Position numbers and translations under genes: made by a program. Positions 1 to 64,000 of a stretch of DNA of 64,000 nucleotides are shown here, piece after piece (position 1 is the first letter of the stretch; the number at the start of each line of letters is the position of its first letter). Source of the stretch: Methylomonas sp. MK1 (GTDB taxonomy: Bacteria; Pseudomonadota; Gammaproteobacteria; Methylococcales; Methylomonadaceae); the NCBI RefSeq assembly GCF_000365425.1, contig NZ_AQOV01000001.1:2294001-2358000 (forward strand), read 5' to 3'. The notes beneath the pieces were generated by a model, which saw only the letters and a program-made list of their open reading frames with translations, ran no database searches and was not told where the DNA came from.

Positions 1-488
<488 letters not shown>

Positions 489-639
489 AATTTTAACTTG
501 TCACTCAATAAGATGAGTGACCAATCTTGGTCTCGACTACAGAACATCTTTTCTTGCGAATTGACGTGGTTTCTGTGTCGACTATTTCTAACAGCACATA
601 GTCGCTACACATACCCACACAAATTATTTCGATTTCGTT

Positions 640-652
640 TGTTAAAGAGCCA
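640..652 (-). promoter_or_regulatory. rRNA leader boxA antitermination site
   Basis: The minus strand reads TGGCTCTTTAACA, close to the bacterial boxA consensus TGCTCTTTAACA. It lies between the rRNA promoter and the 16S 5' end. In rRNA operons boxA is bound by NusB/NusE to prevent premature termination; that role is inferred from sequence and position. Confidence 0.8.
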
Positions 653-679
653 GAGCATTTCGCCCTGTTGAGCCGACAT

Positions 680-707
680 ATTCTACAGCGTTTTCAATTC
701 CTGTCAA
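680..707 (-). promoter_or_regulatory. rRNA operon sigma-70 promoter
   Basis: On the minus strand a perfect -35 TTGACA (702-707) and a -10 TAGAAT (680-685) are separated by 16 bp. Transcription would begin near 672 and run through a leader of about 185 nt containing boxA into 16S. The rest of 489-863 holds no convincing gene. Confidence 0.85.
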
Positions 708-863
708 ATTTATTTTTAAGCCATTTCAAAAAACCGAAACACTTAAAACAAATCCGCCACTCACAACCTTAAACCCGCCGAACTAAGCCGACCGCTTCAC
801 CGCTAAAACCCAAAAACATGAGCAGTGAAGAGCCGTGCATTCTAATCACCCATACTCCCCGCG

Positions 864-2060
864 TCAAGATATTATTTCTATCCGCGCAAATTTTCTTTTG
901 CCTACCTGATAAACATGCGTGGCCGGCGCCGAAATTAAGGTTTTCGGGTCTTCCAGTTTTTCACCATCAATCTTTACCGCACCTTGTTTGATCAAACGTA
1001 ATGCTTCAGACGTGCTTTCCACTAACCCAGCATTTTTCAACACATTAGCAATCGGCATGCCCTGCTCATCGACTTTAATTCGAACTTCCTCGATATCATC
1101 CGGCAAAGCCCCGCGCTGAAACCGAGCCTCAAAATTCTCAAGCGCCGTTTTTGCAGCCTGAAACCCATGAAACCTGGCAACAATCTCCTGAGCGAGCGAA
1201 ACTTTGTAATTTCTTGGGTTTTCGCCATCCTCGCACGCAGTTCGCCAATTCTCTATTTCAGTCATTGGCTTAAAGCTCAATAACTTAAAGTAACGCCACA
1301 TCAGCTCATCTGAGATCGACATGATCTTGCCAAACATGTCATCAGGAACGTCGGCTATACCTATGTAGTTGTTTAGCGATTTGGACATTTTCTGGACACC
1401 ATCAAGCCCTTCCAAAATCGGCATAGTCAACACGACCTGAGGTTTTTGCCCATAACCTTCCTGCAATTGCCTACCCATCAACAGGTTAAACTTCTGATCC
1501 GTGCCACCCAGCTCGACATCCGCTTTCATGACCACCGAGTCATAGCCCTGTATTAATGGGTATAAGAATTCGTGAATCGCAATGGGCTGCCCCCCCTTGT
1601 AACGCTTACTGAAATCATCACGCTCCAGCATTCTCGCCACGGTATTTCTCGCTGCTAACTGGATTAATTCGGCACTCGTCATAGAGCCCATCCACGCCGA
1701 ATTAAATTTCACCTCGGTTTTATCAGGATCAAGAATCTTAAACACCTGCGCCTGATAGGTTTTCGCGTTTTCCGCCACCTCTTCGCGGCTCAACGGCTTA
1801 CGCGTGACGTTTTTGCCAGTCGGATCACCTATCATCGCGGTAAAATCGCCGATCAAAAATTGCACGTTATGGCCGGCATCCTGAAATTGCTTCAGTTTAT
1901 TAATTAGCACCGTATGCCCCAGATGCAAATCGGGCGCTGTGGGATCGAATCCAGCCTTAATCGTTAACGGCCGATTTTCCTCCAGCTTTTTGATCAAATC
2001 AGATTCCAGCAAAATTTCTTCAGCGCCATAACGCAACTGAGCCAAGGTTTCTTGCAACAA
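864..2060 (-). CDS. tyrS: Tyrosyl-tRNA synthetase
   Basis: Cytoplasmic class I aminoacyl-tRNA synthetase charging tRNA-Tyr. The 398-residue protein shows the HIGH-type signature HLGH (46-49), the substrate-binding GGTDQKFN stretch (about 185-192), KMSKS (224-228) and an S4-like RNA-binding domain over about the last 60 residues. The length and the [15 protein letters not shown] context fit the TyrZ-type subfamily common in gammaproteobacteria. It lies directly upstream of the rRNA operon on the same strand, but the rRNA promoter stands between them. The ATG is preceded by the GGGAG ribosome-binding site. Confidence 0.97.
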
Positions 2061-2095
2061 TTTATTCTCCCGATAGCCTTTAGTTCTGGGCGCGC

Positions 2096-2101
2096 ATTAT
2101 A
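2096..2101 (-). promoter_or_regulatory. Probable -10 element of tyrS
   Basis: The minus strand carries a perfect TATAAT 36 bases upstream of the tyrS ATG. The -35 region at the expected distance (TCCTTC) is poor, so only the -10 is well supported. Confidence 0.4.
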
Positions 2102-2141
2102 AGTGATGCAATTGTACGGAAGGATAAAAAATGGCCTTTTG

Positions 2142-2171
2142 TTGGCCTTATGCACCAAAATTGCCTACAAT
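2142..2171 (+). promoter_or_regulatory. Candidate promoter of the M23 peptidase gene
   Basis: TTGGCC (2142-2147) and TACAAT (2166-2171) are 18 bp apart, about 25-34 bp upstream of the alternative GTG starts. The -35 is weak, the -10 good. Confidence 0.4.
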
Positions 2172-2195
2172 GAAACGCTCGACAAACAATGAAGT

Positions 2196-3497
2196 GTGAT
2201 TACTGTGAAGAACAGAATACTCAAGTCGGTGCTTTTAGGCACCTGCACCGTTGTTGCCGCAAGCGCAAGTTACGGATTGATACCGCATAAAGGTTTTGAA
2301 GACGCAAAGACCTTGGAGCAAGACAGACTGATCTCATCCAAGATCAACCAGTACACCAAATACGTTGCACCAACCGAAGTACAACATCTGGACATCACTG
2401 AAGAACTGGAACATACCGTTAAATCAGGTGAAAACCTTTCCAGCATTTTCTCAGCCTTAAATCTTAGCCGAGAAGATTTGCACAAAATTATCCACGCCAA
2501 CGCCACCGGCAAGCAGTTTGCCGACGTCGAACCCGGCCAGGACGTTGTTGCCACCCTGAATGCGTCGGGCGAATTGGAACAGCTAACTTACAGTAAAAAC
2601 CCTTTCGAAACATTGATTGCCACCCGGCATGACGACGAATTCGATGTGGCGTTGTTAAGCAAAAAAGTCGATTATCAAATAGCCAATAGTAAAGGCACGA
2701 TTGACTCTTCGCTATTCGAAGACGGCAAGGAAGCAGGCCTACCGGAAAAACTAATCCTGAAACTAGCCGACATTTTTGCCTGGGACATCGATTTTGCGCT
2801 GAATTTAAGAGACGGCGACCAATTTACCGTTGTCTATGAAAAGCTGTTTGTGGATGGCAAAGAGTTCGATACTGGCGAAATCCTGTCGGTTGAATTCGTC
2901 AACCAGGGCAAAACTTATACCGCCGTGCGCTTTGAAGATAATCAAGGCAATACAGGCTACTACACGCCGGAAGGCAACGGCTTACGCAAAGCCTTCCTGC
3001 AAACCCCGATGGACTTCGCCAAAATCAGCTCGCATTTCGATTTGCACCGCAAGCATCCGATCCTGAACACCATCCGCGCGCATAAAGGCGTCGATTATTC
3101 CGCAGCCATCGGCACTCCGGTTAAAACCACCGGCGACGGTAAAATCGTCTTCCGCGGCGTGAAAAACGGCTATGGCAATGTAGTGGAGATCGAGCATGGC
3201 CAAAAATATTCAACCTTGTACGCCCACTTGTCCGGCTTCAAATCCGGTCAGAAACTCGGCAGCACCATTAAACAAGGCGATGTAATTGGTTACGTCGGCA
3301 AAACCGGCTTGGCCACCGGCCCGCATCTACATTATGAATTCCGCATTGGCGGCGAGCACGTCAATCCGGTTACCGCGAAAATACCGCGCTCCATGCCTAT
3401 GGATAACGCTTTACTGGCAAAATTCAAAGCACAAACCCAGCCATTTTTGGCGCAATTGAAACAAGCCAAAGGCGACGCGTTGGTTGCTCAAAACTAA
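2196..3497 (+). CDS. M23-family peptidoglycan DD-metalloendopeptidase (MepM/OapA type)
   Basis: Exported cell-wall hydrolase, probably cutting peptide cross-links of peptidoglycan. A basic N-terminus and hydrophobic stretch (about 9-27) form a signal peptide or anchor. Residues about 70-160 form an OapA/LysM-like region; the M23 domain fills about 275-390. The LAS zinc ligands are visible: H296 and D300 in HKGVD, and HLH at 377-379. Length (433) matches MepM/YebA-type enzymes. Start is GTG: 2196 and an in-frame GTG at 2205 are both possible. The stop overlaps the first possible start of anmK, an arrangement common in gammaproteobacteria. Confidence 0.92.
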   Translation: MITVKNRILKSVLLGTCTVVAASASYGLIPHKGFEDAKTLEQDRLISSKINQYTKYVAPTEVQHLDITEELEHTVKSGENLSSIFSALNLSREDLHKIIHANATGKQFADVEPGQDVVATLNASGELEQLTYSKNPFETLIATRHDDEFDVALLSKKVDYQIANSKGTIDSSLFEDGKEAGLPEKLILKLADIFAWDIDFALNLRDGDQFTVVYEKLFVDGKEFDTGEILSVEFVNQGKTYTAVRFEDNQGNTGYYTPEGNGLRKAFLQTPMDFAKISSHFDLHRKHPILNTIRAHKGVDYSAAIGTPVKTTGDGKIVFRGVKNGYGNVVEIEHGQKYSTLYAHLSGFKSGQKLGSTIKQGDVIGYVGKTGLATGPHLHYEFRIGGEHVNPVTAKIPRSMPMDNALLAKFKAQTQPFLAQLKQAKGDALVAQN

Positions 3498-3501
3498 TAC
3501 A

Positions 3502-4617
3502 GTGTCCGAGCTCTATATAGGCTTAATGTCAGGGACCAGCGTCGATGGTATCGATGCTGGTCTTGTCGATTTTAGCGACGGCAAAACACAACTTGTCGCA
3601 TTCCATTACCAACCATTCTCCGTCGAACTCCGACAAAAAATTCAAAATCTAAGCCAACCTGGCCAGCCTATTCTGCTAACCGATTACGGCTCTCTCGATA
3701 GCCAGATCGGTCGTTTATTCGGCGAAACAGCGCAGACTCTGCTTGATAATGCCAACATTCCGGCAAGTTCGATCAAGGGTATCGGCAGTCACGGCCAAAC
3801 CGTTTATCACTCCCCAGAAACTGTCAATGGCTTTTCTCTGCAAATCGGCGACCCGAATCGCATTGCCGAAATTACCGGCATCACCACCGTCGCCGATTTC
3901 CGCCGCCGCGACATTGCCGTTGGCGGCCAAGGTGCCCCGTTGGTTCCAGCCTTTCATCAAGCAGTTTTTAGCGATGTCACACAAGCCAGGGTAGTCGTCA
4001 ATATTGGCGGCATCGCCAACATAACAGTGTTAAACGATAAACCGGTCATCGGCTTCGATACCGGCCCCGGCAATGGCTTAATGGACTGGTGGTGTCAGAA
4101 ACATTGCAACCAGCCTTATGACCGCAATGGCGATTGGGCAGCCAAGGGCAAACCCTATCCCGCCCTGCTCGATGCTTTAAAAGACGACGACTATTTCCGG
4201 CTAGCGCCACCGAAAAGTACTGGCAAAGAATATTTTTCGCCTGCATGGTTACAGCAGAAGCTCAGCTTATTTCCCAGCCTTAAGGCTGAAGACATTCAAG
4301 CCACGCTCAACCAATTCAGCGCCAATACTATCGCCGACGCCATTCGCCAATATGCGCCAAATACCTTGCAAACTTTGGTTTGTGGTGGCGGTACGCATAA
4401 CAGCCAATTGATGACCCTGTTACGAAAACTCCTCGATATGCCGGTGATTTCAACAGCTGAAAGGGGAATCGATCCCGATCATGTCGAAGCAATTGCGTTT
4501 GCCTGGCTGGCACGCCAAACCCTTAACAATTTGCCGGGAAACTTATGTAGCGTCACGGGCGCAGGGGCGCCCGTGATTTTAGGTGGGATTTATCCGGGTA
4601 GAAACGGTTTACGCTGA
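3502..4617 (+). CDS. anmK: Anhydro-N-acetylmuramic acid kinase
   Basis: Phosphorylates 1,6-anhydro-MurNAc in peptidoglycan recycling. The N-terminal signature [12 protein letters not shown] and the later GFDTGPGN phosphate-binding segment identify the family. I place the start at GTG 3502 because the product then begins [12 protein letters not shown] as in other AnmK proteins; an upstream TTG at 3484 would overlap the preceding peptidase gene. About 371 residues, normal length. Being next to a peptidoglycan hydrolase fits a cell-wall turnover role. Its 3' end overlaps the convergent erpA by 9 bp. Confidence 0.95.
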
Positions 4618-4941
4618 GAAAGACGAGCCGCAACCGCAGGTCGTCGTGGCGTTAGGATTACGAATCACGAATTGCGCACCAGACAGGTCTTCCTTGTAAT
4701 CGATTTCGGCACCGCTAAGGTACTGAATACTCATTGAATCAATCAGCACTGTCACGCCATCTTTGACAATTTGGGTATCGTCTTCATTAACATCTTCGTC
4801 AAAAGTAAAACCGTACTGAAATCCCGAACAGCCGCCGCCACTGATATAGACTCTGAGCTTAAGATTATCGTTACCCTCTTCCTGAATTAAACCCGCAACT
4901 TTATGAGCGGCGCTGTCGGTAAACACAATAGGATCGGACAT
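4609..4941 (-). CDS. erpA: Iron-sulfur cluster insertion protein ErpA
   Basis: A-type Fe-S carrier of the HesB/IscA family that delivers clusters to apo-proteins. The 110-residue protein has the three conserved cysteines, C38 (GGGCSGF) and C102/C104 (CGCG), and the acidic FDEDVNEDD stretch typical of ErpA. I start at the ATG giving [12 protein letters not shown]; an in-frame ATG 18 bp upstream is less likely. It is monocistronic with a good promoter just upstream, and overlaps the end of anmK. Confidence 0.95.
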
Positions 4942-4974
4942 ATAAAACTCTATAAGCAATTGAAAGATTAAATG

Positions 4975-5003
4975 ATTATGACTATACCCAGTAATTCAGT
5001 CAA
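4975..5003 (-). promoter_or_regulatory. Promoter of erpA
   Basis: On the minus strand TTGACT (4998-5003) and CATAAT (4975-4980) are exactly 17 bp apart, 34 bp upstream of the erpA ATG. No obvious IscR-type palindrome was noticed. Confidence 0.7.
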
Positions 5004-5170
5004 GAATTATCAACTATATTTTCCAGACCTGCGATTAAAGCCCCAACGAAGCAACCACCGCGCTAATATTTACGCTAAATTTAGCTGGAACTCTATTAAC
5101 AAACTCCATAGCTTCGCCTAAAACCAGAAAGTATCGACAGACTTAAAATCGCTCGACAAGGAGACATACC

Positions 5171-5656
5171 ATGCTTATCACCTTCCTCAGACACGCTACC
5201 GCAGAAGATGGCGGCTTATCGATACCCGATGCGGATAGAGCCTTAATCGATAAAGGCGAAAAGCAGGTGAAACGCTTGGCGGCATTTTGTTTAGCCAACG
5301 GATTGATTCCGGGATCGTTTTATTGCAGTCCACTGTTACGCGCCCAACAGACCGCGAGGATACTCCACCAACACCTGCCTGACAGCCCTGCACCACAGAC
5401 CGTTGAGTGGCTGGGCATCGATACTTCTGCACCAACCATACTCAGAGAACTTGCCAAACTGGCCGATCAAGGTCTGGACGACGTTTGGCTGGTCGGGCAC
5501 GAACCGGACTTCTCGATTACCATATCCCTTTTGTTAGGCACTGTTCCCGACAATATTGTCATCAAAAAAGCCTCCCTGACCCGCCTGGATGCCGACTTGT
5601 CCGATCAAGCTTCAGCTAAATTGCTGTGGAGCGTCCCGTGTTCATTGATGCACTAA
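5171..5656 (+). CDS. sixA: Phosphohistidine phosphatase SixA
   Basis: Histidine-phosphatase superfamily enzyme, probably removing phosphate from phosphohistidine proteins such as HPt or PTS components. The catalytic RH motif is at residues 7-8 (FLRHAT); a second conserved part, LVGHEPD, lies near 113-119. At 161 residues it has the length of E. coli SixA. A strong AAGGAGA ribosome-binding site precedes the ATG. It is converging with the nir operon end. Confidence 0.9.
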   Translation: MLITFLRHATAEDGGLSIPDADRALIDKGEKQVKRLAAFCLANGLIPGSFYCSPLLRAQQTARILHQHLPDSPAPQTVEWLGIDTSAPTILRELAKLADQGLDDVWLVGHEPDFSITISLLLGTVPDNIVIKKASLTRLDADLSDQASAKLLWSVPCSLMH

Positions 5657-5676
5657 AGGACCAGCACATCTAAGTT

Positions 5677-5943
5677 TCAAGCCAATTGTTCGACCAACTC
5701 CTTCAGTGCTGCCAGGGTTTCGGCATCGGTAACAGACTCCGCAATCCGCTTGTGCAAATTCTCCGCATAGCGTGTTGATGCCAAGCCAGCCTGAACCAAG
5801 CCAAAATCCTGAGCAATGCTATCGATTTGCCGCCAGTCGTCGCCAGTCAATATGGCCTTTTCCGAAGCGGAAGCCATCCTGGCCCAGCCATCAATGTCCC
5901 CGGCAAATTTTCTGTAAATAGCAACTTTTTCCAGACTAATCAT
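5677..5943 (-). CDS. Uncharacterised 88-residue protein at the end of the heme d1 operon
   Basis: I do not recognise this family. It is a soluble, probably all-helical, acidic protein without signal peptide, cysteines or obvious motif. The gene starts 27 bp after the nirJ stop on the same strand, so it is probably co-transcribed with the heme d1 genes. A role in that pathway is inferred only from position. Confidence 0.65.
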   Translation of the reverse strand: MISLEKVAIYRKFAGDIDGWARMASASEKAILTGDDWRQIDSIAQDFGLVQAGLASTRYAENLHKRIAESVTDAETLAALKELVEQLA

Positions 5944-5970
5944 TACTCATCTGAGACGGCGCAAATCTGT

Positions 5971-7110
5971 CTAAGCGAAGATCTCTTCGTCCAGCAGATA
6001 ACAGCCAGGATCCTCGGCCCAAAAATCGCCGGTCATTTGCTGCGCACGAACACGCGTATTGCCGTTGCAAATATTTTGATAATGACAATCGCCACAGCGA
6101 CCCTTCAGCGGCCTGGGCGAAGCTTTCAATCCGGCCATGAGCGGATCGCTGATGTCCGGCCAGATTTCAGAGAACGGCCGTTCACGGACATTACCCAAAC
6201 CGTAATGCCACCAGAACGTGTCCGGGTGGACATTACCGAGATTGTCGATATTGGCGACATTCACGCCGGAAGCATTGCCGCCCCATTGCTGCAATTTTGC
6301 CTGAATATGCTCCGCTTGCTCGGGGAAACGGCGCTTAACCCAGTGCAAAAAATAAACCGCATCCGCGTCGTTGTTGCCGGTCACCACTTCGCGATGCAAG
6401 CCTTGTTGTTCCCAAGCTAACGACTTCTCGAACAAGCTATCCATTACCTTGCGGGTCAACTGAAACTCGGCGTCGTCCTTGCGGTTCTTATTACCGCGAC
6501 CGCCATAGTTCAAATGCGACAGATAGAATTTGTCGATGTCTTCGTCGTCCATCAATTGCAACAGATCTTCGAAATCGTGAGCATTGTCTTGGGTCAGCGT
6601 AAACCTGACGCCGGCTTTGATGTTGTGTTCGCGGCATAAACGAATACCAGCCAGCGAAGCCTCGAACGAACCTTGCTTCTGGCGGAATGTGTCATGGGTC
6701 TGACCAATGCCGTCCAGGCTGACGCCGATGTATTGATAGTCGATCGCGGCGATTTGCTCGATATTGGATTGATCGATCAACGTGCCATTACTGGACAAAG
6801 CCACATAAAAGCCCATGTCGCGGGCGCGCTGCGAGATAGCAAAAATATCCGGATGCAGCAACGGCTCGCCGCCGGACAAAATCAACACTGGCACTTTGAA
6901 GGCTTTCAGGTCATCCATCACCGTGTAGATTTCCGGCGTGCTGAGTTCGCCAGGGAAATTGATGTCGGCCGACGTGGTATAGCAGTGTTTGCAGGTCAGA
7001 TTGCAACGGCGGATCAGGTTCCAGATCACCACAGGCCCCGAGGGCTTGCGCGGCGCGGTCAACGGCGTCGGGTAAAGCAATTCGCGCATGTATTGGCTAA
7101 GTCTGAACAT
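5971..7110 (-). CDS. nirJ: Heme d1 biosynthesis radical SAM protein NirJ
   Basis: Radical SAM enzyme that, in the known pathway, replaces the propionates of 12,18-didecarboxysiroheme with oxo groups. The radical SAM cluster motif is CNLTCKHC with cysteines at 36, 40 and 43. A C-terminal Cys-rich SPASM/twitch-like segment (GRCGDCHYQNIC and a later Cys) would bind an auxiliary cluster. At 379 residues it has the usual length. It lies 3 bp after nirH, last recognised member of the nirF-D-L-G-H-J series. Confidence 0.95.
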   Translation of the reverse strand: MFRLSQYMRELLYPTPLTAPRKPSGPVVIWNLIRRCNLTCKHCYTTSADINFPGELSTPEIYTVMDDLKAFKVPVLILSGGEPLLHPDIFAISQRARDMGFYVALSSNGTLIDQSNIEQIAAIDYQYIGVSLDGIGQTHDTFRQKQGSFEASLAGIRLCREHNIKAGVRFTLTQDNAHDFEDLLQLMDDEDIDKFYLSHLNYGGRGNKNRKDDAEFQLTRKVMDSLFEKSLAWEQQGLHREVVTGNNDADAVYFLHWVKRRFPEQAEHIQAKLQQWGGNASGVNVANIDNLGNVHPDTFWWHYGLGNVRERPFSEIWPDISDPLMAGLKASPRPLKGRCGDCHYQNICNGNTRVRAQQMTGDFWAEDPGCYLLDEEIFA

Positions 7111-7113
7111 GCC

Positions 7114-7593
7114 CTATCCCCCGATTCGCAAACCGGTTTTTTTAAGAATTTTGGTGCTGTACAGCACCTCGTGACTACGCGCCTGTTCGCCTAATAATTC
7201 GGCGATGATTGCGGTTTGCCGTTCGGCATCCTGCTCGGTCTTACCATGCACCATGGCGAACAAATTGTACGGCCAGTCCGGCAAATGACGGGGACGCTGA
7301 TAGCAATGACTAACAAACGACAGCATGGCTACCTTTTGTCCCAGTTCGTCGACATGGCTATCCTCAACATCCCACACCGTCATACCGTTGTAGCGGTAAC
7401 CCAGTTTGTAATGGTTGGGCACCGCAGCAATACGGCGAATGGTCCCGGTCTGCTGCATTTCAGCCAGATGTAACATGATCACTTGTGCAGACAAACCCAG
7501 TTGCTCGGCAACCGCTTGATACGGTTCGCTAACCAGGGGCAGGCCGGCCTGGGTGGCTTGGATAATTTGGCGGTCTATCTCGTCGATTGGCAT
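7114..7593 (-). CDS. nirH: Siroheme decarboxylase subunit NirH
   Basis: One of four Lrp/AsnC-like subunits that decarboxylate siroheme to 12,18-didecarboxysiroheme. An N-terminal winged-helix part (about 5-60) is followed by an AsnC-type ligand domain with the CYQRPRHLPDWPYNL motif. The YSTKILKKTGLRIGG end is typical of the NirH/NirL type. Assignment to H rather than L rests on position in the cluster. Its start abuts the nirG stop. Confidence 0.9.
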   Translation of the reverse strand: MPIDEIDRQIIQATQAGLPLVSEPYQAVAEQLGLSAQVIMLHLAEMQQTGTIRRIAAVPNHYKLGYRYNGMTVWDVEDSHVDELGQKVAMLSFVSHCYQRPRHLPDWPYNLFAMVHGKTEQDAERQTAIIAELLGEQARSHEVLYSTKILKKTGLRIGG

Positions 7594-8036
7594 CAGGCTT
7601 CCAATTGCAGACCAACGTAGTATTCGCTGATCTTCGGCATGTTGTATACAGCCAATCCGGTCTGCCGCTCAATTTCGGCAATCACACTTTGCACCTGTTC
7701 CGGCTTTTCGGTGGCCAGCACAAACCACATGTTGAGTAAATGATTGCGAGCATAGTTATGCGCCACTTCGGGGAAGGCGTTGACGATTTCGGTGACTTCG
7801 TCGAAGCGCTCATCCGGTACTTTCAGCGCCGCCAAAGTCAAGGCCCCACCCATTTGTTCGGCATGATACATCGGCCCAAAACGCGACAATATTCCGTCGG
7901 CCAACATGGCTTGCAATCTTGACAGCAATTCGGCTTCCGGCAGGCCCAATTCCGCGGCAACCCGTTGGTAGGGCGATACGCAGATAGGGAAACCTTGCTG
8001 CAAGCGGTTGACGATGGCTTTGTCTGTGGCGTCCAT
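7593..8036 (-). CDS. nirG: Siroheme decarboxylase subunit NirG
   Basis: Lrp/AsnC-like subunit of the NirD/NirG type (147 residues). It has the RFGPMYHAEQMGG segment after the winged helix, then HNYARNHLLNMWFV in the ligand domain, and ends in a YYVGLQLEA-like tail as NirD-type subunits do. It lies 2 bp after nirL and overlaps nirH by 1 base, so translation is likely coupled. Confidence 0.9.
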   Translation of the reverse strand: MDATDKAIVNRLQQGFPICVSPYQRVAAELGLPEAELLSRLQAMLADGILSRFGPMYHAEQMGGALTLAALKVPDERFDEVTEIVNAFPEVAHNYARNHLLNMWFVLATEKPEQVQSVIAEIERQTGLAVYNMPKISEYYVGLQLEA

Positions 8037-8038
8037 GT

Positions 8039-8608
8039 TTAGGCGAAGTGCATACGCAAAGACTGTTTGTTTTGAATCTCCTCCCTGCCCTCTCCAGCAA
8101 AAACGGGGGTTGGCCCATCGCCTTTTGTCATCTGGCGAGCATATAAAGCGCCCCGCTGTTTAAAGCAACGCCGGCTAAACAACACTTCAAAAGAATAATC
8201 GCTTAAATTGCAGTCATGCCGCAACTCTGCCCATTGCTCAAGCACCACCTCCCGGCTCTTGCCATGGATCATGCAATACAGGTTGTAGGGCCAGACTTCA
8301 CCTTGGCGCGGGCGTTGATAACACAGATTCACGCAAGCCTGCTGACTGATCAACGCGCCGACCCGAGCTACCCGCTCGTCCGGCACATCCATCACGATCA
8401 TCGCATTGGCCCGGTAACCCAGCTGACGATGCTTGACCACTACTCCCCAACGCTTGATCAATCCCTGAGTCTTCAAGCGTGCAAGGCGCTCGATTACGTC
8501 CTGCTCGGTGATCGCCAATTGCTCGGCTATCGCCGCATACGGCCTCGCTGCAATCGGTAAGCCGGCTTGCACGGCGGCAATCAGTTGATAATCGATAGCG
8601 TCAATCAT
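8039..8608 (-). CDS. nirL: Siroheme decarboxylase subunit NirL
   Basis: Lrp/AsnC-like subunit of the NirL/NirH type with the CYQRPRQGEVWPYNLYC motif and an LFSRRCFKQRG segment near the C-terminus. At 189 residues it is longer than its paralogues because of a C-terminal tail of about 30 residues rich in polar residues. It overlaps nirD by 8 bp. Known biochemistry shows such subunits work as pairs, so D-L and G-H pairs are expected. Confidence 0.9.
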   Translation of the reverse strand: MIDAIDYQLIAAVQAGLPIAARPYAAIAEQLAITEQDVIERLARLKTQGLIKRWGVVVKHRQLGYRANAMIVMDVPDERVARVGALISQQACVNLCYQRPRQGEVWPYNLYCMIHGKSREVVLEQWAELRHDCNLSDYSFEVLFSRRCFKQRGALYARQMTKGDGPTPVFAGEGREEIQNKQSLRMHFA

Positions 8609-9056
8609 GCAGATTTAGCTCAAATCCCAGGTTGATGAAATAGTCGGCCAGCATCGGCAGCAACATCGCGGGATAGCCGGTTTGAGTCTCGATATCCGCA
8701 ATAACGGCTTTAAGATGGGTTTCGCTATCGGCAATCAACACAAACCACAAATTGAAGCGATTTTCGCGCTCGTAGTTATGATTGACTTCCGGATAAGCGC
8801 TCACCAATTCCGCAACTCTCGCCAAATCAAATTCCGGCACCGCCATCGCCACCAGCGCGCTGTTGCCGATGCTATTGGGCGCGATCACCGGGCCGATGCG
8901 GCTGATCATCTGCTGCTCGGATAAGGTTTGAAATGCATTCAGCACCTCGTCTTCGCTAACCCCAAGCTGCTCGGCGATGTCCCGGTAAGGGGTCGGACTC
9001 AACGGAAAATCCTGCTGATAATCGTTGAGCAGGCGTTTATGCAAGGGCGCCAGCAT
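8601..9056 (-). CDS. nirD: Siroheme decarboxylase subunit NirD
   Basis: Lrp/AsnC-like subunit of 151 residues with the RIGPVIAPNSIGN segment and NHNYERENRFNLWFVL in the ligand domain, ending INLGFELNLHD. It directly follows nirF (1 bp between coding regions), as in the Pseudomonas nirFDLGHJ order. Despite the DNA-binding-like fold it is taken as a decarboxylase subunit, not a regulator, because four paralogues sit together with nirF and nirJ. Confidence 0.9.
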   Translation of the reverse strand: MLAPLHKRLLNDYQQDFPLSPTPYRDIAEQLGVSEDEVLNAFQTLSEQQMISRIGPVIAPNSIGNSALVAMAVPEFDLARVAELVSAYPEVNHNYERENRFNLWFVLIADSETHLKAVIADIETQTGYPAMLLPMLADYFINLGFELNLHD

Positions 9057-9057
9057 G

Positions 9058-10236
9058 TTACCAGCCTATGCGATTGGCGCGATCAGTGAAGAAAATCCCG
9101 CTGGGCTTTTGCGCCGGTAGACGGGCGGTCTCTTGAAAAGTCTCGGTGTCGTAAACCATCACCCGATCCTCGTCGCGCACCGCCAGCCACACCGACTCGC
9201 CGCGCGGGCTGAATTCCATATGCAATACGGCCTTTCCGGGCTGCAGGGTTTTTGCGATGTTAAAATCTTTCAAATCGATTACTTGTAAGGTCTGATTGTC
9301 CGGGAAAGCAAAATTCACCCACACTTGCCGGCCATCCGGCCGCGAGCTAACAAACACTGGCTGCCCGGCGACCGGAATGCGCTTGACCAACTCCCATTCG
9401 CGCGTATCGATCACTAACACTTCATGCAAGCCAACCGCCGGCACCAACAGCCAATCGCCGGCCACGGTCCAGCCCTCAAGGTGCGGCATTTTATAGACCG
9501 GCATTTGCTCGTCATCCTTGCCGTAATCTTCCAAGATGTGTTCGACACCTTTTTCCGGTTGCCACAAATCCAGCAAAGACAAGCCTTTTTCACCGAACAA
9601 CCCGGCGGCGTAGAAATGGCCGTCCGGCGTCAATAAAGCGTCGTACGGCTGCTTGCCGATGTCTTTAAACTTTTTCACGATGGGTTGGCGCGGATTTTTA
9701 GCGTCGATCAACCAGATTTCGTTAGCTTCGAACAGACTGCAGACGAAGCGTTGACCCGGCGCATCCACCAAGCCAACCACTTTGGATAACTTATTGTCTT
9801 CGCCGTAAACAGCAGGGATTTCGGCCAACTGTTCCAGCGTCACGGCGTCGAACAGTTTCACACCGCCGGGTGTGTAATTGGAAACAGCAATAACTTTGCC
9901 ATCCTGAGAAATCGCCCCGCCGATACTGTTGCCGGCCTGGATGATGCGTTTATCGATTTTGTCTTGGAGTAAATCGATCTTGGTCAAACCGCCGTCGCGG
10001 CCGAATACATAGGCGTAACGCTGATCGCGGGAGAACACCACCGATGCATGAGACAAATCGCCCAAGCCTTCGATACGGCTCAGCGACGAGGGTTTAGTGG
10101 TGTTGACGATCTGTATGCTGCCGGTTTCGCGTTCAATCACTACGCCGAGATCGCCGGTGCCACGCAGATCGCCATTGGCTTGGCAAACCCAAAATAACGA
10201 AACAGCAATGGTAACTTTACGAATTATTTGGTTCAT
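9058..10236 (-). CDS. nirF: Heme d1 biosynthesis protein NirF
   Basis: Periplasmic beta-propeller protein related to the d1 domain of cytochrome cd1, acting late in heme d1 assembly. Residues 1-22 of the chosen start (MNQIIRKVTIAV...) form a signal peptide; the remainder is made of repeated beta-propeller blades. An in-frame ATG at 10272 would lengthen the N-terminus by 12 residues and overlap the upstream cold-shock/Excalibur gene. No strong ribosome-binding site precedes either start, which may be a consequence of that gene having been inserted in front of it. Confidence 0.93.
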   Translation of the reverse strand: MNQIIRKVTIAVSLFWVCQANGDLRGTGDLGVVIERETGSIQIVNTTKPSSLSRIEGLGDLSHASVVFSRDQRYAYVFGRDGGLTKIDLLQDKIDKRIIQAGNSIGGAISQDGKVIAVSNYTPGGVKLFDAVTLEQLAEIPAVYGEDNKLSKVVGLVDAPGQRFVCSLFEANEIWLIDAKNPRQPIVKKFKDIGKQPYDALLTPDGHFYAAGLFGEKGLSLLDLWQPEKGVEHILEDYGKDDEQMPVYKMPHLEGWTVAGDWLLVPAVGLHEVLVIDTREWELVKRIPVAGQPVFVSSRPDGRQVWVNFAFPDNQTLQVIDLKDFNIAKTLQPGKAVLHMEFSPRGESVWLAVRDEDRVMVYDTETFQETARLPAQKPSGIFFTDRANRIGW

Positions 10237-10256
10237 ATCGACGCCAAGGAAAATTT

Positions 10257-10877
10257 TTAATGCCCACACCATTGGTCTTCGCAGGGCCGCCCATCATTGT
10301 CACCATCCGTCACACTGCCAGGACAATTATTCAAATAAAACATTGCTTCTTCGCATGAAGTCATTTGCGTGCACCGCGTTTTGCCTTCACATGTAAATCT
10401 CTTAGAAACCTGTATTTCAGGCTGTTCTAGCGCCTGATGACTGACCTCAGTGGCCGGCTGCGACAAAGAAATAGTAGTCTCACGACTTTTAAATTTATTA
10501 ACCGCAAATCCAACGACAAGCACTGCAATAACAATAGAACTAAATACCGATCGATAATTGCTGTTTTTATGCCTATAAGCACGAGCCTTATAAGGTTGGG
10601 GTTTATTTGCATTTTTTCGCGGAGCTATTGGGACTAGCTTCACGAGCCTCCGCTCCGAGAATACGCTTTGCATCCCTTCGATAGTAACGCCAACGGCTCT
10701 TTTTTGGCCTGTTAGGTCGATGATTACATCGAAATAAACTATGTCGCTTTCAACCGGCCGTCGGATTGCACCTCTCAACGATGATATATGAAAAAACACA
10801 TCATCACCGCCATCGTCGGGCGCAATAAAACCATACCCTTTATCATCGATCCAACGTTTTAAAATACCTTTTTGCAC
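10257..10877 (-). CDS. Cold-shock domain, membrane segment and Excalibur domain protein
   Basis: Domains in order (from GTG 10877, 206 residues): a CspA-like cold-shock domain (about 1-65, with KGYGFIAPD and DVFFHISSL as the two RNP motifs), a basic linker, one membrane helix (SIVIAVLVVGFAV), then a Cys-rich Excalibur Ca-binding domain ending DGDNDGRPCEDQWCGH. An earlier TTG at 10919 would overlap nirC by 31 bp. The domain combination is known in proteobacteria but without assigned function. It sits inside the heme d1 operon between nirC and nirF and looks more AT-rich than its neighbours, so it may be an insertion. Confidence 0.85.
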   Translation of the reverse strand: MQKGILKRWIDDKGYGFIAPDDGGDDVFFHISSLRGAIRRPVESDIVYFDVIIDLTGQKRAVGVTIEGMQSVFSERRLVKLVPIAPRKNANKPQPYKARAYRHKNSNYRSVFSSIVIAVLVVGFAVNKFKSRETTISLSQPATEVSHQALEQPEIQVSKRFTCEGKTRCTQMTSCEEAMFYLNNCPGSVTDGDNDGRPCEDQWCGH

Positions 10878-10888
10878 ACTAATCGAAT

Positions 10889-11191
10889 CTAAGGTTGCCG
10901 TAAGCGTTGAATCAGCCAAGCAGTTTCATCTACAGTCAGAAAACTCTTCCACGGCGGCATAGCCGTGCCTGCTCGACCGTTCTGAATCGCATCCGCCAAT
11001 AGCGCGTCGCTTTTGTCAGCCAATGCTTCCGGCATCAACGATGGCCCCAAGCCGCCTTTCGGCGGCAGGCCGTGACAGGAACCACAATCATGCTTGAGCA
11101 TATTCAACAGCTCCTGCTGCCGTTGCAGATTGGGTTGTTCCGCAACGGCACAGGTGGATAGCAAACCGATCAACAGCCAGCAATAACGCAT
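10889..11191 (-). CDS. nirC: Small periplasmic c-type cytochrome, NirC-like
   Basis: 100-residue class I cytochrome c with signal peptide (1-17) and one heme motif CGSCH (36-40); a likely Met ligand is in the TAMPPW segment (about 76-81). NirC-type cytochromes donate electrons to cytochrome cd1 or take part in heme d1 maturation. The symbol rests on position in front of nirF and on size; another small cytochrome in the same operon could equally claim it. Confidence 0.75.
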   Translation of the reverse strand: MRYCWLLIGLLSTCAVAEQPNLQRQQELLNMLKHDCGSCHGLPPKGGLGPSLMPEALADKSDALLADAIQNGRAGTAMPPWKSFLTVDETAWLIQRLRQP

Positions 11192-11194
11192 TGA

Positions 11195-11506
11195 CTAGGG
11201 TTTAACGCTGCCGTAATACGCGGCTATGTCGTTGATTTCCGCGTCGGTCAAAGAACCGGCAATCGCGTTCATGATGTCGGATTTCCGCGTCTTGTCGCGA
11301 TATTGTTTGATCGCGGTTTTCAAATACTCGGAATCGCGACCGCCTAACGGTGGGAACGGCGCATCGGCGCTGGGCATCCGGATACCGTGACATTGCGCAC
11401 ACACCGCGCCTGCCTTGGCTTGACCGACATACAGACTAGTCGCCTGAACGCTACCGGCGGCGAACACCCCCGCCAACAGCGTCACAATAAAAGGAGTCAT
11501 CTTCAT
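11195..11506 (-). CDS. Periplasmic cytochrome c (c553-like)
   Basis: 103-residue exported class I cytochrome c: signal peptide 1-22, heme motif CAQCH (36-40), a Gly/Pro-rich PPLGGRDSEYL stretch and a C-terminal helix typical of small c553/c4-like cytochromes. It overlaps the cd1-family gene by 4 bp and precedes nirC by 3 bp, so it is probably an electron carrier of the same operon. Confidence 0.85.
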   Translation of the reverse strand: MKMTPFIVTLLAGVFAAGSVQATSLYVGQAKAGAVCAQCHGIRMPSADAPFPPLGGRDSEYLKTAIKQYRDKTRKSDIMNAIAGSLTDAEINDIAAYYGSVKP

Positions 11507-13083
11507 TTTGATTGCTCCATTTCGTCAGGCGACAAGCCGCGCGTCATGTATTTAACCCGGCCGCGGGAAAAAATGCCCGCCGGGCTTTCCATTGGCACGG
11601 TAGCGACTTTTTGCAAGGTGTTGGAGTCGTAAACCACCACTTCGTCACCGTTATAGCCGGCGCTGATATACAAGAATTTGCCGTCGGCACTATATTCCGG
11701 GAAGTAGGCGTGACCACCAACATCCAGGGTTTTAACCACTTCCAAGGTTTTTTTATCGATCAATTGCACGGTGCGGGCGCGTCTGTCCTTACTGATGATG
11801 TCCACTGCGACATAAGGCGCGTTGGCATGTGCAGCCGGTGATTCGGTGCCGCCGGAAACCGGTACTTGTTTGACGACTTCCATTTTGTCCAAATCCCAAA
11901 CGCTGACCACGGTTTTATCGCAATCGCCGAAATTGGTACCAAAGCCCAAGGTCCGGCCATCCACTTTCACCGCAGAACCACCGCCCACGTGCGGTACGCA
12001 ACCGGCTTCCAGTTTTTTGATAATCTCGCGTTTTTCCAGATCGATGGCCGCCACGATGCTGTCGTCGTAAGAGGCAATCATCAATTTTTTGCCACCGTGC
12101 GTTAGGAAAGCATCATGCAAATGCCGGCCGACGTTCTCGATCCGAGTGACCGGGAAACCTTCCTTATTCAAATCGATAACCCAAACCTGGCCGGCATTTT
12201 CCAGCGCAATCGCGAAAATGTCCGCATAGGGCGTGCCGATGATCATGCCTGAGTCGGAAGAAACGTGTTTACCGTCCGGATCTATGCCTTCTAATTCAAA
12301 GGTTTTTAAAGGCTCCAGCGTATCGGCATTCAGAATCACGGCATTATGCGGTACGAAAGAACCGGCCATGATGTATTTACCATCGCGCGATACGCCCATG
12401 CCTGGGCCGTTCCAGCCGGTTTTGATGCTGCGCACCGCTTGCATGGAATATAAATCCACCTTAAAAATCTCGGCGGTATCGGTTTTTACATAAGCCCAGC
12501 GCGGATTGGCCGGGTTGAAATCGATAATATGCGCAGCGGTGCCGGTGGGCACTTCGCCGACTTTTTGATGCGTGGAGCTATTAATAAAGATCGCTTTGGA
12601 GCCTTCGCCACGACCGTATTTACCGCGCGCCGCGACGCCGATCAGGTTTTCGAATTTATCGTCGATTTGGAAAGTCGGCTTGGCCGGCAGCGTGCTTTCG
12701 TCCTTGACATAGACTTTCAGCGACTTTTTCATATCGTCGATCGTCCAGGCCGGATTGGGCTGTTTGGGGGTTTCTTGCAGGTGTTTAATCACGCCGCGAA
12801 TTTGGTCGTCATCGAGTTTGCCATAGAACGGAGGCATCAAGGTATCGAAGCTGCCAGCCATCACGATGGTACGCAATGCGGTGGGACTGCGGCCTTTCAA
12901 GGTAGCCGAGTTCAGCGCTGGCGCCAGATAACCGCCGTGATCGGAACCGTGGCAACTGGCACAGTTGTCTTGGTAGAGTTTGTGAAAATCGTCAGATTTT
13001 GCCATCACCACTCCGGATGACAACAGCATGGCGATAGAACTCGCCAGTAGGGATTTATTCAGCATTTTTATAGTATTTTTCAT
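11503..13083 (-). CDS. Cytochrome cd1 family protein (NirS- or NirN-like)
   Basis: 526 residues: signal peptide (1-28), a short cytochrome c domain with CASCH (41-45) and likely Met ligand M83, and an eight-bladed d1 propeller (about 130-520). H185 aligns with the proximal heme d1 ligand; H323 (LHD) and H365 (PHVGG) match the two distal His of nitrite reductase NirS. These residues allow nitrite reduction to NO, but the heme motif is only about 12 residues into the mature protein, as in NirN, the dihydro-heme d1 dehydrogenase, rather than after a long N-terminal arm as in Pseudomonas NirS. NirS and NirN cannot be separated by eye. First gene of the operon, with a usable AGGAA ribosome-binding site. 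Confidence 0.88.
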   Translation of the reverse strand: MKNTIKMLNKSLLASSIAMLLSSGVVMAKSDDFHKLYQDNCASCHGSDHGGYLAPALNSATLKGRSPTALRTIVMAGSFDTLMPPFYGKLDDDQIRGVIKHLQETPKQPNPAWTIDDMKKSLKVYVKDESTLPAKPTFQIDDKFENLIGVAARGKYGRGEGSKAIFINSSTHQKVGEVPTGTAAHIIDFNPANPRWAYVKTDTAEIFKVDLYSMQAVRSIKTGWNGPGMGVSRDGKYIMAGSFVPHNAVILNADTLEPLKTFELEGIDPDGKHVSSDSGMIIGTPYADIFAIALENAGQVWVIDLNKEGFPVTRIENVGRHLHDAFLTHGGKKLMIASYDDSIVAAIDLEKREIIKKLEAGCVPHVGGGSAVKVDGRTLGFGTNFGDCDKTVVSVWDLDKMEVVKQVPVSGGTESPAAHANAPYVAVDIISKDRRARTVQLIDKKTLEVVKTLDVGGHAYFPEYSADGKFLYISAGYNGDEVVVYDSNTLQKVATVPMESPAGIFSRGRVKYMTRGLSPDEMEQSK

Positions 13084-13297
13084 TTAAAATTCCTGCCACC
13101 CGCAAGTTAAAAAAAAGAGCCAACTTGGTGCATTAAACCATAAAAGACCAGGACGAACAGCCGCCCGATTTAGCATGGTAAAATAACAGCTTGTTGACTC
13201 CAGGCCGATGTTATAAAGTAAAGTTTCGATTCGCTATCAATTTACTCCCTGAACCATCGCCTTGTCAACCTTGTGGATCATGATGAGAATGCAATTT

Positions 13298-13861
13298 ATG
13301 CAACAAACTGATATTTACGAACTTATTGAGTGCATGACCACCTTGATCCGTTCCGAGGAACGGAAAAAATGTACGGAACTGGGCTTGCAGCCAGTACACT
13401 TTCAAGTGCTCAATTACCTCTCGCGCTGCAACAAATACAGTAATACGCCTGCTGCTGTCGCCAACTACTTAGGTATGACGCGCGGCACGGTATCGCAATC
13501 GCTAATTATTCTGGAAAAGAAAGGTTATATCGGCAAAACGCCGGATGCCAACGACAAGCGCGTAGTGCATTTGCAGTTGCTGCCCGATGGCGCGGCGATA
13601 CTAAAACAAGCCCGGCCTTCGGATTTATTCCACAGCGCCACTTCTATCTTGCAAAGCAGCGATTCGCCGCCGTCAGACGCCAATGTTTTCCAACAAGCCT
13701 TGACTGCCCTGCAAAAAGCCAACCACTCGCAGTCGTTTGGCGTGTGCAAAACTTGCCGCAACTTCAGCGAAAAAGACGGCGGTTTTTTCTGCCAGCTTAC
13801 CCAGGAGAAGCTCAGCACAGACGATAGCGAACAAATTTGCCAGGAACACAACCCTGTCTAG
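13298..13861 (+). CDS. MarR-family regulator with C-terminal Cys cluster
   Basis: Winged-helix DNA-binding protein (187 residues from ATG 13298; several in-frame starts back to TTG 13262 exist). The recognition part is TPAAVANYLGMTRGTVSQSL, followed by a wing with DANDKRVV. An added C-terminal tail carries four cysteines in the pattern CX2C-X11-C-X15-C (CKTCRNF, FFCQLT, QICQEH), suited to bind Zn or an Fe-S cluster. It is divergent from the cd1/heme d1 operon with 200 bp between them, so regulation of that operon in response to redox or NO is a reasonable but unproven inference. Confidence 0.85.
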   Translation: MQQTDIYELIECMTTLIRSEERKKCTELGLQPVHFQVLNYLSRCNKYSNTPAAVANYLGMTRGTVSQSLIILEKKGYIGKTPDANDKRVVHLQLLPDGAAILKQARPSDLFHSATSILQSSDSPPSDANVFQQALTALQKANHSQSFGVCKTCRNFSEKDGGFFCQLTQEKLSTDDSEQICQEHNPV

Positions 13862-13947
13862 TTATTCGGCCGGCGTACAGATAGACAATAAACAAATTCT
13901 GGTTCGGCTTACACTGCGCCATTCACCGGTTCGATTGGAGAGTTAAT

Positions 13948-14934
13948 ATGTCCATACCTCGCATCGCCTTGACCCCAGGCGAACCGGCCGGCGTGGGTCC
14001 GGACTTATGCATACAGCTGGCGCAGCAAGAATCGGCTTGCCAACTCGTCGCCATTGCCGACCCGGAATTATTAAAGCAACGGGCGGATCAACTCGGCTTG
14101 CCGCTTACAATTCAACTTTTCGACATCGATCAAGCAGCCAACAAACAGCCAGCCAGCACAATAACCGTATTGCCAATCAGCTTAAGCGAGCCGGCTGTTT
14201 GTGGACGACTCAATCCCGCCAATAGCCGATACGTGCTGGAAACCATTCGCCAGGCCACCTTGGGCTGCATGAGCGGCGCGTTTGCCGGAATAGTTACCGG
14301 CCCAGTGCATAAAGGCGCGATCAACGACGCCGGCATTCCGTTCAGCGGACACACCGAGTTTATCGCCGAACTGACCGGCGGCACTCCTGTCATGATGCTA
14401 GCGACAACCGGCCTGCGCGTCGCTTTGGCGACCACTCATTTACCGTTGTCAGAGGTTAGCGCGGCAATCACCCCGGATTCACTGGCAACAGTTATCCGCT
14501 TGCTGGACCGCGATCTAAGGCACCGCTTTGCGATAGACAAACCGAAAATATTGGTGTGCGGCCTGAATCCGCATGCCGGCGAAAGCGGTCATCTGGGCCA
14601 CGAGGAAATCGACACCATCGAGCCTACGTTGGAAACTCTGCGCTGCGAAGGCATCAACCTTTACGGCCCGTTACCCGCCGACACATTATTTACCCCAAAG
14701 TACCTGGAAACCGCCGACGCCGTATTGGCGATGTATCACGATCAAGGCCTGCCGGTACTAAAATACAAAGGCTTCGGCCAAGCCGTGAATATCACCCTCG
14801 GCTTACCCATCGTCCGCACCTCGGTAGACCACGGCACCGCTCTGGAGCTGGCCGGCACCGGCAAAGCCAATCTCGGTAGTTTGCAGTTTGCGTTGCAGAC
14901 TGCGCTGGATATGATTCCTCACTTAAAAAATTAA
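13948..14934 (+). CDS. pdxA: 4-hydroxythreonine-4-phosphate dehydrogenase
   Basis: Enzyme of the DXP-dependent pyridoxal 5'-phosphate pathway. The 328-residue protein has the characteristic N-terminus [13 protein letters not shown], metal-binding His residues in the SGHTEF and GLNPHAGE segments, and the C-terminal [12 protein letters not shown] motif. A GGAGAG ribosome-binding site precedes the ATG. rsmA follows after 3 bp, the same pdxA-rsmA pairing as in E. coli. Confidence 0.96.
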
Positions 14935-14937
14935 TAC

Positions 14938-15729
14938 ATGACCCACACCGCCCGCAAACGCTTCGGCCAGAATTTTCTGCACGATCACAGCATTATTTAC
15001 AACATTCTAGCCAGTGCCCATCCGGTAGCAGGCGAACATTGGGTGGAAATCGGCCCCGGTCTCGGCGCGTTGACCCTGCCTTTATTGGAGTCCGGCGCTA
15101 AACTCGATGTCGTCGAATTGGATCGAGATTTGGTCAGCCGCTTGCAAAAACAGTTTGCCGGCCACAGCAATTTAACCGTGCATAGCGCGGATGCGTTGAA
15201 GTTCGATTTTGCCGCGCTGGCGCAAGCCGGCGAGAAGCTACGCATCATCGGCAACCTGCCTTACAACATTTCCACACCGCTGATGTTTCATCTCCTGGAG
15301 ACCACCGACTGCGTCGAAGACATGCTGTTCATGCTGCAAAAAGAAGTGGTAGACAGGATTTGTGCGGAGCCCGGCAGCAAGAAATACGGCCGCCTGAGCG
15401 TGATGATGCAGTATTACTGCGAAACGGAATTACTGTTCGACGTGCCGCCGGAAAGTTTCGACCCGATTCCGCAAGTCATGTCGGCCATTGTCCGCCTGAC
15501 CCCGCACGCACAGCCGCCGGTCGAGATTCCGGACCTGAAAAGCTTTAGCCAATTGGTGACTCAAGCCTTTTCGCAGCGCCGTAAAACCATCCGCAATTCG
15601 CTGAAAAACTTCATCTCCGAGCAGCAGATTATCGATCTGGGAATCGACGCCAATCTGCGCGCGGAATCGATCAGTCTCGCCGAGTTCGCCCTGCTCAGCA
15701 CTCACAGCCAAGCAAACACCGCCAGTTAA
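14938..15729 (+). CDS. rsmA: 16S rRNA (adenine(1518)-N6/adenine(1519)-N6)-dimethyltransferase
   Basis: Dimethylates two adjacent adenosines in the 3' hairpin of 16S rRNA during 30S maturation. SAM-binding motif VEIGPGLGALT (about 37-47), catalytic NLPYNIST (about 106-113) and C-terminal RRKTIRNSL are visible. 263 residues, normal length. Confidence 0.97.
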   Translation: MTHTARKRFGQNFLHDHSIIYNILASAHPVAGEHWVEIGPGLGALTLPLLESGAKLDVVELDRDLVSRLQKQFAGHSNLTVHSADALKFDFAALAQAGEKLRIIGNLPYNISTPLMFHLLETTDCVEDMLFMLQKEVVDRICAEPGSKKYGRLSVMMQYYCETELLFDVPPESFDPIPQVMSAIVRLTPHAQPPVEIPDLKSFSQLVTQAFSQRRKTIRNSLKNFISEQQIIDLGIDANLRAESISLAEFALLSTHSQANTAS

Positions 15730-15768
15730 GTTCGCAACTCCCCAGGTCGCCAGTTCGACAAGATTTGA

Positions 15769-16583
<815 letters not shown>

Positions 16584-16616
16584 GCAGTATTGTTAACCTC
16601 TTTATCGGAAACTTAG

Positions 16617-18032
16617 ATGGCTGGTAAAACCTTATACGACAAACTCTGGGACGACCACGTCGTCCATACCGAAGACGACGGCTCCTGCCTGATCTATATC
16701 GACAGACAATTGCTGCACGAAGTGACTTCGCCGCAAGCTTTCGACGGCTTACGCCTGTCCGGTCGCCAACCTTGGCGCATCGCCAGAAACCTGGCGGTTG
16801 CTGATCACAACGTACCCACGACCGACCGCGACAAAGGCATCGCTGATCCGGTTTCAAGATTGCAAGTAGAGACACTGGAAAACAACTGTAAAGAGTACGG
16901 CATTACCGAATTCGATATGGCCGACATTCGCCAAGGCATCGTGCATGTGATCGGCCCGGAACAAGGCGCCACGCTGCCCGGCATGACCATCGTCTGCGGC
17001 GACTCCCATACTTCTACCCATGGCGCTTCGGCGGCTTTGGCGTTTGGTATCGGCACCTCCGAAGTCGAGCACGCACTGGCCACCCAGTGCCTGGTACAGA
17101 AAAAAGCGAAAAACATGTTGATCAAGGTCAACGGCAAAACCGGCCCAGGCGTCACCGCTAAGGACATCGTGTTGGCGATCATCGGCCAAATCGGCACAGC
17201 CGGCGGCAATGGCTACACCATCGAATTCGGCGGCGACGCGATTTGGTCTTTGTCGATGGAAGGCCGGATGACGGTCTGCAACATGGCTATCGAAGCGGGC
17301 GCCCGCGCCGGTTTGATTGCGGTCGATGACATTACCATCGATTACTATCAAGGCCGCCCCTATGCCCCCAAAGGCGATGATTGGAATATGGCTGTGCGTT
17401 ACTGGCAAAACCTGCGCTCCGACAGCTATAGCGGCGATTTGTTCGACAAAGTCATCGACATCGATGCCGCAGCGATTAAACCGCAAGTCAGCTGGGGTAC
17501 TTCGCCGGAAATGGTCGTAGCAGTCGATGCCAATGTGCCCGATCCTGCTCAAGAATCTGATCCAGTGAAACGCCAAAGCATCGAACGCGCTTTGCATTAC
17601 ATGGGTTTGCAAGCCGGTCAGAAAATTACCGACATCAAGCTGGACAAAGTTTTTATCGGTTCCTGCACCAATTCGCGCATCGAAGACTTGCGTGCCGCTG
17701 CGGCAGTCATCAAAGGCCGGAAAAAAGCGGCTTCCGTGAAACAGGTACTAATTGTGCCTGGCTCAGGCTTGATCAAGCAACAAGCCGAAGCTGAAGGACT
17801 GGACAAAATCTTCACCGCCGCCGATTTCGAATGGCGCGATCCTGGTTGCTCGATGTGCCTGGCGATGAACGCCGACCGCCTGGAAGCCGGCGAGCATTGC
17901 GCGTCGACTTCGAATCGTAACTTTGAAGGCCGGCAAGGCTACGGCGGCCGTACCCACTTGGTCAGCCCGGCCATGGCCGCGGCGGCGGCGATTGCGGGTC
18001 ATTTTGTCAACATTGCGGAGGAAGTCGCATGA
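16617..18032 (+). CDS. leuC: 3-isopropylmalate dehydratase large subunit
   Basis: Aconitase-family catalytic subunit of isopropylmalate isomerase in leucine synthesis. The 471-residue protein has [10 protein letters not shown], the [4Fe-4S] cysteines in FIGSCTNSR and [11 protein letters not shown], and [10 protein letters not shown]. It overlaps leuD by 4 bp (ATGA), indicating translational coupling, in a leuC-leuD-leuB-asd series. Confidence 0.97.
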
Positions 18033-18667
18033 AAGCTTTTACTACCTTGACCGCTTTGGTTGCGCCCTTGGACAGAGCGAATATCGATACCGATGCGATC
18101 ATCCCCAAACAATTTTTGAAATCGATCCGCCGCGCTGGCTTCGGTCCTTTTTTATTCGACGAATGGCGTTATCTGGATAGAGGCGAACCGGAAATGGATT
18201 GCACCAACCGGCCCTTAAACAAAGACTTCGTCCTCAATCAGGCACAATATCAAGGCGCGCAAATCCTCCTGACCCGCGAAAACTTTGGCTGTGGCTCCTC
18301 GCGCGAACATGCGCCTTGGGCACTGGAAGACTTCGGTTTCCGGGCGATTATCGCCCCGAGTTTTGCTGACATATTCTTTAACAACTGCTTCAAGAATGGC
18401 ATTTTGCCCATCGTGTTGCCAGCTGAAACGGTCGACCAGTTATTCCAGGAAGTCGTAGACGGTTACCAGCTGACCATCGATTTGCAAGCGCAAAACATCA
18501 CCACGCCCAGCGGTCAGAACATTGGGTTTACCGTCGATGAAAACCGCCGCTTCCGCCTGCTGAATGGTCTGGACGATATTGCGCTGTCGTTACAACACGC
18601 CGACAAAATTAAAAGCTATGAAGCTGAGCGCGCCAAACGCGCCCCGTGGTTGTTCAAAGACGCGTAA
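18029..18667 (+). CDS. leuD: 3-isopropylmalate dehydratase small subunit
   Basis: Swivel-domain partner of LeuC. The family hallmarks [14 protein letters not shown] and [15 protein letters not shown] are present, and 212 residues is the LeuD type-1 length. Follows leuC with a 4-bp overlap and is followed 21 bp later by leuB. Confidence 0.97.
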
Positions 18668-18688
18668 GCTCCATTGAAAGGTAAAAAA

Positions 18689-19768
18689 ATGCCCAAAAAA
18701 ATTGCAGTTCTGGCCGGCGACGGCATCGGACCGGAAATTGTCGCCGAAGCGATCAAAGTATTGAGTTTTCTGAATACCGACATGAACTTGGGTTTGGTAT
18801 TCGAAAACGCTTTGATTGGCGGCGCCGCTTACGACGCTTTCGGTACGCCGCTGCCGCAAACCACGCTGAATCTCTGCAAAAACGCCGACGCTGTTTTACT
18901 AGGTGCGGTTGGCGGACCTAAATGGGAACCGCTAGCGCATGCGATACGTCCGGAGCGCGGCTTATTGGGTATTCGCTCCGAGCTAAATCTATTTTCCAAT
19001 CTACGTCCGGCGATTTTGTATCCGCAATTGGTTGACGCTTCGACCTTGAAACCGGAAGTGGTCTCGGGTCTGGACCTGATGATCGTCCGCGAATTGACCG
19101 GGGGCATTTATTTCGGCCAGCCGCGCGGCGTGCATGTCGCTGAAAACGGCGAGAAAGTGGGCATCAATACCAAGATTTACAGCGAATCGGAAATCCGCCG
19201 CATCGCGCATTCCGCGTTCAAAATTGCGCAAAAACGCCACAAAAAATTGTGCTCGGTAGATAAAGCCAATGTGCTGGAAGTGACCGAATTGTGGCGTAGC
19301 GTGATGACCGAAGTGAGCAAAGAATACCCCGACGTGCAACTGAGTCATATGTATGTCGACAACGCGGCGATGCAATTGGTGCGGGCACCGAAGCAATTCG
19401 ATGTGATCGTTACCAGCAATATGTTCGGCGACATTCTGTCCGACATCGCGGCGATGCTGACCGGCTCTATCGGCATGTTGCCGTCGGCTTCATTGGATGC
19501 TAATGCCAAGGGCATGTATGAACCGATTCACGGTTCGGCACCGGACATTGCCGGCCAGGGTATCGCCAATCCATTGGCAACCATTCTGTCGGTGGCGATG
19601 ATGCTGCGTTATACATTTAATCAGCCGGAAGCCGCCGAACGTATAGAACGCGCGGTGAATACCGCACTGGACAGTAAAGTCAGAACCGCGGACATTTACT
19701 CGGAAGGCATGATCAAGGTCAGCACTTCCGGCATGGGCGATGCCGTACTCAACGCCTTAAAAGGATAA
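18689..19768 (+). CDS. leuB: 3-isopropylmalate dehydrogenase
   Basis: NAD-dependent oxidative decarboxylation of 3-isopropylmalate to the 2-oxo precursor of leucine. Shows GDGIGPEI at the N-terminus, the [10 protein letters not shown] substrate loop, and the conserved [12 protein letters not shown] metal-binding stretch and [17 protein letters not shown] 18689 is chosen over the in-frame TTG at 18674 because AAAGGT lies at the right distance before it. 359 residues. Confidence 0.97.
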
Positions 19769-19773
19769 TTAAT

Positions 19774-20796
19774 ATGTCTAAAACTTATGATGTAGCAGTC
19801 GTCGGCGCCACGGGTGCGGTCGGCGAAACCATGATTGCCATCCTGGAAGAACGTAATTTTCCGGTTGGCAAAGTCTATGCCTTGGCTAGCGAGCGCTCGG
19901 CTGGCAAACGCATCCCATTTAAAGATGGTTCGTTGGTCGTTGAAGATTTGGCGACGTTCGATTTTTCTAAAGTGCAGATTGGCCTGTTTTCGCCCGGCGC
20001 GTCCGTTTCCGCCGAGTATGCACCCAAAGCTGCCGCCGCTGGCTGCGTGGTCATCGATAACACCTCGCAATTTCGCTACGACGACGACATTCCATTGGTA
20101 GTGCCCGAAGTTAATCCGGAAAGAGTCGCCGACTACAAAAATCGCGGCATTATTGCCAACCCGAATTGCTCGACTATCCAAATGTTGGTGGCCTTGAAAC
20201 CAATCTACGATGCCGTCGGTATCAGCCGCATCAATGTTGCCACCTATCAAGCCGTTTCCGGCACCGGTAAGGAAGCAATCGAGGAACTGGCGACGCAAAC
20301 CGCCAACCTGCTGAACGCCAAACCGGTGACACCTAGCGTGTATCCCAAGCAGATTGCTTTCAATGTGTTGCCGCAAATCGACGTGTTTATGGACAACGGC
20401 TACACCAAGGAAGAAATGAAAATGGTCTGGGAAACTCGAAAAATCCTGGGCGATGCCGATATCCAAGTTAATCCGACCGCAGTTCGAGTACCGGTGTTTT
20501 TCGGGCACTCGGAAGCCGTGCATATCGAAACTAAACAGAAAATCTCCGCAGAGCAGGTTCGCGAACTATTGGCCGCAGCCCCCGGCGTCACTTTGTTGGA
20601 CGAGCGCGAGAACGGCGGCTATCCAACCGCAGTTACTGAATCGTCTGGTAATGACGACGTGTTTGTCGGCAGAATTCGCGAGGACATTTCGCATCCGACC
20701 GGTATCGATCTGTGGGTCGTTAGCGATAACGTCAGAAAAGGTGCTGCGCTTAACAGTGTGCAAATAGCCGAAGTGCTGGTAAAAAGCTATATCTAG
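19774..20796 (+). CDS. asd: Aspartate-semialdehyde dehydrogenase
   Basis: Reduces aspartyl phosphate to the semialdehyde, the branch to Lys/DAP, Thr and Met. NADP-binding GATGAVGETM (11-20), catalytic C132 in NPNCSTIQ and the HSEAVHIE segment are seen; 340 residues is the usual size of the shorter form. It is only 5 bp after leuB, so is probably co-transcribed with the leucine genes. Confidence 0.96.
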   Translation: MSKTYDVAVVGATGAVGETMIAILEERNFPVGKVYALASERSAGKRIPFKDGSLVVEDLATFDFSKVQIGLFSPGASVSAEYAPKAAAAGCVVIDNTSQFRYDDDIPLVVPEVNPERVADYKNRGIIANPNCSTIQMLVALKPIYDAVGISRINVATYQAVSGTGKEAIEELATQTANLLNAKPVTPSVYPKQIAFNVLPQIDVFMDNGYTKEEMKMVWETRKILGDADIQVNPTAVRVPVFFGHSEAVHIETKQKISAEQVRELLAAAPGVTLLDERENGGYPTAVTESSGNDDVFVGRIREDISHPTGIDLWVVSDNVRKGAALNSVQIAEVLVKSYI

Positions 20797-20865
20797 TCTA
20801 CGCTTAGCTCTGTGTTTTATAGTGGGTCAGTAAGTACCGAGGTATTACAAGTGAAGGAAAGCAAT

Positions 20866-23862
20866 GTGAGCAATTTAACTAAAGCCTTAGCGGTTGTATC
20901 TTTACTGGCACCAGTCAGTGCCCAACCCTTAGGTATCGGCGAAATTGAATTACATTCTGCCCTTAACCAAAAACTCAATGCCGAAATCAGACTGAGCGTC
21001 GCACCGGGGGAAAACCCGGCCGATGTCACAGTGAAATTGGCCCCACCGGAAAAATTCGACCAAGCCGGCGTGGTGTGGAATTATTTCCTATCCAAAATCA
21101 AGCTAGAACCGGTAGTCCAAGCAAACGGTTCCATCATCGTCAAAGTCTCCTCTCGGGAAGCCTTGACAGAGCCGTTTCTGGACTTCCTGCTGGAAGTGAC
21201 GTGGCCGCAAGGCAGCATGATGCGCGAGTTCACATTGCTTATCGACCCGCCGACGGCTTATAACCAGCCGGTAATGCCTGTCGCGGAAACTAGCGGTTAC
21301 AGCGCCGAACCCATTGAGCCATTAGAGCGCCCGGTAAGGAAACCTCGAACCGCACCAAAAAGAGCGGTACGTGCAGCCCCTACCGACGACATTACCCCAC
21401 AAACGCCCACCAGCGGCGAATTCGGCCCAATCCAAAAATCGGACACCTTGTGGAGTATCGCAACCCAAGTGGGTCAGGAAAAAAACATTCCTACCCAAAA
21501 AATGCTGACCGCTTTATACAGAGCCAATCCGGACGCATTTAACAACGGCAATATCAATTCCTTGAAAGAAGGCGCCACGTTAAAAATTCCTGAGCCGGAT
21601 GCGATTATGAATCCGGCGCAAAGACAAGCGCAAAATGAGCGAAAAGCCACCAGTAAACAGGTCAAGCCGGAAACCGCTCAAGCCGAAACGACCAAGAAAG
21701 CGCTTGAATTGGTAGCACCCACCGAAGCCAAGGCCGCCGGAACCGGTTCGACAAAAACCGAACAAGCCGCGGCTGCCGCAGCTAACCCAGCTTTAAATAG
21801 CACTACTGATCAAGCCAGCGATGGGAAGGATTTGGAGCTACAAGCTCGCATCGAAAAACTGGAACAACAACTGGGGATGATGCAGCAATTGCTGGCCTTA
21901 AAAGATCAGCAACTGGCCACTTTACAAAATAACAAACCAGCACAGGCCGAGCCTAGCCCGCAGCCTGCGCAACCAACTCCTCAGCCGCCCGTCGTCAGCC
22001 CCGAGCCTCCAACGCCGGCCGTAGCGCCCACGCCGCAACCACCGGTTTCCGAACCTGCAGTGGTGGCACCACCGACGCCCAAGCCTATTGTTCCACCCGC
22101 GCCTAAGGTTACCCCACCGCCACCTCCACCGGTTGTTGCGGAAGACGAAGGCTTATTTGGCTCGGACGCTTATTACTGGGTTGCCGGCACCTTAGGCACT
22201 GGCATTTTTGGCTTACTGGGCTGGTTACTCTGGCGCAAACGTAAAATCGACGAGCGCACCAACACCGAAAGCATGTTCGCCTCGGCCAGCCAAATTCGCC
22301 TGCCCGATTCGGAAAGTAGCCTTTCCGTACCGATTATGGACATCAGCAGTACCGACGAATACGACGTCGGCACTGTAGGCGAAAGCTCGTTTATCAGCGA
22401 CTTTACCCCTAGCGATTTCGATGCCTTCGACACCGATCAAAATGAAGTTGATCCGATCTCGGAAGCTGACGTTTACTTGGCATATGGCCGATACCAACAA
22501 GCTGAGGAACTGATTCGTCATGCGATAAGCGAACAACCTAACCGCGACGAATGCAAACTGAAATTACTGGAAATCTATTACGCCAGTGAAAACAAAGACA
22601 GTTTTGCCAGCTATGCACAAGAACTAGCCGATGCCGGCAAACAGGCCGATAAGCCATTCTGGAAAAAAGTCACGGACATGGCTAAAGAAATTGTCCCTGA
22701 TTTAGCCTTGTTTGGCGGCAGTTTTGCCGCTACCACCGCCCCTGCCAGCAAAAGCGATACTAGCGTTGGCGTGGCGGCCTCCACGGCGGCCGATACGGAA
22801 ATTATCGATTTAGATAAAAGCTTTGCGATGCTCGACGACGACTTGTCGGATCTGGATATCGATAAGGATTTAGCGCTGGAGGATAACGGACTGGATTTTG
22901 ATTTGGGAAGTTTCGGCGGTAGCGCCAAATCGTCGGACCAAAGCAAACAAGCCGATGTAAATATCGAAAGTATCGATTTCGATCAGCCATCTGCTTCCAA
23001 ATCTGCTGCGGATACTACCGAAACCACTGAAAGTATCGCAGTTTCCAGCAACGACGACATAGAATCGTTCGACTTCGACTTTGCGTTAGATACTGACTCG
23101 GAAAAAGTTGAAGCGGATTCAGCTGCCTTGGAACTGGAATCTCTGGATTTCGCCAATTTTGCAGGAACAGGTGCAGATACTGCCTCCGGACCGGCTGACA
23201 GCACCGAGGAATCTCCTAATGCTCTGGACGCTTTGGAGAGTTTCGATTTTAACTTCGACATTGACAATGCCGACTCCGCAGCGACAGCCGATAAAGCCAA
23301 CACGGATGCAGCAAAGTCCGAGATACCAACCGATTTAGAGTCATTCGACTTTAGCGATTTCGATGACATAAAAAAGACCACTTCAGACCTGGCTGATACC
23401 AGCAAAGAAGCGTTAGCGGACGCAGACAGTTTCGATTTCGACTTCGACAGCATCACCTCCAAAGCACAAGCTGACGATAGTCTAAGCATCGAACCGGAGC
23501 TGAATTTAGAGTCGCAGTTGAAACTGGAAACATTCGATTTTTCCGATTTTGACAATATCACGCCTAAACCAGCGCAATCCTCCGACAAAGCTTTGGAAAC
23601 ACCAGCGCAATCAGGCGGCGAGTTTGATTTTAACTTCGACTTCGACACGCCAATAATCAGTACCACTGACAACAACGAGTTTGAGTTGGGAGTTTCTGAT
23701 TTGACCGATATGGACGAATTCGAAACCAAAATCGATTTGGCGAAAGCTTATATCGACATGGGCGATACCGAGGCTGCAAAATTGATAGCCGAAGATGTAT
23801 TGTCCAAAGGCTCAAAACAACAACAGCAAGCTGCACAGGCTTTACTTGACGAACTTAAATAA
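20866..23862 (+). CDS. fimV: Pilus assembly / polar hub protein FimV
   Basis: Large inner-membrane protein linked to type IV pili and polar organisation. Order: signal peptide ending near PVSAQP, FimV N-terminal domain beginning LGIGEIELHSALNQKLNAEI, a LysM-type segment (SDTLWSIA), a coiled-coil LEQQLGMMQQ region, a Pro-rich linker, one membrane helix (about 22165-22235), then a long acidic cytoplasmic part with repeated ESFDF-like motifs, and a C-terminal TPR-like FimV domain (DLAKAYIDMGDTEAAK). GTG 20866 has an AAGGAA site upstream; GTG 20851 and 20812 are alternatives. asd-fimV order is common in gammaproteobacteria. Confidence 0.93.
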   Translation: MSNLTKALAVVSLLAPVSAQPLGIGEIELHSALNQKLNAEIRLSVAPGENPADVTVKLAPPEKFDQAGVVWNYFLSKIKLEPVVQANGSIIVKVSSREALTEPFLDFLLEVTWPQGSMMREFTLLIDPPTAYNQPVMPVAETSGYSAEPIEPLERPVRKPRTAPKRAVRAAPTDDITPQTPTSGEFGPIQKSDTLWSIATQVGQEKNIPTQKMLTALYRANPDAFNNGNINSLKEGATLKIPEPDAIMNPAQRQAQNERKATSKQVKPETAQAETTKKALELVAPTEAKAAGTGSTKTEQAAAAAANPALNSTTDQASDGKDLELQARIEKLEQQLGMMQQLLALKDQQLATLQNNKPAQAEPSPQPAQPTPQPPVVSPEPPTPAVAPTPQPPVSEPAVVAPPTPKPIVPPAPKVTPPPPPPVVAEDEGLFGSDAYYWVAGTLGTGIFGLLGWLLWRKRKIDERTNTESMFASASQIRLPDSESSLSVPIMDISSTDEYDVGTVGESSFISDFTPSDFDAFDTDQNEVDPISEADVYLAYGRYQQAEELIRHAISEQPNRDECKLKLLEIYYASENKDSFASYAQELADAGKQADKPFWKKVTDMAKEIVPDLALFGGSFAATTAPASKSDTSVGVAASTAADTEIIDLDKSFAMLDDDLSDLDIDKDLALEDNGLDFDLGSFGGSAKSSDQSKQADVNIESIDFDQPSASKSAADTTETTESIAVSSNDDIESFDFDFALDTDSEKVEADSAALELESLDFANFAGTGADTASGPADSTEESPNALDALESFDFNFDIDNADSAATADKANTDAAKSEIPTDLESFDFSDFDDIKKTTSDLADTSKEALADADSFDFDFDSITSKAQADDSLSIEPELNLESQLKLETFDFSDFDNITPKPAQSSDKALETPAQSGGEFDFNFDFDTPIISTTDNNEFELGVSDLTDMDEFETKIDLAKAYIDMGDTEAAKLIAEDVLSKGSKQQQQAAQALLDELK
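22800..23670 (+). repeat. Degenerate acidic ESFDF-type repeats inside fimV
   Basis: The cytoplasmic part of FimV carries at least eight spaced copies of a short motif of the form (E/D)S(F/L)DF, such as IESFDFDF, LESFDFNF, LESFDFSDF, ADSFDFDF and LETFDFSDF, separated by 25-40 residues rich in Asp, Ser and Thr. They are regular enough to suggest a repeated binding site rather than random acidic sequence. Confidence 0.75.
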
Positions 23863-24180
23863 GCATCGATTGCAGCCGATTTTCTGAATTATTAGCTCCC
23901 GCTTTTTGGAAAAATCGGTCGCCGTTCAGTTAATTCATAGGCCGATTAGCACAAGCGTTTTATCCCCCACTTAGCACTGGCCTAATCAGAAATCGGCAAC
24001 ATAATTCACCGAGCCAAGCTGATACGGCCCAGCATTTTCACCGCAAAGCCACTTTTTTATAAATAGTTTGCAGTATCGCGTAACCTGCACTTACCAACCT
24101 GCCTAGAGCTGTTTCCGACACCAAAATTGGTGCTATGCTGGCGCATTAAACCAATCAAGACGCAATCCGCCTCATCAGAT
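23863..24180. other. Intergenic region, no feature found
   Basis: 318 bases between fimV and the radical SAM gene. I see no convincing gene, terminator or promoter; a CCGATTTT/AAAATCGG pair is too far apart for a terminator. Confidence 0.5.
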
Positions 24181-25683
24181 ATGCCCAGCATAGTTATCAC
24201 CACTCTCAACGCCCGATATATTCACACTGCTTTTGGCTTACGCTATCTCTACGCCAACATGGGCACGTTACAAACCGACACGGCTTTATTAGAATTCGGC
24301 ATCCAGCAGCGTCCGATCGAAATTGTCGAAAAACTACTGCAACAACAAGCGCGGATCATCGGCCTTGGCGTTTATATCTGGAATGTGGCGGAAATCAGCG
24401 CAGTGGTAGCCATCCTGAAACAAGTCGCACCGGACATTATCATCGTGCTTGGCGGACCGGAAGTCAGTCATCCGCCGGATTTACCGAACGTTGCCGAATT
24501 GGCGGACTATATCGTCACCGGCAACGGCGAAATAAGTTTTCCGAAATTATGCCGGCAGTTGTTGTCAGGGCTCAAACCAACAGAAAAAATCATAGCCGGC
24601 GAAATGACCGCATTGGACAACTTGGCATCGCCATATCCACACTATTCCGACACCGACATTCGTCAAAGAATTATCTACGTGGAAGCCTCGCGAGGCTGTC
24701 CATTCAAATGCGAATTTTGCCTGTCATCCCTGGATATTACTGCCAAACCGTTTAATTTAAACGGCTTTTTGCGCGAGATGGAGATTCTGTATCAGCGCGG
24801 CGCACGACATTTTAAATTCATAGACCGCACGTTTAATCTAAAAGTAAACAGCAGCGTCGCTATTCTCGAATTTTTTTTGGCACACTTGAACGAAGATTTA
24901 TATTTGCACTTCGAAGTGATTCCGGACAATTTGCCTGCGCGTCTGCAGCAGGCCATCAGCCAATTCCCGCCCGGTGTACTGCAATTTGAAGTGGGCGTAC
25001 AAACCTTCGATCCTGCCATTCAACAGTTGATCAGCCGCAAACAGGATAACCAAAAGACCGAAACCAATTTACGCTGGCTCCGGCACCATTCCAACGCCCA
25101 TATTCATGCCGATCTAATTGCCGGCCTGCCTGGCGACACCCTGGCCGGCTTCGGCGCCAGTTTTGATAAATTGTTTGCGCTGCATCCCCAAGAAATTCAG
25201 GTCGGGATTTTAAAACGCCTGCGCGGTGCCCCAATCAATCGACACACTGACGACTACCAGCTACGTTATGACCCACAGCCGCCCTATGCCATTCTCAGCA
25301 CCCGAGATATAGGCTTTACCGAATTGCAACGTGTTACACGATTCGCTCGCTTTTGGGATTTGATCGGCAACTCCGGCCGGTTTACCGCGACCTTGCCGCT
25401 CATTGTCGCCGAACAACCGTTTACCCGATTTTTACAATTTAGCGATGCGCTATACGCCTTAACAGACAGCACCTGGCAAATTGCTTTGAAGCGCTTATTC
25501 GAATTAACCTATTCGGTCATGACCGACACACTGCTTGTACCGCCCGCCGAAGCTATGGCTACATTAGACGAGGACTATCAAAGGAGCGGCGAAAAAAGTC
25601 CGCCAGCGTTCTTACAACAAGCCACAACATTGATTGCGACAAAACGTGGCGTGGCGAATAGGCGGCAAACACAACACTTATAA
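24181..25683 (+). CDS. B12-binding domain radical SAM protein (DUF4080 type)
   Basis: 500 residues. The N-terminal cobalamin-binding Rossmann-like domain (about 1-140) includes VLGGPEVSH; the radical SAM core follows with cluster motif CPFKCEFC (about 175-182), and the C-terminal part matches the DUF4080 extension as I recall it. Substrate unknown; many relatives methylate unactivated carbon or carry out ring rearrangements. ATG 24181 is chosen because the family begins at IVITTLNARYIH; the frame is open 54 bases further upstream. Appears monocistronic and convergent with the next gene. Confidence 0.85.
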   Translation: MPSIVITTLNARYIHTAFGLRYLYANMGTLQTDTALLEFGIQQRPIEIVEKLLQQQARIIGLGVYIWNVAEISAVVAILKQVAPDIIIVLGGPEVSHPPDLPNVAELADYIVTGNGEISFPKLCRQLLSGLKPTEKIIAGEMTALDNLASPYPHYSDTDIRQRIIYVEASRGCPFKCEFCLSSLDITAKPFNLNGFLREMEILYQRGARHFKFIDRTFNLKVNSSVAILEFFLAHLNEDLYLHFEVIPDNLPARLQQAISQFPPGVLQFEVGVQTFDPAIQQLISRKQDNQKTETNLRWLRHHSNAHIHADLIAGLPGDTLAGFGASFDKLFALHPQEIQVGILKRLRGAPINRHTDDYQLRYDPQPPYAILSTRDIGFTELQRVTRFARFWDLIGNSGRFTATLPLIVAEQPFTRFLQFSDALYALTDSTWQIALKRLFELTYSVMTDTLLVPPAEAMATLDEDYQRSGEKSPPAFLQQATTLIATKRGVANRRQTQHL

Positions 25684-25729
25684 CCTTGCTTGTGCTTGAA
25701 TAACATGAAGGGGCTTAAAGGTATTGAGT

Positions 25730-26587
25730 TCACCCATCCGCGCCCGGCAAGGGTCGCACGGTTGCATAACCGTCCCGATAGCTAGGGTACAAAAAGCGGT
25801 AACCCAAGGCCTTGAGCCTAGTGTTGCGGCAGCGTTTGTTTTGCGGGGCATCCAGAGCTACTGACAACGGTGAAGGCTGAGGACAAGCAAATTGTTCGGC
25901 CAACCAACTCATCACATCCCAAAGCGGAGCCGGCTCGTCGTCGGTCGCCAGATAACAAGGCTCTAAGGCTAAACCGGCGAGTTGTTTTTCCAGTAAAAAT
26001 AGCAAAACCGCCACGCAATCCTCGGCGTGAATGCGGTTGGTATAACTGGGCGGTTGTTGCTGGACGCTCTCCCCCCGCTCAGCTCGGCGTATCAACCAAT
26101 CACGACCCGGCCCGTAAATTCCGGAAAAACGCACGACGCAACTGCGATCACTCGCAGCCCACAACCGTTTCTCCGCCGCAGCCAGCCACCGGCTAGTGGC
26201 GCCAACTGGCTCAGCCACACTGGTTTCATCGACCCATTCACCGCGATTCTGCTCGTATACACTGGTTGAAGATACCATCAACCAACTGGGTGATCTTTCA
26301 GCTGCCGTAAAATGCACCAACAAATTGCTCAGACCGAGATCGTACAGAGCCTGATACTCTTCGGCCAGTCGGCTACCGGGAGCCACTATAAATATCACCG
26401 CATCAAAATTGTTCGGCAAGGAAGCCAATGACGAGGCCGATCTTATATCGGCAATAAAGATAGGAAACGGCGTTGGGATAGTTGGGGCGCTGCGCTTCAG
26501 CCCGGTTACCTGATGTCCCTGCTGATGCAAACGCAAGGCCACCGGATAGCCAATATCACCACAACCGATCACTAGTATTTTTGCCAT
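25730..26587 (-). CDS. NAD(P)-binding SDR-family protein, YeeZ-like
   Basis: 285 residues with the Rossmann signature VIGCGDIGYPVA at the N-terminus, STSVYEQNRGEWVDE as an epimerase-like active-site region, and FSGIYGPGRD. The sequence lacks a clear YxxxK in the usual place, as in YeeZ-like atypical SDRs. Substrate unknown. ATG 26587 is chosen over 26614 because the product then begins MAKILVIGCGD. Confidence 0.85.
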   Translation of the reverse strand: MAKILVIGCGDIGYPVALRLHQQGHQVTGLKRSAPTIPTPFPIFIADIRSASSLASLPNNFDAVIFIVAPGSRLAEEYQALYDLGLSNLLVHFTAAERSPSWLMVSSTSVYEQNRGEWVDETSVAEPVGATSRWLAAAEKRLWAASDRSCVVRFSGIYGPGRDWLIRRAERGESVQQQPPSYTNRIHAEDCVAVLLFLLEKQLAGLALEPCYLATDDEPAPLWDVMSWLAEQFACPQPSPLSVALDAPQNKRCRNTRLKALGYRFLYPSYRDGYATVRPLPGADG

Positions 26588-26837
26588 AGATTTTACCCTG
26601 GAGAATGTGCACACTGCCTATTATGGCCTGCCGCAGCAAGATAAATACTACAAAAATCCGTGTCTCGAACACATGCGTGCTGATTTCACTGCGTTCCCGA
26701 TTTTTGCGAGAACGAGGAATAGGTATTTTTGGAAGTCCGCCAAAACGACTTTCCTATAGTGGGATGTATTGCCGGATTCGCTCACAGCTTTGTTTAAGCA
26801 CTTCTGAACAGACCAGCCTGGAATATTCAATAGGCAT

Positions 26838-26871
26838 AAAAAAACCGGGTGGAGTACTAGACTCCAACCGG
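26838..26871 (-). terminator. Rho-independent terminator of the VPLPA-CTERM gene
   Basis: On the minus strand an 11-position stem with one mismatch (CCGGTTGGAGT / ACTCCACCCGG), 5-base loop and seven T residues lies 26 bp after the stop of the VPLPA-CTERM gene. Confidence 0.85.
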
Positions 26872-26897
26872 CCTAAAAGCCCACTGATAGCTTGGGA

Positions 26898-27404
26898 TTA
26901 AACGACCTGTTTACGACGACCTATATACAGAAAGCCCATCAATGCACTTGTCATAAACCATACAGAAGCAGGGAGAGGCACGCTAGTGACAGGGTTTTGA
27001 TTAGCAGCTGCTTTCAGATCAAATCCAAACAGAAAGCTTAAGTTGTTGGTGATCACACCGGGTTTTACAAAGGTCAACAAGAACGTATTAGAAGCGCTCA
27101 GCTCGTAATTACCGGCTTCGCTAACCCAGCCGCTTGCTGTCAACAGGCCCAATTTAAAAGGGCTAGCAGAAGCAAAGCTGCCTACACCATTAAAAGTGTA
27201 CACAGGAGCATCAGCAGCCAGATCAGCGGTAGCAGCGAAGATACCGAAGGTGTCACTTGAAGTAAATGGGAATGAACTGGAACCGAAGGAGATAAAATTA
27301 CTATCGCCGTCAGTAGCTTCCCAAATGATACCTGCTGAGCTTGCAGTCGAAACTGCAAACAGGCAAACAGCAAGCCAAAGTTTTAAAGATAAAAGCATTT
27401 TCAT
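26898..27404 (-). CDS. Secreted VPLPA-CTERM (PEP-CTERM-type) protein
   Basis: 168 residues: signal peptide 1-23, a beta-rich middle part without recognised domain, then the sorting tag VPLPASVWF followed by a hydrophobic helix and GRRK at the end. Such tags are recognised by exosortases in Gram-negatives making extracellular polysaccharide; the protein is therefore likely delivered to the cell surface or matrix. Own terminator downstream. Confidence 0.85.
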   Translation of the reverse strand: MKMLLSLKLWLAVCLFAVSTASSAGIIWEATDGDSNFISFGSSSFPFTSSDTFGIFAATADLAADAPVYTFNGVGSFASASPFKLGLLTASGWVSEAGNYELSASNTFLLTFVKPGVITNNLSFLFGFDLKAAANQNPVTSVPLPASVWFMTSALMGFLYIGRRKQVV

Positions 27405-28516
27405 GGATTGTTCCCCATTTTCACTTACGTTAACAAACGGCTATCCTTTAGCCACCTTATACTCCGAAGCCGATATCGCATAACAACATCAGCTTTAGCA
27501 GAGTTCTGTCTGCCTACAAAGAGTCTTTAACTCTCGTAAGCAGCTATTGCCGAACATTCGTTGATCGCAAGGCAATACTCAAAATGGTTAATCCCTGAAA
27601 CAGAGATCAAGTTCAATAGATGAATTGATATATTCAAACGACTTTACTGAAACGAAGCTTTTTACAAAGCCATGGCAACTACTTGAATAACCTGGCTACG
27701 CAGGGCACATAGGCCCTCCGGCTTTCTCCAGAGACTTACCCATATTTAACGTCATAAACCACTTGATGGGGGCCCCGCTACCCACCACAACTCGTTCCTG
27801 ACTCTACCGCGCAACGTAATGCGCCACAATCCATTGCTAAGACAGAAATGGCCCTTAAAATCTATGAAGAGTCGTGCATCTGTCGGACAAATCGGTTGTT
27901 CAAGACTAAAAACTGCAATAGGAAATTGGATATGCGGAGATTCTACAGCCGGCAACTTAATCCTTTATTAACAAAAGATTAAGTTTAGATTAAAGCCTTC
28001 CCGACATTAAATTCATATACCATTGATTAACACAAACTCAACGCAGCAGACGCCGGCTCGGTTTGCGGAGACCAGGGCTCGTGGGTAAGAAATATTCCAA
28101 AAATACATCACCTTGTTTATACAAGGTTCGCACATACATTCACAGGTAGCGGCAGCGAATTGGACCTACAAAACCCCAATCTGCGCGGCGCGCACGGGCG
28201 GCAGCAGCAAAAATCCGCAGAATGAAATTATCAAAGCCTTTAACGAACGATAATTTGCTGGCTGGGCTGGGCAGCCCACCAACAGTTGAAGTTTATCAAC
28301 ATGCCAACGGGACATGGATCACACCGGCTCTAAGACTTATGATGAAGATAACAAGTAAGCCCGCCCGGGAAAACTGTTTCAGAGCGCCATCAGCGTCGAG
28401 CTCAGATGGGATTTGGATTTGCAAAAAACTATGCCTCATATCCGGACTTTAAACCGGCATTTAATGCAACGATTGCGAGGGTTTTGGTCAGCCAAATAAG
28501 CAGTTCGTAATGGCTG
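27405..28516. other. Long region without supported genes
   Basis: About 1.1 kb left of the tRNA-Arg element. The short open frames (27752-27955 minus, 28222-28452 plus) have no recognisable similarity, weak starts and low complexity-free but unfamiliar products. It may include the regulatory region of the VPLPA-CTERM gene and decayed sequence. Confidence 0.5.
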
Positions 28517-28564
28517 TTATGGCGTCCCGGAGACGATTCGAACGTCCGACCTGTCCCTTAGGAG
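28517..28564 (+). repeat. Left attachment site (displaced tRNA-Arg 3' fragment)
   Basis: Identical over 48 bases to 34723-34770; includes the anticodon-stem 3' side, T arm and acceptor 3' strand of tRNA-Arg plus CCA. Beyond 28564 it diverges at once from the tRNA sequence, so it is not a functional tRNA. Confidence 0.93.
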
Positions 28565-28848
28565 TGCGCTATATTCCAAAAACCACAAAACACCGCAACA
28601 ATAGAAAATCATTTAATCAATAACTTAGGCACAATTGAGGCTTGCTGTTAGTTGTGATTTTTTGCCTGTTATTTTGATGAATTGGGACAAATTTGGGACG
28701 AAGGTATATAATCTAAGCCTAGAAACAACGCGGGCCTGAAGGTGTTACCAGCACCGACAAGCCCTAACCGATTCACTTAACGAGCAGGGTTAAGCAATGG
28801 CTAGGCACATCATATCAAATGGCCGATTGCTGTCCCATAGGCGGCAGC

Positions 28849-29967
28849 ATGGCACGAATCAAAGAACGCTTAGGTAAAGACGGCAAGCCAAACTATACGG
28901 CTGAAATCAGGCTGAAGGGCTTTAAACCCGTATCGCAGACATTTAAGCGCCTGACTGACGCTAAAAAGTGGATTCAAGACAAAGAGTCCGATATGCGGAA
29001 TGGTCGCCACTTCAATACATCGGAAGCAAAAAAACACACGGTCGCAAAGATGCTAGACCGGTATGCAACCGACGTAGCCCCCAACAAATTCAAACCTAAC
29101 GAGCTACGCATACGGGGCCCGATTCTCGAATGGTGGAAATCTGAAATAGGCTACCTTCGCCTTTCCGATTTGAGCATCACGGATTTTGTGACATGCCGGG
29201 ACAAACTGATAAACCACGGCGGCAATAAAGGCAGACCGCTTGCCGCTGCAACCGTCAAGCGCCACTTTGTCGCAATCGGTCACGTTTTGAAAATATGCCA
29301 TTTAGAATGGCGCTGGATTGAGAAAAACCCGCTCAAGGATGGCATCATTGAAATGCCAGAGTTGCCGCGCGGTATCGTTCGGTTTTTGGATGACGGCGAA
29401 TTATCCAGACTAACGGCGGCATGCAAGGAGTCGCCAAACGAATTGCTTTACCCCGCCTTTGTGTTGGCTATCTCTACAGGCATGCGGCAATCGGAAACCA
29501 TGAACCTGTATTGGCGGGAACCGGAAAGCCCGCCGACTGAAACCGCGTGGGGCGTGGTCAATCTGTCCGAGTCCTGCATCATTCTGCAAGCAACCAAGAA
29601 CGGCGACAGGCGGCGCGTACCGTTAGCCAATCAAGCTTTGGCCGAACTGCAAAAACTGAGCAAGGTTAGACGATTAGACACGGCTTTAGTCTTTCCCTCT
29701 CCCACTCACCCACATAAGCCCATCGAGCTAAAAAAGGCATGGTTGAATGCCTTACAATGCGCCGAGGTTAATAATTTTCGCTGGCACGACCTTAGACATT
29801 GCACAGCATCTTATTTAGCAATGGGCGGCGCTTCGATGGTCGATATTGCCGCCGTACTCGGTCACCGCACCCTGGACATGGTGAAACGTTACGCGCACTT
29901 GTCAGACGGCCATATTGCCGGCGTAGTCGAACGCATGAACAGCCGGATATTCGGCGCTAACCCTTAG
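28849..29967 (+). CDS. Tyrosine recombinase / phage-type integrase
   Basis: Site-specific recombinase expected to integrate and excise the element. From ATG 28849 (372 residues) it has an N-terminal SAM-like DNA-binding part and the catalytic residues R213 (STGMRQSE), H313-x-x-R316-H (HDLRH), a later GHRTLDM His, and the nucleophile Y348 (KRYAHLS). An in-frame ATG at 28819 is possible. It starts about 285 bp from the left repeat and reads towards the tRNA. Confidence 0.93.
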   Translation: MARIKERLGKDGKPNYTAEIRLKGFKPVSQTFKRLTDAKKWIQDKESDMRNGRHFNTSEAKKHTVAKMLDRYATDVAPNKFKPNELRIRGPILEWWKSEIGYLRLSDLSITDFVTCRDKLINHGGNKGRPLAAATVKRHFVAIGHVLKICHLEWRWIEKNPLKDGIIEMPELPRGIVRFLDDGELSRLTAACKESPNELLYPAFVLAISTGMRQSETMNLYWREPESPPTETAWGVVNLSESCIILQATKNGDRRRVPLANQALAELQKLSKVRRLDTALVFPSPTHPHKPIELKKAWLNALQCAEVNNFRWHDLRHCTASYLAMGGASMVDIAAVLGHRTLDMVKRYAHLSDGHIAGVVERMNSRIFGANP

Positions 29968-29982
29968 CCCACAGGAACAACC

Positions 29983-30345
29983 ATGAACGCCATCCCATTT
30001 GACACCCTGCAATTTGCCAACCGTCTAAAAGCGGCGGGCTTTAGTGACGACCAAGCGCAAGTATTAACCGAGCTACAGCGCAGCGCCACCGACAGCACCC
30101 TTGAACAGGCGCGGCATGATTACCATTTAGACGACGTAGCCACCAAGCGCGACTTGAAAGAGATTGAAACCGCGTTGCGCCATGATATTGAAATGCTCAG
30201 GGCTGAAACAGGACGGCAAATTGCCGAAACTGGCAGACAAATAGCGGAAACCAAGGCGGATTTAACACGCTGGATTATCGGCGCTGGGTTTCTACAAACC
30301 AGTTTGATTATTGGCGTATTGCTAAAAATCGCCCACCTGATTTAG
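29983..30345 (+). CDS. Coiled-coil membrane protein (CCDC90/DUF1640-like)
   Basis: 120 residues: an N-terminal segment LKAAGFSDDQAQVLTELQ typical of DUF1640-like proteins, a coiled coil with a repeated AETGRQI heptad unit, and a C-terminal membrane helix (WIIGAGFLQTSLIIGVLL). These small proteins are often found beside toxin-antitoxin or phage genes; function unknown. It follows the integrase by 15 bp with a CAGGAA ribosome-binding site. Confidence 0.75.
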   Translation: MNAIPFDTLQFANRLKAAGFSDDQAQVLTELQRSATDSTLEQARHDYHLDDVATKRDLKEIETALRHDIEMLRAETGRQIAETGRQIAETKADLTRWIIGAGFLQTSLIIGVLLKIAHLI

Positions 30346-30362
30346 TCGCTCGAGAACCCGCC

Positions 30363-30503
30363 ATGATGACTTTAGAACTCGACTACCTGGAAGATAGCCA
30401 AGACACCAAACGCGCCGAAGCGGCCTATCAGCGCTACCTAGACAGCGGCAAGGTTACCCATAGCCTTGATGACGTGGTGAAAGTCTTTGACCTGGACAAT
30501 TAA
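30363..30503 (+). CDS. Small antitoxin-like protein
   Basis: 46-residue acidic protein (MMTLELDYLEDSQDTKR...LDDVVKVFDLDN) whose end overlaps the start of the RelE-like toxin frame by 17 bp, the usual antitoxin-toxin arrangement. I infer a type II antitoxin from size, charge and position; the exact family is not recognised. The partner toxin is broken. Confidence 0.65.
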   Translation: MMTLELDYLEDSQDTKRAEAAYQRYLDSGKVTHSLDDVVKVFDLDN

Positions 30504-30629
30504 GTTATCGGATGACGTCAAGCGGGACTTATCGAAACTGGATAAGCCTGTACAAAAGTGCATCGTTACCTTTCTGCAAGAGCGCATCCAGCCCGCCGAC
30601 AACCCGCGCGCCAGTGGCAAAGCCTTGTC
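30487..30629 (+). pseudogene. RelE/ParE-type toxin, truncated by IS21
   Basis: From TTG 30487 the product MTWTIKLSDDVKRDLSKLDK matches the start of RelE-family toxins, continuing to NPRASGKALS. At 30630 the IS21 terminal repeat begins, removing the second half, which carries the basic catalytic residues. The missing part is not found on the other side of the IS. Inactive as a toxin, presumably. Confidence 0.85.
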
Positions 30630-30654
30630 TGTTGGCGCCGGGAGAAATTTGATC
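30630..30654 (+). repeat. IS21 terminal repeat, istB-proximal end
   Basis: Begins TGTTGGCGCCGGGAGAAATT; matches the opposite end in 20 of 25 positions when reversed. Confidence 0.85.
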
Positions 30655-30775
30655 ACCCGTACCGGTTGAAATTTGACTAGGGGATGGAGCCGGTTTTTTG
30701 AATGGCCGGCCGTGGATAAGTGTAACGGAAACGGATAATGGGAAGGAAGTTTCATTATCCGCTTCCATGGATTAT

Positions 30776-31597
30776 TTAGACGTTATTCTCCTCTGACATT
30801 TCCTCATTCGATGGATTTTTACTACCGCCTCGCTTAGCTTGCTCCCGGGCCTGTATTCTTACCTTGGCTTGCTCGGTGCTGTGCCGAAAGCGGTAGGACT
30901 CATTGCCGGTTTCGATGATATGACAATGGTGAGTCAACCTATCCAGCAACGCCGTGGTCATCTTGGCATCGCCGAACACGCTGGACCATTCGGCAAAGGT
31001 TAGATTGGTGGTAATCACCACACTGGTGCGCTCGTACAGTTTCGACAGCAGGTGAAACAACAACGCGCCGCCGACCTGAGAGAACGGTAGATAGCCCAGT
31101 TCATCCAGAATGACCAAGTCCACTTGCATCAGTCTGTACGCCAACTTGCCCTGATTGCCGGTCGCTTTTTCTCGTTCAAGCTGGGTGACCAAATCAATCG
31201 TCGAGTAAAATCGTACTCGCTTGCCGTGATCGGTAATGGCTTTGACACCGAGAGCTGTAGCCAGATGTGTTTTACCTGTGCCAGTACCGCCAACCAAAAC
31301 CACGTTATGGGCAGCATCGGTGAATTGAGTTCTGGCAAGTTGATCGATCAGCGAGCGGTCAACGTTGGCGGATTCAAAGTCAAAGCCCGCTAAATCACGA
31401 TGCATGGGGAATCGCGCGGTTTGTAGCTGATAACGAATGGAGCGGATATGCCGATCCTCTGTCTCGGCTTGTAACAAGTGCCTAAGCAGCCATTCCGACG
31501 TGTGCAGGCTAGTGCCGGCTTGACTGGCGACCTCAGCATAGCCTGCGGCCATGCCATAGAGTTTGAGCGATTTCAATTCGGCTTCAATATCAAGCAT
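30776..31597 (-). CDS. istB: IS21-family helper ATPase IstB
   Basis: AAA+ ATPase related to DnaC that stimulates the IstA transposase and selects targets. 273 residues, with Walker [10 protein letters not shown] and Walker [14 protein letters not shown]. It overlaps istA by 8 bp. Full length, no frameshift visible, so the element may still be active. Confidence 0.96.
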
Positions 31598-33125
31598 CTC
31601 CGCTCTCCTCAGCTAAACGGATGGGGCTGAGGTTTTCGCTCAACAAATCATAACGCCCGGTATCGGCAATAGGGACCTCGTTTAGCTTTAAGGCATCCGG
31701 TGTGGTGATGGTGGCTGGCTCTGGCTCATGATTTTCTGGCAGGCGAGTTAACAGATGGCGTACCTGTTCAACGCTGGTATGCCCCGATTCCAGGCATCGA
31801 TTGACAGCGGCGATGACAACGTCCAGGCCGTGAACCGGTACGCACGCCAACACCTCGGCCATCACCCGGTCGCCGCCGGGGCGCTTACGCAATGCACGCT
31901 GCAAAGACAACAATGGCGACGGCATCTCGGCAAACGGCGCACCGTTGCGTAACGCGCCCGGCTTGCGCTCCAGCAACGGGATATAGTGTTGCCAGTCATA
32001 GCTGACCTGGTCGCGGTCGAACAACCGTGCATGACTGGCAATCAGGGCATCGTCGGCGTACAGATCGAGCCTTTCCGGATACAGCCTGACACTGACTCGA
32101 CGGTTGGCCCAGCGACACAGTACCGAATAACGATTGCGCTTCACGGTCACCAGGCAAGTGCTGGATACGCGAGCCACCACCTCGATGTAGCCGTCAAACA
32201 TTCCGGGCATTGGCATCAGATGGGGTTGCTCGATCTCCACGGCCTCTTGCACGGTCATGCCGCTGGCATCCGGGCAAGGAATTTCAGCCCATAATGCCCG
32301 GCAGCGACTTTCCAACCACACGTTCAACTCTGCAAAGCTACCAAAGCATTGTTGCCCTGCATCCTGCCAGATACGGCGCCGACTATCCTGCACATTTTTC
32401 TCGACGATACCTTTCTCCCAGCCGGACGCCACATTGCAAAAGTCCGGATCAAACAGGTAATAAGCCGTCAGCGCCGCAAAGCGCGCGTTGACAATGCGCT
32501 CCTTGCCGCTCTGCACTTTATCGACCGCCGTTTTCATGTTGTCGTAGATGCCGCGCAACGGTACGCCACCCAGTACCCGAAAGGCACGGCTATGGGCATC
32601 GAACAGCATTTCGTGGCTTTGGCTGGGATAGGCCACCAGCAAAAAAGCCCGACTGGCGCAGAGTTTGGTATGAGCGACTTGTAAGCGCCGGTAAATACCG
32701 CCGACCACCAAGGACTCTTCACTCCAATCGAATTGAAAGGCCTCACCCCAACGGAATTTCAACGGCACGAACGCGTGTTTGCCGGCGTCGCTGGTACCGG
32801 CCTTGCGCCACGCCCGAATGTAATCGGTCAACTGCGTATAGCCACCGTCATAGCCGGCTTTCCGCAACTCTTCCAACAACCTCAATGCGGTACGTCTGTC
32901 GCGCTTGGGACGATAGCTATCGGCTATCAGGGCTTGCTTGAGCTGCTCTTCGTAAGGCGTCAGCTTGGTGGGTACCGAGCGACGTTGATAAGCAGGTTCG
33001 CTGCCATTAGGCATTCTCAGCCATTTTTTGACGGTATTGCGAGACAGACTGGTGCGTCTGGCAATCTCATTAATGGACAACTTATCGCGGAAATACATCC
33101 GCCGGATTTTGGCGTATAGGATCAT
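31590..33125 (-). CDS. istA: IS21-family transposase IstA
   Basis: 511 residues from ATG 33125 (AAAGGG site upstream; a GTG at 33134 is also in frame). N-terminal HTH ([20 protein letters not shown]), then an RNase H-like integrase core with FQFDWSE and [10 protein letters not shown] holding the first two acidic residues. C-terminal part is the IstA extension. Intact. Confidence 0.96.
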
Positions 33126-33215
33126 GGTTATCACCCTTTAGGTTCCTGTCTAATTTCTGGACAGGACAGGTTAATAACCCTGGTCAATCTTCAGCCGGAA
33201 TTTACCGGTTTACTT

Positions 33216-33240
33216 GGTCAATTTTCAACCGGCGTCAACA
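33216..33240 (-). repeat. IS21 terminal repeat, istA-proximal end
   Basis: Ends ACCGGCGTCAACA on the plus strand, the inverted partner of 30630-30654. Confidence 0.85.
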
Positions 33241-33415
33241 ATATATCTCGTTTACTTTCCTGTAATTTCTTGGAAACAGCGGATAAATACTCGTTTGACA
33301 CGTCGGTAATCTTCATGCAGTTCCACTTGTTGGCAACCAAAGACCGAGAGTAGGAGTTTTGAGTGAACAACAAAAGCGCAATCGTTATGAAGTATTTTAG
33401 CTTCATTCTATCCAT
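33241..33415 (-). pseudogene. Exported small protein, 3' end removed by IS21
   Basis: From ATG 33415 (or 33406) the product MKLKYFITIALLLFTQNSYS is a clear signal peptide, followed by about 35 residues of mature sequence including VANKWNCMKITDVSNEYLSA. The frame enters the IS at 33240 and the original C-terminus is gone. Family not recognised. Confidence 0.7.
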
Positions 33416-33689
33416 AAAAAGCTTCCGGTTAGTTTTGGAGCATGAGCGCTGAGTAACTGGCTGATAAATTGACTCAGACCGAAAAAATGTAACAGAGCTA
33501 TAGAGTAGCTTAGTTGCTATTTAGACATATCACAGATTATCAAAAGCAGAGCGTCGTGAGCGGTAGCTAGGAATAGCTTAAATAAAAGTGGTCTAGGCAA
33601 TCTCGCGGCTATCCGCGTTATCGACATGAAGCACTTAATTGGCGGGTTTGCAGCTATAGATGCAAAAGTTGGGCAGCTTGAATTGCTTG

Positions 33690-34421
33690 TCAAGATTTTT
33701 GCCGAGCACGCTTAGCAAATCCAAAGACGCCGATAAACCCAGAAATAAATAACCAGGATGTGGTGGGGGCAGGCACAGTGGCAACGTCGCCGTCACGTAT
33801 AGCCCAAGCATACAAACCGTAGCCTAGCCCTGAACCGAATGGTTGCTGGTAACCGCCATATTGAAATGTCCATACGTTTCCTGGTCCAAGGGAAAACTCA
33901 ACCCCTGTCCAGTAGTAATTTTGAAGGTTTGTGAATAAAGCTAAATTCTCAGCGTTCGAACCAGATAAGACAGATTGTCCAGCTCTAACTCCCAAGTTTA
34001 TGTAAAACATATAACTTAGTTCGCTATCCTTGCAATTATATCCCGCACATGTTGTATCGCCCGTGAATTTAGGTAGCCGCCAATCATCATAGCCGCCATA
34101 AATCAAATTATCAGTCCAGACTTTAGCTCCCAGCCAACTCATGTAGCCTGAATAGGCATTGAAGTCTCTTGATGTAAGGGATTGATGTAAACCATCAGCA
34201 CTGTCTGGCAACCCCCCAGCATTAGCGATAATGTTGTTGACTAAATTTGGAGTATTTTTTGCCAGCGTTTTAAATAAATTGCCGTCTTGAGCCCAAGTAA
34301 CGTTAAGCACATCGTCGTAAACCAAGCCATTCCCTCGATCATAAAGCGCAGCCTCGGATGCTGAGCCAAAGCCAGCTCCAACCGCAAAAGATAAAGCTGT
34401 CAAAATTTGTTTGCGTTGCAT
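33690..34421 (-). CDS. Secreted DUF1566 protein with PEP-CTERM tag
   Basis: 243 residues from ATG 34421; the frame is open upstream but the signal peptide begins at MQRKQILTALSFAVGAGFG. The middle is a DUF1566 (Lcl-type) domain, recognised by the WLG and YGGYDDWRLPKF motifs. The C-terminus VPAPTTSWLF plus hydrophobic helix and KRARQKS is a PEP-CTERM-type sorting signal. Probable surface or matrix protein. It lies in the tRNA-Arg element as cargo; the same genome region has another such protein just outside the element. Confidence 0.85.
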   Translation of the reverse strand: MQRKQILTALSFAVGAGFGSASEAALYDRGNGLVYDDVLNVTWAQDGNLFKTLAKNTPNLVNNIIANAGGLPDSADGLHQSLTSRDFNAYSGYMSWLGAKVWTDNLIYGGYDDWRLPKFTGDTTCAGYNCKDSELSYMFYINLGVRAGQSVLSGSNAENLALFTNLQNYYWTGVEFSLGPGNVWTFQYGGYQQPFGSGLGYGLYAWAIRDGDVATVPAPTTSWLFISGFIGVFGFAKRARQKS

Positions 34422-34722
34422 AGCCCGATTCCCTTTGCCTGAATTTAGCAATAGGCTAATCATGGCATATAACCATAACGTTCGGCAAAACCAAGTGACA
34501 CTTACATAACGTAACTTATTGAGCGATTTGCGAAGATTGAAAAAGCGGTCTTGGCGACTTTGCATACAACGAAGCATTTTAAGCCGTTAGCGCTGAGCAT
34601 GCATAAAGGCCGGGTAGCACCGACTCATTGATTGCCGTTTATTTGGGCTTTTTATTCCTAGATGGGACAAAATTGGGACATTTGCAAAAAAACCAACCTC
34701 ATAAATCCATAACCCTTTGATT
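34422..34722. other. Region between PEP-CTERM gene and tRNA-Arg, no feature found
   Basis: About 300 bases that should contain the promoter of the PEP-CTERM gene and the right end of the element. I see no gene or clear signal. Confidence 0.4.
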
Positions 34723-34770
34723 TTATGGCGTCCCGGAGACGATTCGAACGTCCGACCTGTCCCTTAGGAG
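34723..34770 (+). repeat. Right attachment site inside tRNA-Arg
   Basis: 48-bp copy identical to 28517-28564, covering the 3' part of the tRNA-Arg gene and three bases beyond its CCA. Confidence 0.93.
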
Positions 34771-34802
34771 GGGACCGCTCTATCCTGCTGAGCTACCGGG
34801 AC
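34726..34802 (-). tRNA. tRNA-Arg (anticodon CCT)
   Basis: 77 nt including encoded CCA. The 7-bp acceptor stem GTCCCGG/CCGGGAC is perfect; D loop AGCAGGATA, anticodon stem GTCCC/GGGAC with loop CTCCTAA, and T loop TTCGAAT are all present. Anticodon CCT reads AGG codons. Its 3' half also serves as the integration site of the element to its left. Confidence 0.97.
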
Positions 34803-34833
34803 CTGGGTTGCAATTTTATCACAGGGTAAAAGG

Positions 34834-35613
34834 CTAAGCTTTCTGTTTTCTAATCTCTACGCGTTCAAGCGAAGTGATGAAATAGGACAGCTTGGATTGG
34901 CTTTTTGAAGACAGGTTTTCAAATAGTCCGCCGATTTGCACTTTGGCTGATGCCGCTGACACCGGCTTTACAAAACGCACCGACAGATCAAAATCCATTA
35001 CGTAATCTTCAAAGGTAATTTGACAGTTTTTGACGATATCGCCGCGCTGAACCCGCGCTCTGTTGACGGGAACGGTAATACCTGCGCCGCCTCTGGATAA
35101 ATCGAACAGACTACCTCCGACCGAAATACCCGTGCGCTGCACAACGCCGGAAAACGGAATATCGATACTGCTTATTTCCAGACGCGGGGTGCGCCGCCGC
35201 TGGGGATAAAACACGCGATCAGGCAACGGCGCTTTATAGTAGTTGATTCCTCGTGAATGACCGACTTCGATTCCAGTCAGATTAAACGATAAATGAATGC
35301 CTTTGTGAAAGGTAGAAAGTTTCAACGAGCGACTAAGCAACAAAAAATCGTTACCGTGCTTGGGCATCAGTTCGTCGAGAATAATGACTTTCTTATCCAG
35401 TTTGACTGCCAATATCGAGGAGCTAAAGTCCTCCCCCTCCACCTGAACAGTACATAGCGGCGAACTATTTTCAATTTCACCCAGTAACTTGGCAATCTTG
35501 TCGGGATCGGTAATAAAGTTGGGGTTCTCAAAACTTAATAGCTCGTCATCGTCATCTTGAGCGGGCTCCGTCGGCAACGGTTTTGAAAATAAATGCTTGA
35601 GTTTTCGCAGCAT
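34834..35613 (-). CDS. PilZ-domain flagellar brake protein (YcgR-like)
   Basis: 259 residues: N-terminal YcgR-type domain (about 30-130) and C-terminal PilZ domain with the c-di-GMP-binding residues R140/R144 (QRRRTPR) and the D171-L-S-R-G-G176 motif. Known YcgR proteins slow the flagellar motor when c-di-GMP is bound. It is the last gene of a minus-strand flgA-flgM-flgN-ycgR set, supporting a flagellar role. Confidence 0.9.
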   Translation of the reverse strand: MLRKLKHLFSKPLPTEPAQDDDDELLSFENPNFITDPDKIAKLLGEIENSSPLCTVQVEGEDFSSSILAVKLDKKVIILDELMPKHGNDFLLLSRSLKLSTFHKGIHLSFNLTGIEVGHSRGINYYKAPLPDRVFYPQRRRTPRLEISSIDIPFSGVVQRTGISVGGSLFDLSRGGAGITVPVNRARVQRGDIVKNCQITFEDYVMDFDLSVRFVKPVSAASAKVQIGGLFENLSSKSQSKLSYFITSLERVEIRKQKA

Positions 35614-35646
35614 AAGAGCGACCTTTCTGGTTATTCGTCGTTCAGT

Positions 35647-36141
35647 CTACACCGAAATTAATGTATGCGAAAACAGCTCGTTGCGGGTAACGCCATCGGG
35701 CCCGTAGGTAGCGGCTAACGGCGACTTACCTCTTAAGATTTGCAGCGATCTTTGCGTATGTCGACTCAATAACGCGATGCTGGCACCGTTTTGTTCGTTG
35801 ATTGTGCGACAGGTTTGGGAAAGTCTAACGATGTGATTCCAATAGTTCCAGGACTCGGAAATATTGATACCGGCGGCTTTGGCTTTGACCAGATAGGCTT
35901 TGATGCCATCGTTACTCACCACCAATTGCTCGGTGGCGAGCACTTGCCCTAATTGCTTAGTAAATTGCTCAAGTTGGGCAACCAGATCTTTTTTGTGGGT
36001 AGCCAGTGCGGAAATCGCATCCGCATCGGTTTTTTGTTTCAGGCTTGCGGCTTCGGCGTTTAGCAGCTCGAGCAAATTTTGCGTTGCTTTTAAACCGTTA
36101 TTTAATAGTTTCTCGGTGATTTGGTAAGTTTTCTCTATCAT
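35647..36141 (-). CDS. flgN: Flagellar export chaperone FlgN
   Basis: 164-residue, all-helical, cytoplasmic chaperone for hook-filament junction proteins FlgK and FlgL, both encoded in this window. The sequence has the leucine-rich helical pattern of the family with AINEQNGASIALL-like C-terminal helix. It lies 4 bp after flgM, the usual pairing. Confidence 0.88.
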   Translation of the reverse strand: MIEKTYQITEKLLNNGLKATQNLLELLNAEAASLKQKTDADAISALATHKKDLVAQLEQFTKQLGQVLATEQLVVSNDGIKAYLVKAKAAGINISESWNYWNHIVRLSQTCRTINEQNGASIALLSRHTQRSLQILRGKSPLAATYGPDGVTRNELFSHTLISV

Positions 36142-36145
36142 GACG

Positions 36146-36451
36146 TCATGTGCTATTGGTTAGTTGACCTTCAAATTGCAACATTTTCTCGGCAACGCGC
36201 TCGGCGTTAACTTGATAGCTGCCATCCTGCACAGCGGCTTTTATGGCCGCCACACGGTCTTCGTTCACCACGGGGGCGGCAGCGCTTGAAGCGGTTGCCG
36301 ATTTAATGTCCAGAGCGGTCGCGGTGATGTTGACTGTGTCCGTGGAGGGGCCGTTGACGGGCTTCTCTTTAAATTCGGCCGAGTCCTTAACCGCTGATTT
36401 TGCCGGTAGCGGTGTGCTAACAGATTTGCTGGTGATAGGGTCGATAGCCAT
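36146..36451 (-). CDS. flgM: Anti-sigma-28 factor FlgM
   Basis: 101 residues. The C-terminal half ([30 protein letters not shown]) is the FliA-binding region; the N-terminus is polar and unstructured, needed for export. Holds FliA inactive until the hook is finished. It has its own sigma-28-type promoter between flgA and flgM. Confidence 0.93.
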
Positions 36452-36485
36452 GACGGAATTCCTAAATTAGTTTTATCTGTAGCAT

Positions 36486-36512
36486 TTAGCGGCATCATCA
36501 TAAATTCCTTTA
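36486..36512 (-). promoter_or_regulatory. Sigma-28 (FliA) promoter of flgM
   Basis: Minus strand reads TAAAGGAA, 11 bases, GCCGCTAA: seven of eight bases of the FliA -10 GCCGATAA and the TAAA -35 core with the exact consensus spacing of 15 between TAAA and GCCG. It lies 35 bp upstream of the flgM start. Confidence 0.85.
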
Positions 36513-36520
36513 ACGCTTTA

Positions 36521-37222
36521 TCAAAAATAAACCGATACCTGACCGGAATCGACCACGGTAGCCTGGATTACGCGTTGCGAAGACAGGTTTTTTACATTGA
36601 TTTTCTGACCTTTGGCTCCATCCGCCATCGCCGTGCCAACCGCGCTAATCAGCACTCCGGCCTTGCCTGATTGAATATTTACCCGCTCGCCGCGCTTCAC
36701 CAATGTCAACTCGGTAACGTGCAGTTTGCTTAACACGCTGCCGGCGGGAATATTGCGCACCGCCTGTTTATCGACGACGTCATCCAGCTCGGTCAGATAG
36801 CCCTGTTGCAACAAGCCAATATCGCGGGTTTCCGCAGTCAAATATTCGGCACGAATCACATCGCTGCGCTGTAATGATCGATTCAGGACCAATACTTCTT
36901 TAAACGACCTTACCGATACCATGCTGTAGATCGTCCAACCTCTTTCGCCCTGGCAACGCACTCCCACCGTATTCCTGCCCGGCTTTATCTCGCCGGATTG
37001 AGTAAATACTTGCAATAGTTGTTCGCACTGCGGCAATTGCAAACGCGGGTCGATTTGCGCGCCGCCTATTTCGTACTTGCCGCCAGGAGCAAGGCTGTTA
37101 CTGATGTATTGGTTAACCGCATCCTGGATTAACGGCACCGATTGCATCGGCCCCGCTAACGCTGTTTCGCAGACCAACAGCCAAATCACTCTCAAGTTTT
37201 TGCTCTTCATTGCAGTCGCCAT
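36521..37222 (-). CDS. flgA: Flagellar P-ring assembly chaperone FlgA
   Basis: 233-residue periplasmic protein needed for FlgI P-ring formation. Signal peptide (about 1-23), an SAF-like domain in the middle (LVLNRSLQRSDVI and following) and the C-terminal KGQKINVKNLSSQRVIQA motif common to FlgA. ATG 37222 or the in-frame ATG at 37210 may start translation. Sigma-54-type promoter 24 bp upstream. Confidence 0.93.
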   Translation of the reverse strand: MATAMKSKNLRVIWLLVCETALAGPMQSVPLIQDAVNQYISNSLAPGGKYEIGGAQIDPRLQLPQCEQLLQVFTQSGEIKPGRNTVGVRCQGERGWTIYSMVSVRSFKEVLVLNRSLQRSDVIRAEYLTAETRDIGLLQQGYLTELDDVVDKQAVRNIPAGSVLSKLHVTELTLVKRGERVNIQSGKAGVLISAVGTAMADGAKGQKINVKNLSSQRVIQATVVDSGQVSVYF

Positions 37223-37245
37223 TTTTTTGACTTTTGCAAGGATAA

Positions 37246-37261
37246 AGCACGAAACATACCA
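37246..37261 (-). promoter_or_regulatory. Sigma-54 promoter of flgA
   Basis: Minus strand TGGTATGTTTCGTGCT fits the -24/-12 consensus TGGCACG-N4-TTGCW, with GG and GC at the invariant 10-bp spacing. Start would fall near 37234, just upstream of flgA. Confidence 0.8.
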
Positions 37262-37327
37262 GTAATTTTATAAAGTAAAAAAAAGCAAAGTGTCTATAAT
37301 TGCAAGCAGTATATTTCAGGGGGTTTT

Positions 37328-38260
37328 ATGGCCGGAGTCTTAGACGGAGTCGATCAGCGCACCAAACTGGCGGGGCACAACAGATTCGAACTTTTGTTGT
37401 TTAAACTTGTTAGTAAACAACGATTTGGGATTAATGTTTTCAAAGTTCAGGAAGTGATTCAATGCCCACCCTTAACGCAAATTCCCAATTCACATTCTGT
37501 GATTTGCGGCGTTGCTCACCTGCGCGGCAAAACCATTCCCGTACTCGATTTGTCGATGGCTATCGGCATGAGACCCTTGGTGCGCGACGCCGGCTGCTAC
37601 GTCATCGTGACCGAATACAACCGTTCCATTCAAGGCTTTCTGGTCGGTTCGGTAGACCGGATCATCAATATCGGCTGGGAACAAGTAAAAGCCCCACCTA
37701 CCGGCACCGGTAAAGAAAGCTACCTAACCGCAGTAACTGAAATAGACGGTGAGCTGATAGAAGTGATTGACGTCGAAAAAGTCATGAAAGAAGTCATCGG
37801 CGGCCGCGAAGAAGCTTCTGCAGAAATCATCGACATGGAAGTAACCAGCAAAAACGATCACATACTGGTGGTGGACGATTCATCGGTGGCCAGAAACCAA
37901 GTTAAGCGGGTCTGCCAGCAAATTGGCATCGAATGTACACTGCTAAAAGACGGCCAAGAAGCCTGGGATCATTTAAATGCACTGGTGGCCGACGGCATCG
38001 ATATTCAGGACAAATACTCGATGATCATTTCCGATGTGGAAATGCCGCGCATGGACGGCTATACCCTAGCCACCAAAATCAAGGCCGACCCCAACATGAA
38101 AAAAATCTATTTGATTTTGCATACTTCATTAAGCGGCGTGTTTAACACATCGATGGTCCAAAAAGTCGGTGCCAACGAATTTCTGGCCAAATTTGATCCC
38201 GACTCGTTGATGAATTCCATCCAGCACCAGCTCAAACTTTATCATGCAGCCCATTCCTGA
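37328..38260 (+). CDS. cheV: Chemotaxis adaptor CheV
   Basis: 310 residues: CheW domain (about 15-160) with CGVAHLRGKTIPVLDL, and a receiver domain (about 175-305) with the phosphoacceptor D236 in SDVEMPRMDG. Couples receptors to CheA and is adjusted by phosphorylation. The start has an AGGGGG ribosome-binding site. Divergent from flgA; followed by cheR, the usual neighbour upstream of flgB. Confidence 0.95.
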   Translation: MAGVLDGVDQRTKLAGHNRFELLLFKLVSKQRFGINVFKVQEVIQCPPLTQIPNSHSVICGVAHLRGKTIPVLDLSMAIGMRPLVRDAGCYVIVTEYNRSIQGFLVGSVDRIINIGWEQVKAPPTGTGKESYLTAVTEIDGELIEVIDVEKVMKEVIGGREEASAEIIDMEVTSKNDHILVVDDSSVARNQVKRVCQQIGIECTLLKDGQEAWDHLNALVADGIDIQDKYSMIISDVEMPRMDGYTLATKIKADPNMKKIYLILHTSLSGVFNTSMVQKVGANEFLAKFDPDSLMNSIQHQLKLYHAAHS

Positions 38261-38298
38261 CCGATACTCAAGGCGCCGTCCACCCGCAAAATTCAGAC

Positions 38299-39165
38299 AT
38301 GTTGAACCAGGCTGAACCGGGTAGTCCGGTGGGTAAAAATATCGACATTTCCGCCGCGGAGTATCAATCTATACAGCAGTTCCTCAGCCAAAATTGCGGC
38401 ATTGAGTTGGGTGACAGCAAACAATACCTGGTAAAAAGCAGGTTATTGCCCTTGATGGGCAAATTTGAATTCGCAAGCTTTGCTGAACTGGTCAACAGCC
38501 TGCAATCTGCGTCATTTTCCGCGCAAAAAATCAAAAGCGCCGTCATCGACGCAATGACCACCAACGAGACCTTCTGGTTTCGCGACGAACGGCAATTCGT
38601 CGAACTCAAAGACCAGGTCCTACCCAGCTTGCTAAATCGCAAAAATGGCAACGTCAGAGTTTGGTCCGCCGCTTGCTCATCCGGCCAGGAACCCTACTCG
38701 ATAGCCATCTGCGCCCTGGAAGCAATCAGGGCCTCTGCCAAATCCCGCTCCGTGCAAATTATCGGCACGGACATCTCCGAAGCTATTCTTGAGGAAGCCA
38801 AGAGAGCGGTTTATTCGGAAGCCGCGCTGTCGCGTGGCATGGATAGCGCGGCAAAAGCACGGTATTTCCACAAAAATTACGACGGCTACTTACTTAGCCC
38901 GGAAGTCAGCCAACTCGTGCGTTTTCAACAATTCAATCTGCTCAAATCGTTCACTGCCTTGGGCCGTTTTGACCTGATTTTCTGTCGCAACGTACTGATC
39001 TATTTCTCGGATCAAGTCAAACGCGACATTCTCACCCGCATGGCCGACAGTCTGGAACCGGGCGGCTATCTGTTCCTCAGTAGTACCGAAGCGATGCCAA
39101 CGGGCTTAAACAGCTTTGAATTGGTTCGCTCCGGCTTAACCAGCTACTTCAAAAAAGTCGGTTAA
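38299..39165 (+). CDS. cheR: Chemotaxis protein methyltransferase CheR
   Basis: 288 residues; N-terminal CheR helical domain and C-terminal SAM methyltransferase domain with MTTNETFWFRD, VWSAACSSGQEPYS (SAM binding) and DLIFCRNVLIYF. Methylates glutamates of chemoreceptors. 38 bp after cheV, same operon. Confidence 0.96.
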   Translation: MLNQAEPGSPVGKNIDISAAEYQSIQQFLSQNCGIELGDSKQYLVKSRLLPLMGKFEFASFAELVNSLQSASFSAQKIKSAVIDAMTTNETFWFRDERQFVELKDQVLPSLLNRKNGNVRVWSAACSSGQEPYSIAICALEAIRASAKSRSVQIIGTDISEAILEEAKRAVYSEAALSRGMDSAAKARYFHKNYDGYLLSPEVSQLVRFQQFNLLKSFTALGRFDLIFCRNVLIYFSDQVKRDILTRMADSLEPGGYLFLSSTEAMPTGLNSFELVRSGLTSYFKKVG

Positions 39166-39296
39166 GCCGCTCGCCAGTTTATTGACGACTTAAGCAAGCG
39201 GCAGCATTTTGCCGCCACGCCTGAAACACTGTTTTTTGACACTCACGCCAGCCATTCAAATTGCTATACAAATGAAATAAAAGCATATTTATTTTA

Positions 39297-39312
39297 TGGC
39301 ACATTAACTGCT
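39297..39312 (+). promoter_or_regulatory. Sigma-54 promoter of the flgB-flgL operon
   Basis: TGGCACATTAACTGCT matches the -24/-12 consensus with invariant GG and GC at correct spacing. It lies 32 bp upstream of the flgB start in the 178-bp gap after cheR. Confidence 0.88.
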
Positions 39313-39343
39313 TTTAGGTTTAAAAAACCCAAAGGTGGCAATT

Positions 39344-39739
39344 ATGGCTATTAATTTCGACAGTGCCTTAGGCATACATCCGCAAGCACTAGCGTTGCGC
39401 GAAAAGCGCAGCGAGATTCTGGCTTCAAACCTGGCCAACGCCGACACCCCCGATTACAAAGCCCGCGATCTGGACTTCAAATCGGTGTTTCAACAAGCCC
39501 TGGCCGGGGACGGCTCGGAACTGAAACGCAGCCAGCAAGGCCATCTGCAAAACCAAAACAACGTGCTCGGCGCCGACCTGCTCTATCGCAATCCGCAACA
39601 AGCCTCGCTGGACGGCAATACCGTCGAGTCGCATATCGAGCAAGCCAAATACGCGGAAAACGCCGTGCAATACGAAGCCAGCTTGCGCTTTATCAACAAC
39701 AAGTTTTCCGGCTTGATGTCGGCCATTAAAGGAGAATAA
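39344..39739 (+). CDS. flgB: Flagellar proximal rod protein FlgB
   Basis: 131 residues. N-terminal rod motif region with ILASNLANADTPDYKARDLDF, the family hallmark. ATG 39344 is used because AAAGGTGG stands at proper distance; an in-frame GTG nine bases earlier lies within that site. First gene of the rod/hook operon. Confidence 0.95.
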   Translation: MAINFDSALGIHPQALALREKRSEILASNLANADTPDYKARDLDFKSVFQQALAGDGSELKRSQQGHLQNQNNVLGADLLYRNPQQASLDGNTVESHIEQAKYAENAVQYEASLRFINNKFSGLMSAIKGE

Positions 39740-39741
39740 CC

Positions 39742-40158
39742 ATGTCTTCATTTCGCATCTTCGATGTCGCCGGCAGCGGCATGAACGCGCAAAACCTGAG
39801 ACTGAATCTGGTGGCCAGCAATATTTCCAATGCCAGCAGCGTCAGCAGCAGCATCGACCAGGTCTACAAATCCCGCCAACCCGTGTTTGCCGCCGAACTA
39901 AAAAACGCGATGGACAAGAACAGCACCACCAGCGGCGTCAACGTACTGGGCGTCGTCGAAAACCAGGCACCGCCGGTGATGGAATACGCCCCTAATCATC
40001 CGCTGGCGGACGCCACCGGCTACATCTATAAATCCAACGTCAATACCGTGGAAGAAATGGCCAATATGATGTCCGCTTCCCGCTCCTACGAGAACAATGT
40101 AGAGGTGTTGAACACCGCTAAAAACCTGATTCTGCAAACCCTGAAAATGGGACAGTGA
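39742..40158 (+). CDS. flgC: Flagellar proximal rod protein FlgC
   Basis: 138 residues with the N-terminal SGMNAQNLRLNLVASNISNA motif and C-terminal NVNTVEEMANMMSASRSYENNVEVLN helix. Begins 2 bp after flgB. Confidence 0.96.
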   Translation: MSSFRIFDVAGSGMNAQNLRLNLVASNISNASSVSSSIDQVYKSRQPVFAAELKNAMDKNSTTSGVNVLGVVENQAPPVMEYAPNHPLADATGYIYKSNVNTVEEMANMMSASRSYENNVEVLNTAKNLILQTLKMGQ

Positions 40159-40165
40159 GGCACTT

Positions 40166-40846
40166 ATGACCAGCGCAATCGATACATTTAACAACCTCGG
40201 CCTAGCCACTACCGGTTCCGGCACAGCAAAAGGCGTGCAAAAACAAACCCTGGGACAAGATCAATTTCTGAAACTGCTGACCACGCAAATGACCCATCAG
40301 GATCCAATGAAACCCATGGATAACGGCGAATTTCTCGGCCAAATGGCCCAGTTTAGTACCGTTTCCGGCATTCAGGATCTGCAAGCTTCGTTCAAGGATT
40401 TTGCCGATTCGATCAGTTCCAACCAAGCCTTGCAGGCCGCGAGTTTGGTGGGTCGCTACGTGTCCGCCCCAAGCAAGGAAGCACTGCTAGGCGCCGGCGG
40501 CACAGTTTCCGGCGATTTCGTCTTACCGAGCAGTTCCACCAATGTCGACGTCAAAATTATCAACCCCAAAACAGGCGCCACTGTTCGGGAAATCGATCTG
40601 GGCGCACAGTCGTCGGGCACCACCAAATTCGAATGGGACGGCAAGGACAGTCAAGGCCACCTCGCCGACCCTGGAGTATACAAAGTTCAGGCTTCCGCCT
40701 GGTTGGACGGCGCCAACACCGTATTGGCAACCAATATAAAATCGCTGGTGAAAAGCGTCAACATGAGCACTGGCAGCAATAGCGTACAAGTCAACCTAGA
40801 CGGACTCGGCACCGTAAAATTCAGTCAAATCAAACAAATCTTGTGA
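40166..40846 (+). CDS. flgD: Flagellar hook cap protein FlgD
   Basis: 226 residues; N-terminal LGQDQFLKLLTTQMTHQDPMKPMDN is diagnostic, followed by an Ig-like FlgD domain (WDGKDSQGHLADPGVYKV). Scaffold for hook polymerisation. Confidence 0.96.
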   Translation: MTSAIDTFNNLGLATTGSGTAKGVQKQTLGQDQFLKLLTTQMTHQDPMKPMDNGEFLGQMAQFSTVSGIQDLQASFKDFADSISSNQALQAASLVGRYVSAPSKEALLGAGGTVSGDFVLPSSSTNVDVKIINPKTGATVREIDLGAQSSGTTKFEWDGKDSQGHLADPGVYKVQASAWLDGANTVLATNIKSLVKSVNMSTGSNSVQVNLDGLGTVKFSQIKQIL

Positions 40847-40859
40847 AGGAGAAGGCATC

Positions 40860-42191
40860 ATGGCTTTTACAACAGCATTAAGCGGCTTAAACGCCGCATC
40901 CAACAACCTGGCGGTGACCGGCAATAATATTGCCAACGCCAATACCGTGGGCTTTAAAAAATCACGCTCGGAATTCGCAGACGTTTATGCGTCCAGCCTG
41001 GGCGGCGTCAGCAACACCACTGCCGGCGCTGGCGTCAGAGTTGCCAACGTCGCCCAGCAATTCAATCAAGGCAGTTTGTCGTTCACCGACAACAATCTGG
41101 ATTTGGCGATCAGCGGCGAAGGCTTCTTCACCATGGCCAAAAGCCCAACAGAAACCAATGACATTACTTATACTCGCTCCGGCGAATTCAAACTGGATAA
41201 GGACGGCTATCTGGTCAACAATCAGGGCAAATCGCTGATGGTCTACAAACCCAACGGCACTGCCGTCGCGGATGGTTTCAGCACCGGGGTAACACAGCCA
41301 GTTCAGATCAATACCCTTACCGGCCTGCCCAGCGCCACGGACACCGTATCGCTGGCGGTGAATCTCAATGCCAACGAAACAGTTCCGACGGTGACGCCGT
41401 TCGACCCAACCAACAATAACTCCTACAACTCGCAAACCTCGGTGACCGTTTATGATTCGCTGGGCTCGCCGCATATTCTGTCTACATACTATGTGAAAGG
41501 CGCCTCAACCGCCTCAACTACGGATTGGAGCGTTTACCACTATATGGCCGAACCGGCCACACCGACAGCCAGAACCTCGATCAATGCCGGCACCTATGGC
41601 ACTGCGGTTGCCGCTCCGGCCACCCCCTCCACATTGCCGACGCCGGCCGTGATGACCTTCGACTCCTCCGGTAAATTACAAACCCCGGTATCCGGTAGGT
41701 TCGCCCTGAGTGACTACACCATATTGCCGGCAACCGGCGCGGCACCGGTTAAGGTGGGTACCATGGACTTCTTCGGATCCACTCAGGTTCAGGAAAAGTT
41801 CAGCGTGAATACGATGACGCAAAACGGCTTACCGGCCGGACGCTTGACGGGCATTGATATTGACGATGAAGGGGTAATATTTGCCCGTTTCAGTAACGGC
41901 GGCTCACAAACCATGGGTAAAGTCGCATTGACACGCTTCGCCAATACCAACGGCTTGGCCAAAATCGGCGATACCGCCTGGGGACAAAGCGCCAACTCCG
42001 GGGAACCGATTCCCGGTGAAGCAGGCGCGAATAACTTTGGTCTGATTCAGGCCGGCGCGTTGGAAAGCTCGAATGTCGAGTTATCCGCGCAATTGGTCAA
42101 TCTCATCGTCGCCCAACAGCATTATCAGGCCAATGCCCAGACCATTACTACGGAAAACAGCATCATGCAAACCATTCTGCAAATTCGGTAA
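40860..42191 (+). CDS. flgE: Flagellar hook protein FlgE
   Basis: 443 residues. Rod-hook N-terminus (LSGLNAASNNLAVTGNNIANANT) and C-terminus (ALESSNVELSAQLVNLIVAQ) flank a Thr/Ala-rich central domain. Forms the universal joint. GAAGGAG ribosome-binding site. Confidence 0.96.
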   Translation: MAFTTALSGLNAASNNLAVTGNNIANANTVGFKKSRSEFADVYASSLGGVSNTTAGAGVRVANVAQQFNQGSLSFTDNNLDLAISGEGFFTMAKSPTETNDITYTRSGEFKLDKDGYLVNNQGKSLMVYKPNGTAVADGFSTGVTQPVQINTLTGLPSATDTVSLAVNLNANETVPTVTPFDPTNNNSYNSQTSVTVYDSLGSPHILSTYYVKGASTASTTDWSVYHYMAEPATPTARTSINAGTYGTAVAAPATPSTLPTPAVMTFDSSGKLQTPVSGRFALSDYTILPATGAAPVKVGTMDFFGSTQVQEKFSVNTMTQNGLPAGRLTGIDIDDEGVIFARFSNGGSQTMGKVALTRFANTNGLAKIGDTAWGQSANSGEPIPGEAGANNFGLIQAGALESSNVELSAQLVNLIVAQQHYQANAQTITTENSIMQTILQIR

Positions 42192-42207
42192 TTCATAGGA
42201 AACCGCC

Positions 42208-42951
42208 ATGGACCGTAGCCTTTATATCGCGATGAACGGCGCCAAGCAGACCTTGCTGGCGCAAGGCGCCAACGCCAATAATCTGGCCAACGCTCAAACC
42301 ACCGGCTTCAAAGCCGATTTCGAGCAATTCCGCGCGATGCCGGCTTTCGGTCCCGGCTACCCCTCAAGGGTTTATTCGATGACCGAACGCCCCGGCACCA
42401 ACATGGCTAGCGGCAGCATCCACACCACTGGCCGCGACCTGGATGTCGCGATCAACGGCCAGGGCTGGATCGCGGTACGTAATGCAGAGGGCCAGGAAGC
42501 CTATACCCGCGCCGGCGATCTTCGGCTAACCCCCGAAGGCTTATTGCAAAACGGCGCCGGACTCTCGGTGCTCGGCGAAGGCGGTGAACCGATCACCGTT
42601 CCGCCCGCTCAAAAAATGGAAATCGGCACCGACGGCACCATCTCCATCGTCCCGCAAGGTGTCAATGCCACCAACAGCGTGATTGTCGAACGGATCAAGC
42701 TGGTCAACCCCGATCCGGCCAATCTGGAAAAACGCGAAGACGGCTTGATGCACGCCAAGCAAGCCGGCGCCATCCCGCCCGACGCCAATGTCACGCTGAT
42801 TCAAGGCTCGCTGGAATCCAGCAACGTCAATGCTTTGGCGGCGATGGTGGAAATGATAGAGCTATCTCGAAACTTCGAATTGCAATCCAAAGTCATGAAA
42901 AACATCGACGACACATCAGGCGCCAGCGCCAAGCTGATGCAAGTGGCATAG
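42208..42951 (+). CDS. flgF: Flagellar proximal rod protein FlgF
   Basis: 247 residues with MDRSLYIAMNGAKQTL at the start, distinguishing FlgF from FlgG, and the rod N-/C-terminal helices (LAQGANANNLANAQTTGFKA; LESSNVNALAAMVEMIELSR). Confidence 0.95.
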   Translation: MDRSLYIAMNGAKQTLLAQGANANNLANAQTTGFKADFEQFRAMPAFGPGYPSRVYSMTERPGTNMASGSIHTTGRDLDVAINGQGWIAVRNAEGQEAYTRAGDLRLTPEGLLQNGAGLSVLGEGGEPITVPPAQKMEIGTDGTISIVPQGVNATNSVIVERIKLVNPDPANLEKREDGLMHAKQAGAIPPDANVTLIQGSLESSNVNALAAMVEMIELSRNFELQSKVMKNIDDTSGASAKLMQVA

Positions 42952-43002
42952 TTTCTGCATTACTCCTGATAAGACAAAAAATTGTCAGATTAGGAGATTG
43001 TC

Positions 43003-43791
43003 ATGACAGAACGAGCATTATGGGTCGCAAAATCCGGTTTGGATGCCCAACAAACCCGCATGGCGGTTATTTCCAATAACCTGGCCAACGTCAACACCAC
43101 CGGCTTCAAGAAAGCCAGACCTATTTTCGCCGACTTGATGTATCAAAACGTCCGTCAGGCCGGCGCGCAGTCCACCCAAAACACCCAATTACCCACCGGC
43201 TTACAGCTTGGCACCGGGGTGCGCACGGTGGCTACCGAAAAACTGCACACCCAAGGCAATATTCTGCAAACCGGCAACTCGCTGGATATCGCGGTCAGCG
43301 GACGCGGTTTTATGCAGATTTTAATGCCCAACGGCGACATCAACTACACCCGCGACGGCTCGTTCAAAATGGATTCGACCGGTCAGGTGGTGACCTCCAA
43401 CGGCATGCCGCTGGAACCGGCCATCACCATTCCGCAGGACGCGTTGAGCATCACGGTCGGCCAGGACGGCACGGTCTCGGTGACCCAACCGGGCGCTGCG
43501 GCAGCCAATCAGGTAGGACAGATTCAGATTGCCGACTTCATCAACACCGCAGGCCTTGAACCGATTGGCGACAACCTGTTCCGCGAAACCGTGGCCAGCG
43601 GCGCGCCGATCATCGGCGCGCCCGGCGAAAACGAGCTAGGCACTTTGATACAAGGCTCTCTGGAAACCTCGAACGTCAACGTAGTGGAAGAACTGGTCAA
43701 CATGATAGAAACCCAGCGCGCTTACGAGATGAACTCCAAAGCCATTTCCACCACCGACCAAATGCTGTCCTTTGTCACGCAACAACTTTAA
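43003..43791 (+). CDS. flgG: Flagellar distal rod protein FlgG
   Basis: 262 residues, the near-invariant FlgG length. Starts [20 protein letters not shown] and ends with the [20 protein letters not shown] helix. Forms the distal rod crossing the P and L rings. Confidence 0.97.
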
Positions 43792-43806
43792 TTCAGGACA
43801 AAGCTC

Positions 43807-44511
43807 ATGACCAAATTCATCACACGGCAAGCAGGCGGCAAAATTTTGCTGTTAGCGGCAATCGCGTTACTGGCAGGCTGCGATACTTTGCCGAAACGCG
43901 ACCCCGACTTCGCTCCGGTACAACCCGCCGACCTGCGCCCGCCCCAACAAAGCAACGGCGCGATTTACCAGGCCGGCTACGACATGCGCTTATTCGAAGA
44001 TCATGCCGCGCGCCGGGTTGGCGATATTTTGACCGTAACATTCGACGAGAACACCAACGCCACCAAGCAAGCCAACTCCAAAGCCAGCAAGAACAGCGAT
44101 ATTCAAGCGTCGGGCAGCGCCCCCACCATTTTTGGTTTAGCCAGTTCCGCGCTGCTGGGTCACGACCTGGCAACATCCATTGACTACAGCATGGACCGCA
44201 GCACTGAAGGCAAAGGCGACGCCCGGCAAAGTAACAGACTGACCGGTGGCATCAGTGTCACCGTGGTCGACGTACTCCCTAACGGCAATCTGCGCGTACG
44301 CGGCGAAAAACGCGTCACGCTGAACGACGGCAGCGAATATATTCGCCTGTCCGGCATAGTGCGTCCGATCGACATCAACGTCGCCAACACCCTGCCCTCC
44401 AGCAAAGTAGCGGACGCTACCATCATGTATACCGGCGACGGCGCGTTGGCCGACAGTAACAAACCCGGCTGGATTTCCAGGGTATTGTCCAGCCCATGGT
44501 TTCCCTTCTAG
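43807..44511 (+). CDS. flgH: Flagellar L-ring lipoprotein FlgH
   Basis: 234 residues; signal peptide with lipobox LLAGC (Cys about residue 22), then GAIYQAGYDMRLFEDHAARRVGD and the LPNGNLRVRGEK motif. Outer-membrane bushing of the rod. Confidence 0.96.
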   Translation: MTKFITRQAGGKILLLAAIALLAGCDTLPKRDPDFAPVQPADLRPPQQSNGAIYQAGYDMRLFEDHAARRVGDILTVTFDENTNATKQANSKASKNSDIQASGSAPTIFGLASSALLGHDLATSIDYSMDRSTEGKGDARQSNRLTGGISVTVVDVLPNGNLRVRGEKRVTLNDGSEYIRLSGIVRPIDINVANTLPSSKVADATIMYTGDGALADSNKPGWISRVLSSPWFPF

Positions 44512-44533
44512 CCTGAGCTGACGGAGAATGCAA

Positions 44534-45619
44534 ATGAACAAAATATGTCTAATCGCCATGCTTTTGTTAGCGAACGCCGCCCAGGCGGAACGTATCAAAG
44601 ACATTGCCTCCATCGCCGGCGTGCGCAGCAACCAATTGGTGGGCTACGGCCTGGTCACCGGCCTGGATAAATCCGGCGACAAAACCAAATTTACCGGCCA
44701 AAGCTTGCGCAGCATGATGGGCAAGCTGGGCCTGACCTTGCCACCCGATACGGACCCCAAATCCAAAAACGTCGCGCTGGTCAGCGTTCACGCCGATCTG
44801 CCTGCTTTCGCCAAACCCGGTCAAAAAATTGACGTCACTGTATCGTCTATAGGCGATGCGAAAAGTCTGCGCGGCGGCTCGCTGTTGATGAGTCCGCTAC
44901 GCGGTGCCGACGGCAATGTCTACGCGGTGGCGCAAGGCAATTTAGTGGTGGGTGGCCTCAGCGCCAGCGGCCAGGACGGTTCGAAAATTACCGTCAATAA
45001 CCCACTAGTGGGCCGGGTGCCTAACGGCGCCACGGTGGAACGCATCGTACCTAGCTCATTCGATCAAAGCGCTGACCTGGTTTTTAATTTGAATTCGTCA
45101 GACTTTACCACCGCGCAACGCATGGCGGACTCCATCAACAAGGCGCTGGGCGCTGAAACCGCGCAAGCCGTCGATGCCACCTCGGTCAGCGTCAGAGCAC
45201 CGGTTAACCCCAACCAACGGGTCGGCTTTGCCTCGGTGATCGAAAACCTGGAATTGGCGCCCGACGATGCGCCCGCCAAAGTGATTGTCAACTCCCGCAC
45301 CGGTACGGTCATTATCAACAGCAAAGTTAGAGTACAACCGGCAGCGGTTTCTCACGGCAGCTTGACCGTGACTATCAGCGAGAATCCACAAGTCAGCCAA
45401 CCTAACCCATTATCGGGCGGCAGTACCGTAGTGACACCGCAATCCAATGTGTCCGTAAAAGAAGATAACAATCACATGTTTGTCTTCAACCCCGGCGTGT
45501 CGCTAGACGAGATCGTCCAAGCGGTAAACGGCGTCGGCGCCGGCCCCAGCGACTTGGTGGCCATTTTGGAAGCATTGAAATCCGCCGGCGCGCTTAGAGC
45601 CGAGTTGATAGTGATTTAA
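44534..45619 (+). CDS. flgI: Flagellar P-ring protein FlgI
   Basis: 361 residues with signal peptide (1-18, ending NAAQA) and mature start [24 protein letters not shown] 44534 is preferred to 44528 since the GGAG site is only 3 bases before the first. Needs FlgA for assembly in the periplasm. Confidence 0.96.
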
Positions 45620-45663
45620 AGAACGCAACAAAGCAGTGATTAGATGAATTATTGGAGATTCCC

Positions 45664-46710
45664 ATGTTAAACGTAGACAGTGCTTCGGTGTATACCGACT
45701 TCAACGGCCTGGCGAAACTTAAACAAGGCGCCCGCGAGCAATCGCCCGAGGCGATCAAGGAAGTCGCCAAACAATTCGAGTCGGTGTTTTTAGGCATGGT
45801 CATGAAAAACATGCGTCAAGCTAAATTGGCCGACGGCATATTGGACAGCCAGCAAACCCAGTTTTATCAAGACATGTACGACCAACAGATGTCCGTGCAT
45901 CTGGCCGGCAAACCCGGCATCGGTTTTGCGGATTTAATTGCCCAACAATTGTCGCCCAAACAAAACAAGGACGAAGAAAAGGACGAGCAACTGTCCGCTA
46001 GCGATTTCTTGAATCGCGCGGCCGGCACCGGCGCCAGCAATAACCCCGACAATCACCAGTCGCTGCGGGCCGGCGAGGAAACCGAAGAGCAAATGCCGCT
46101 GGATGCCTCCGGCTTAAGTAGCCTGGAGCGCAGCTTGGCCCGCCTGGAACGCAGCCAGAAAGTCCTGGCCGACCAATGGCAAACCCTGGACGATAAAGTG
46201 CGCAGCGATAGTGATCGGCCGCTAACGTCCAGGGACGAGTTCGTTAACCAACTGCGGCCGCATGCCGAACAAGCCGCGCGCAGTCTGGGAGTGGATCCCA
46301 ACGTGTTGCTGGCTCAAGCGGCATTGGAAACCGGCTGGGGCCAAGGCATGGTAAAAAATGCCCAAGGCGATAACAGCTTTAACTTGTTCAATATCAAGGC
46401 CGATAGGTCCTGGCAAGGCAAACAAGCCAAAACCATGACGCTTGAATATGACGGCGGCGTTGCCAAAAAAGAAATGGCCGGCTTCCGCGCTTACGAGTCC
46501 TACAAAGACAGCTTCGACGATTACGTGAATTTTATAAAAACCAATCCGCGTTATAGCGAAGCCTTGAAGAGCGCCGGCAACGCCGGCCAGTATTTACACG
46601 AACTGCAACAAGCCGGTTATGCCACCGATCCGCGGTATGCCGAAAAAGTGATGACGATCTACCACAGCCAAACCGCGGCCCAGGTAGCAGCTCTGAAAAG
46701 CGCGGGTTAG
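45664..46710 (+). CDS. flgJ: Flagellar rod-cap protein and peptidoglycan hydrolase FlgJ
   Basis: 348 residues with two parts: N-terminal rod-binding domain (about 1-100, VAKQFESVFLGMVMKNMRQ) and C-terminal glucosaminidase domain (about 185-345, AQAALETGWGQGM with the catalytic Glu, and NSFNLFNIKA). Opens the cell wall for the rod. Start ATG 45664 follows a GGAG site; the TTG at 45652 overlaps it. Dual-domain form as in Salmonella. Confidence 0.95.
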   Translation: MLNVDSASVYTDFNGLAKLKQGAREQSPEAIKEVAKQFESVFLGMVMKNMRQAKLADGILDSQQTQFYQDMYDQQMSVHLAGKPGIGFADLIAQQLSPKQNKDEEKDEQLSASDFLNRAAGTGASNNPDNHQSLRAGEETEEQMPLDASGLSSLERSLARLERSQKVLADQWQTLDDKVRSDSDRPLTSRDEFVNQLRPHAEQAARSLGVDPNVLLAQAALETGWGQGMVKNAQGDNSFNLFNIKADRSWQGKQAKTMTLEYDGGVAKKEMAGFRAYESYKDSFDDYVNFIKTNPRYSEALKSAGNAGQYLHELQQAGYATDPRYAEKVMTIYHSQTAAQVAALKSAG

Positions 46711-46719
46711 GAGGCGAAC

Positions 46720-48387
46720 ATGGCTATTGGCATTCTAGGCAACGCACTATCGGGGCTGACCGCATTCCAGCGTTCGCTGGAAACCACCAGCAACAACATC
46801 AGCAACGCCAACACCGAAGGCTACAGCCGGCAACGCGTCGAACTGGCCACTCGCCCCGAGCAATTTACCGGCAACGGCTATATGGGCAACGGTGTCGAAG
46901 TTGCCAACATCACCCGCAGCTACGACCAGTTCATCAGCAATCAAGTCCGTTCCAGCACCGCCACATTTCACGATATAGACAGTTTTTACACCTTGTCGTC
47001 GCAAATCGACAACATCACCGCCGACGAAACCACCGGTCTGGCGCCGGCCATGAAGAGCTTTTTCGATGCGATAGACAGCGTTGCCAACGATCCCAGTTCA
47101 GTGGCCGCCCGCCAAGTGATGCTGACCGAAGCCGAATCCCTAACGCAGCAATTCAACACCATGAGCGCCCGCTTCGGCGATTTGCGTAAGCGCGTCAACG
47201 ATAACATCACCAGCTCGGTGCAAGAACTGAACGGCTTTGCCAAAACCCTGGCCGAATTGAATGTGAAGATTGTCTCGGACATCGGCCGCTCGTCCGGCAA
47301 ACAAATGCCCAATGAGTTGATGGATCAACGCGATCTATTGCTGACCAAAATCGCCGAAAAAGCCGACGTGACTTATGTCAGCCAAGCCGACGGCTCATAC
47401 AACGTGTTTATCGGCAAGGGCCAACCCTTGGTGCTGGGCAGTGCGGCCTCCTCACTGTCTGTGGTCGGCGACAGTAACGACGTCAATCAAAAGCTGATCA
47501 TGCTGAATGGCCAGGATATTTCCAAACAGTTGTCCGGCGGCGAACTCTCCGGCAATCTTCGTTTTAGAGATCAAGTACTGGACCCCGCGCAACAACAGCT
47601 GGGTTTGCTGGCAACCGGTTTGGCTACCGAATTTAACAACATCCATAAAGCCGGCTACGACATCAACGGCAACACCAATGTGGCGTTTTTTGATTTGAAT
47701 TCGCCGACTCCCCAAGTTAAAGCCACCGTCAGCGACAGCACCCTGGTGGTTTCCAGCGCATTTGTCGCGCCGACCACCGTAGCCGGTTTAGGCGCCGCTT
47801 ATCGGCTTGATGTGACCGCAACGGTACCGGCGGCCACTTTCAGCCTGACCAATTTAAGCGACAACACCACTACCGCGGGCTTAAGCGCCGCCACCCTGGC
47901 GACTACCGCCGCGACTAACGGCTTTAGCATCAGCTTTAGCGGCGGTTCGCTGACCATTGGCGACTCCTTCCAAATTAGCCCCAACTTTAACGCTGCCGCC
48001 AAAATCAAACTTAACTCGGCTATCACCAACCCCAGACAAATCGCCGCCGCCAGCGCCACCGGCCTGCCAGGCGACAACAGCAATGCGCTGAAATTGGCTA
48101 ACCTGGAAACCCAAGCAAAAATGTTCGGCGGCAAAGCCAGCTTTACTCAAGTTTATGGGCAAATGATCTCCGATGTGGGTTCGCAAACTCATGCCGCCTC
48201 GGTTGGCCGCACTGCCCAGGAAACCCTGTTAAAGCAAGCCACCAGCGCTAAAGAAAGCGTATCCGGCGTCAATCTGGATGAAGAAGCGGCCAATCTCATC
48301 AATTTTCAAAATTCGTATCAGGCGGCTGCCAAAGCCGTTTCGGTGGCTAATTCATTGTTCGACACCCTGATCGGGGCATTCCGCTAG
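46720..48387 (+). CDS. flgK: Hook-filament junction protein FlgK
   Basis: 555 residues. N-terminus with LSGLTAFQRSLETTSNNISN and C-terminus GVNLDEEAANLINFQNSYQA identify HAP1. The central part contains a Thr/Ala-rich insert (about 330-430), the variable domain. Chaperoned by FlgN, encoded at 35.6-36.1 kb. Confidence 0.95.
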   Translation: MAIGILGNALSGLTAFQRSLETTSNNISNANTEGYSRQRVELATRPEQFTGNGYMGNGVEVANITRSYDQFISNQVRSSTATFHDIDSFYTLSSQIDNITADETTGLAPAMKSFFDAIDSVANDPSSVAARQVMLTEAESLTQQFNTMSARFGDLRKRVNDNITSSVQELNGFAKTLAELNVKIVSDIGRSSGKQMPNELMDQRDLLLTKIAEKADVTYVSQADGSYNVFIGKGQPLVLGSAASSLSVVGDSNDVNQKLIMLNGQDISKQLSGGELSGNLRFRDQVLDPAQQQLGLLATGLATEFNNIHKAGYDINGNTNVAFFDLNSPTPQVKATVSDSTLVVSSAFVAPTTVAGLGAAYRLDVTATVPAATFSLTNLSDNTTTAGLSAATLATTAATNGFSISFSGGSLTIGDSFQISPNFNAAAKIKLNSAITNPRQIAAASATGLPGDNSNALKLANLETQAKMFGGKASFTQVYGQMISDVGSQTHAASVGRTAQETLLKQATSAKESVSGVNLDEEAANLINFQNSYQAAAKAVSVANSLFDTLIGAFR

Positions 48388-48396
48388 GAGATTATT

Positions 48397-49305
48397 ATGC
48401 GCATTTCAACCTCATGGAATAATCAGCTCGGCCTAAATGCGATGTTGGATCAGCAATCCAAACTCAGCGAGACTCAGCTAAAACTGTCCTCCGGCAAGAA
48501 ATACCTCAGCCCGGCGGAAAACGCGGTGGCCGCCACCAGCATGATCGACCTGAATCACAACATTAAGGAAAATCAGCAATATCAGGTCAATATCGGCGCG
48601 GCGCGGCAAAGGCTGAACCTGGAAGAATCCGGTCTGGATAATGCCGGTAGCGTGTTGCATAGAATTAGAGAATTGACCGTGCAAGGCTTGAACGACAGCA
48701 ACACCGCCACCAACCGCAAGCAAATCGCGATGGAAATCGACGAGCTGAACAAGCAATTGTTAAGTATCGCCAATACCAAAAATGCCAACGGCGAGTATAT
48801 TTTTTCCGGGTACAAAACCGATCAAGCCGCATTTACCGACACCCCGGCTTACGCCTATCAAGGCGACACCAGCCAACGCAGTATCGCGATAGGCCCCAGT
48901 CGGCAAGTAACCGACGGCGATCCCGGCGAATCGGTATTCGGCAGCATTCAAGCCGCGCCGCTGACAGCCGGCAGCATTAGCAACGTGTTTCAGGCCGTCG
49001 CGCAAATATCCGCTGATTTAAAAGCCAACACCCCCAATAAGAACTCTCTGAACGACATGGATACCGCGCTGGTGCGCTTCGATACCATTCGCGCATCGGC
49101 CGGCGCCCGCTTGAACGCATTGGACGACCAGGAAAACTTGAACGCCGACTACATACTGGACAATAAATCCACCGCCTCGGACATCGGCGATCTGGACTAT
49201 GCGGAAGCCTTGAGCAAATTCAATCTGCAACAAATATCGCTGCAAGCCGCCCAGCAAGCCTTTACCAAGGTGCAAAATCTGTCTTTGTTTAATTACATTT
49301 CTTAA
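48397..49305 (+). CDS. flgL: Hook-filament junction protein FlgL
   Basis: 302 residues, flagellin-like N-terminal (QLKLSSGKKYLSPAENAVAA) and C-terminal (LSKFNLQQISLQAAQQAF) helices with a short central domain, typical HAP3. Last gene of the flgB-L series. Confidence 0.95.
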   Translation: MRISTSWNNQLGLNAMLDQQSKLSETQLKLSSGKKYLSPAENAVAATSMIDLNHNIKENQQYQVNIGAARQRLNLEESGLDNAGSVLHRIRELTVQGLNDSNTATNRKQIAMEIDELNKQLLSIANTKNANGEYIFSGYKTDQAAFTDTPAYAYQGDTSQRSIAIGPSRQVTDGDPGESVFGSIQAAPLTAGSISNVFQAVAQISADLKANTPNKNSLNDMDTALVRFDTIRASAGARLNALDDQENLNADYILDNKSTASDIGDLDYAEALSKFNLQQISLQAAQQAFTKVQNLSLFNYIS

Positions 49306-49450
49306 GTTTTTGGCCCGAGGCTTTAGACAGCCCGGTGAGCACTTGTATGGCCTGTACGGCTTTCCGATGCTAAGATTCTTAAGGCCTACCAAAATCCGGC
49401 AACAACGCGATGTAGGTCAATTAAGCTGATTTAGTGACGGAAGGAATGCA

Positions 49451-49771
49451 ATGGCAAAAACCATGAGTTGGCACCGCATCACACTCTCGCGCCAGGAATA
49501 CGAATCCGGCGAAATCTACGTGCTGTTAGGCGCGTTCCGAGCTGCCTATGTGGCGCGAAACGGCCCCGAGGGCATGGCGATGTTCGGCGGCTGGTCCGAC
49601 GACGACACCGCCTTCCTGGTTTACACCACGCCTAGATCGGTACGCCACATCACGCCAATCTTGGACGCCTATTCGGCCAAACAAATCAAAACTCCTGACC
49701 CGTCCGGTCTATCGTTGATATACGGCGACGAGTCGGGCTTTTCTTCCTTCGAGATTGGCTTTGAAGCCTGA
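49451..49771 (+). CDS. Uncharacterised 106-residue protein after flgL
   Basis: I do not recognise the family. Soluble, mixed alpha/beta, no signal peptide, contains MSWHRITLSRQEYESGEIYV and FLVYTTPRSVRHITPIL. A good GGAAGGAA ribosome-binding site precedes the ATG and the composition matches its neighbours, so it is probably real. It is separated from flgL by 145 bp, so need not be flagellar. Confidence 0.7.
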   Translation: MAKTMSWHRITLSRQEYESGEIYVLLGAFRAAYVARNGPEGMAMFGGWSDDDTAFLVYTTPRSVRHITPILDAYSAKQIKTPDPSGLSLIYGDESGFSSFEIGFEA

Positions 49772-49904
49772 TGTAGTTCCGGGACTTTTTGAATTGCCTT
49801 AAAACCTACCCCAAAGCTTGATTTTCCGGTAGGCGTTCTGGAGCGGATTGATGGGCAGATTTCGGCCGAGGCTGTGTCAAAACGCCAAAATGAAATGAGT
49901 AGAA

Positions 49905-49942
49905 TCAATAAAGCGGAGTAACACTATGTTGTTAGCTCCGCT
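49905..49942 (-). terminator. Terminator of the PQQ dehydrogenase / pqqA operon
   Basis: Minus strand stem AGCGGAG...CTCCGCT, extended by TAACA/TGTTA across one bulged base around a 6-base loop (49912-49942), followed by TTTATT. It lies 10 bp after the pqqA stop. Confidence 0.65.
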
Positions 49943-49951
49943 TAAGTTTGC

Positions 49952-50026
49952 TTATCGGTTGTAGATATACATAGTTACTTCAAAACCAAAACGTAGATCG
50001 GCATAGCTTGGTGTTTCCCATTTCAT
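49952..50026 (-). CDS. pqqA: Pyrroloquinoline quinone precursor peptide PqqA
   Basis: 24-codon gene: the product ends in FEVTMYIYNR, containing the conserved Glu and Tyr (E-V-T-M-Y) that are cross-linked and become the PQQ skeleton. The N-terminal MKWETPSYADLRFG also fits the family. A GAGGAT ribosome-binding site lies before the ATG. It follows the cytochrome gene by 72 bp and a terminator stands after it. No other pqq gene is in the window, so this may be an extra or detached pqqA copy. Confidence 0.93.
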   Translation of the reverse strand: MKWETPSYADLRFGFEVTMYIYNR

Positions 50027-50098
50027 CTTAATATCCTCAGGTTTACATTGGAGAATGCGCTAAATCCAAAGAATTAGCGCATGTTAAAAACATCAAAA

Positions 50099-50728
50099 TT
50101 ACTGGCTGTCAGCCCAGCGAGCCGGCGGATTGGGGACCCACCAGTCGGTAAAATCAGGTGACGTCTTGCTGCCTAGTGAATCGACATAAGCCTTCAAATC
50201 CGCCAGGTCGTTGGGGCAAAGATATTTTTTGAACGCTGGCATACCCTCTCCTTCGCCTTGAGTGACAGCTTCCGCCACTTCATCGCCTTCTCCCACCAAA
50301 CTTGGCCCCATGGTGCCGCCGTGGCCATTGCTGGAATGGCAAACGGAGCAATTCAGTCTTAGGTAAGCTCGGCGTCCGTTTTCGATCGCATCAGCATTTG
50401 CATTGCGGGTGTTACAGTTAAAATTAAAATTGCTAGGCAGGGTGTATGCAGTTCCGCTGCCGGAGGTTTGCGTGCCCGACGTCGAGCCGCTAGTGCTTCC
50501 CGAACTGGTACTGGTACTGGTACTGCTACTGTCGCTACTACTCTCCTCACCACTTCCGCTTGTGCCGGAACCAGTCCTGGAACGGTCGCCCTTCGTACTG
50601 GGTTTTCCTTCGGATTCAGATGCTTTGTAGGTACTGATGATTCTAGGATCGGCAGTCGCCAGACTTAAAACGGAAGCCAGGGTGATAAAACCCAGCATCT
50701 GTTGGATAGTCATAGGTCTAACTTTCAT
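50099..50728 (-). CDS. Exported cytochrome c with Ser/Thr/Gly linker
   Basis: 209 residues: signal peptide (about 1-27), a low-complexity Ser/Thr/Gly stretch (about 44-94), and a class I cytochrome c domain with CSVCH (127-131) and likely Met ligand in EGMPAFKKYL. Position after the XoxF- and XoxJ-like genes suggests it accepts electrons from the dehydrogenase (a XoxG role), but sequence similarity to known XoxG is not evident. The linker might tether it or make it flexible. Confidence 0.85.
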   Translation of the reverse strand: MKVRPMTIQQMLGFITLASVLSLATADPRIISTYKASESEGKPSTKGDRSRTGSGTSGSGEESSSDSSSTSTSTSSGSTSGSTSGTQTSGSGTAYTLPSNFNFNCNTRNANADAIENGRRAYLRLNCSVCHSSNGHGGTMGPSLVGEGDEVAEAVTQGEGEGMPAFKKYLCPNDLADLKAYVDSLGSKTSPDFTDWWVPNPPARWADSQ

Positions 50729-50763
50729 GTTGATAACCTCGTAATAGGATGTTCAATAGACAA

Positions 50764-51618
50764 TCATTTGTGCGTATCGGCCGCAACTTGGCCGATCATC
50801 GGCGCTATCAATGGCACGTGATAAGCCGTCAGAATGTCGTGAATTTTGTAATGCTGTTGTTCCAGAATACCGTCCAGTTTCGCGGCAAAGGCCTGATCCT
50901 GCTTTCTGACGCCCATGGAAATTTCATAGTCAAAAGGCATGTCAGGCAGCTTGGCATCATGCGGCGCAAAGGCAATTTCCAGGCGTTGACCATACGGTTT
51001 GGCGTAATAACCCGCGATGGGCCCCCAAACGACGGCGACGTCAATCTCTCCCTTGGCCACGGCGTCGATGATCTTGCCTTGCGGATTTTTGGCGGAGCCA
51101 TTTCCCCACAGGGAATAACCGACGATGTTATCCGTGATACCGCGCAGCGCCAAGGCGCTAGCCGGTGGCGAGTTCGAGCCGTCATTACCGAAACCGTGTA
51201 GTCCGATTTTTAATTGTTTCAGAAGCGGATCATCAAATGACGTGATATTCAGATGACGATTACGTGCTGTAACAAATACATAACCAGACCAGTAGTAGGG
51301 CTCGGTGGGCAATACCCGTTCGTAGCCATGAGGAACTCCCATGACCAAATCACATCGCTCCGCACCCAGAGTCTGACGAATAAAGCCATTTCGTTGCCGC
51401 TGCCAGGTATAACGCAATTTGGCGTGTAACTGTTCAGCCAACAACGCAGCGATTTTGTTCTCAAAACCTTCTTGCTTGCGATTGGAAAACGGTAGATTGT
51501 CAGGGTCGGCACAAACACGTAGTTCCGGTTGCGCAACCGCCGATTGAGCCAGAATTAGCAGGCAAACTGCGGGTAGCAGACTCTGCCAGCGATGGCGCTT
51601 TAAAAAACTTGTAATCAT
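50764..51618 (-). CDS. xoxJ: Periplasmic solute-binding-like protein XoxJ/MxaJ
   Basis: 284 residues with signal peptide (about 1-29) and the start of the mature chain ELRVCADPDNLPFSNRKQEGFENKIA, typical of the quinoprotein-dehydrogenase-associated binding proteins. The C-terminal half continues the periplasmic binding fold. Known XoxJ/MxaJ proteins assist activation of the methanol dehydrogenase. Located between the dehydrogenase and the cytochrome. Confidence 0.9.
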   Translation of the reverse strand: MITSFLKRHRWQSLLPAVCLLILAQSAVAQPELRVCADPDNLPFSNRKQEGFENKIAALLAEQLHAKLRYTWQRQRNGFIRQTLGAERCDLVMGVPHGYERVLPTEPYYWSGYVFVTARNRHLNITSFDDPLLKQLKIGLHGFGNDGSNSPPASALALRGITDNIVGYSLWGNGSAKNPQGKIIDAVAKGEIDVAVVWGPIAGYYAKPYGQRLEIAFAPHDAKLPDMPFDYEISMGVRKQDQAFAAKLDGILEQQHYKIHDILTAYHVPLIAPMIGQVAADTHK

Positions 51619-51652
51619 GCCAATACCTCGACTTGGAATTTAAACAGCAGAG

Positions 51653-53431
51653 TTAAGGCAGTTTGTAGACGTGGACTTTACCACCGGTCTTGGCCGTGCA
51701 GGCCCCGCCGCCAAAGCCACCCGCCATGGCGCCGACGCCACTAAACACCGCGACGCGTTGCAGGTTGTCGGGACCGGTAAACGTAATGGGGTTACCGACA
51801 GTACTGCACTCCATGGTTTTAGACCACAACAGCTTGGGCACGCCATTCACGGCTTGTTCAGGACGAGCGTCGATGGCTTTAAAGACTTTGTCTTGGGTGC
51901 CGTAAAACAACAGTCCTCCGCCCGTGCTGAGTACCCCGCCGTATATGGCACTACGCTCTTTCAAACCAAAAGCTTTCTGGCCTTTGGTCACATCCCAGGC
52001 AATCAACTCGCTGGTATAGGAAGTGTCGGAGGCCGGTGCAATTGCCATGTCCATTGCCATGTAAGGCGCACCGTAAACGTACTCGGCTTTCAACATGTGC
52101 ATGTTCATACACAGATTAAAGGTCGGCATGTAGAACAAACCGGTTTTTGGCGAGAATGCACCGGGCTCCCAGCCTTTGGCGCCCAGGGCTGATGGACAAA
52201 TGTCAAAGGTAGTTTTGCCGGTGTGCGTCAGCTTATCCGGATTAACCACAGGACGTCCGGTGGTTAAATCGATGCTGCTAGCCCAGTTGACTTCGGGAAT
52301 AAATTGGTCGGCTCTGACAATTTCGCCGGTTTCCCGATCTAGCGCATAGGCAAAGCCGTTCTTATCGAAGTGCACCAGGAGTTTATGGGCCACACCGTTG
52401 ATAGTTTGCGTAACCGATATGTTTTCGCTGTCAGCGTCGTAATCCCAGTTATCATGCGGCGTGGTTTGATACACCCATTTCACTGCACCGGTATTGGGGT
52501 CGCGGGCAAATATTGACGAGCCCCATTTGTTGTCGCCGGGCGCGCGGACGTCAGGGTTCCAGACGCCCGGTTGACTGGTGCCATAGAATACGGTGTCGGT
52601 TTCCTTGTCGTAGGTCAGATAAGCCCAGGCCGAGCTGCCACCTTGTTGCCAAGTATTGCCAGGCCAGCTTTTTTGGCCCAAATCGGTATTTTGACCGGCT
52701 GTGGTATAGGGCAATTTGGTTTGGCTATTGATCAAAACATCTTTGTCCGGTCCGGTGTTGTAACCGCGCCATAGTTCTTTACCAGTATTCAAGTCTAGCG
52801 CTAGCACCCAGCCTCTGACCCCCATTTCGCCGCTGACTGTACCGCTAATGACCTTGCCATTAACGATGACGGGTGCACCGGACATGGTAACTCCGGAACG
52901 CACGTCCGCTGTGGTATTACGCCAGATTTCCTTGCCGGTTACCGCGTTAACAGCCACTGTGGTGTTATCGAGTAAATTGAACACGATCTTGCCATCGGCG
53001 TAAGCAGCGCCACGGTTGATGGCGTCACAGCAATGTACGCCTTTGGCGTATTTATTAATTTTGGGTACATAGGTCCACAGGACCTTACCTTTGTTCGCCA
53101 GATCGTAAGCAATCAATTTATTCGGGAAAGGCGTCACGACGTAAAGTTTAGAGCCAATCACCAATGGCTCACCCATATGACTACCCTTAACCCCGGTATC
53201 CACCGAATACTCTTCAGCCAAACCGGCGACATTGGCGGTATTGATTTGATCAAGTTCGCTGTAGCGTTGACCATCCGGGGTTCCGCCTGGGGTTGTCCAA
53301 TCCGTGCCGGCCTGCGCCGAACCGATCAAACAGGCTGATCCGATTAAGATAGCGCTCACCGCGCTTTTTAGCTGAAATTGAGACGCTCGCGATGGCTGCT
53401 GATTTCCGCTAAGCCGTTGTTGAATAAGCAT
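51653..53431 (-). CDS. PQQ-dependent alcohol/methanol dehydrogenase, XoxF-like
   Basis: 592 residues: N-terminal extension and signal peptide (about 20-41) and an eight-bladed quinoprotein propeller. The adjacent-Cys disulfide C134-C135 (HCCD), E202, N292, catalytic D330 and the extra D332 (WDYD) are seen; the last is the hallmark of lanthanide-dependent enzymes, where MxaF has Ala. The HDNWDYDADSE context is unlike the HDEWDYDGVNE-type of common XoxF5, so it belongs to a less usual clade. Oxidises primary alcohols in the periplasm. Strong TAAGGAGG ribosome-binding site; hairpin in its leader. Confidence 0.88.
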   Translation of the reverse strand: MLIQQRLSGNQQPSRASQFQLKSAVSAILIGSACLIGSAQAGTDWTTPGGTPDGQRYSELDQINTANVAGLAEEYSVDTGVKGSHMGEPLVIGSKLYVVTPFPNKLIAYDLANKGKVLWTYVPKINKYAKGVHCCDAINRGAAYADGKIVFNLLDNTTVAVNAVTGKEIWRNTTADVRSGVTMSGAPVIVNGKVISGTVSGEMGVRGWVLALDLNTGKELWRGYNTGPDKDVLINSQTKLPYTTAGQNTDLGQKSWPGNTWQQGGSSAWAYLTYDKETDTVFYGTSQPGVWNPDVRAPGDNKWGSSIFARDPNTGAVKWVYQTTPHDNWDYDADSENISVTQTINGVAHKLLVHFDKNGFAYALDRETGEIVRADQFIPEVNWASSIDLTTGRPVVNPDKLTHTGKTTFDICPSALGAKGWEPGAFSPKTGLFYMPTFNLCMNMHMLKAEYVYGAPYMAMDMAIAPASDTSYTSELIAWDVTKGQKAFGLKERSAIYGGVLSTGGGLLFYGTQDKVFKAIDARPEQAVNGVPKLLWSKTMECSTVGNPITFTGPDNLQRVAVFSGVGAMAGGFGGGACTAKTGGKVHVYKLP

Positions 53432-53461
53432 CTATGCCTCCTTAGATAAAAAGTAAGATTT

Positions 53462-53487
53462 GGCATTCCTTTATTCAAAGGAATACC
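53462..53487 (-). promoter_or_regulatory. Hairpin in the leader of the PQQ dehydrogenase gene
   Basis: Minus strand GGTATTCCTTT-GAAT-AAAGGAATGCC: 11-bp stem (one G-T pair) and 4-base loop, 30 bp upstream of the ATG and just before the ribosome-binding site. No U-run follows, so it is not a plain terminator; mRNA stability or translational control is possible. Confidence 0.6.
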
Positions 53488-54200
53488 GTCGAAGCCAATG
53501 ATTTTCTAGAGATATTTTGTTGTTAGAGAAATGTGTGACCCGGAATTGAAACGAGTGAGTCTGTCCTTAACATAAACATCCTTAGAAAATTCTGGCTAAC
53601 TCCATTATTGTCCTTGCCACCGCATTTTTTATTCTACTTGAACAAATATGACAAAAACCCATTATTTAAGTTATGTTTTGATTAAAAATACATTAGATAT
53701 TAATTAAAAACACATTAAATATACTTGGTGATAAAATATAATTACCAACAAGTACAATGACTTAAATACAGATATTTCATGAAGGATGGCAAGAAAGAAT
53801 CACAAGCTGTTCCGATAACTAATGCTCAAAAGCAAATGACTTGCATTGGATAAAATGAAATATATTCGAGTCAATTTTTTGATTTCAATCAAAAATTCAT
53901 ATGCAGATGCATGCTAACAGCCAAGTAAGTATTTATTTTGTCTAAAGAACATTTAACCAAATCTTAATGTTTATTTCAGTTTGAATTTATATTGGCGTAA
54001 TAGAGTTATTTTGATGTGTTTAGTAGATAATTAATCCCCGCTTATCCAGGCACATCCGATAAATGAAGATTTATGTTGTCTTGGTAATTCCGCAAAGAAT
54101 TTACCCAGGCAAATTTAAAGTGGTTCGTTATTTTTCCGGGCTGATTTCGTAATGAATCGTCCAGATAGTTTATTACCCAAAATTCTAAGGATGCATCCTG
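53488..54200. other. AT-rich intergenic region between divergent genes
   Basis: About 0.7 kb with no supported gene, between the PQQ dehydrogenase operon (minus) and a secreted protein gene (plus). It should hold the promoters of both. It contains the 22-bp tandem repeat listed separately. Confidence 0.6.
53681..53724. repeat. Two-copy 22-bp tandem repeat
   Basis: ATTAAAAATACATTAGATAT plus two bases is followed directly by ATTAAAAACACATTAAATAT plus two bases; 18 of 22 positions agree. Two helical turns per unit would place a DNA-binding protein on the same face twice. Function unknown. Confidence 0.65.
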
Positions 54201-55100
54201 ATGAGATTCTTTACGCTTTTACTCGTTCTACTGTTCTCTAATCTGGCCCAAGCTCAGCAACTGACCCTCACGTTTCCGGGCAATCTGCCAGTTACTAGAT
54301 CGCCCATTAGCACCATTCCAATGTGCGAAGTTGTTGTGTCCGGATATGCTGTCGACGTAACCATGCTGGGTGCGAATCTTGCCGGTACATCAAATACCTG
54401 CACACCCGCCAATGTGCTTCCAACTGTTGATGCGGGCAAAGTGACTGCAGGCAAGTACGGTACCAGTCCATCGGTAGGTGCTCAGGTAGCGGTAAACCCA
54501 CCTTCCGAGATTACTTTTGATGTTTCGTCGTTTACCGTCAATGATTATGGCGTTGGGAATACGTTGACCGCATACGCTAACTATCCTGATGGAACCTACT
54601 TTACCTATCCTATTCCCTATGTTGCCGGCGTATCGACCGTTGCGTTGCCGATGGAGTTTGCGGGGATGGTTAAGTTTGAAATTTACAGCTTAAATAACCG
54701 GATCGCCGTTGGCGATATTGTAATAAATGATTCGACACCGGTTACCCCAGTTCAATATACCGATAACTGGGTGGGCAACGGCATCGGTAATGTTCTGCCG
54801 GTTGATACTGGCACAACCACAGCTAACGGTGGCGTGATTCAAGTAATTCCGTACGGCACAAACAAAGAAGTAGTTTACACATCGGCCTCGTTGTCGTTCA
54901 CTTTGCTAAACCCAGTGTTTGTTATCGAAAAATCCAACACAGCGCACCCTGGGATAACCATTGTCACCGTGACCGGTGCCACAACAGACCAGAACGGAAC
55001 GCCAATCACCGTCAGTGTTAAAGAAGCTTATCGCCAATACAAGCAACGGAACCAGATGCGCTATGGCCTGACCGGCGGTAATTTAACAGTCGACTATTAA
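54201..55100 (+). CDS. Secreted protein of unknown function
   Basis: 299 residues with a clear signal peptide (1-18, ending AQAQ), otherwise beta-rich with many Thr, Val, Asn and Gly, resembling extracellular Ig-like or fibrous proteins. Two Cys (in IPMCEVVV and SNTCTP) could form a disulfide. The last 40 residues (VKEAYRQYKQRNQMRYGL) are basic and different from the rest. AAGGATG ribosome-binding site. Family not recognised. Confidence 0.75.
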   Translation: MRFFTLLLVLLFSNLAQAQQLTLTFPGNLPVTRSPISTIPMCEVVVSGYAVDVTMLGANLAGTSNTCTPANVLPTVDAGKVTAGKYGTSPSVGAQVAVNPPSEITFDVSSFTVNDYGVGNTLTAYANYPDGTYFTYPIPYVAGVSTVALPMEFAGMVKFEIYSLNNRIAVGDIVINDSTPVTPVQYTDNWVGNGIGNVLPVDTGTTTANGGVIQVIPYGTNKEVVYTSASLSFTLLNPVFVIEKSNTAHPGITIVTVTGATTDQNGTPITVSVKEAYRQYKQRNQMRYGLTGGNLTVDY

Positions 55101-55203
55101 GGCAATGAAGCGACTGATCAATTAGATCGGTCGCTTATATCGATCCGCTATCAATCGCAAAATTCAGTGTGGAAGTCTTTCAATTCTTGAGGTAAATCCG
55201 ATT

Positions 55204-55540
55204 TTAATAGGGGGCTGATGCCGTTTTACATGGTAGCCAAAAAAAGTGGATGTCAGTGCGATAACACTTTCAAATCGTAAGTCTGTTGGAGTACGCCACG
55301 ATATTGATTTTGGTGGCGTTACCCGCGACCGATTTTCCTGTTGCTGTTTGTTGCTCATGGGCGGCGCCGCTTCTGTGTTGATGAGCTTTCAGAATGTTGT
55401 CATCAATAAATGTCCGTAGCAAATTGGGGCATTCCAGCAACACCCGAAAGATACCCCTCAACTTTGCTTAAAGAGGCCACGCACCGAATGGTTTTATAGA
55501 GCATTCCATGTATAAAACGTTGCAGGCAGGCTCGACAAGA
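55204..55540 (-). pseudogene. Decayed IS5-family transposase
   Basis: Minus-strand pieces of an IS5-group (IS427-like) DDE transposase: a HGMLYKTIR piece near 55500, then FIDDNILKAHQHRSGAAHEQ and KSVAGNATKI with the first catalytic Asp, then directly the C-terminal FESVIALTSTFF and, after a frameshift, WLPCKTASAPY-stop. The middle of the protein, including the other catalytic acids, is deleted. Edges are approximate. Confidence 0.8.
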
Positions 55541-56056
55541 ACAAACAACGATATGTTAAGAGCCTATCGAAAAAGGTAAGCAGCATTTCAATATTTTGTG
55601 CTAAACATCGTTCTCCAGAGACATCTTTCTGGTTATTCCCGTAAATTCTCCGAAGTTATCGAATGTCGCAAATTGGCTGTTGGATGCGGTCGCCAAGGGA
55701 AGCTTTGTAGTCCGCCATTTTTCAGAATCTGGCTTTGGCAGACTGTCCAGTTTGGAGAAGCGCGACCGGCAAAAATGGATCGGTTTTACCCGGTCAATCC
55801 TGACTGAGCAAGTTCCGCCAAGTTGCACCTGCTGGAGTGCTAACATTTTCAAGCAGATTGCGGCAGATGATTAAGCATAACCGCTGTCATTCAAACATCT
55901 GCGGTTCAACAGGGTCTTATTTGTTACAAACGCAACATATACCCACAACTTTTTTCACTGATTAATCAATTACTTAAAAATTGGTGCGAAATATGAATTA
56001 AGCAAGCCATACAAAAATCGATGCTATGTTCGGTTACTCATTCTTTTACGGTGCTT
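55541..56056. other. Region without supported genes
   Basis: About 0.5 kb between the IS relic and the next small gene. Overlapping short frames at 55598-55874 have no recognisable product. Confidence 0.5.
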
Positions 56057-56374
56057 ATGTCTGAAATCATCCCGTTTCCCGTTCCCAACAAACAACAAAA
56101 ATCAGATCTTGATGCGCTTATCGATGAAGCGTTAAAGGCCATCCCCAGGCAAGACCGAGAAAAGCTCAGGTTTGAGTTGATCAAAACGATAGACGGCTAC
56201 GATGCCTTTTTTTCTGAATGGTCCTTGAGTCTACCCGCGGATAGTAACGAAACTCTCAGGAAACAAATTTACGATATTGCGCATCAGGAACATGACCGAA
56301 AAATACAAATGCTGAAAGACATTATGCGACTAAAGATTAAAGTGCTGGTTGCGGAATACCAGCAACGCAAGTAA
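56057..56374 (+). CDS. Uncharacterised 105-residue helical protein
   Basis: Begins MSEIIPFPVPNKQQKSDLDA; charged, helical, without signal peptide. I do not recognise the family. ATG 56057 is preferred to a start 36 bases upstream. It lies 129 bp before the NifX-like gene on the same strand. Confidence 0.65.
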   Translation: MSEIIPFPVPNKQQKSDLDALIDEALKAIPRQDREKLRFELIKTIDGYDAFFSEWSLSLPADSNETLRKQIYDIAHQEHDRKIQMLKDIMRLKIKVLVAEYQQRK

Positions 56375-56503
56375 CGCGGTTTGTGATTACCGACCCGGCC
56401 CAATGGCTTCGGCAGAGCGCGGATTAAAACACCAAAGACCATCGATTTTAAGACCTAGCCTTAGTCGTCCTTTGGCCCAAATATTTTTATTGAGGAGTGT
56501 CAT

Positions 56504-56980
56504 ATGAATCAACTTGCCGATGTAAACAGTGTCGCGGAGCTTGAAGTCGACGCAGATAAGCTGATCGTGGCTTTTGCAAGTTCCGATGGGGAAATGGTCA
56601 ATCAGCATTTCGGGTCATCCTTGGGATTTCATGTCTACGCTATAGACGGCAGTTCCGCGACGCCTTTGGCGGCTAAGTCGTTTGGTAAGGAACAACGAGA
56701 CGGGAATGACGACAAATTAAAGCCTAAGCTGGCCTGGTTAACGGGCTGCGATATGGTTTATTGCGGCTCCGTCGGCGGCACGGCGACCAATGAGTTGATC
56801 AAATTGGGCGCGCATCCTGTCATCGTTAAAGGCGGTCCCGACATTGAAGAAATCATTACCGAGTTACAACAAGACATTTCCGGGGCCATGTCGCCGCTGC
56901 TGGAACGCATTTTTAAACAAAAAACGGTTAAAGATAGTAGCCGTTTTGCAGAGATGGCTGACGAAGACTGGGCTGAATAA
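56504..56980 (+). CDS. NifX-family dinitrogenase iron-molybdenum cofactor biosynthesis protein
   Basis: 158 residues. The NifX/NafY-type cofactor domain (about 18-120) shows VAFASSDGEMVNQHFGSSLGFHVYAID, and CDMVYCGSVGGTATNELIKLGAHPV. Such proteins carry NifB-cofactor or other metal clusters. The C-terminal tail (SRFAEMADEDWAE) is as in NifX of gammaproteobacteria. AGGAG ribosome-binding site. No nif structural gene is in the window, so it may be a stray copy. Confidence 0.85.
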   Translation: MNQLADVNSVAELEVDADKLIVAFASSDGEMVNQHFGSSLGFHVYAIDGSSATPLAAKSFGKEQRDGNDDKLKPKLAWLTGCDMVYCGSVGGTATNELIKLGAHPVIVKGGPDIEEIITELQQDISGAMSPLLERIFKQKTVKDSSRFAEMADEDWAE

Positions 56981-57383
56981 GGATGCCCGGCAATTTTGCC
57001 TAAACGCAATCCAAGCATTCATCTTACAACTCGGCCTTCTCTCGGCTCGGTTTCGCTAGCCGACACTGAGGAAGCTCGCCATCACATACTACTGAATCCG
57101 GTTCGTCAGCCTACCGCCTGCTCTAACGTGCGCGTTGCCCTCCCCCGTCTCTCGGCGACATCGGTAACCATCGCATTTTTTGTGCTCGCCAGCGGCATTG
57201 ACGCCAGTGCCGCCACCGTTCAATTAGCTTTTTCTAAACTCAGGGCCTTCGGTCTTTACCCCGCGATTTTCAATCGCCAGCCTTTTGGCCCCTAGGCGAT
57301 GCCGTTTGTGACTGATTTATGACCAATTTTTAGACTGCCGTTTCATCTATACTATGGCGTGATTTATTGCTTCTCGCACACGG
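56981..57383. other. Intergenic region before the kinase locus
   Basis: About 400 bases. A 99-codon open frame (56996-57295) has no ribosome-binding site or recognisable product. A TATACT (57348-57353) about 30 bp before the kinase gene could be its -10, without a good -35. Confidence 0.45.
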
Positions 57384-58841
57384 ATGAAATTTAAAAATTT
57401 TTTATCGTTAAAGTCCCTGATCGTCCTGGGCTTTGTCATTGCGGTGATTCCGCTGTTTCTGGCCGTCATGTACGCCGCTTTCGGCATGCGCGAAACCTCG
57501 GCGCTGGGCCGCACCGTCAACACGCATGTCTTCGAACAAACCAAAACCATCCGCCTGGTTTTACAAAAAGCCTCCGATATAGAGCGTAAGGCCAAGCTGT
57601 TTGTGTTGCTGTCCGACCCGACACTGCGCCAACCCTACGAACGGCAATCCTACGAAACAGTGCGGGCCTCGTTTAAACAGGCGTTAGGCGATTTGCTTAA
57701 ATTGCATGTCGACAACAAAATCGCACTGCTGGTCAACGAATTATCCGAGAAGGAAAATCTGATTTATCAACAAATCATCGGCTCGGATGACGAAAACAAT
57801 CTGGAATTGCCGATAGACGAGGCTTTCCAGGGTTTGCGCGAATCGGCCGCCACCCTATCCCGCGAGTTTGAAAACCACGTCGATCACGAATTCAACGAAC
57901 TGCACCAATTGTCGGAATCGCTGGAGCATGGTCTGTTGGTCAAGGGCGCGGTATTGCTGGCAATTTCGTTCAGCGTGATCGCCATCCTGTTGATCGTGTT
58001 ATCGCGTTCGATGCGGCAACTTGACGTATCGATACGGCGTTTGGGCGCGGGCGAATTGGCCGAACCGATTCTGGTCAACGGTCCGTCGGATTTACGTTAT
58101 CTGGGCAACCGTTTGGAGTGGCTGCGCACTCACTTGCTGGAACTGGAAGTGTCCAAACAACAATTTATGCAAAACGTCGCCCGCGAGATAGAACTGCCGT
58201 TGGCAAGCCTGCGCCAGGATGCCGAACTGTTGGCCGGGGAAACCGACTACGACCCCAACAGCAAGCGGGAAAACACGGTGTTGCATTTATGCGCCAATAT
58301 CGAAAAGTTAAACACCGTATCCGAGGAACTGCTGCGCTACAGCCGGATCAACTCCCTGCCCGACAGCAAACGCAAGGAAAGTGTAAACATCAAAGATTTG
58401 CTGGAAACCGTCATTGACGATTTTCAACCCGTTTTAAGCAGTAAAGCTATTGCTATCCGCATGCTGGCACGGCCGGTGGAAATTTCCGGCATTCCCGAGC
58501 AATTGCGTGCGATCATCGAACAATTGCTGACCAACGCCGTGAAATTTTCGCCGGAAGGCGGCGAAATTCGCGTCATATTGCGCGACGCCGGCACGCTAAT
58601 GGAACTGGAAGTGGAAGACGAAGGCCCAGGTATCGCCGCCGACGAACGCGATCATATCTTCGAACCGTTTTATCGCGGCAAGGCTGGCGATACAGGCGAT
58701 AGTGATGGCCCCGGCCTGGGCTTGGCCATCGTCAAGGAATACGTCGCCAATCATCAAGGCAAAGTCGAAGTCATCGATGCCCGTCAAGACCAACAAGGAG
58801 CCCGCATCCGGGTTCAAATTCCGTTAAACGGGGAGAATTGA
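57384..58841 (+). CDS. QseE/GlrK-like sensor protein lacking the phosphoacceptor His
   Basis: 485 residues: membrane helix (about 11-31), periplasmic helical sensor region (about 35-185), second membrane helix (about 187-207), HAMP (about 208-260), then DHp and ATPase domains. The H-box reads FMQNVAREIELPLASL: Arg267 (codon CGC, 58182-58184) takes the place of the His in the usual SHELRTPL. The ATPase motifs are intact (EQLLTNAVKFS, DEGPGIA, IFEPFYRG, GPGLGLAIV), so ATP may still be bound. It overlaps the QseG-like gene by 4 bp. It cannot autophosphorylate on His in the normal way; a regulatory pseudokinase is suggested. Confidence 0.9.
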   Translation: MKFKNFLSLKSLIVLGFVIAVIPLFLAVMYAAFGMRETSALGRTVNTHVFEQTKTIRLVLQKASDIERKAKLFVLLSDPTLRQPYERQSYETVRASFKQALGDLLKLHVDNKIALLVNELSEKENLIYQQIIGSDDENNLELPIDEAFQGLRESAATLSREFENHVDHEFNELHQLSESLEHGLLVKGAVLLAISFSVIAILLIVLSRSMRQLDVSIRRLGAGELAEPILVNGPSDLRYLGNRLEWLRTHLLELEVSKQQFMQNVAREIELPLASLRQDAELLAGETDYDPNSKRENTVLHLCANIEKLNTVSEELLRYSRINSLPDSKRKESVNIKDLLETVIDDFQPVLSSKAIAIRMLARPVEISGIPEQLRAIIEQLLTNAVKFSPEGGEIRVILRDAGTLMELEVEDEGPGIAADERDHIFEPFYRGKAGDTGDSDGPGLGLAIVKEYVANHQGKVEVIDARQDQQGARIRVQIPLNGEN

Positions 58842-59422
58842 GGAACATGCAGGCACTATTTATGCGCGTATTGACGCTGATCGCATCATTGTTGGCCATC
58901 AGCGGCTGCGCCGAGGTGGATTCCAGCGTCAGGGAACATTTTCCAACCATTCACAGCGCCCCGGTGGTGCATTCCGATATAGACGAGCTGCTGGAATTCG
59001 GCAACAACCTGGCCAACATGACCACGGCGGGTCGCACCGAGACTTGCCGGTCTTTAGTGAAACGCCAAAAAGACGAACCCGAGATTGGAGTGTTATTGCA
59101 TTTGATGGTGGGCCGCCTGTTATCCGATGCCTGCGGCGACATTCCCAAAATTCTGGATGAAATTGCCGGCATCCCCCCCTCGGGCTTGAGCGACGAACGC
59201 ATGCGCCACCTGGTTGCCATTCACACCGAAGCCTTAAAGCGCATCAACAGCGCATCAAGGAAACTCGGCTCATTGGAACGGAAACAAAAAACCGTGCAAA
59301 ACGTGCTGGAAACCAAAGACGCCGCCGGTTCCAAGAAAGAAGAATCAAGACTGCTGCGCGAAAAACTGGAAGCCATCCGTTCGATGGAAAAGCAATTGGA
59401 CGAGACTAGCGAAGGCAAATAA
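58838..59422 (+). CDS. QseG-like outer-membrane lipoprotein
   Basis: 194 residues with signal peptide and lipobox ISGC (Cys about residue 24), a helical body with two further Cys (ETCRSL, SDACGDI) likely bonded, and a C-terminal coiled coil rich in Glu/Lys. Size, position after the QseE-like gene and the pattern match QseG/YfhG, which activates QseE in enterics. ATG overlaps the preceding stop region by 4 bp. Confidence 0.75.
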   Translation: MRNMQALFMRVLTLIASLLAISGCAEVDSSVREHFPTIHSAPVVHSDIDELLEFGNNLANMTTAGRTETCRSLVKRQKDEPEIGVLLHLMVGRLLSDACGDIPKILDEIAGIPPSGLSDERMRHLVAIHTEALKRINSASRKLGSLERKQKTVQNVLETKDAAGSKKEESRLLREKLEAIRSMEKQLDETSEGK

Positions 59423-59427
59423 AGCCA

Positions 59428-61014
59428 ATGTTTCGGTTTCGCTTGGCGATAGTCATTGTTGTTTCTTTCTGCTTTGTGTTGAGTTTGGGCATTGCCTTGT
59501 ATTGGGGAGCCAACGAAGTAGCTCGCTATTTTCAGCACAGCCAAACCGCTTACGAAACCTTCGACGATTACGAACAGCTGTCGCAAGAAGCCTATCGCCA
59601 TTTCAAACAACGCATGGACCGGCTGATCACGGCCAACCCTAATTCGGAAACCGGCGTGGAGTCTTCCAAGCGCCGTCTTTACGAGGCCATGCAAACGCTA
59701 CGCGACACTGCCGTCAAAACGCCGGGTACAGACAGCGCCAGCGAAGACTGGACCAATAAACCCGCAGAATTGGAGAAAGTCGCCCATCTCACCGCTTTCC
59801 TGGAAGCCAGCGAATATCGCTTCGAAGAAGTCGAGCGGCTGCGCTTGCAAGGTAAGCTAACTACCGCCGTGCAGGCTTTGGCTAAATTCACCGAGGAAGA
59901 AATCGACGGTAAGTTTCAACCCTTGATTGACGCCGCCATTAACGCCGAGCGGGAAAAAGCCAGGAAAGCCAAGCGGGAGTTGGAGATTTTGGTCGAAAAG
60001 TCGCGCTGGACGGCGATTTTAGCTTCGTTAACCGCGGCGTTATTCAGCTTGGTAGCCGGCATCATGTTGCTCCGCGCGTTTAAAAAACCTATCGAAGCGC
60101 TAATGAAAGGCACGGACGAAATCGCCTCCGGCAACCTGGATTACCGGATTGCCTTAGACAGCCGGGACGAATTTGCGTATCTGGCCAGCCACTTCAATCA
60201 AATGGCCAAGGAACTGGAAGTCCAACAAGATAAACTACGCGAAGGCCGCGCCGTGTTGGAAGAGCGAGTGACCGAGCGGACCTTTGAACTTAATCTGTTG
60301 AACGAAGAATTAAAGCGCATGGATAATGCCCGCCGTGAGTTTTTGGCGGACATCAGCCATGAACTGCGCACGCCGATCACGGTGATTCGCGGCGAGGCGG
60401 AAGTGACGCTACGCGGCCAGGACCGCGACGCCGAAGAATATAAAGACGCATTGCAGCGCATCGTGGAGCTATCGATGCAGTTGGGCAAATACGTGAACGA
60501 TTTACTGTTTCTGGCCCGCGCCGACACGGCCAATCTGCAATTCGAATGGAATAAAGTCGACTTGGCGGATTTGGTGGCCAGCAGCGTCGAGGATTTTCAG
60601 GTGATGGCGCAAGAGTATTCGATTTCGGTCAGTCTGGACGCGCCGTCCGGGCCGCTACTGGTGCGAGGCGATAAGCAGCGGCTACGGCAAGTGCTGTTCA
60701 TTCTGGGCGAAAATGCCTGCCGCTATTCCAAACCGCTCGGCCATATCGCCGTGGCTTTATGGCGCGACGGCAAACAGGCCTGTTTCAGCCTGACCGATCA
60801 GGGCATAGGCATACCGACCGAGGATCTGGAGCGCATTTTCGAACGCCACTTCCGCAGCAGCAACGCCCAACATTCGCGAGATGACGGCTCCGGCCTGGGT
60901 TTGCCGATGGCCAAATCCATCCTGCAAGCTCACGGCGGGCAAATCGCGGTGCGTAGTGTCGAAAACGCCGGATCGACATTTACGGTTACACTACCCCTGC
61001 TTACGGTAGCATAA
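59428..61014 (+). CDS. Membrane sensor histidine kinase
   Basis: 528 residues: membrane helix (about 7-27), periplasmic helical region, second helix (about 195-217), HAMP (about 218-270), coiled coil, then DHp with intact H-box ISHELRTPI (H311) and ATPase domain with GENACRYS, DQGIGIP, IFERHF and GSGLGLPMAK. Signal unknown. 13 bp before a response-regulator gene, so the pair is almost certainly a two-component system; the QseE-like pseudokinase and lipoprotein immediately upstream may modulate it. Confidence 0.93.
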   Translation: MFRFRLAIVIVVSFCFVLSLGIALYWGANEVARYFQHSQTAYETFDDYEQLSQEAYRHFKQRMDRLITANPNSETGVESSKRRLYEAMQTLRDTAVKTPGTDSASEDWTNKPAELEKVAHLTAFLEASEYRFEEVERLRLQGKLTTAVQALAKFTEEEIDGKFQPLIDAAINAEREKARKAKRELEILVEKSRWTAILASLTAALFSLVAGIMLLRAFKKPIEALMKGTDEIASGNLDYRIALDSRDEFAYLASHFNQMAKELEVQQDKLREGRAVLEERVTERTFELNLLNEELKRMDNARREFLADISHELRTPITVIRGEAEVTLRGQDRDAEEYKDALQRIVELSMQLGKYVNDLLFLARADTANLQFEWNKVDLADLVASSVEDFQVMAQEYSISVSLDAPSGPLLVRGDKQRLRQVLFILGENACRYSKPLGHIAVALWRDGKQACFSLTDQGIGIPTEDLERIFERHFRSSNAQHSRDDGSGLGLPMAKSILQAHGGQIAVRSVENAGSTFTVTLPLLTVA

Positions 61015-61027
61015 GAGGGATTTTCAT

Positions 61028-61756
61028 ATGAATGAGAAATACATGACAACCAATACTCTGACGGGGATAGGCTATATGCGGGTGCTGATGGTTGAAGACG
61101 ACGAGCGCATCATCGATTTCGTACAACGCGGCTTAAAAGCCGAGGGCTATGCCGTAGAGGTGGCCCGCAGTGGGCAAGAGGCCATTGCCTTGGGTACCGA
61201 GGGCAGCTTTCAGGTGATCATTCTGGACTTGGGCCTGCCGGACATGAACGGCCGGCAGATTTGCGAACGTTTGCGCAGCAACAGCATCGACACCCCGATT
61301 TTGATGCTGACCGCGCGCGATACTGTGCAAGACAAAGTGGCCGGCCTACGCTCCGGCGCCGACGACTATATGACCAAGCCGTTCGCGTTTGAAGAATTAC
61401 TGGCCCGTATCGAAGTTTTACTCAGGCGGCGCGGCGGCGAAGTGAAGCAGGACGATAAAGAATTGCGTATCGAAGACCTGGTACTCAACGGCGAAACCCA
61501 CGAGGTACGCCGCGGCGATAACGTCATCGAGTTAACACCCAAGGAGTTTGCTTTGCTGGAATGCTTTATGCGCATGCCGGGTAAAGTGTTGAGCCGCACG
61601 CGAATTCTGGAACAAGTCTGGGGCTATAGCGCCGATCCGCTGACCAATGTGGTGGATGTTTATATTCGCCAGCTACGGCGTAAAATCGACGACGATTACG
61701 AGCTGAAATTGCTGAAAACCGTGCGCGGCTTTGGTTACAAAATGGATGCGTCTTGA
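61028..61756 (+). CDS. OmpR/PhoB-family response regulator
   Basis: 242 residues: receiver domain with acidic pocket (VEDDERI), phosphoacceptor D67 (ILDLGLP), T/K in LMLTAR and MTKPF, and a C-terminal winged helix (ELTPKEFALLECF...VDVYIRQLRRKID). AGAGGG precedes the ATG at 61028, giving 16 extra residues before the receiver; an internal ATG at 61076 is the alternative. Confidence 0.94.
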   Translation: MNEKYMTTNTLTGIGYMRVLMVEDDERIIDFVQRGLKAEGYAVEVARSGQEAIALGTEGSFQVIILDLGLPDMNGRQICERLRSNSIDTPILMLTARDTVQDKVAGLRSGADDYMTKPFAFEELLARIEVLLRRRGGEVKQDDKELRIEDLVLNGETHEVRRGDNVIELTPKEFALLECFMRMPGKVLSRTRILEQVWGYSADPLTNVVDVYIRQLRRKIDDDYELKLLKTVRGFGYKMDAS

Positions 61757-61879
61757 GTTAGATCCGCGAGATTTTGTCTCCAGGCGCCGCTAACAGCAGC
61801 CTAGCCGGCCGCCGCCCACAAACCTTGGTAAGCTAAGTCATTACACAAACCAGCGCCAACCCGAACCCACGCGCCTCCT

Positions 61880-62572
61880 ATGCAACTCACCCTGCTCGAC
61901 CCGGATCATCCGCACCAAGCCTTTCCGCCACTGCATAAGGCCTTGAAACAACCCAACGGCTTATTGGCCTTTGGCGGCTGTCTGTCGCCGCAGCGCATCG
62001 TCAACGCCTACCGGCACGGGGTATTTCCCTGGTTCAATCCCGGCGAGCCTATTCTGTGGTGGTCGCCCGACCCGCGATTGGTATTGTTTCCCGAACATCT
62101 GAATATTTCTCGCAGCCTGGCGAAAACCCTGCGTAAGCAATTATTCGAGATTCGTTACGACAGCGCTTTTCGCCAAGTGATCGATGCGTGCGCGGCGCCG
62201 CGTAGCGAAGACGGCGGCACCTGGATTACCGACGACATCCGCCAAGCCTATATCACCCTACACCACCTGGGTATCGCGCACAGCTGCGAAGCCTGGCTGG
62301 ACGGCCAATTGGTGGGCGGCCTGTACGGCATTGCCATTGGCCAAGTGTTTTTCGGCGAATCGATGTTTCATCGTAAAACCGACGCCTCCAAAGTGGTGTT
62401 TGTGCATCTGGTTCAGCAACTCAGCGCTTGGGGTTATCAAGTCATCGACTGTCAGGTCAGCAGCGAACACTTACTCAGCCTTGGCGCGGCGGAAATCCCT
62501 CGCAGCCGCTTTGTAGAACTGCTGGACAGGCTTTGCGATCAAACACCGACGCCCGACGCTTGGCAAGCATGA
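61880..62572 (+). CDS. aat: Leucyl/phenylalanyl-tRNA-protein transferase
   Basis: 230 residues. Adds Leu or Phe to N-terminal Lys/Arg of proteins, marking them for ClpAP. Family motifs FPPLHKALKQPNGLLAFGG, YRHGVFPWF and WWSPDPR, and FFGESMFH are present. Its stop overlaps the bpt start (ATGA). Confidence 0.97.
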   Translation: MQLTLLDPDHPHQAFPPLHKALKQPNGLLAFGGCLSPQRIVNAYRHGVFPWFNPGEPILWWSPDPRLVLFPEHLNISRSLAKTLRKQLFEIRYDSAFRQVIDACAAPRSEDGGTWITDDIRQAYITLHHLGIAHSCEAWLDGQLVGGLYGIAIGQVFFGESMFHRKTDASKVVFVHLVQQLSAWGYQVIDCQVSSEHLLSLGAAEIPRSRFVELLDRLCDQTPTPDAWQA

Positions 62573-63291
62573 GTTCCATCCCGATTTGGCTGGACAGCGG
62601 CCATGCCTGCGGCTATCTGGACGACCGTCTGGCACGTTCCGGCTTCGTGCATCCGTCGGTGGAGATGGACACCGCGCTGTATTCGCAACTCATCGCCCAA
62701 GGCTTCCGGCGTAGCGGCGACCATGTCTACAAACCCTATTGCGAAGCTTGCCAGGCTTGCGTGCCGACGCGCTTACCGGTGTCGTCATTCCTACCGGACC
62801 GTAAGCAAAAGCGCTGCATCAAGCGCAATGCGCAAACCCGGATAGTGGTCAAAGACGCCGAGTTCGACCCGCGTCATTTCCAGCTGTATCAACGCTATCT
62901 AAACGCCCGTCACGACAAACCCGGCGAAGATACCGAAACCACGCCGGATGACTACATCAAATTCCTCGGTAGCAGTTGGTGCGACACGATGTTTGTGGAG
63001 TTTTTGATTGGCGGCCAATTGGCGGCCGTAGCGGTGGTCGACGTGGTAGCCGACGGTTTGTCGGCGGTGTATACCTTTTTTGACCCGGATTTTGCCGACT
63101 ACAGCCCCGGCGTTTACGCCGTGTGTTGGCAAATCGAAACCGCCAAACAATTGGGCCTGGAATATGTTTATCTGGGCTACTGGATCAAAGACTGTCGTAA
63201 AATGCGCTACAAAATCGATTATCAACCACTGTCCGGCCTGATAGACGGCCAGTGGCAAGCTATTTCAAAACAAACATTCAACGAGGACTAA
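62569..63291 (+). CDS. bpt: Aspartate/glutamate leucyltransferase (N-end rule)
   Basis: 240 residues; transfers Leu to N-terminal Asp/Glu. Conserved Cys motif CEACQACVP near residue 48-56, RNAQTR, and YLGYWIKDCRKMRYK near the C-terminus match Bpt/Ate1-like transferases. Forms an operon with aat, as in many non-enteric proteobacteria. Confidence 0.95.
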   Translation: MSSIPIWLDSGHACGYLDDRLARSGFVHPSVEMDTALYSQLIAQGFRRSGDHVYKPYCEACQACVPTRLPVSSFLPDRKQKRCIKRNAQTRIVVKDAEFDPRHFQLYQRYLNARHDKPGEDTETTPDDYIKFLGSSWCDTMFVEFLIGGQLAAVAVVDVVADGLSAVYTFFDPDFADYSPGVYAVCWQIETAKQLGLEYVYLGYWIKDCRKMRYKIDYQPLSGLIDGQWQAISKQTFNED

Positions 63292-63294
63292 GCC

Positions 63295-63861
63295 GTGCCA
63301 AAAGCCAACGAACTGAAAAAGGGAACCGCCATCGAAATCAACGGCGAACCGTATGTGGTCAAAAACATCGATGTGCGCAACCCCACTTCGCGCGGCGCCA
63401 CCACGCTTTACAAAGTCCGTTTCACCCACATGAAAACCCGGCAGAAGCTGGACGAAACCTACAAAAGCGACGAGATGTTGAAAGCCGCCGATTGCTCGCG
63501 TTGCAACGTGCAATATTCCTATCAAGACGGCGACACCTATTACTTCATGAACGCCGAAACCTACGAGCAATACAGCTTGTCTGCGGAAGATTTGGAAGGC
63601 CAGACCGAGTATTTATCGGACGGCTTGGAAGGCATCATCATGCTCCTGATGGACGACGCGGCGCTGGGCATCCAGTTACCCACCACCATCACGCTGCAAA
63701 TCGTCGAAACCCCGCCATCCATGAAAGGCTCCAGCGCCACCAAACGCACCAAAACCGCCAAACTCAGTACCGGGCTGGAAGTGCAAGTCCCCGAATATAT
63801 AGAATCCGGCGAGATGATCAAGGTCAATACCGACACCGGCGAGTTTTCATCGCGGGCGTAA
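63295..63861 (+). CDS. efpL: Elongation factor P-like protein EfpL (YeiP)
   Basis: 188 residues, three beta-barrel domains. The tip loop NPTSRGATTLYK carries Arg33 instead of the modified Lys of EF-P and is longer, the signature of EfpL, which relieves ribosome stalling. Start is GTG 63295, 3 bp after bpt. Confidence 0.93.
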   Translation: MPKANELKKGTAIEINGEPYVVKNIDVRNPTSRGATTLYKVRFTHMKTRQKLDETYKSDEMLKAADCSRCNVQYSYQDGDTYYFMNAETYEQYSLSAEDLEGQTEYLSDGLEGIIMLLMDDAALGIQLPTTITLQIVETPPSMKGSSATKRTKTAKLSTGLEVQVPEYIESGEMIKVNTDTGEFSSRA

Positions 63862-63881
63862 CACCGCCCACCCCGCCCCAA

Positions 63882-63907
63882 CCGCCGACCGAATCAGCCG
63901 TCGGCGG
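63882..63907. repeat. Inverted repeat after efpL
   Basis: CCGCCGAC and GTCGGCGG, perfect 8-bp arms around a 10-base loop, 20 bp after the efpL stop. No T-run follows on the plus strand, so a terminator role is uncertain. Confidence 0.4.
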
Positions 63908-64000
63908 CAACGGCTTCACTAAATCACCTCGCTCGTTGCTCAGCACACCTCAAATCATGATTGGCGGCATGCCCGAATTCGTGTCGGAGCCGCAATGATT

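Follow-up and report, generated by a model that had tools for sequence, protein, structure and literature searches.

The first gene of a tight four-gene run in Methylomonas sp. MK1 encodes a QseE/GlrK-type sensor kinase (K1) that has lost its phospho-accepting His, and this loss is a lineage-wide clade trait, not a local mutation. With moderate confidence, K1 is read here as a former QseE without an output of its own that, together with the adjoining QseG-like lipoprotein (LP), may now be an accessory sensor of the intact histidine kinase encoded next (K2), which is followed by an OmpR-type response regulator (RR). The features of the locus are listed in Table 1, numbered within the window, which is the whole stretch of 64,000 nucleotides of DNA that was analysed.

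Table 1. Features of the K1-LP-K2-RR locus, with positions in the window.
Feature	Positions	Strand	Basis or remark
K1, His-less QseE/GlrK-type pseudokinase, 485 aa	57384..58841	+	Arg267 for His; full-length match to 9m08_C
K1 periplasmic sensor and flanks, aa 34-192	57483..57959	+	Aligned to QseE; edges approximate
K1 Arg68 codon, counterpart of QseE Arg70	57585..57587	+	Alignment with QseE
K1 DHp region, aa 255-325, evolving fast	58146..58358	+	Edges approximate
K1 Arg267 codon CGC at the phospho-accepting His position	58182..58184	+	Codon read
K1 Leu271 codon CTG at H+4, Thr in ordinary copies	58194..58196	+	Alignment
K1 ATP-binding (CA) region, aa 330-482	58371..58829	+	Pfam and motifs
LP, QseG-like lipoprotein, 191 aa; lipobox ISGC; C-terminal helix LREKLEAIRSMEK	58847..59422	+	Motifs, alignment, AF2
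K2, intact sensor histidine kinase, 528 aa	59428..61014	+	Pfam, aligned motifs, model
RR, OmpR-type response regulator, 242 aa	61028..61756	+	Pfam

K1 was matched to the QseE chain 9m08_C over residues 8-481 using phmmer (E 6.8e-39) and to K-12 GlrK in the kinase half using BLASTP (29% over 293 aa). An earlier note on this DNA had reported Arg in place of the H-box His, with drifted flanks, and both observations were confirmed: the H-box reads VAREIELPL, where most ordinary relatives have (V/I)SHE(L/I/V/D)KTPL. The Thr at H+4, which is Leu in K1, has a role in phosphatase activity. The N-box, G1 and G2 were all found, as the same note had said, and the boxes of the ATP site are normal. Pfam gave HATPase_c at 90 bits and HisKA at 19.9 bits, below its cut-off of 26.9, and no Hpt family was among the K1 matches at E ≤ 0.001. 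Judged by motif, the usual phosphotransfer to a regulator is predicted to be closed to K1 and open to K2.

The genes and their Pfam domains bear out the description of a QseG-like lipoprotein, an intact kinase and an OmpR-type regulator directly after K1; the gaps between the four genes are 5, 5 and 13 bases, all on the + strand. The start of LP was taken as the ATG at 58847 (the mechanical ORF list begins at TTG, 58838). All 33 aligned proteins have the lipobox Cys21, the signal peptide being called by motif only. Of the three QseG contact residues compared, Glu213 corresponds to LP Glu181, likewise found in 33 of 33; the position of Leu209 is Ile, and Arg219 is not retained. Comparison of the LP alignment with K-12 QseG using hhalign covered 175 columns with a probability of 72.7 and an E value of 3.2e-5, a weak match from a single comparison. 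The C-terminal motif was found in 70 of the 71 LPs that go with the His-less form of K1 (missing in L128 of G134) and was missing in 4 of the 29 ordinary LPs. AF2 modelled LP (pLDDT 87.9) with a head of helices and a single long C-terminal helix; Foldseek of this model against the PDB gave no match at E ≤ 0.001, hence no QseG-like structure. A PDB profile search did not retrieve QseG, its matches looking like chance, and in Pfam and NCBIfam no family was assigned to LP, the matches being weak and of coiled-coil type. Kinship of LP to enterobacterial QseG is therefore weakly indicated, by position, the C-terminal motif and the weak profile match.

HisKA, HAMP and HATPase_c were above the Pfam cut-off in K2, and Response_reg and Trans_reg_C were found in RR. 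In K2, His311, the N-box Asn429 and the G1 Asp457 are invariant among 19 of 19 aligned K2 proteins. The K2 sensor is predicted as long helices able to form a four-helix bundle, the reported fold of the QseE sensor (PMC12691602). With a pTM of 0.44, the K2 model is not a safe guide to how the domains are placed, and Foldseek gave no assignment for the sensor, with histidine-kinase structures only among the 50 matches listed.

To place K1, 124 loci were fetched from 61 near relatives and 301 order-level genomes, and the K1 proteins were aligned. A quick tree was built from 112 of the 125 aligned rows with the H-box columns excluded (13 fragments, truncated or near-identical rows omitted). It was split, with an SH-aLRT of 100, into 43 ordinary rows that all have His and 69 rows, the dead clade, of which 65 are without His; two changes between His and non-His are needed on this tree. 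Among the ordinary Methylococcales copies, His and the H+4 Thr were each present in 46/46, a count that leaves out one truncated copy (L132) of 47 rows. In the dead clade, 67 of the 71 full-length copies, from 69 genomes, are without His, and the H+4 Thr is found in 8/71. The ATP site, by comparison, is largely kept: the G1 Asp in 71/71, the N-box Asn in 69/71 and all three residues checked in 68/71. The nearest relatives of K1 also have Arg (CGC or CGT), in agreement with the earlier argument that this is not a one-base error. In a class-level check, 28 loci were scanned with one motif, which was found in 22, all with His, and gave nothing in 6. Sequencing error or recent mutation is rejected, given the same His loss across many genera.

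Whether Arg itself is conserved had been raised as a check, and it is not: the 71 copies have Arg (49), Leu (5), His (4), Asn (3), Glu (3), Thr (2) and one each of Tyr, Lys, Cys, Ile and Asp. What is conserved is the loss of His, and a special role of Arg at the site is ruled out by the 11 different residues. Close relatives with His, which the earlier note had named as evidence for a recent loss, do exist (G002, G012, G035 and G021); the recent loss does not follow, as these four nest among Arg forms. Their H-boxes are HEIEAPL and lack the Lys and Thr found in the ordinary HE-x-KTPL, and their His codon is CAC, compared with CGC in the sister G018. Given this nesting and motif, the His in these four genomes looks like a secondary regain.

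Median dN/dS was 0.039 for the sensor, 0.103 for the DHp and 0.100 for the CA region in dead copies, and 0.100, 0.014 and 0.064, respectively, in ordinary copies (values from 20 pairs of dead and 12 of ordinary copies; pairs too saturated to give a value were dropped, and some sequences are in several pairs). Purifying selection acts on every part of K1, and its strongest hold has shifted from the DHp to the sensor. The DHp evolves faster than any other part of K1, with a mean distance of 0.858 compared with 0.184 for the K2 DHp. In seven genomes, the kinase half of K1 is missing and the membrane sensor part is retained, which corresponds to two events on a sensor tree. Three of them (G106, G113 and G116) have TM1-sensor-TM2 only, with LP directly 3' and then K2, and G109, also without a kinase half, retains LP-K2-RR. 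The Arg that corresponds to QseE Arg70, reported as needed for QseG binding (PMC12691602), is Arg68 in the K1 of the window and is present in 69 of the 71 full-length dead copies. The two copies without it are degraded extra copies that have no LP (L116 and L119). It is also present in 4/4 aligned truncated K1 proteins, and ERKAR was seen in three truncated forms on the sensor tree. A decaying pseudogene or a sequencing error would account for the truncated copies in seven genomes, for L116 and L119 and for the fast DHp, but the frames are open in 71 full-length copies, the dN/dS medians are 0.04-0.10 and the identical loss recurs across many genera, so that this explanation is hardly credible.

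The gene neighbourhood separates the two forms. QseF/GlrR (NtrC-type) directly follows 45 of the 46 ordinary copies, the remaining copy being near a contig end; K2 follows none of the 46, and a lipoprotein was detected beside 29. After the 70 fetched dead copies, QseF was found in 0, LP in 68 and K2 in 60, within the DNA fetched. Using the QseF of G057 as the query in 13 genomes, matches of 73-100% were obtained where an ordinary copy is held (G057, G095, G051 and G111), and nothing above 46% was found in the 9 dead-form-only genomes. Dead K1 was present in 78 of the 301 genomes: 74 had dead K1 and K2, 4 dead K1 only, 1 K2 only and 222 neither. No P value is given for these counts because the genomes are related and not phylogenetically independent. 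The dead-K1-only genomes are contig-end pieces (G023 and G261) or drafts (G068 and G134), and the one genome with K2 and no dead K1 (G136) is 72% complete. K1 matches that were not fetched were counted as not dead-form (G072, G075, G082, G207, G236, G297 and G301), K2 matches to the kinase half only, with E values from 1e-41 to 1e-45, were dropped (G110, G177, G257, G038 and G045), and G023 was taken as dead-form by similarity alone, from a 94-residue fragment that stops short of the H-box.

The order K1-LP-K2 was found in 65 of the 74 genomes, namely at 61 fetched loci, in the window and in the three genomes G106, G113 and G116 with a sensor-only K1. K1-LP lies apart from K2-RR in 7 (G057, G071, G088, G095, G108, G129 and G130), all of Methylococcaceae type (family code f4); the other 2 are a divergent neighbour pair (G100) and a draft in which linkage is unsettled (G125). 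The first kinase being encoded apart from the second system in relatives, an observation that the earlier note had set against its proposal, is thus real in 7 genomes, but both halves are still present there. Within the dead clade of the quick tree, the genomes with separated halves branch off before those with a linked locus, and the co-occurrence of K1 and K2 therefore seems older than the operon. Among 369 genomes searched in the class, a K2-like kinase and regulator without LP were found in 6 genomes of other orders. No LP match at E ≤ 0.01 was found near these six loci, and one of them (L211) had a generic kinase-half K1 match nearby. Such pairs suggest that K2-RR was probably once independent and acquired K1-LP later.

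These distributions also bear on whether K1 and LP work separately from K2-RR, for example K1 with LP or with another partner, the operon being a matter of history only. The 7 genomes with separated halves and the occurrence of K2-RR alone elsewhere would fit, but both halves co-occur even in those 7 and dead K1 is found in 74 of the 75 genomes with K2, a count that is not phylogenetically independent; we consider separate functions unlikely.

On the accessory-sensor reading, the outer-membrane LP would dock on the periplasmic side of the K1 dimer in the way that QseG does on QseE, and the membrane and sensor part of K1 would contact the K2 sensor or the K2 transmembrane helices. This contact would shift the kinase/phosphatase balance of K2, which alone would phosphorylate RR. 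ATP binding by K1 may fix the conformation of the K1 dimer, and some lineages would manage without it. By analogy with QseG, what is sensed is probably the condition of the cell envelope; the sign of the effect is not predictable. In favour are the loss of His and usually of the H+4 Thr, the kept contact Arg and LP C-terminal motif, the pattern of selection, the seven genomes whose K1 has a sensor but no kinase half, the absence of QseF after dead copies, the invariant catalytic residues of K2, the sensor-sensor rate correlation given below, the RocA precedent and the travel of K1 with K2-RR. Counting against it are the separated halves and the presence of K2-RR without K1-LP in G136 and the six genomes of other orders, where K2 can presumably work alone. 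The ATP site kept in 68/71 copies also counts against it, being needless for a pure sensor role and left unexplained. The missing counterpart of QseG Arg219, reported as essential in Salmonella, and the lack of a QseG-like structure in the Foldseek search of LP are further points on that side. A bolder account, to which we give a little less than an even chance, is that QseG and the QseE sensor module moved whole onto an unrelated kinase, unlinked first and then in one operon, with the kinase half shed in some lineages. The old kinase would then be a receptor subunit linking the outer and inner membranes, and the foreign two-component pair would be driven through sensor or transmembrane contacts.

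Where K1 and K2 might touch was approached with rate correlations corrected for RR and K2 CA, using all 53 rows and three subsets. The correlation between the two sensors was 0.69 (subsets 0.42, 0.76 and 0.43), that between the two DHp regions 0.26 (-0.24, 0.37 and -0.20) and that between the K1 sensor and the K2 DHp 0.57 (0.14, 0.71 and 0.20); LP rates correlated with both sensors at 0.28-0.58. A K1-K2 contact at the sensor and not the DHp level is suggested, from a mixed signal in which shared ancestry also has a part. The mean score of K1 DHp aligned to K2 DHp was 41.3 for dead and 59.8 for ordinary copies, so the DHp of dead copies is less like that of K2.

Both results weigh on the proposal that K1 is a kinase in trans, its ATP-binding domain phosphorylating the K2 His in a K1-K2 heterodimer, by the logic of FasB/FasC or RetS-GacS. 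The best argument for such a heterodimer is the intact ATP site in 68/71 dead copies, and FasB and FasC, which are proposed to form a heterodimer, can reportedly do without one of the kinase domains (PMC12675982). Set against this, the DHp-DHp correlation is weak or negative, the alignment score fell in the dead copies, seven genomes have no K1 kinase half, the N-box is lost in G034 and G005, and the ATP site of K2 is itself intact. A DHp heterodimer is disfavoured as the main mode, and phosphorylation in trans is judged improbable. Still less probable, and in our view very doubtful, is a K1 that senses a phospho-state or ligand by binding a response regulator through its DHp, like DivL and DivK~P, and passes the signal to K2. 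DivL does have Tyr at the His position and is reported to act as neither a kinase nor a phosphatase (PMC4211667), but within K1 no part evolves as fast as the DHp, which is far faster than that of K2 and is missing in seven genomes.

Compared with QseE-QseG-QseF (GlrK-QseG-GlrR), the K1 system has a full-length QseE match, an adjoining lipoprotein that seems to end in the same helix, and counterparts of QseE Arg70 and QseG Glu213 (PMC12691602); it differs in that K1 is without His and has beside it a separate kinase and OmpR-type regulator in place of QseF, and in the loss of QseG Arg219. RocA of group A Streptococcus, a kinase-like protein without kinase function, is reported to bind and modulate the sensor kinase CsrS/CovS in the membrane, its TM domains being sufficient (PMC6635533, PMC7028121), and the sensor-only K1 forms suggest the same here. 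RocA, however, has six TM segments and a His still present; neither a lipoprotein partner nor a common operon is mentioned in the passages covered, and kinship of RocA to K1 is not established. DivL of Caulobacter likewise has a residue other than His at the phospho-accepting position, lacks kinase and phosphatase activity alike and works on a second kinase, CckA, but it uses DivK~P and cytoplasmic PAS domains and binds ATP poorly (PMC4211667), whereas K1 has the ATP-site residues and a periplasmic sensor. In the Rcs pathway (RcsF, IgaA, RcsD, RcsC and RcsB), an outer-membrane lipoprotein feeds a membrane protein with an inactive kinase domain (RcsD), an active kinase and a regulator (PMC13317618). 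RcsD, however, has an Hpt domain, absent from the Pfam matches of K1, and RcsF acts via IgaA. FasB-FasC and ChrS-HrrS also have two kinase-like proteins per pathway, one a proposed or shown pseudokinase, and are reported as heterodimers, ChrS being the pseudokinase partner of HrrS (PMC12675982, PMC9491836); no sign of DHp-level coupling was found for K1 and K2.

The claim of a new arrangement was upheld in part. RocA, DivL and RcsD are accessory pseudokinases on other kinases, and the kind of system therefore has precedents; what is new are its components, where they came from and their spread across a whole lineage. Among the matches listed in the literature search, no QseE-derived pseudokinase that has its QseG, is wired to a separate kinase and is itself kept across a lineage was found, and in the Methylomonas and methanotroph literature the K1 system was absent from the titles and abstract starts of the matches listed. 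A His-less K1 kept in many methanotrophs with an outer-membrane partner beside a working kinase suggests, at the level of sequence, that K1 became a sensing accessory. The apparent rewiring series runs from ordinary QseEGF through an unlinked His-less second copy and an operon with a new pair to a sensor-only remnant, and every step is present in living genomes, which makes the origin and signalling of histidine-kinase-type pseudokinases directly testable. This can be done in methanotrophs, with no pathogen needed, on a candidate envelope-sensing system of bacteria important for methane removal.

Loci near-identical to the K1 locus were found in Methylomonas (M. methanica, M. fluvii, Methylomonas sp. 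LW13 and others). A promoter and terminator scan gave the same counts as in shuffles; by eye only, a TATACT box was seen 5' of K1 that is kept among close relatives.

His is present again at the phospho-accepting H-box position of K1, the QseE/GlrK-type pseudokinase (Arg267 in the window), in four Methylomonas genomes within the dead K1 clade (G002, G012, G035, and G021; loci L041-L044). The H-box of these copies reads HEIEAPL, with the His restored and the rest of the box still of the dead type, and they provide a natural test of whether His by itself restores anything. Degraded second dead-K1 copies were found in G088 (L116, Asn at the site) and G095 (L119, Asp); both are missing the QseG-contact segment, the sensor part around the Arg equivalent to QseE Arg70, and no QseG-like lipoprotein gene adjoins either copy. 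Additional frames resembling K2, the intact kinase, occur at L171 and L172 in G125, where residues up to 298 join directly to 412-524, a join that omits the DHp segment; both loci are on draft contigs and the gap may reflect assembly errors. A regulator is still downstream of these frames.

Features of the window near and distant from K1
Feature	Position	Strand	Remarks
TATACT box with its flanks, 5' of K1	57300-57383		Conservation judged by eye
NifX-like protein	56504-56980		Pfam Nitro_FeMo-Co match; TIGR02663 score below its cut-off
Long open frame	51653-53431	-	

The TATACT box, kept with its flanks among close Methylomonas relatives in the by-eye comparison, may be the promoter of the K1 operon; a consensus promoter scan gave it no score. 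The NifX-like gene is immediately 5' of K1 only in the closest relatives. The long open frame presumably resembles a PQQ-dependent alcohol or methanol dehydrogenase.
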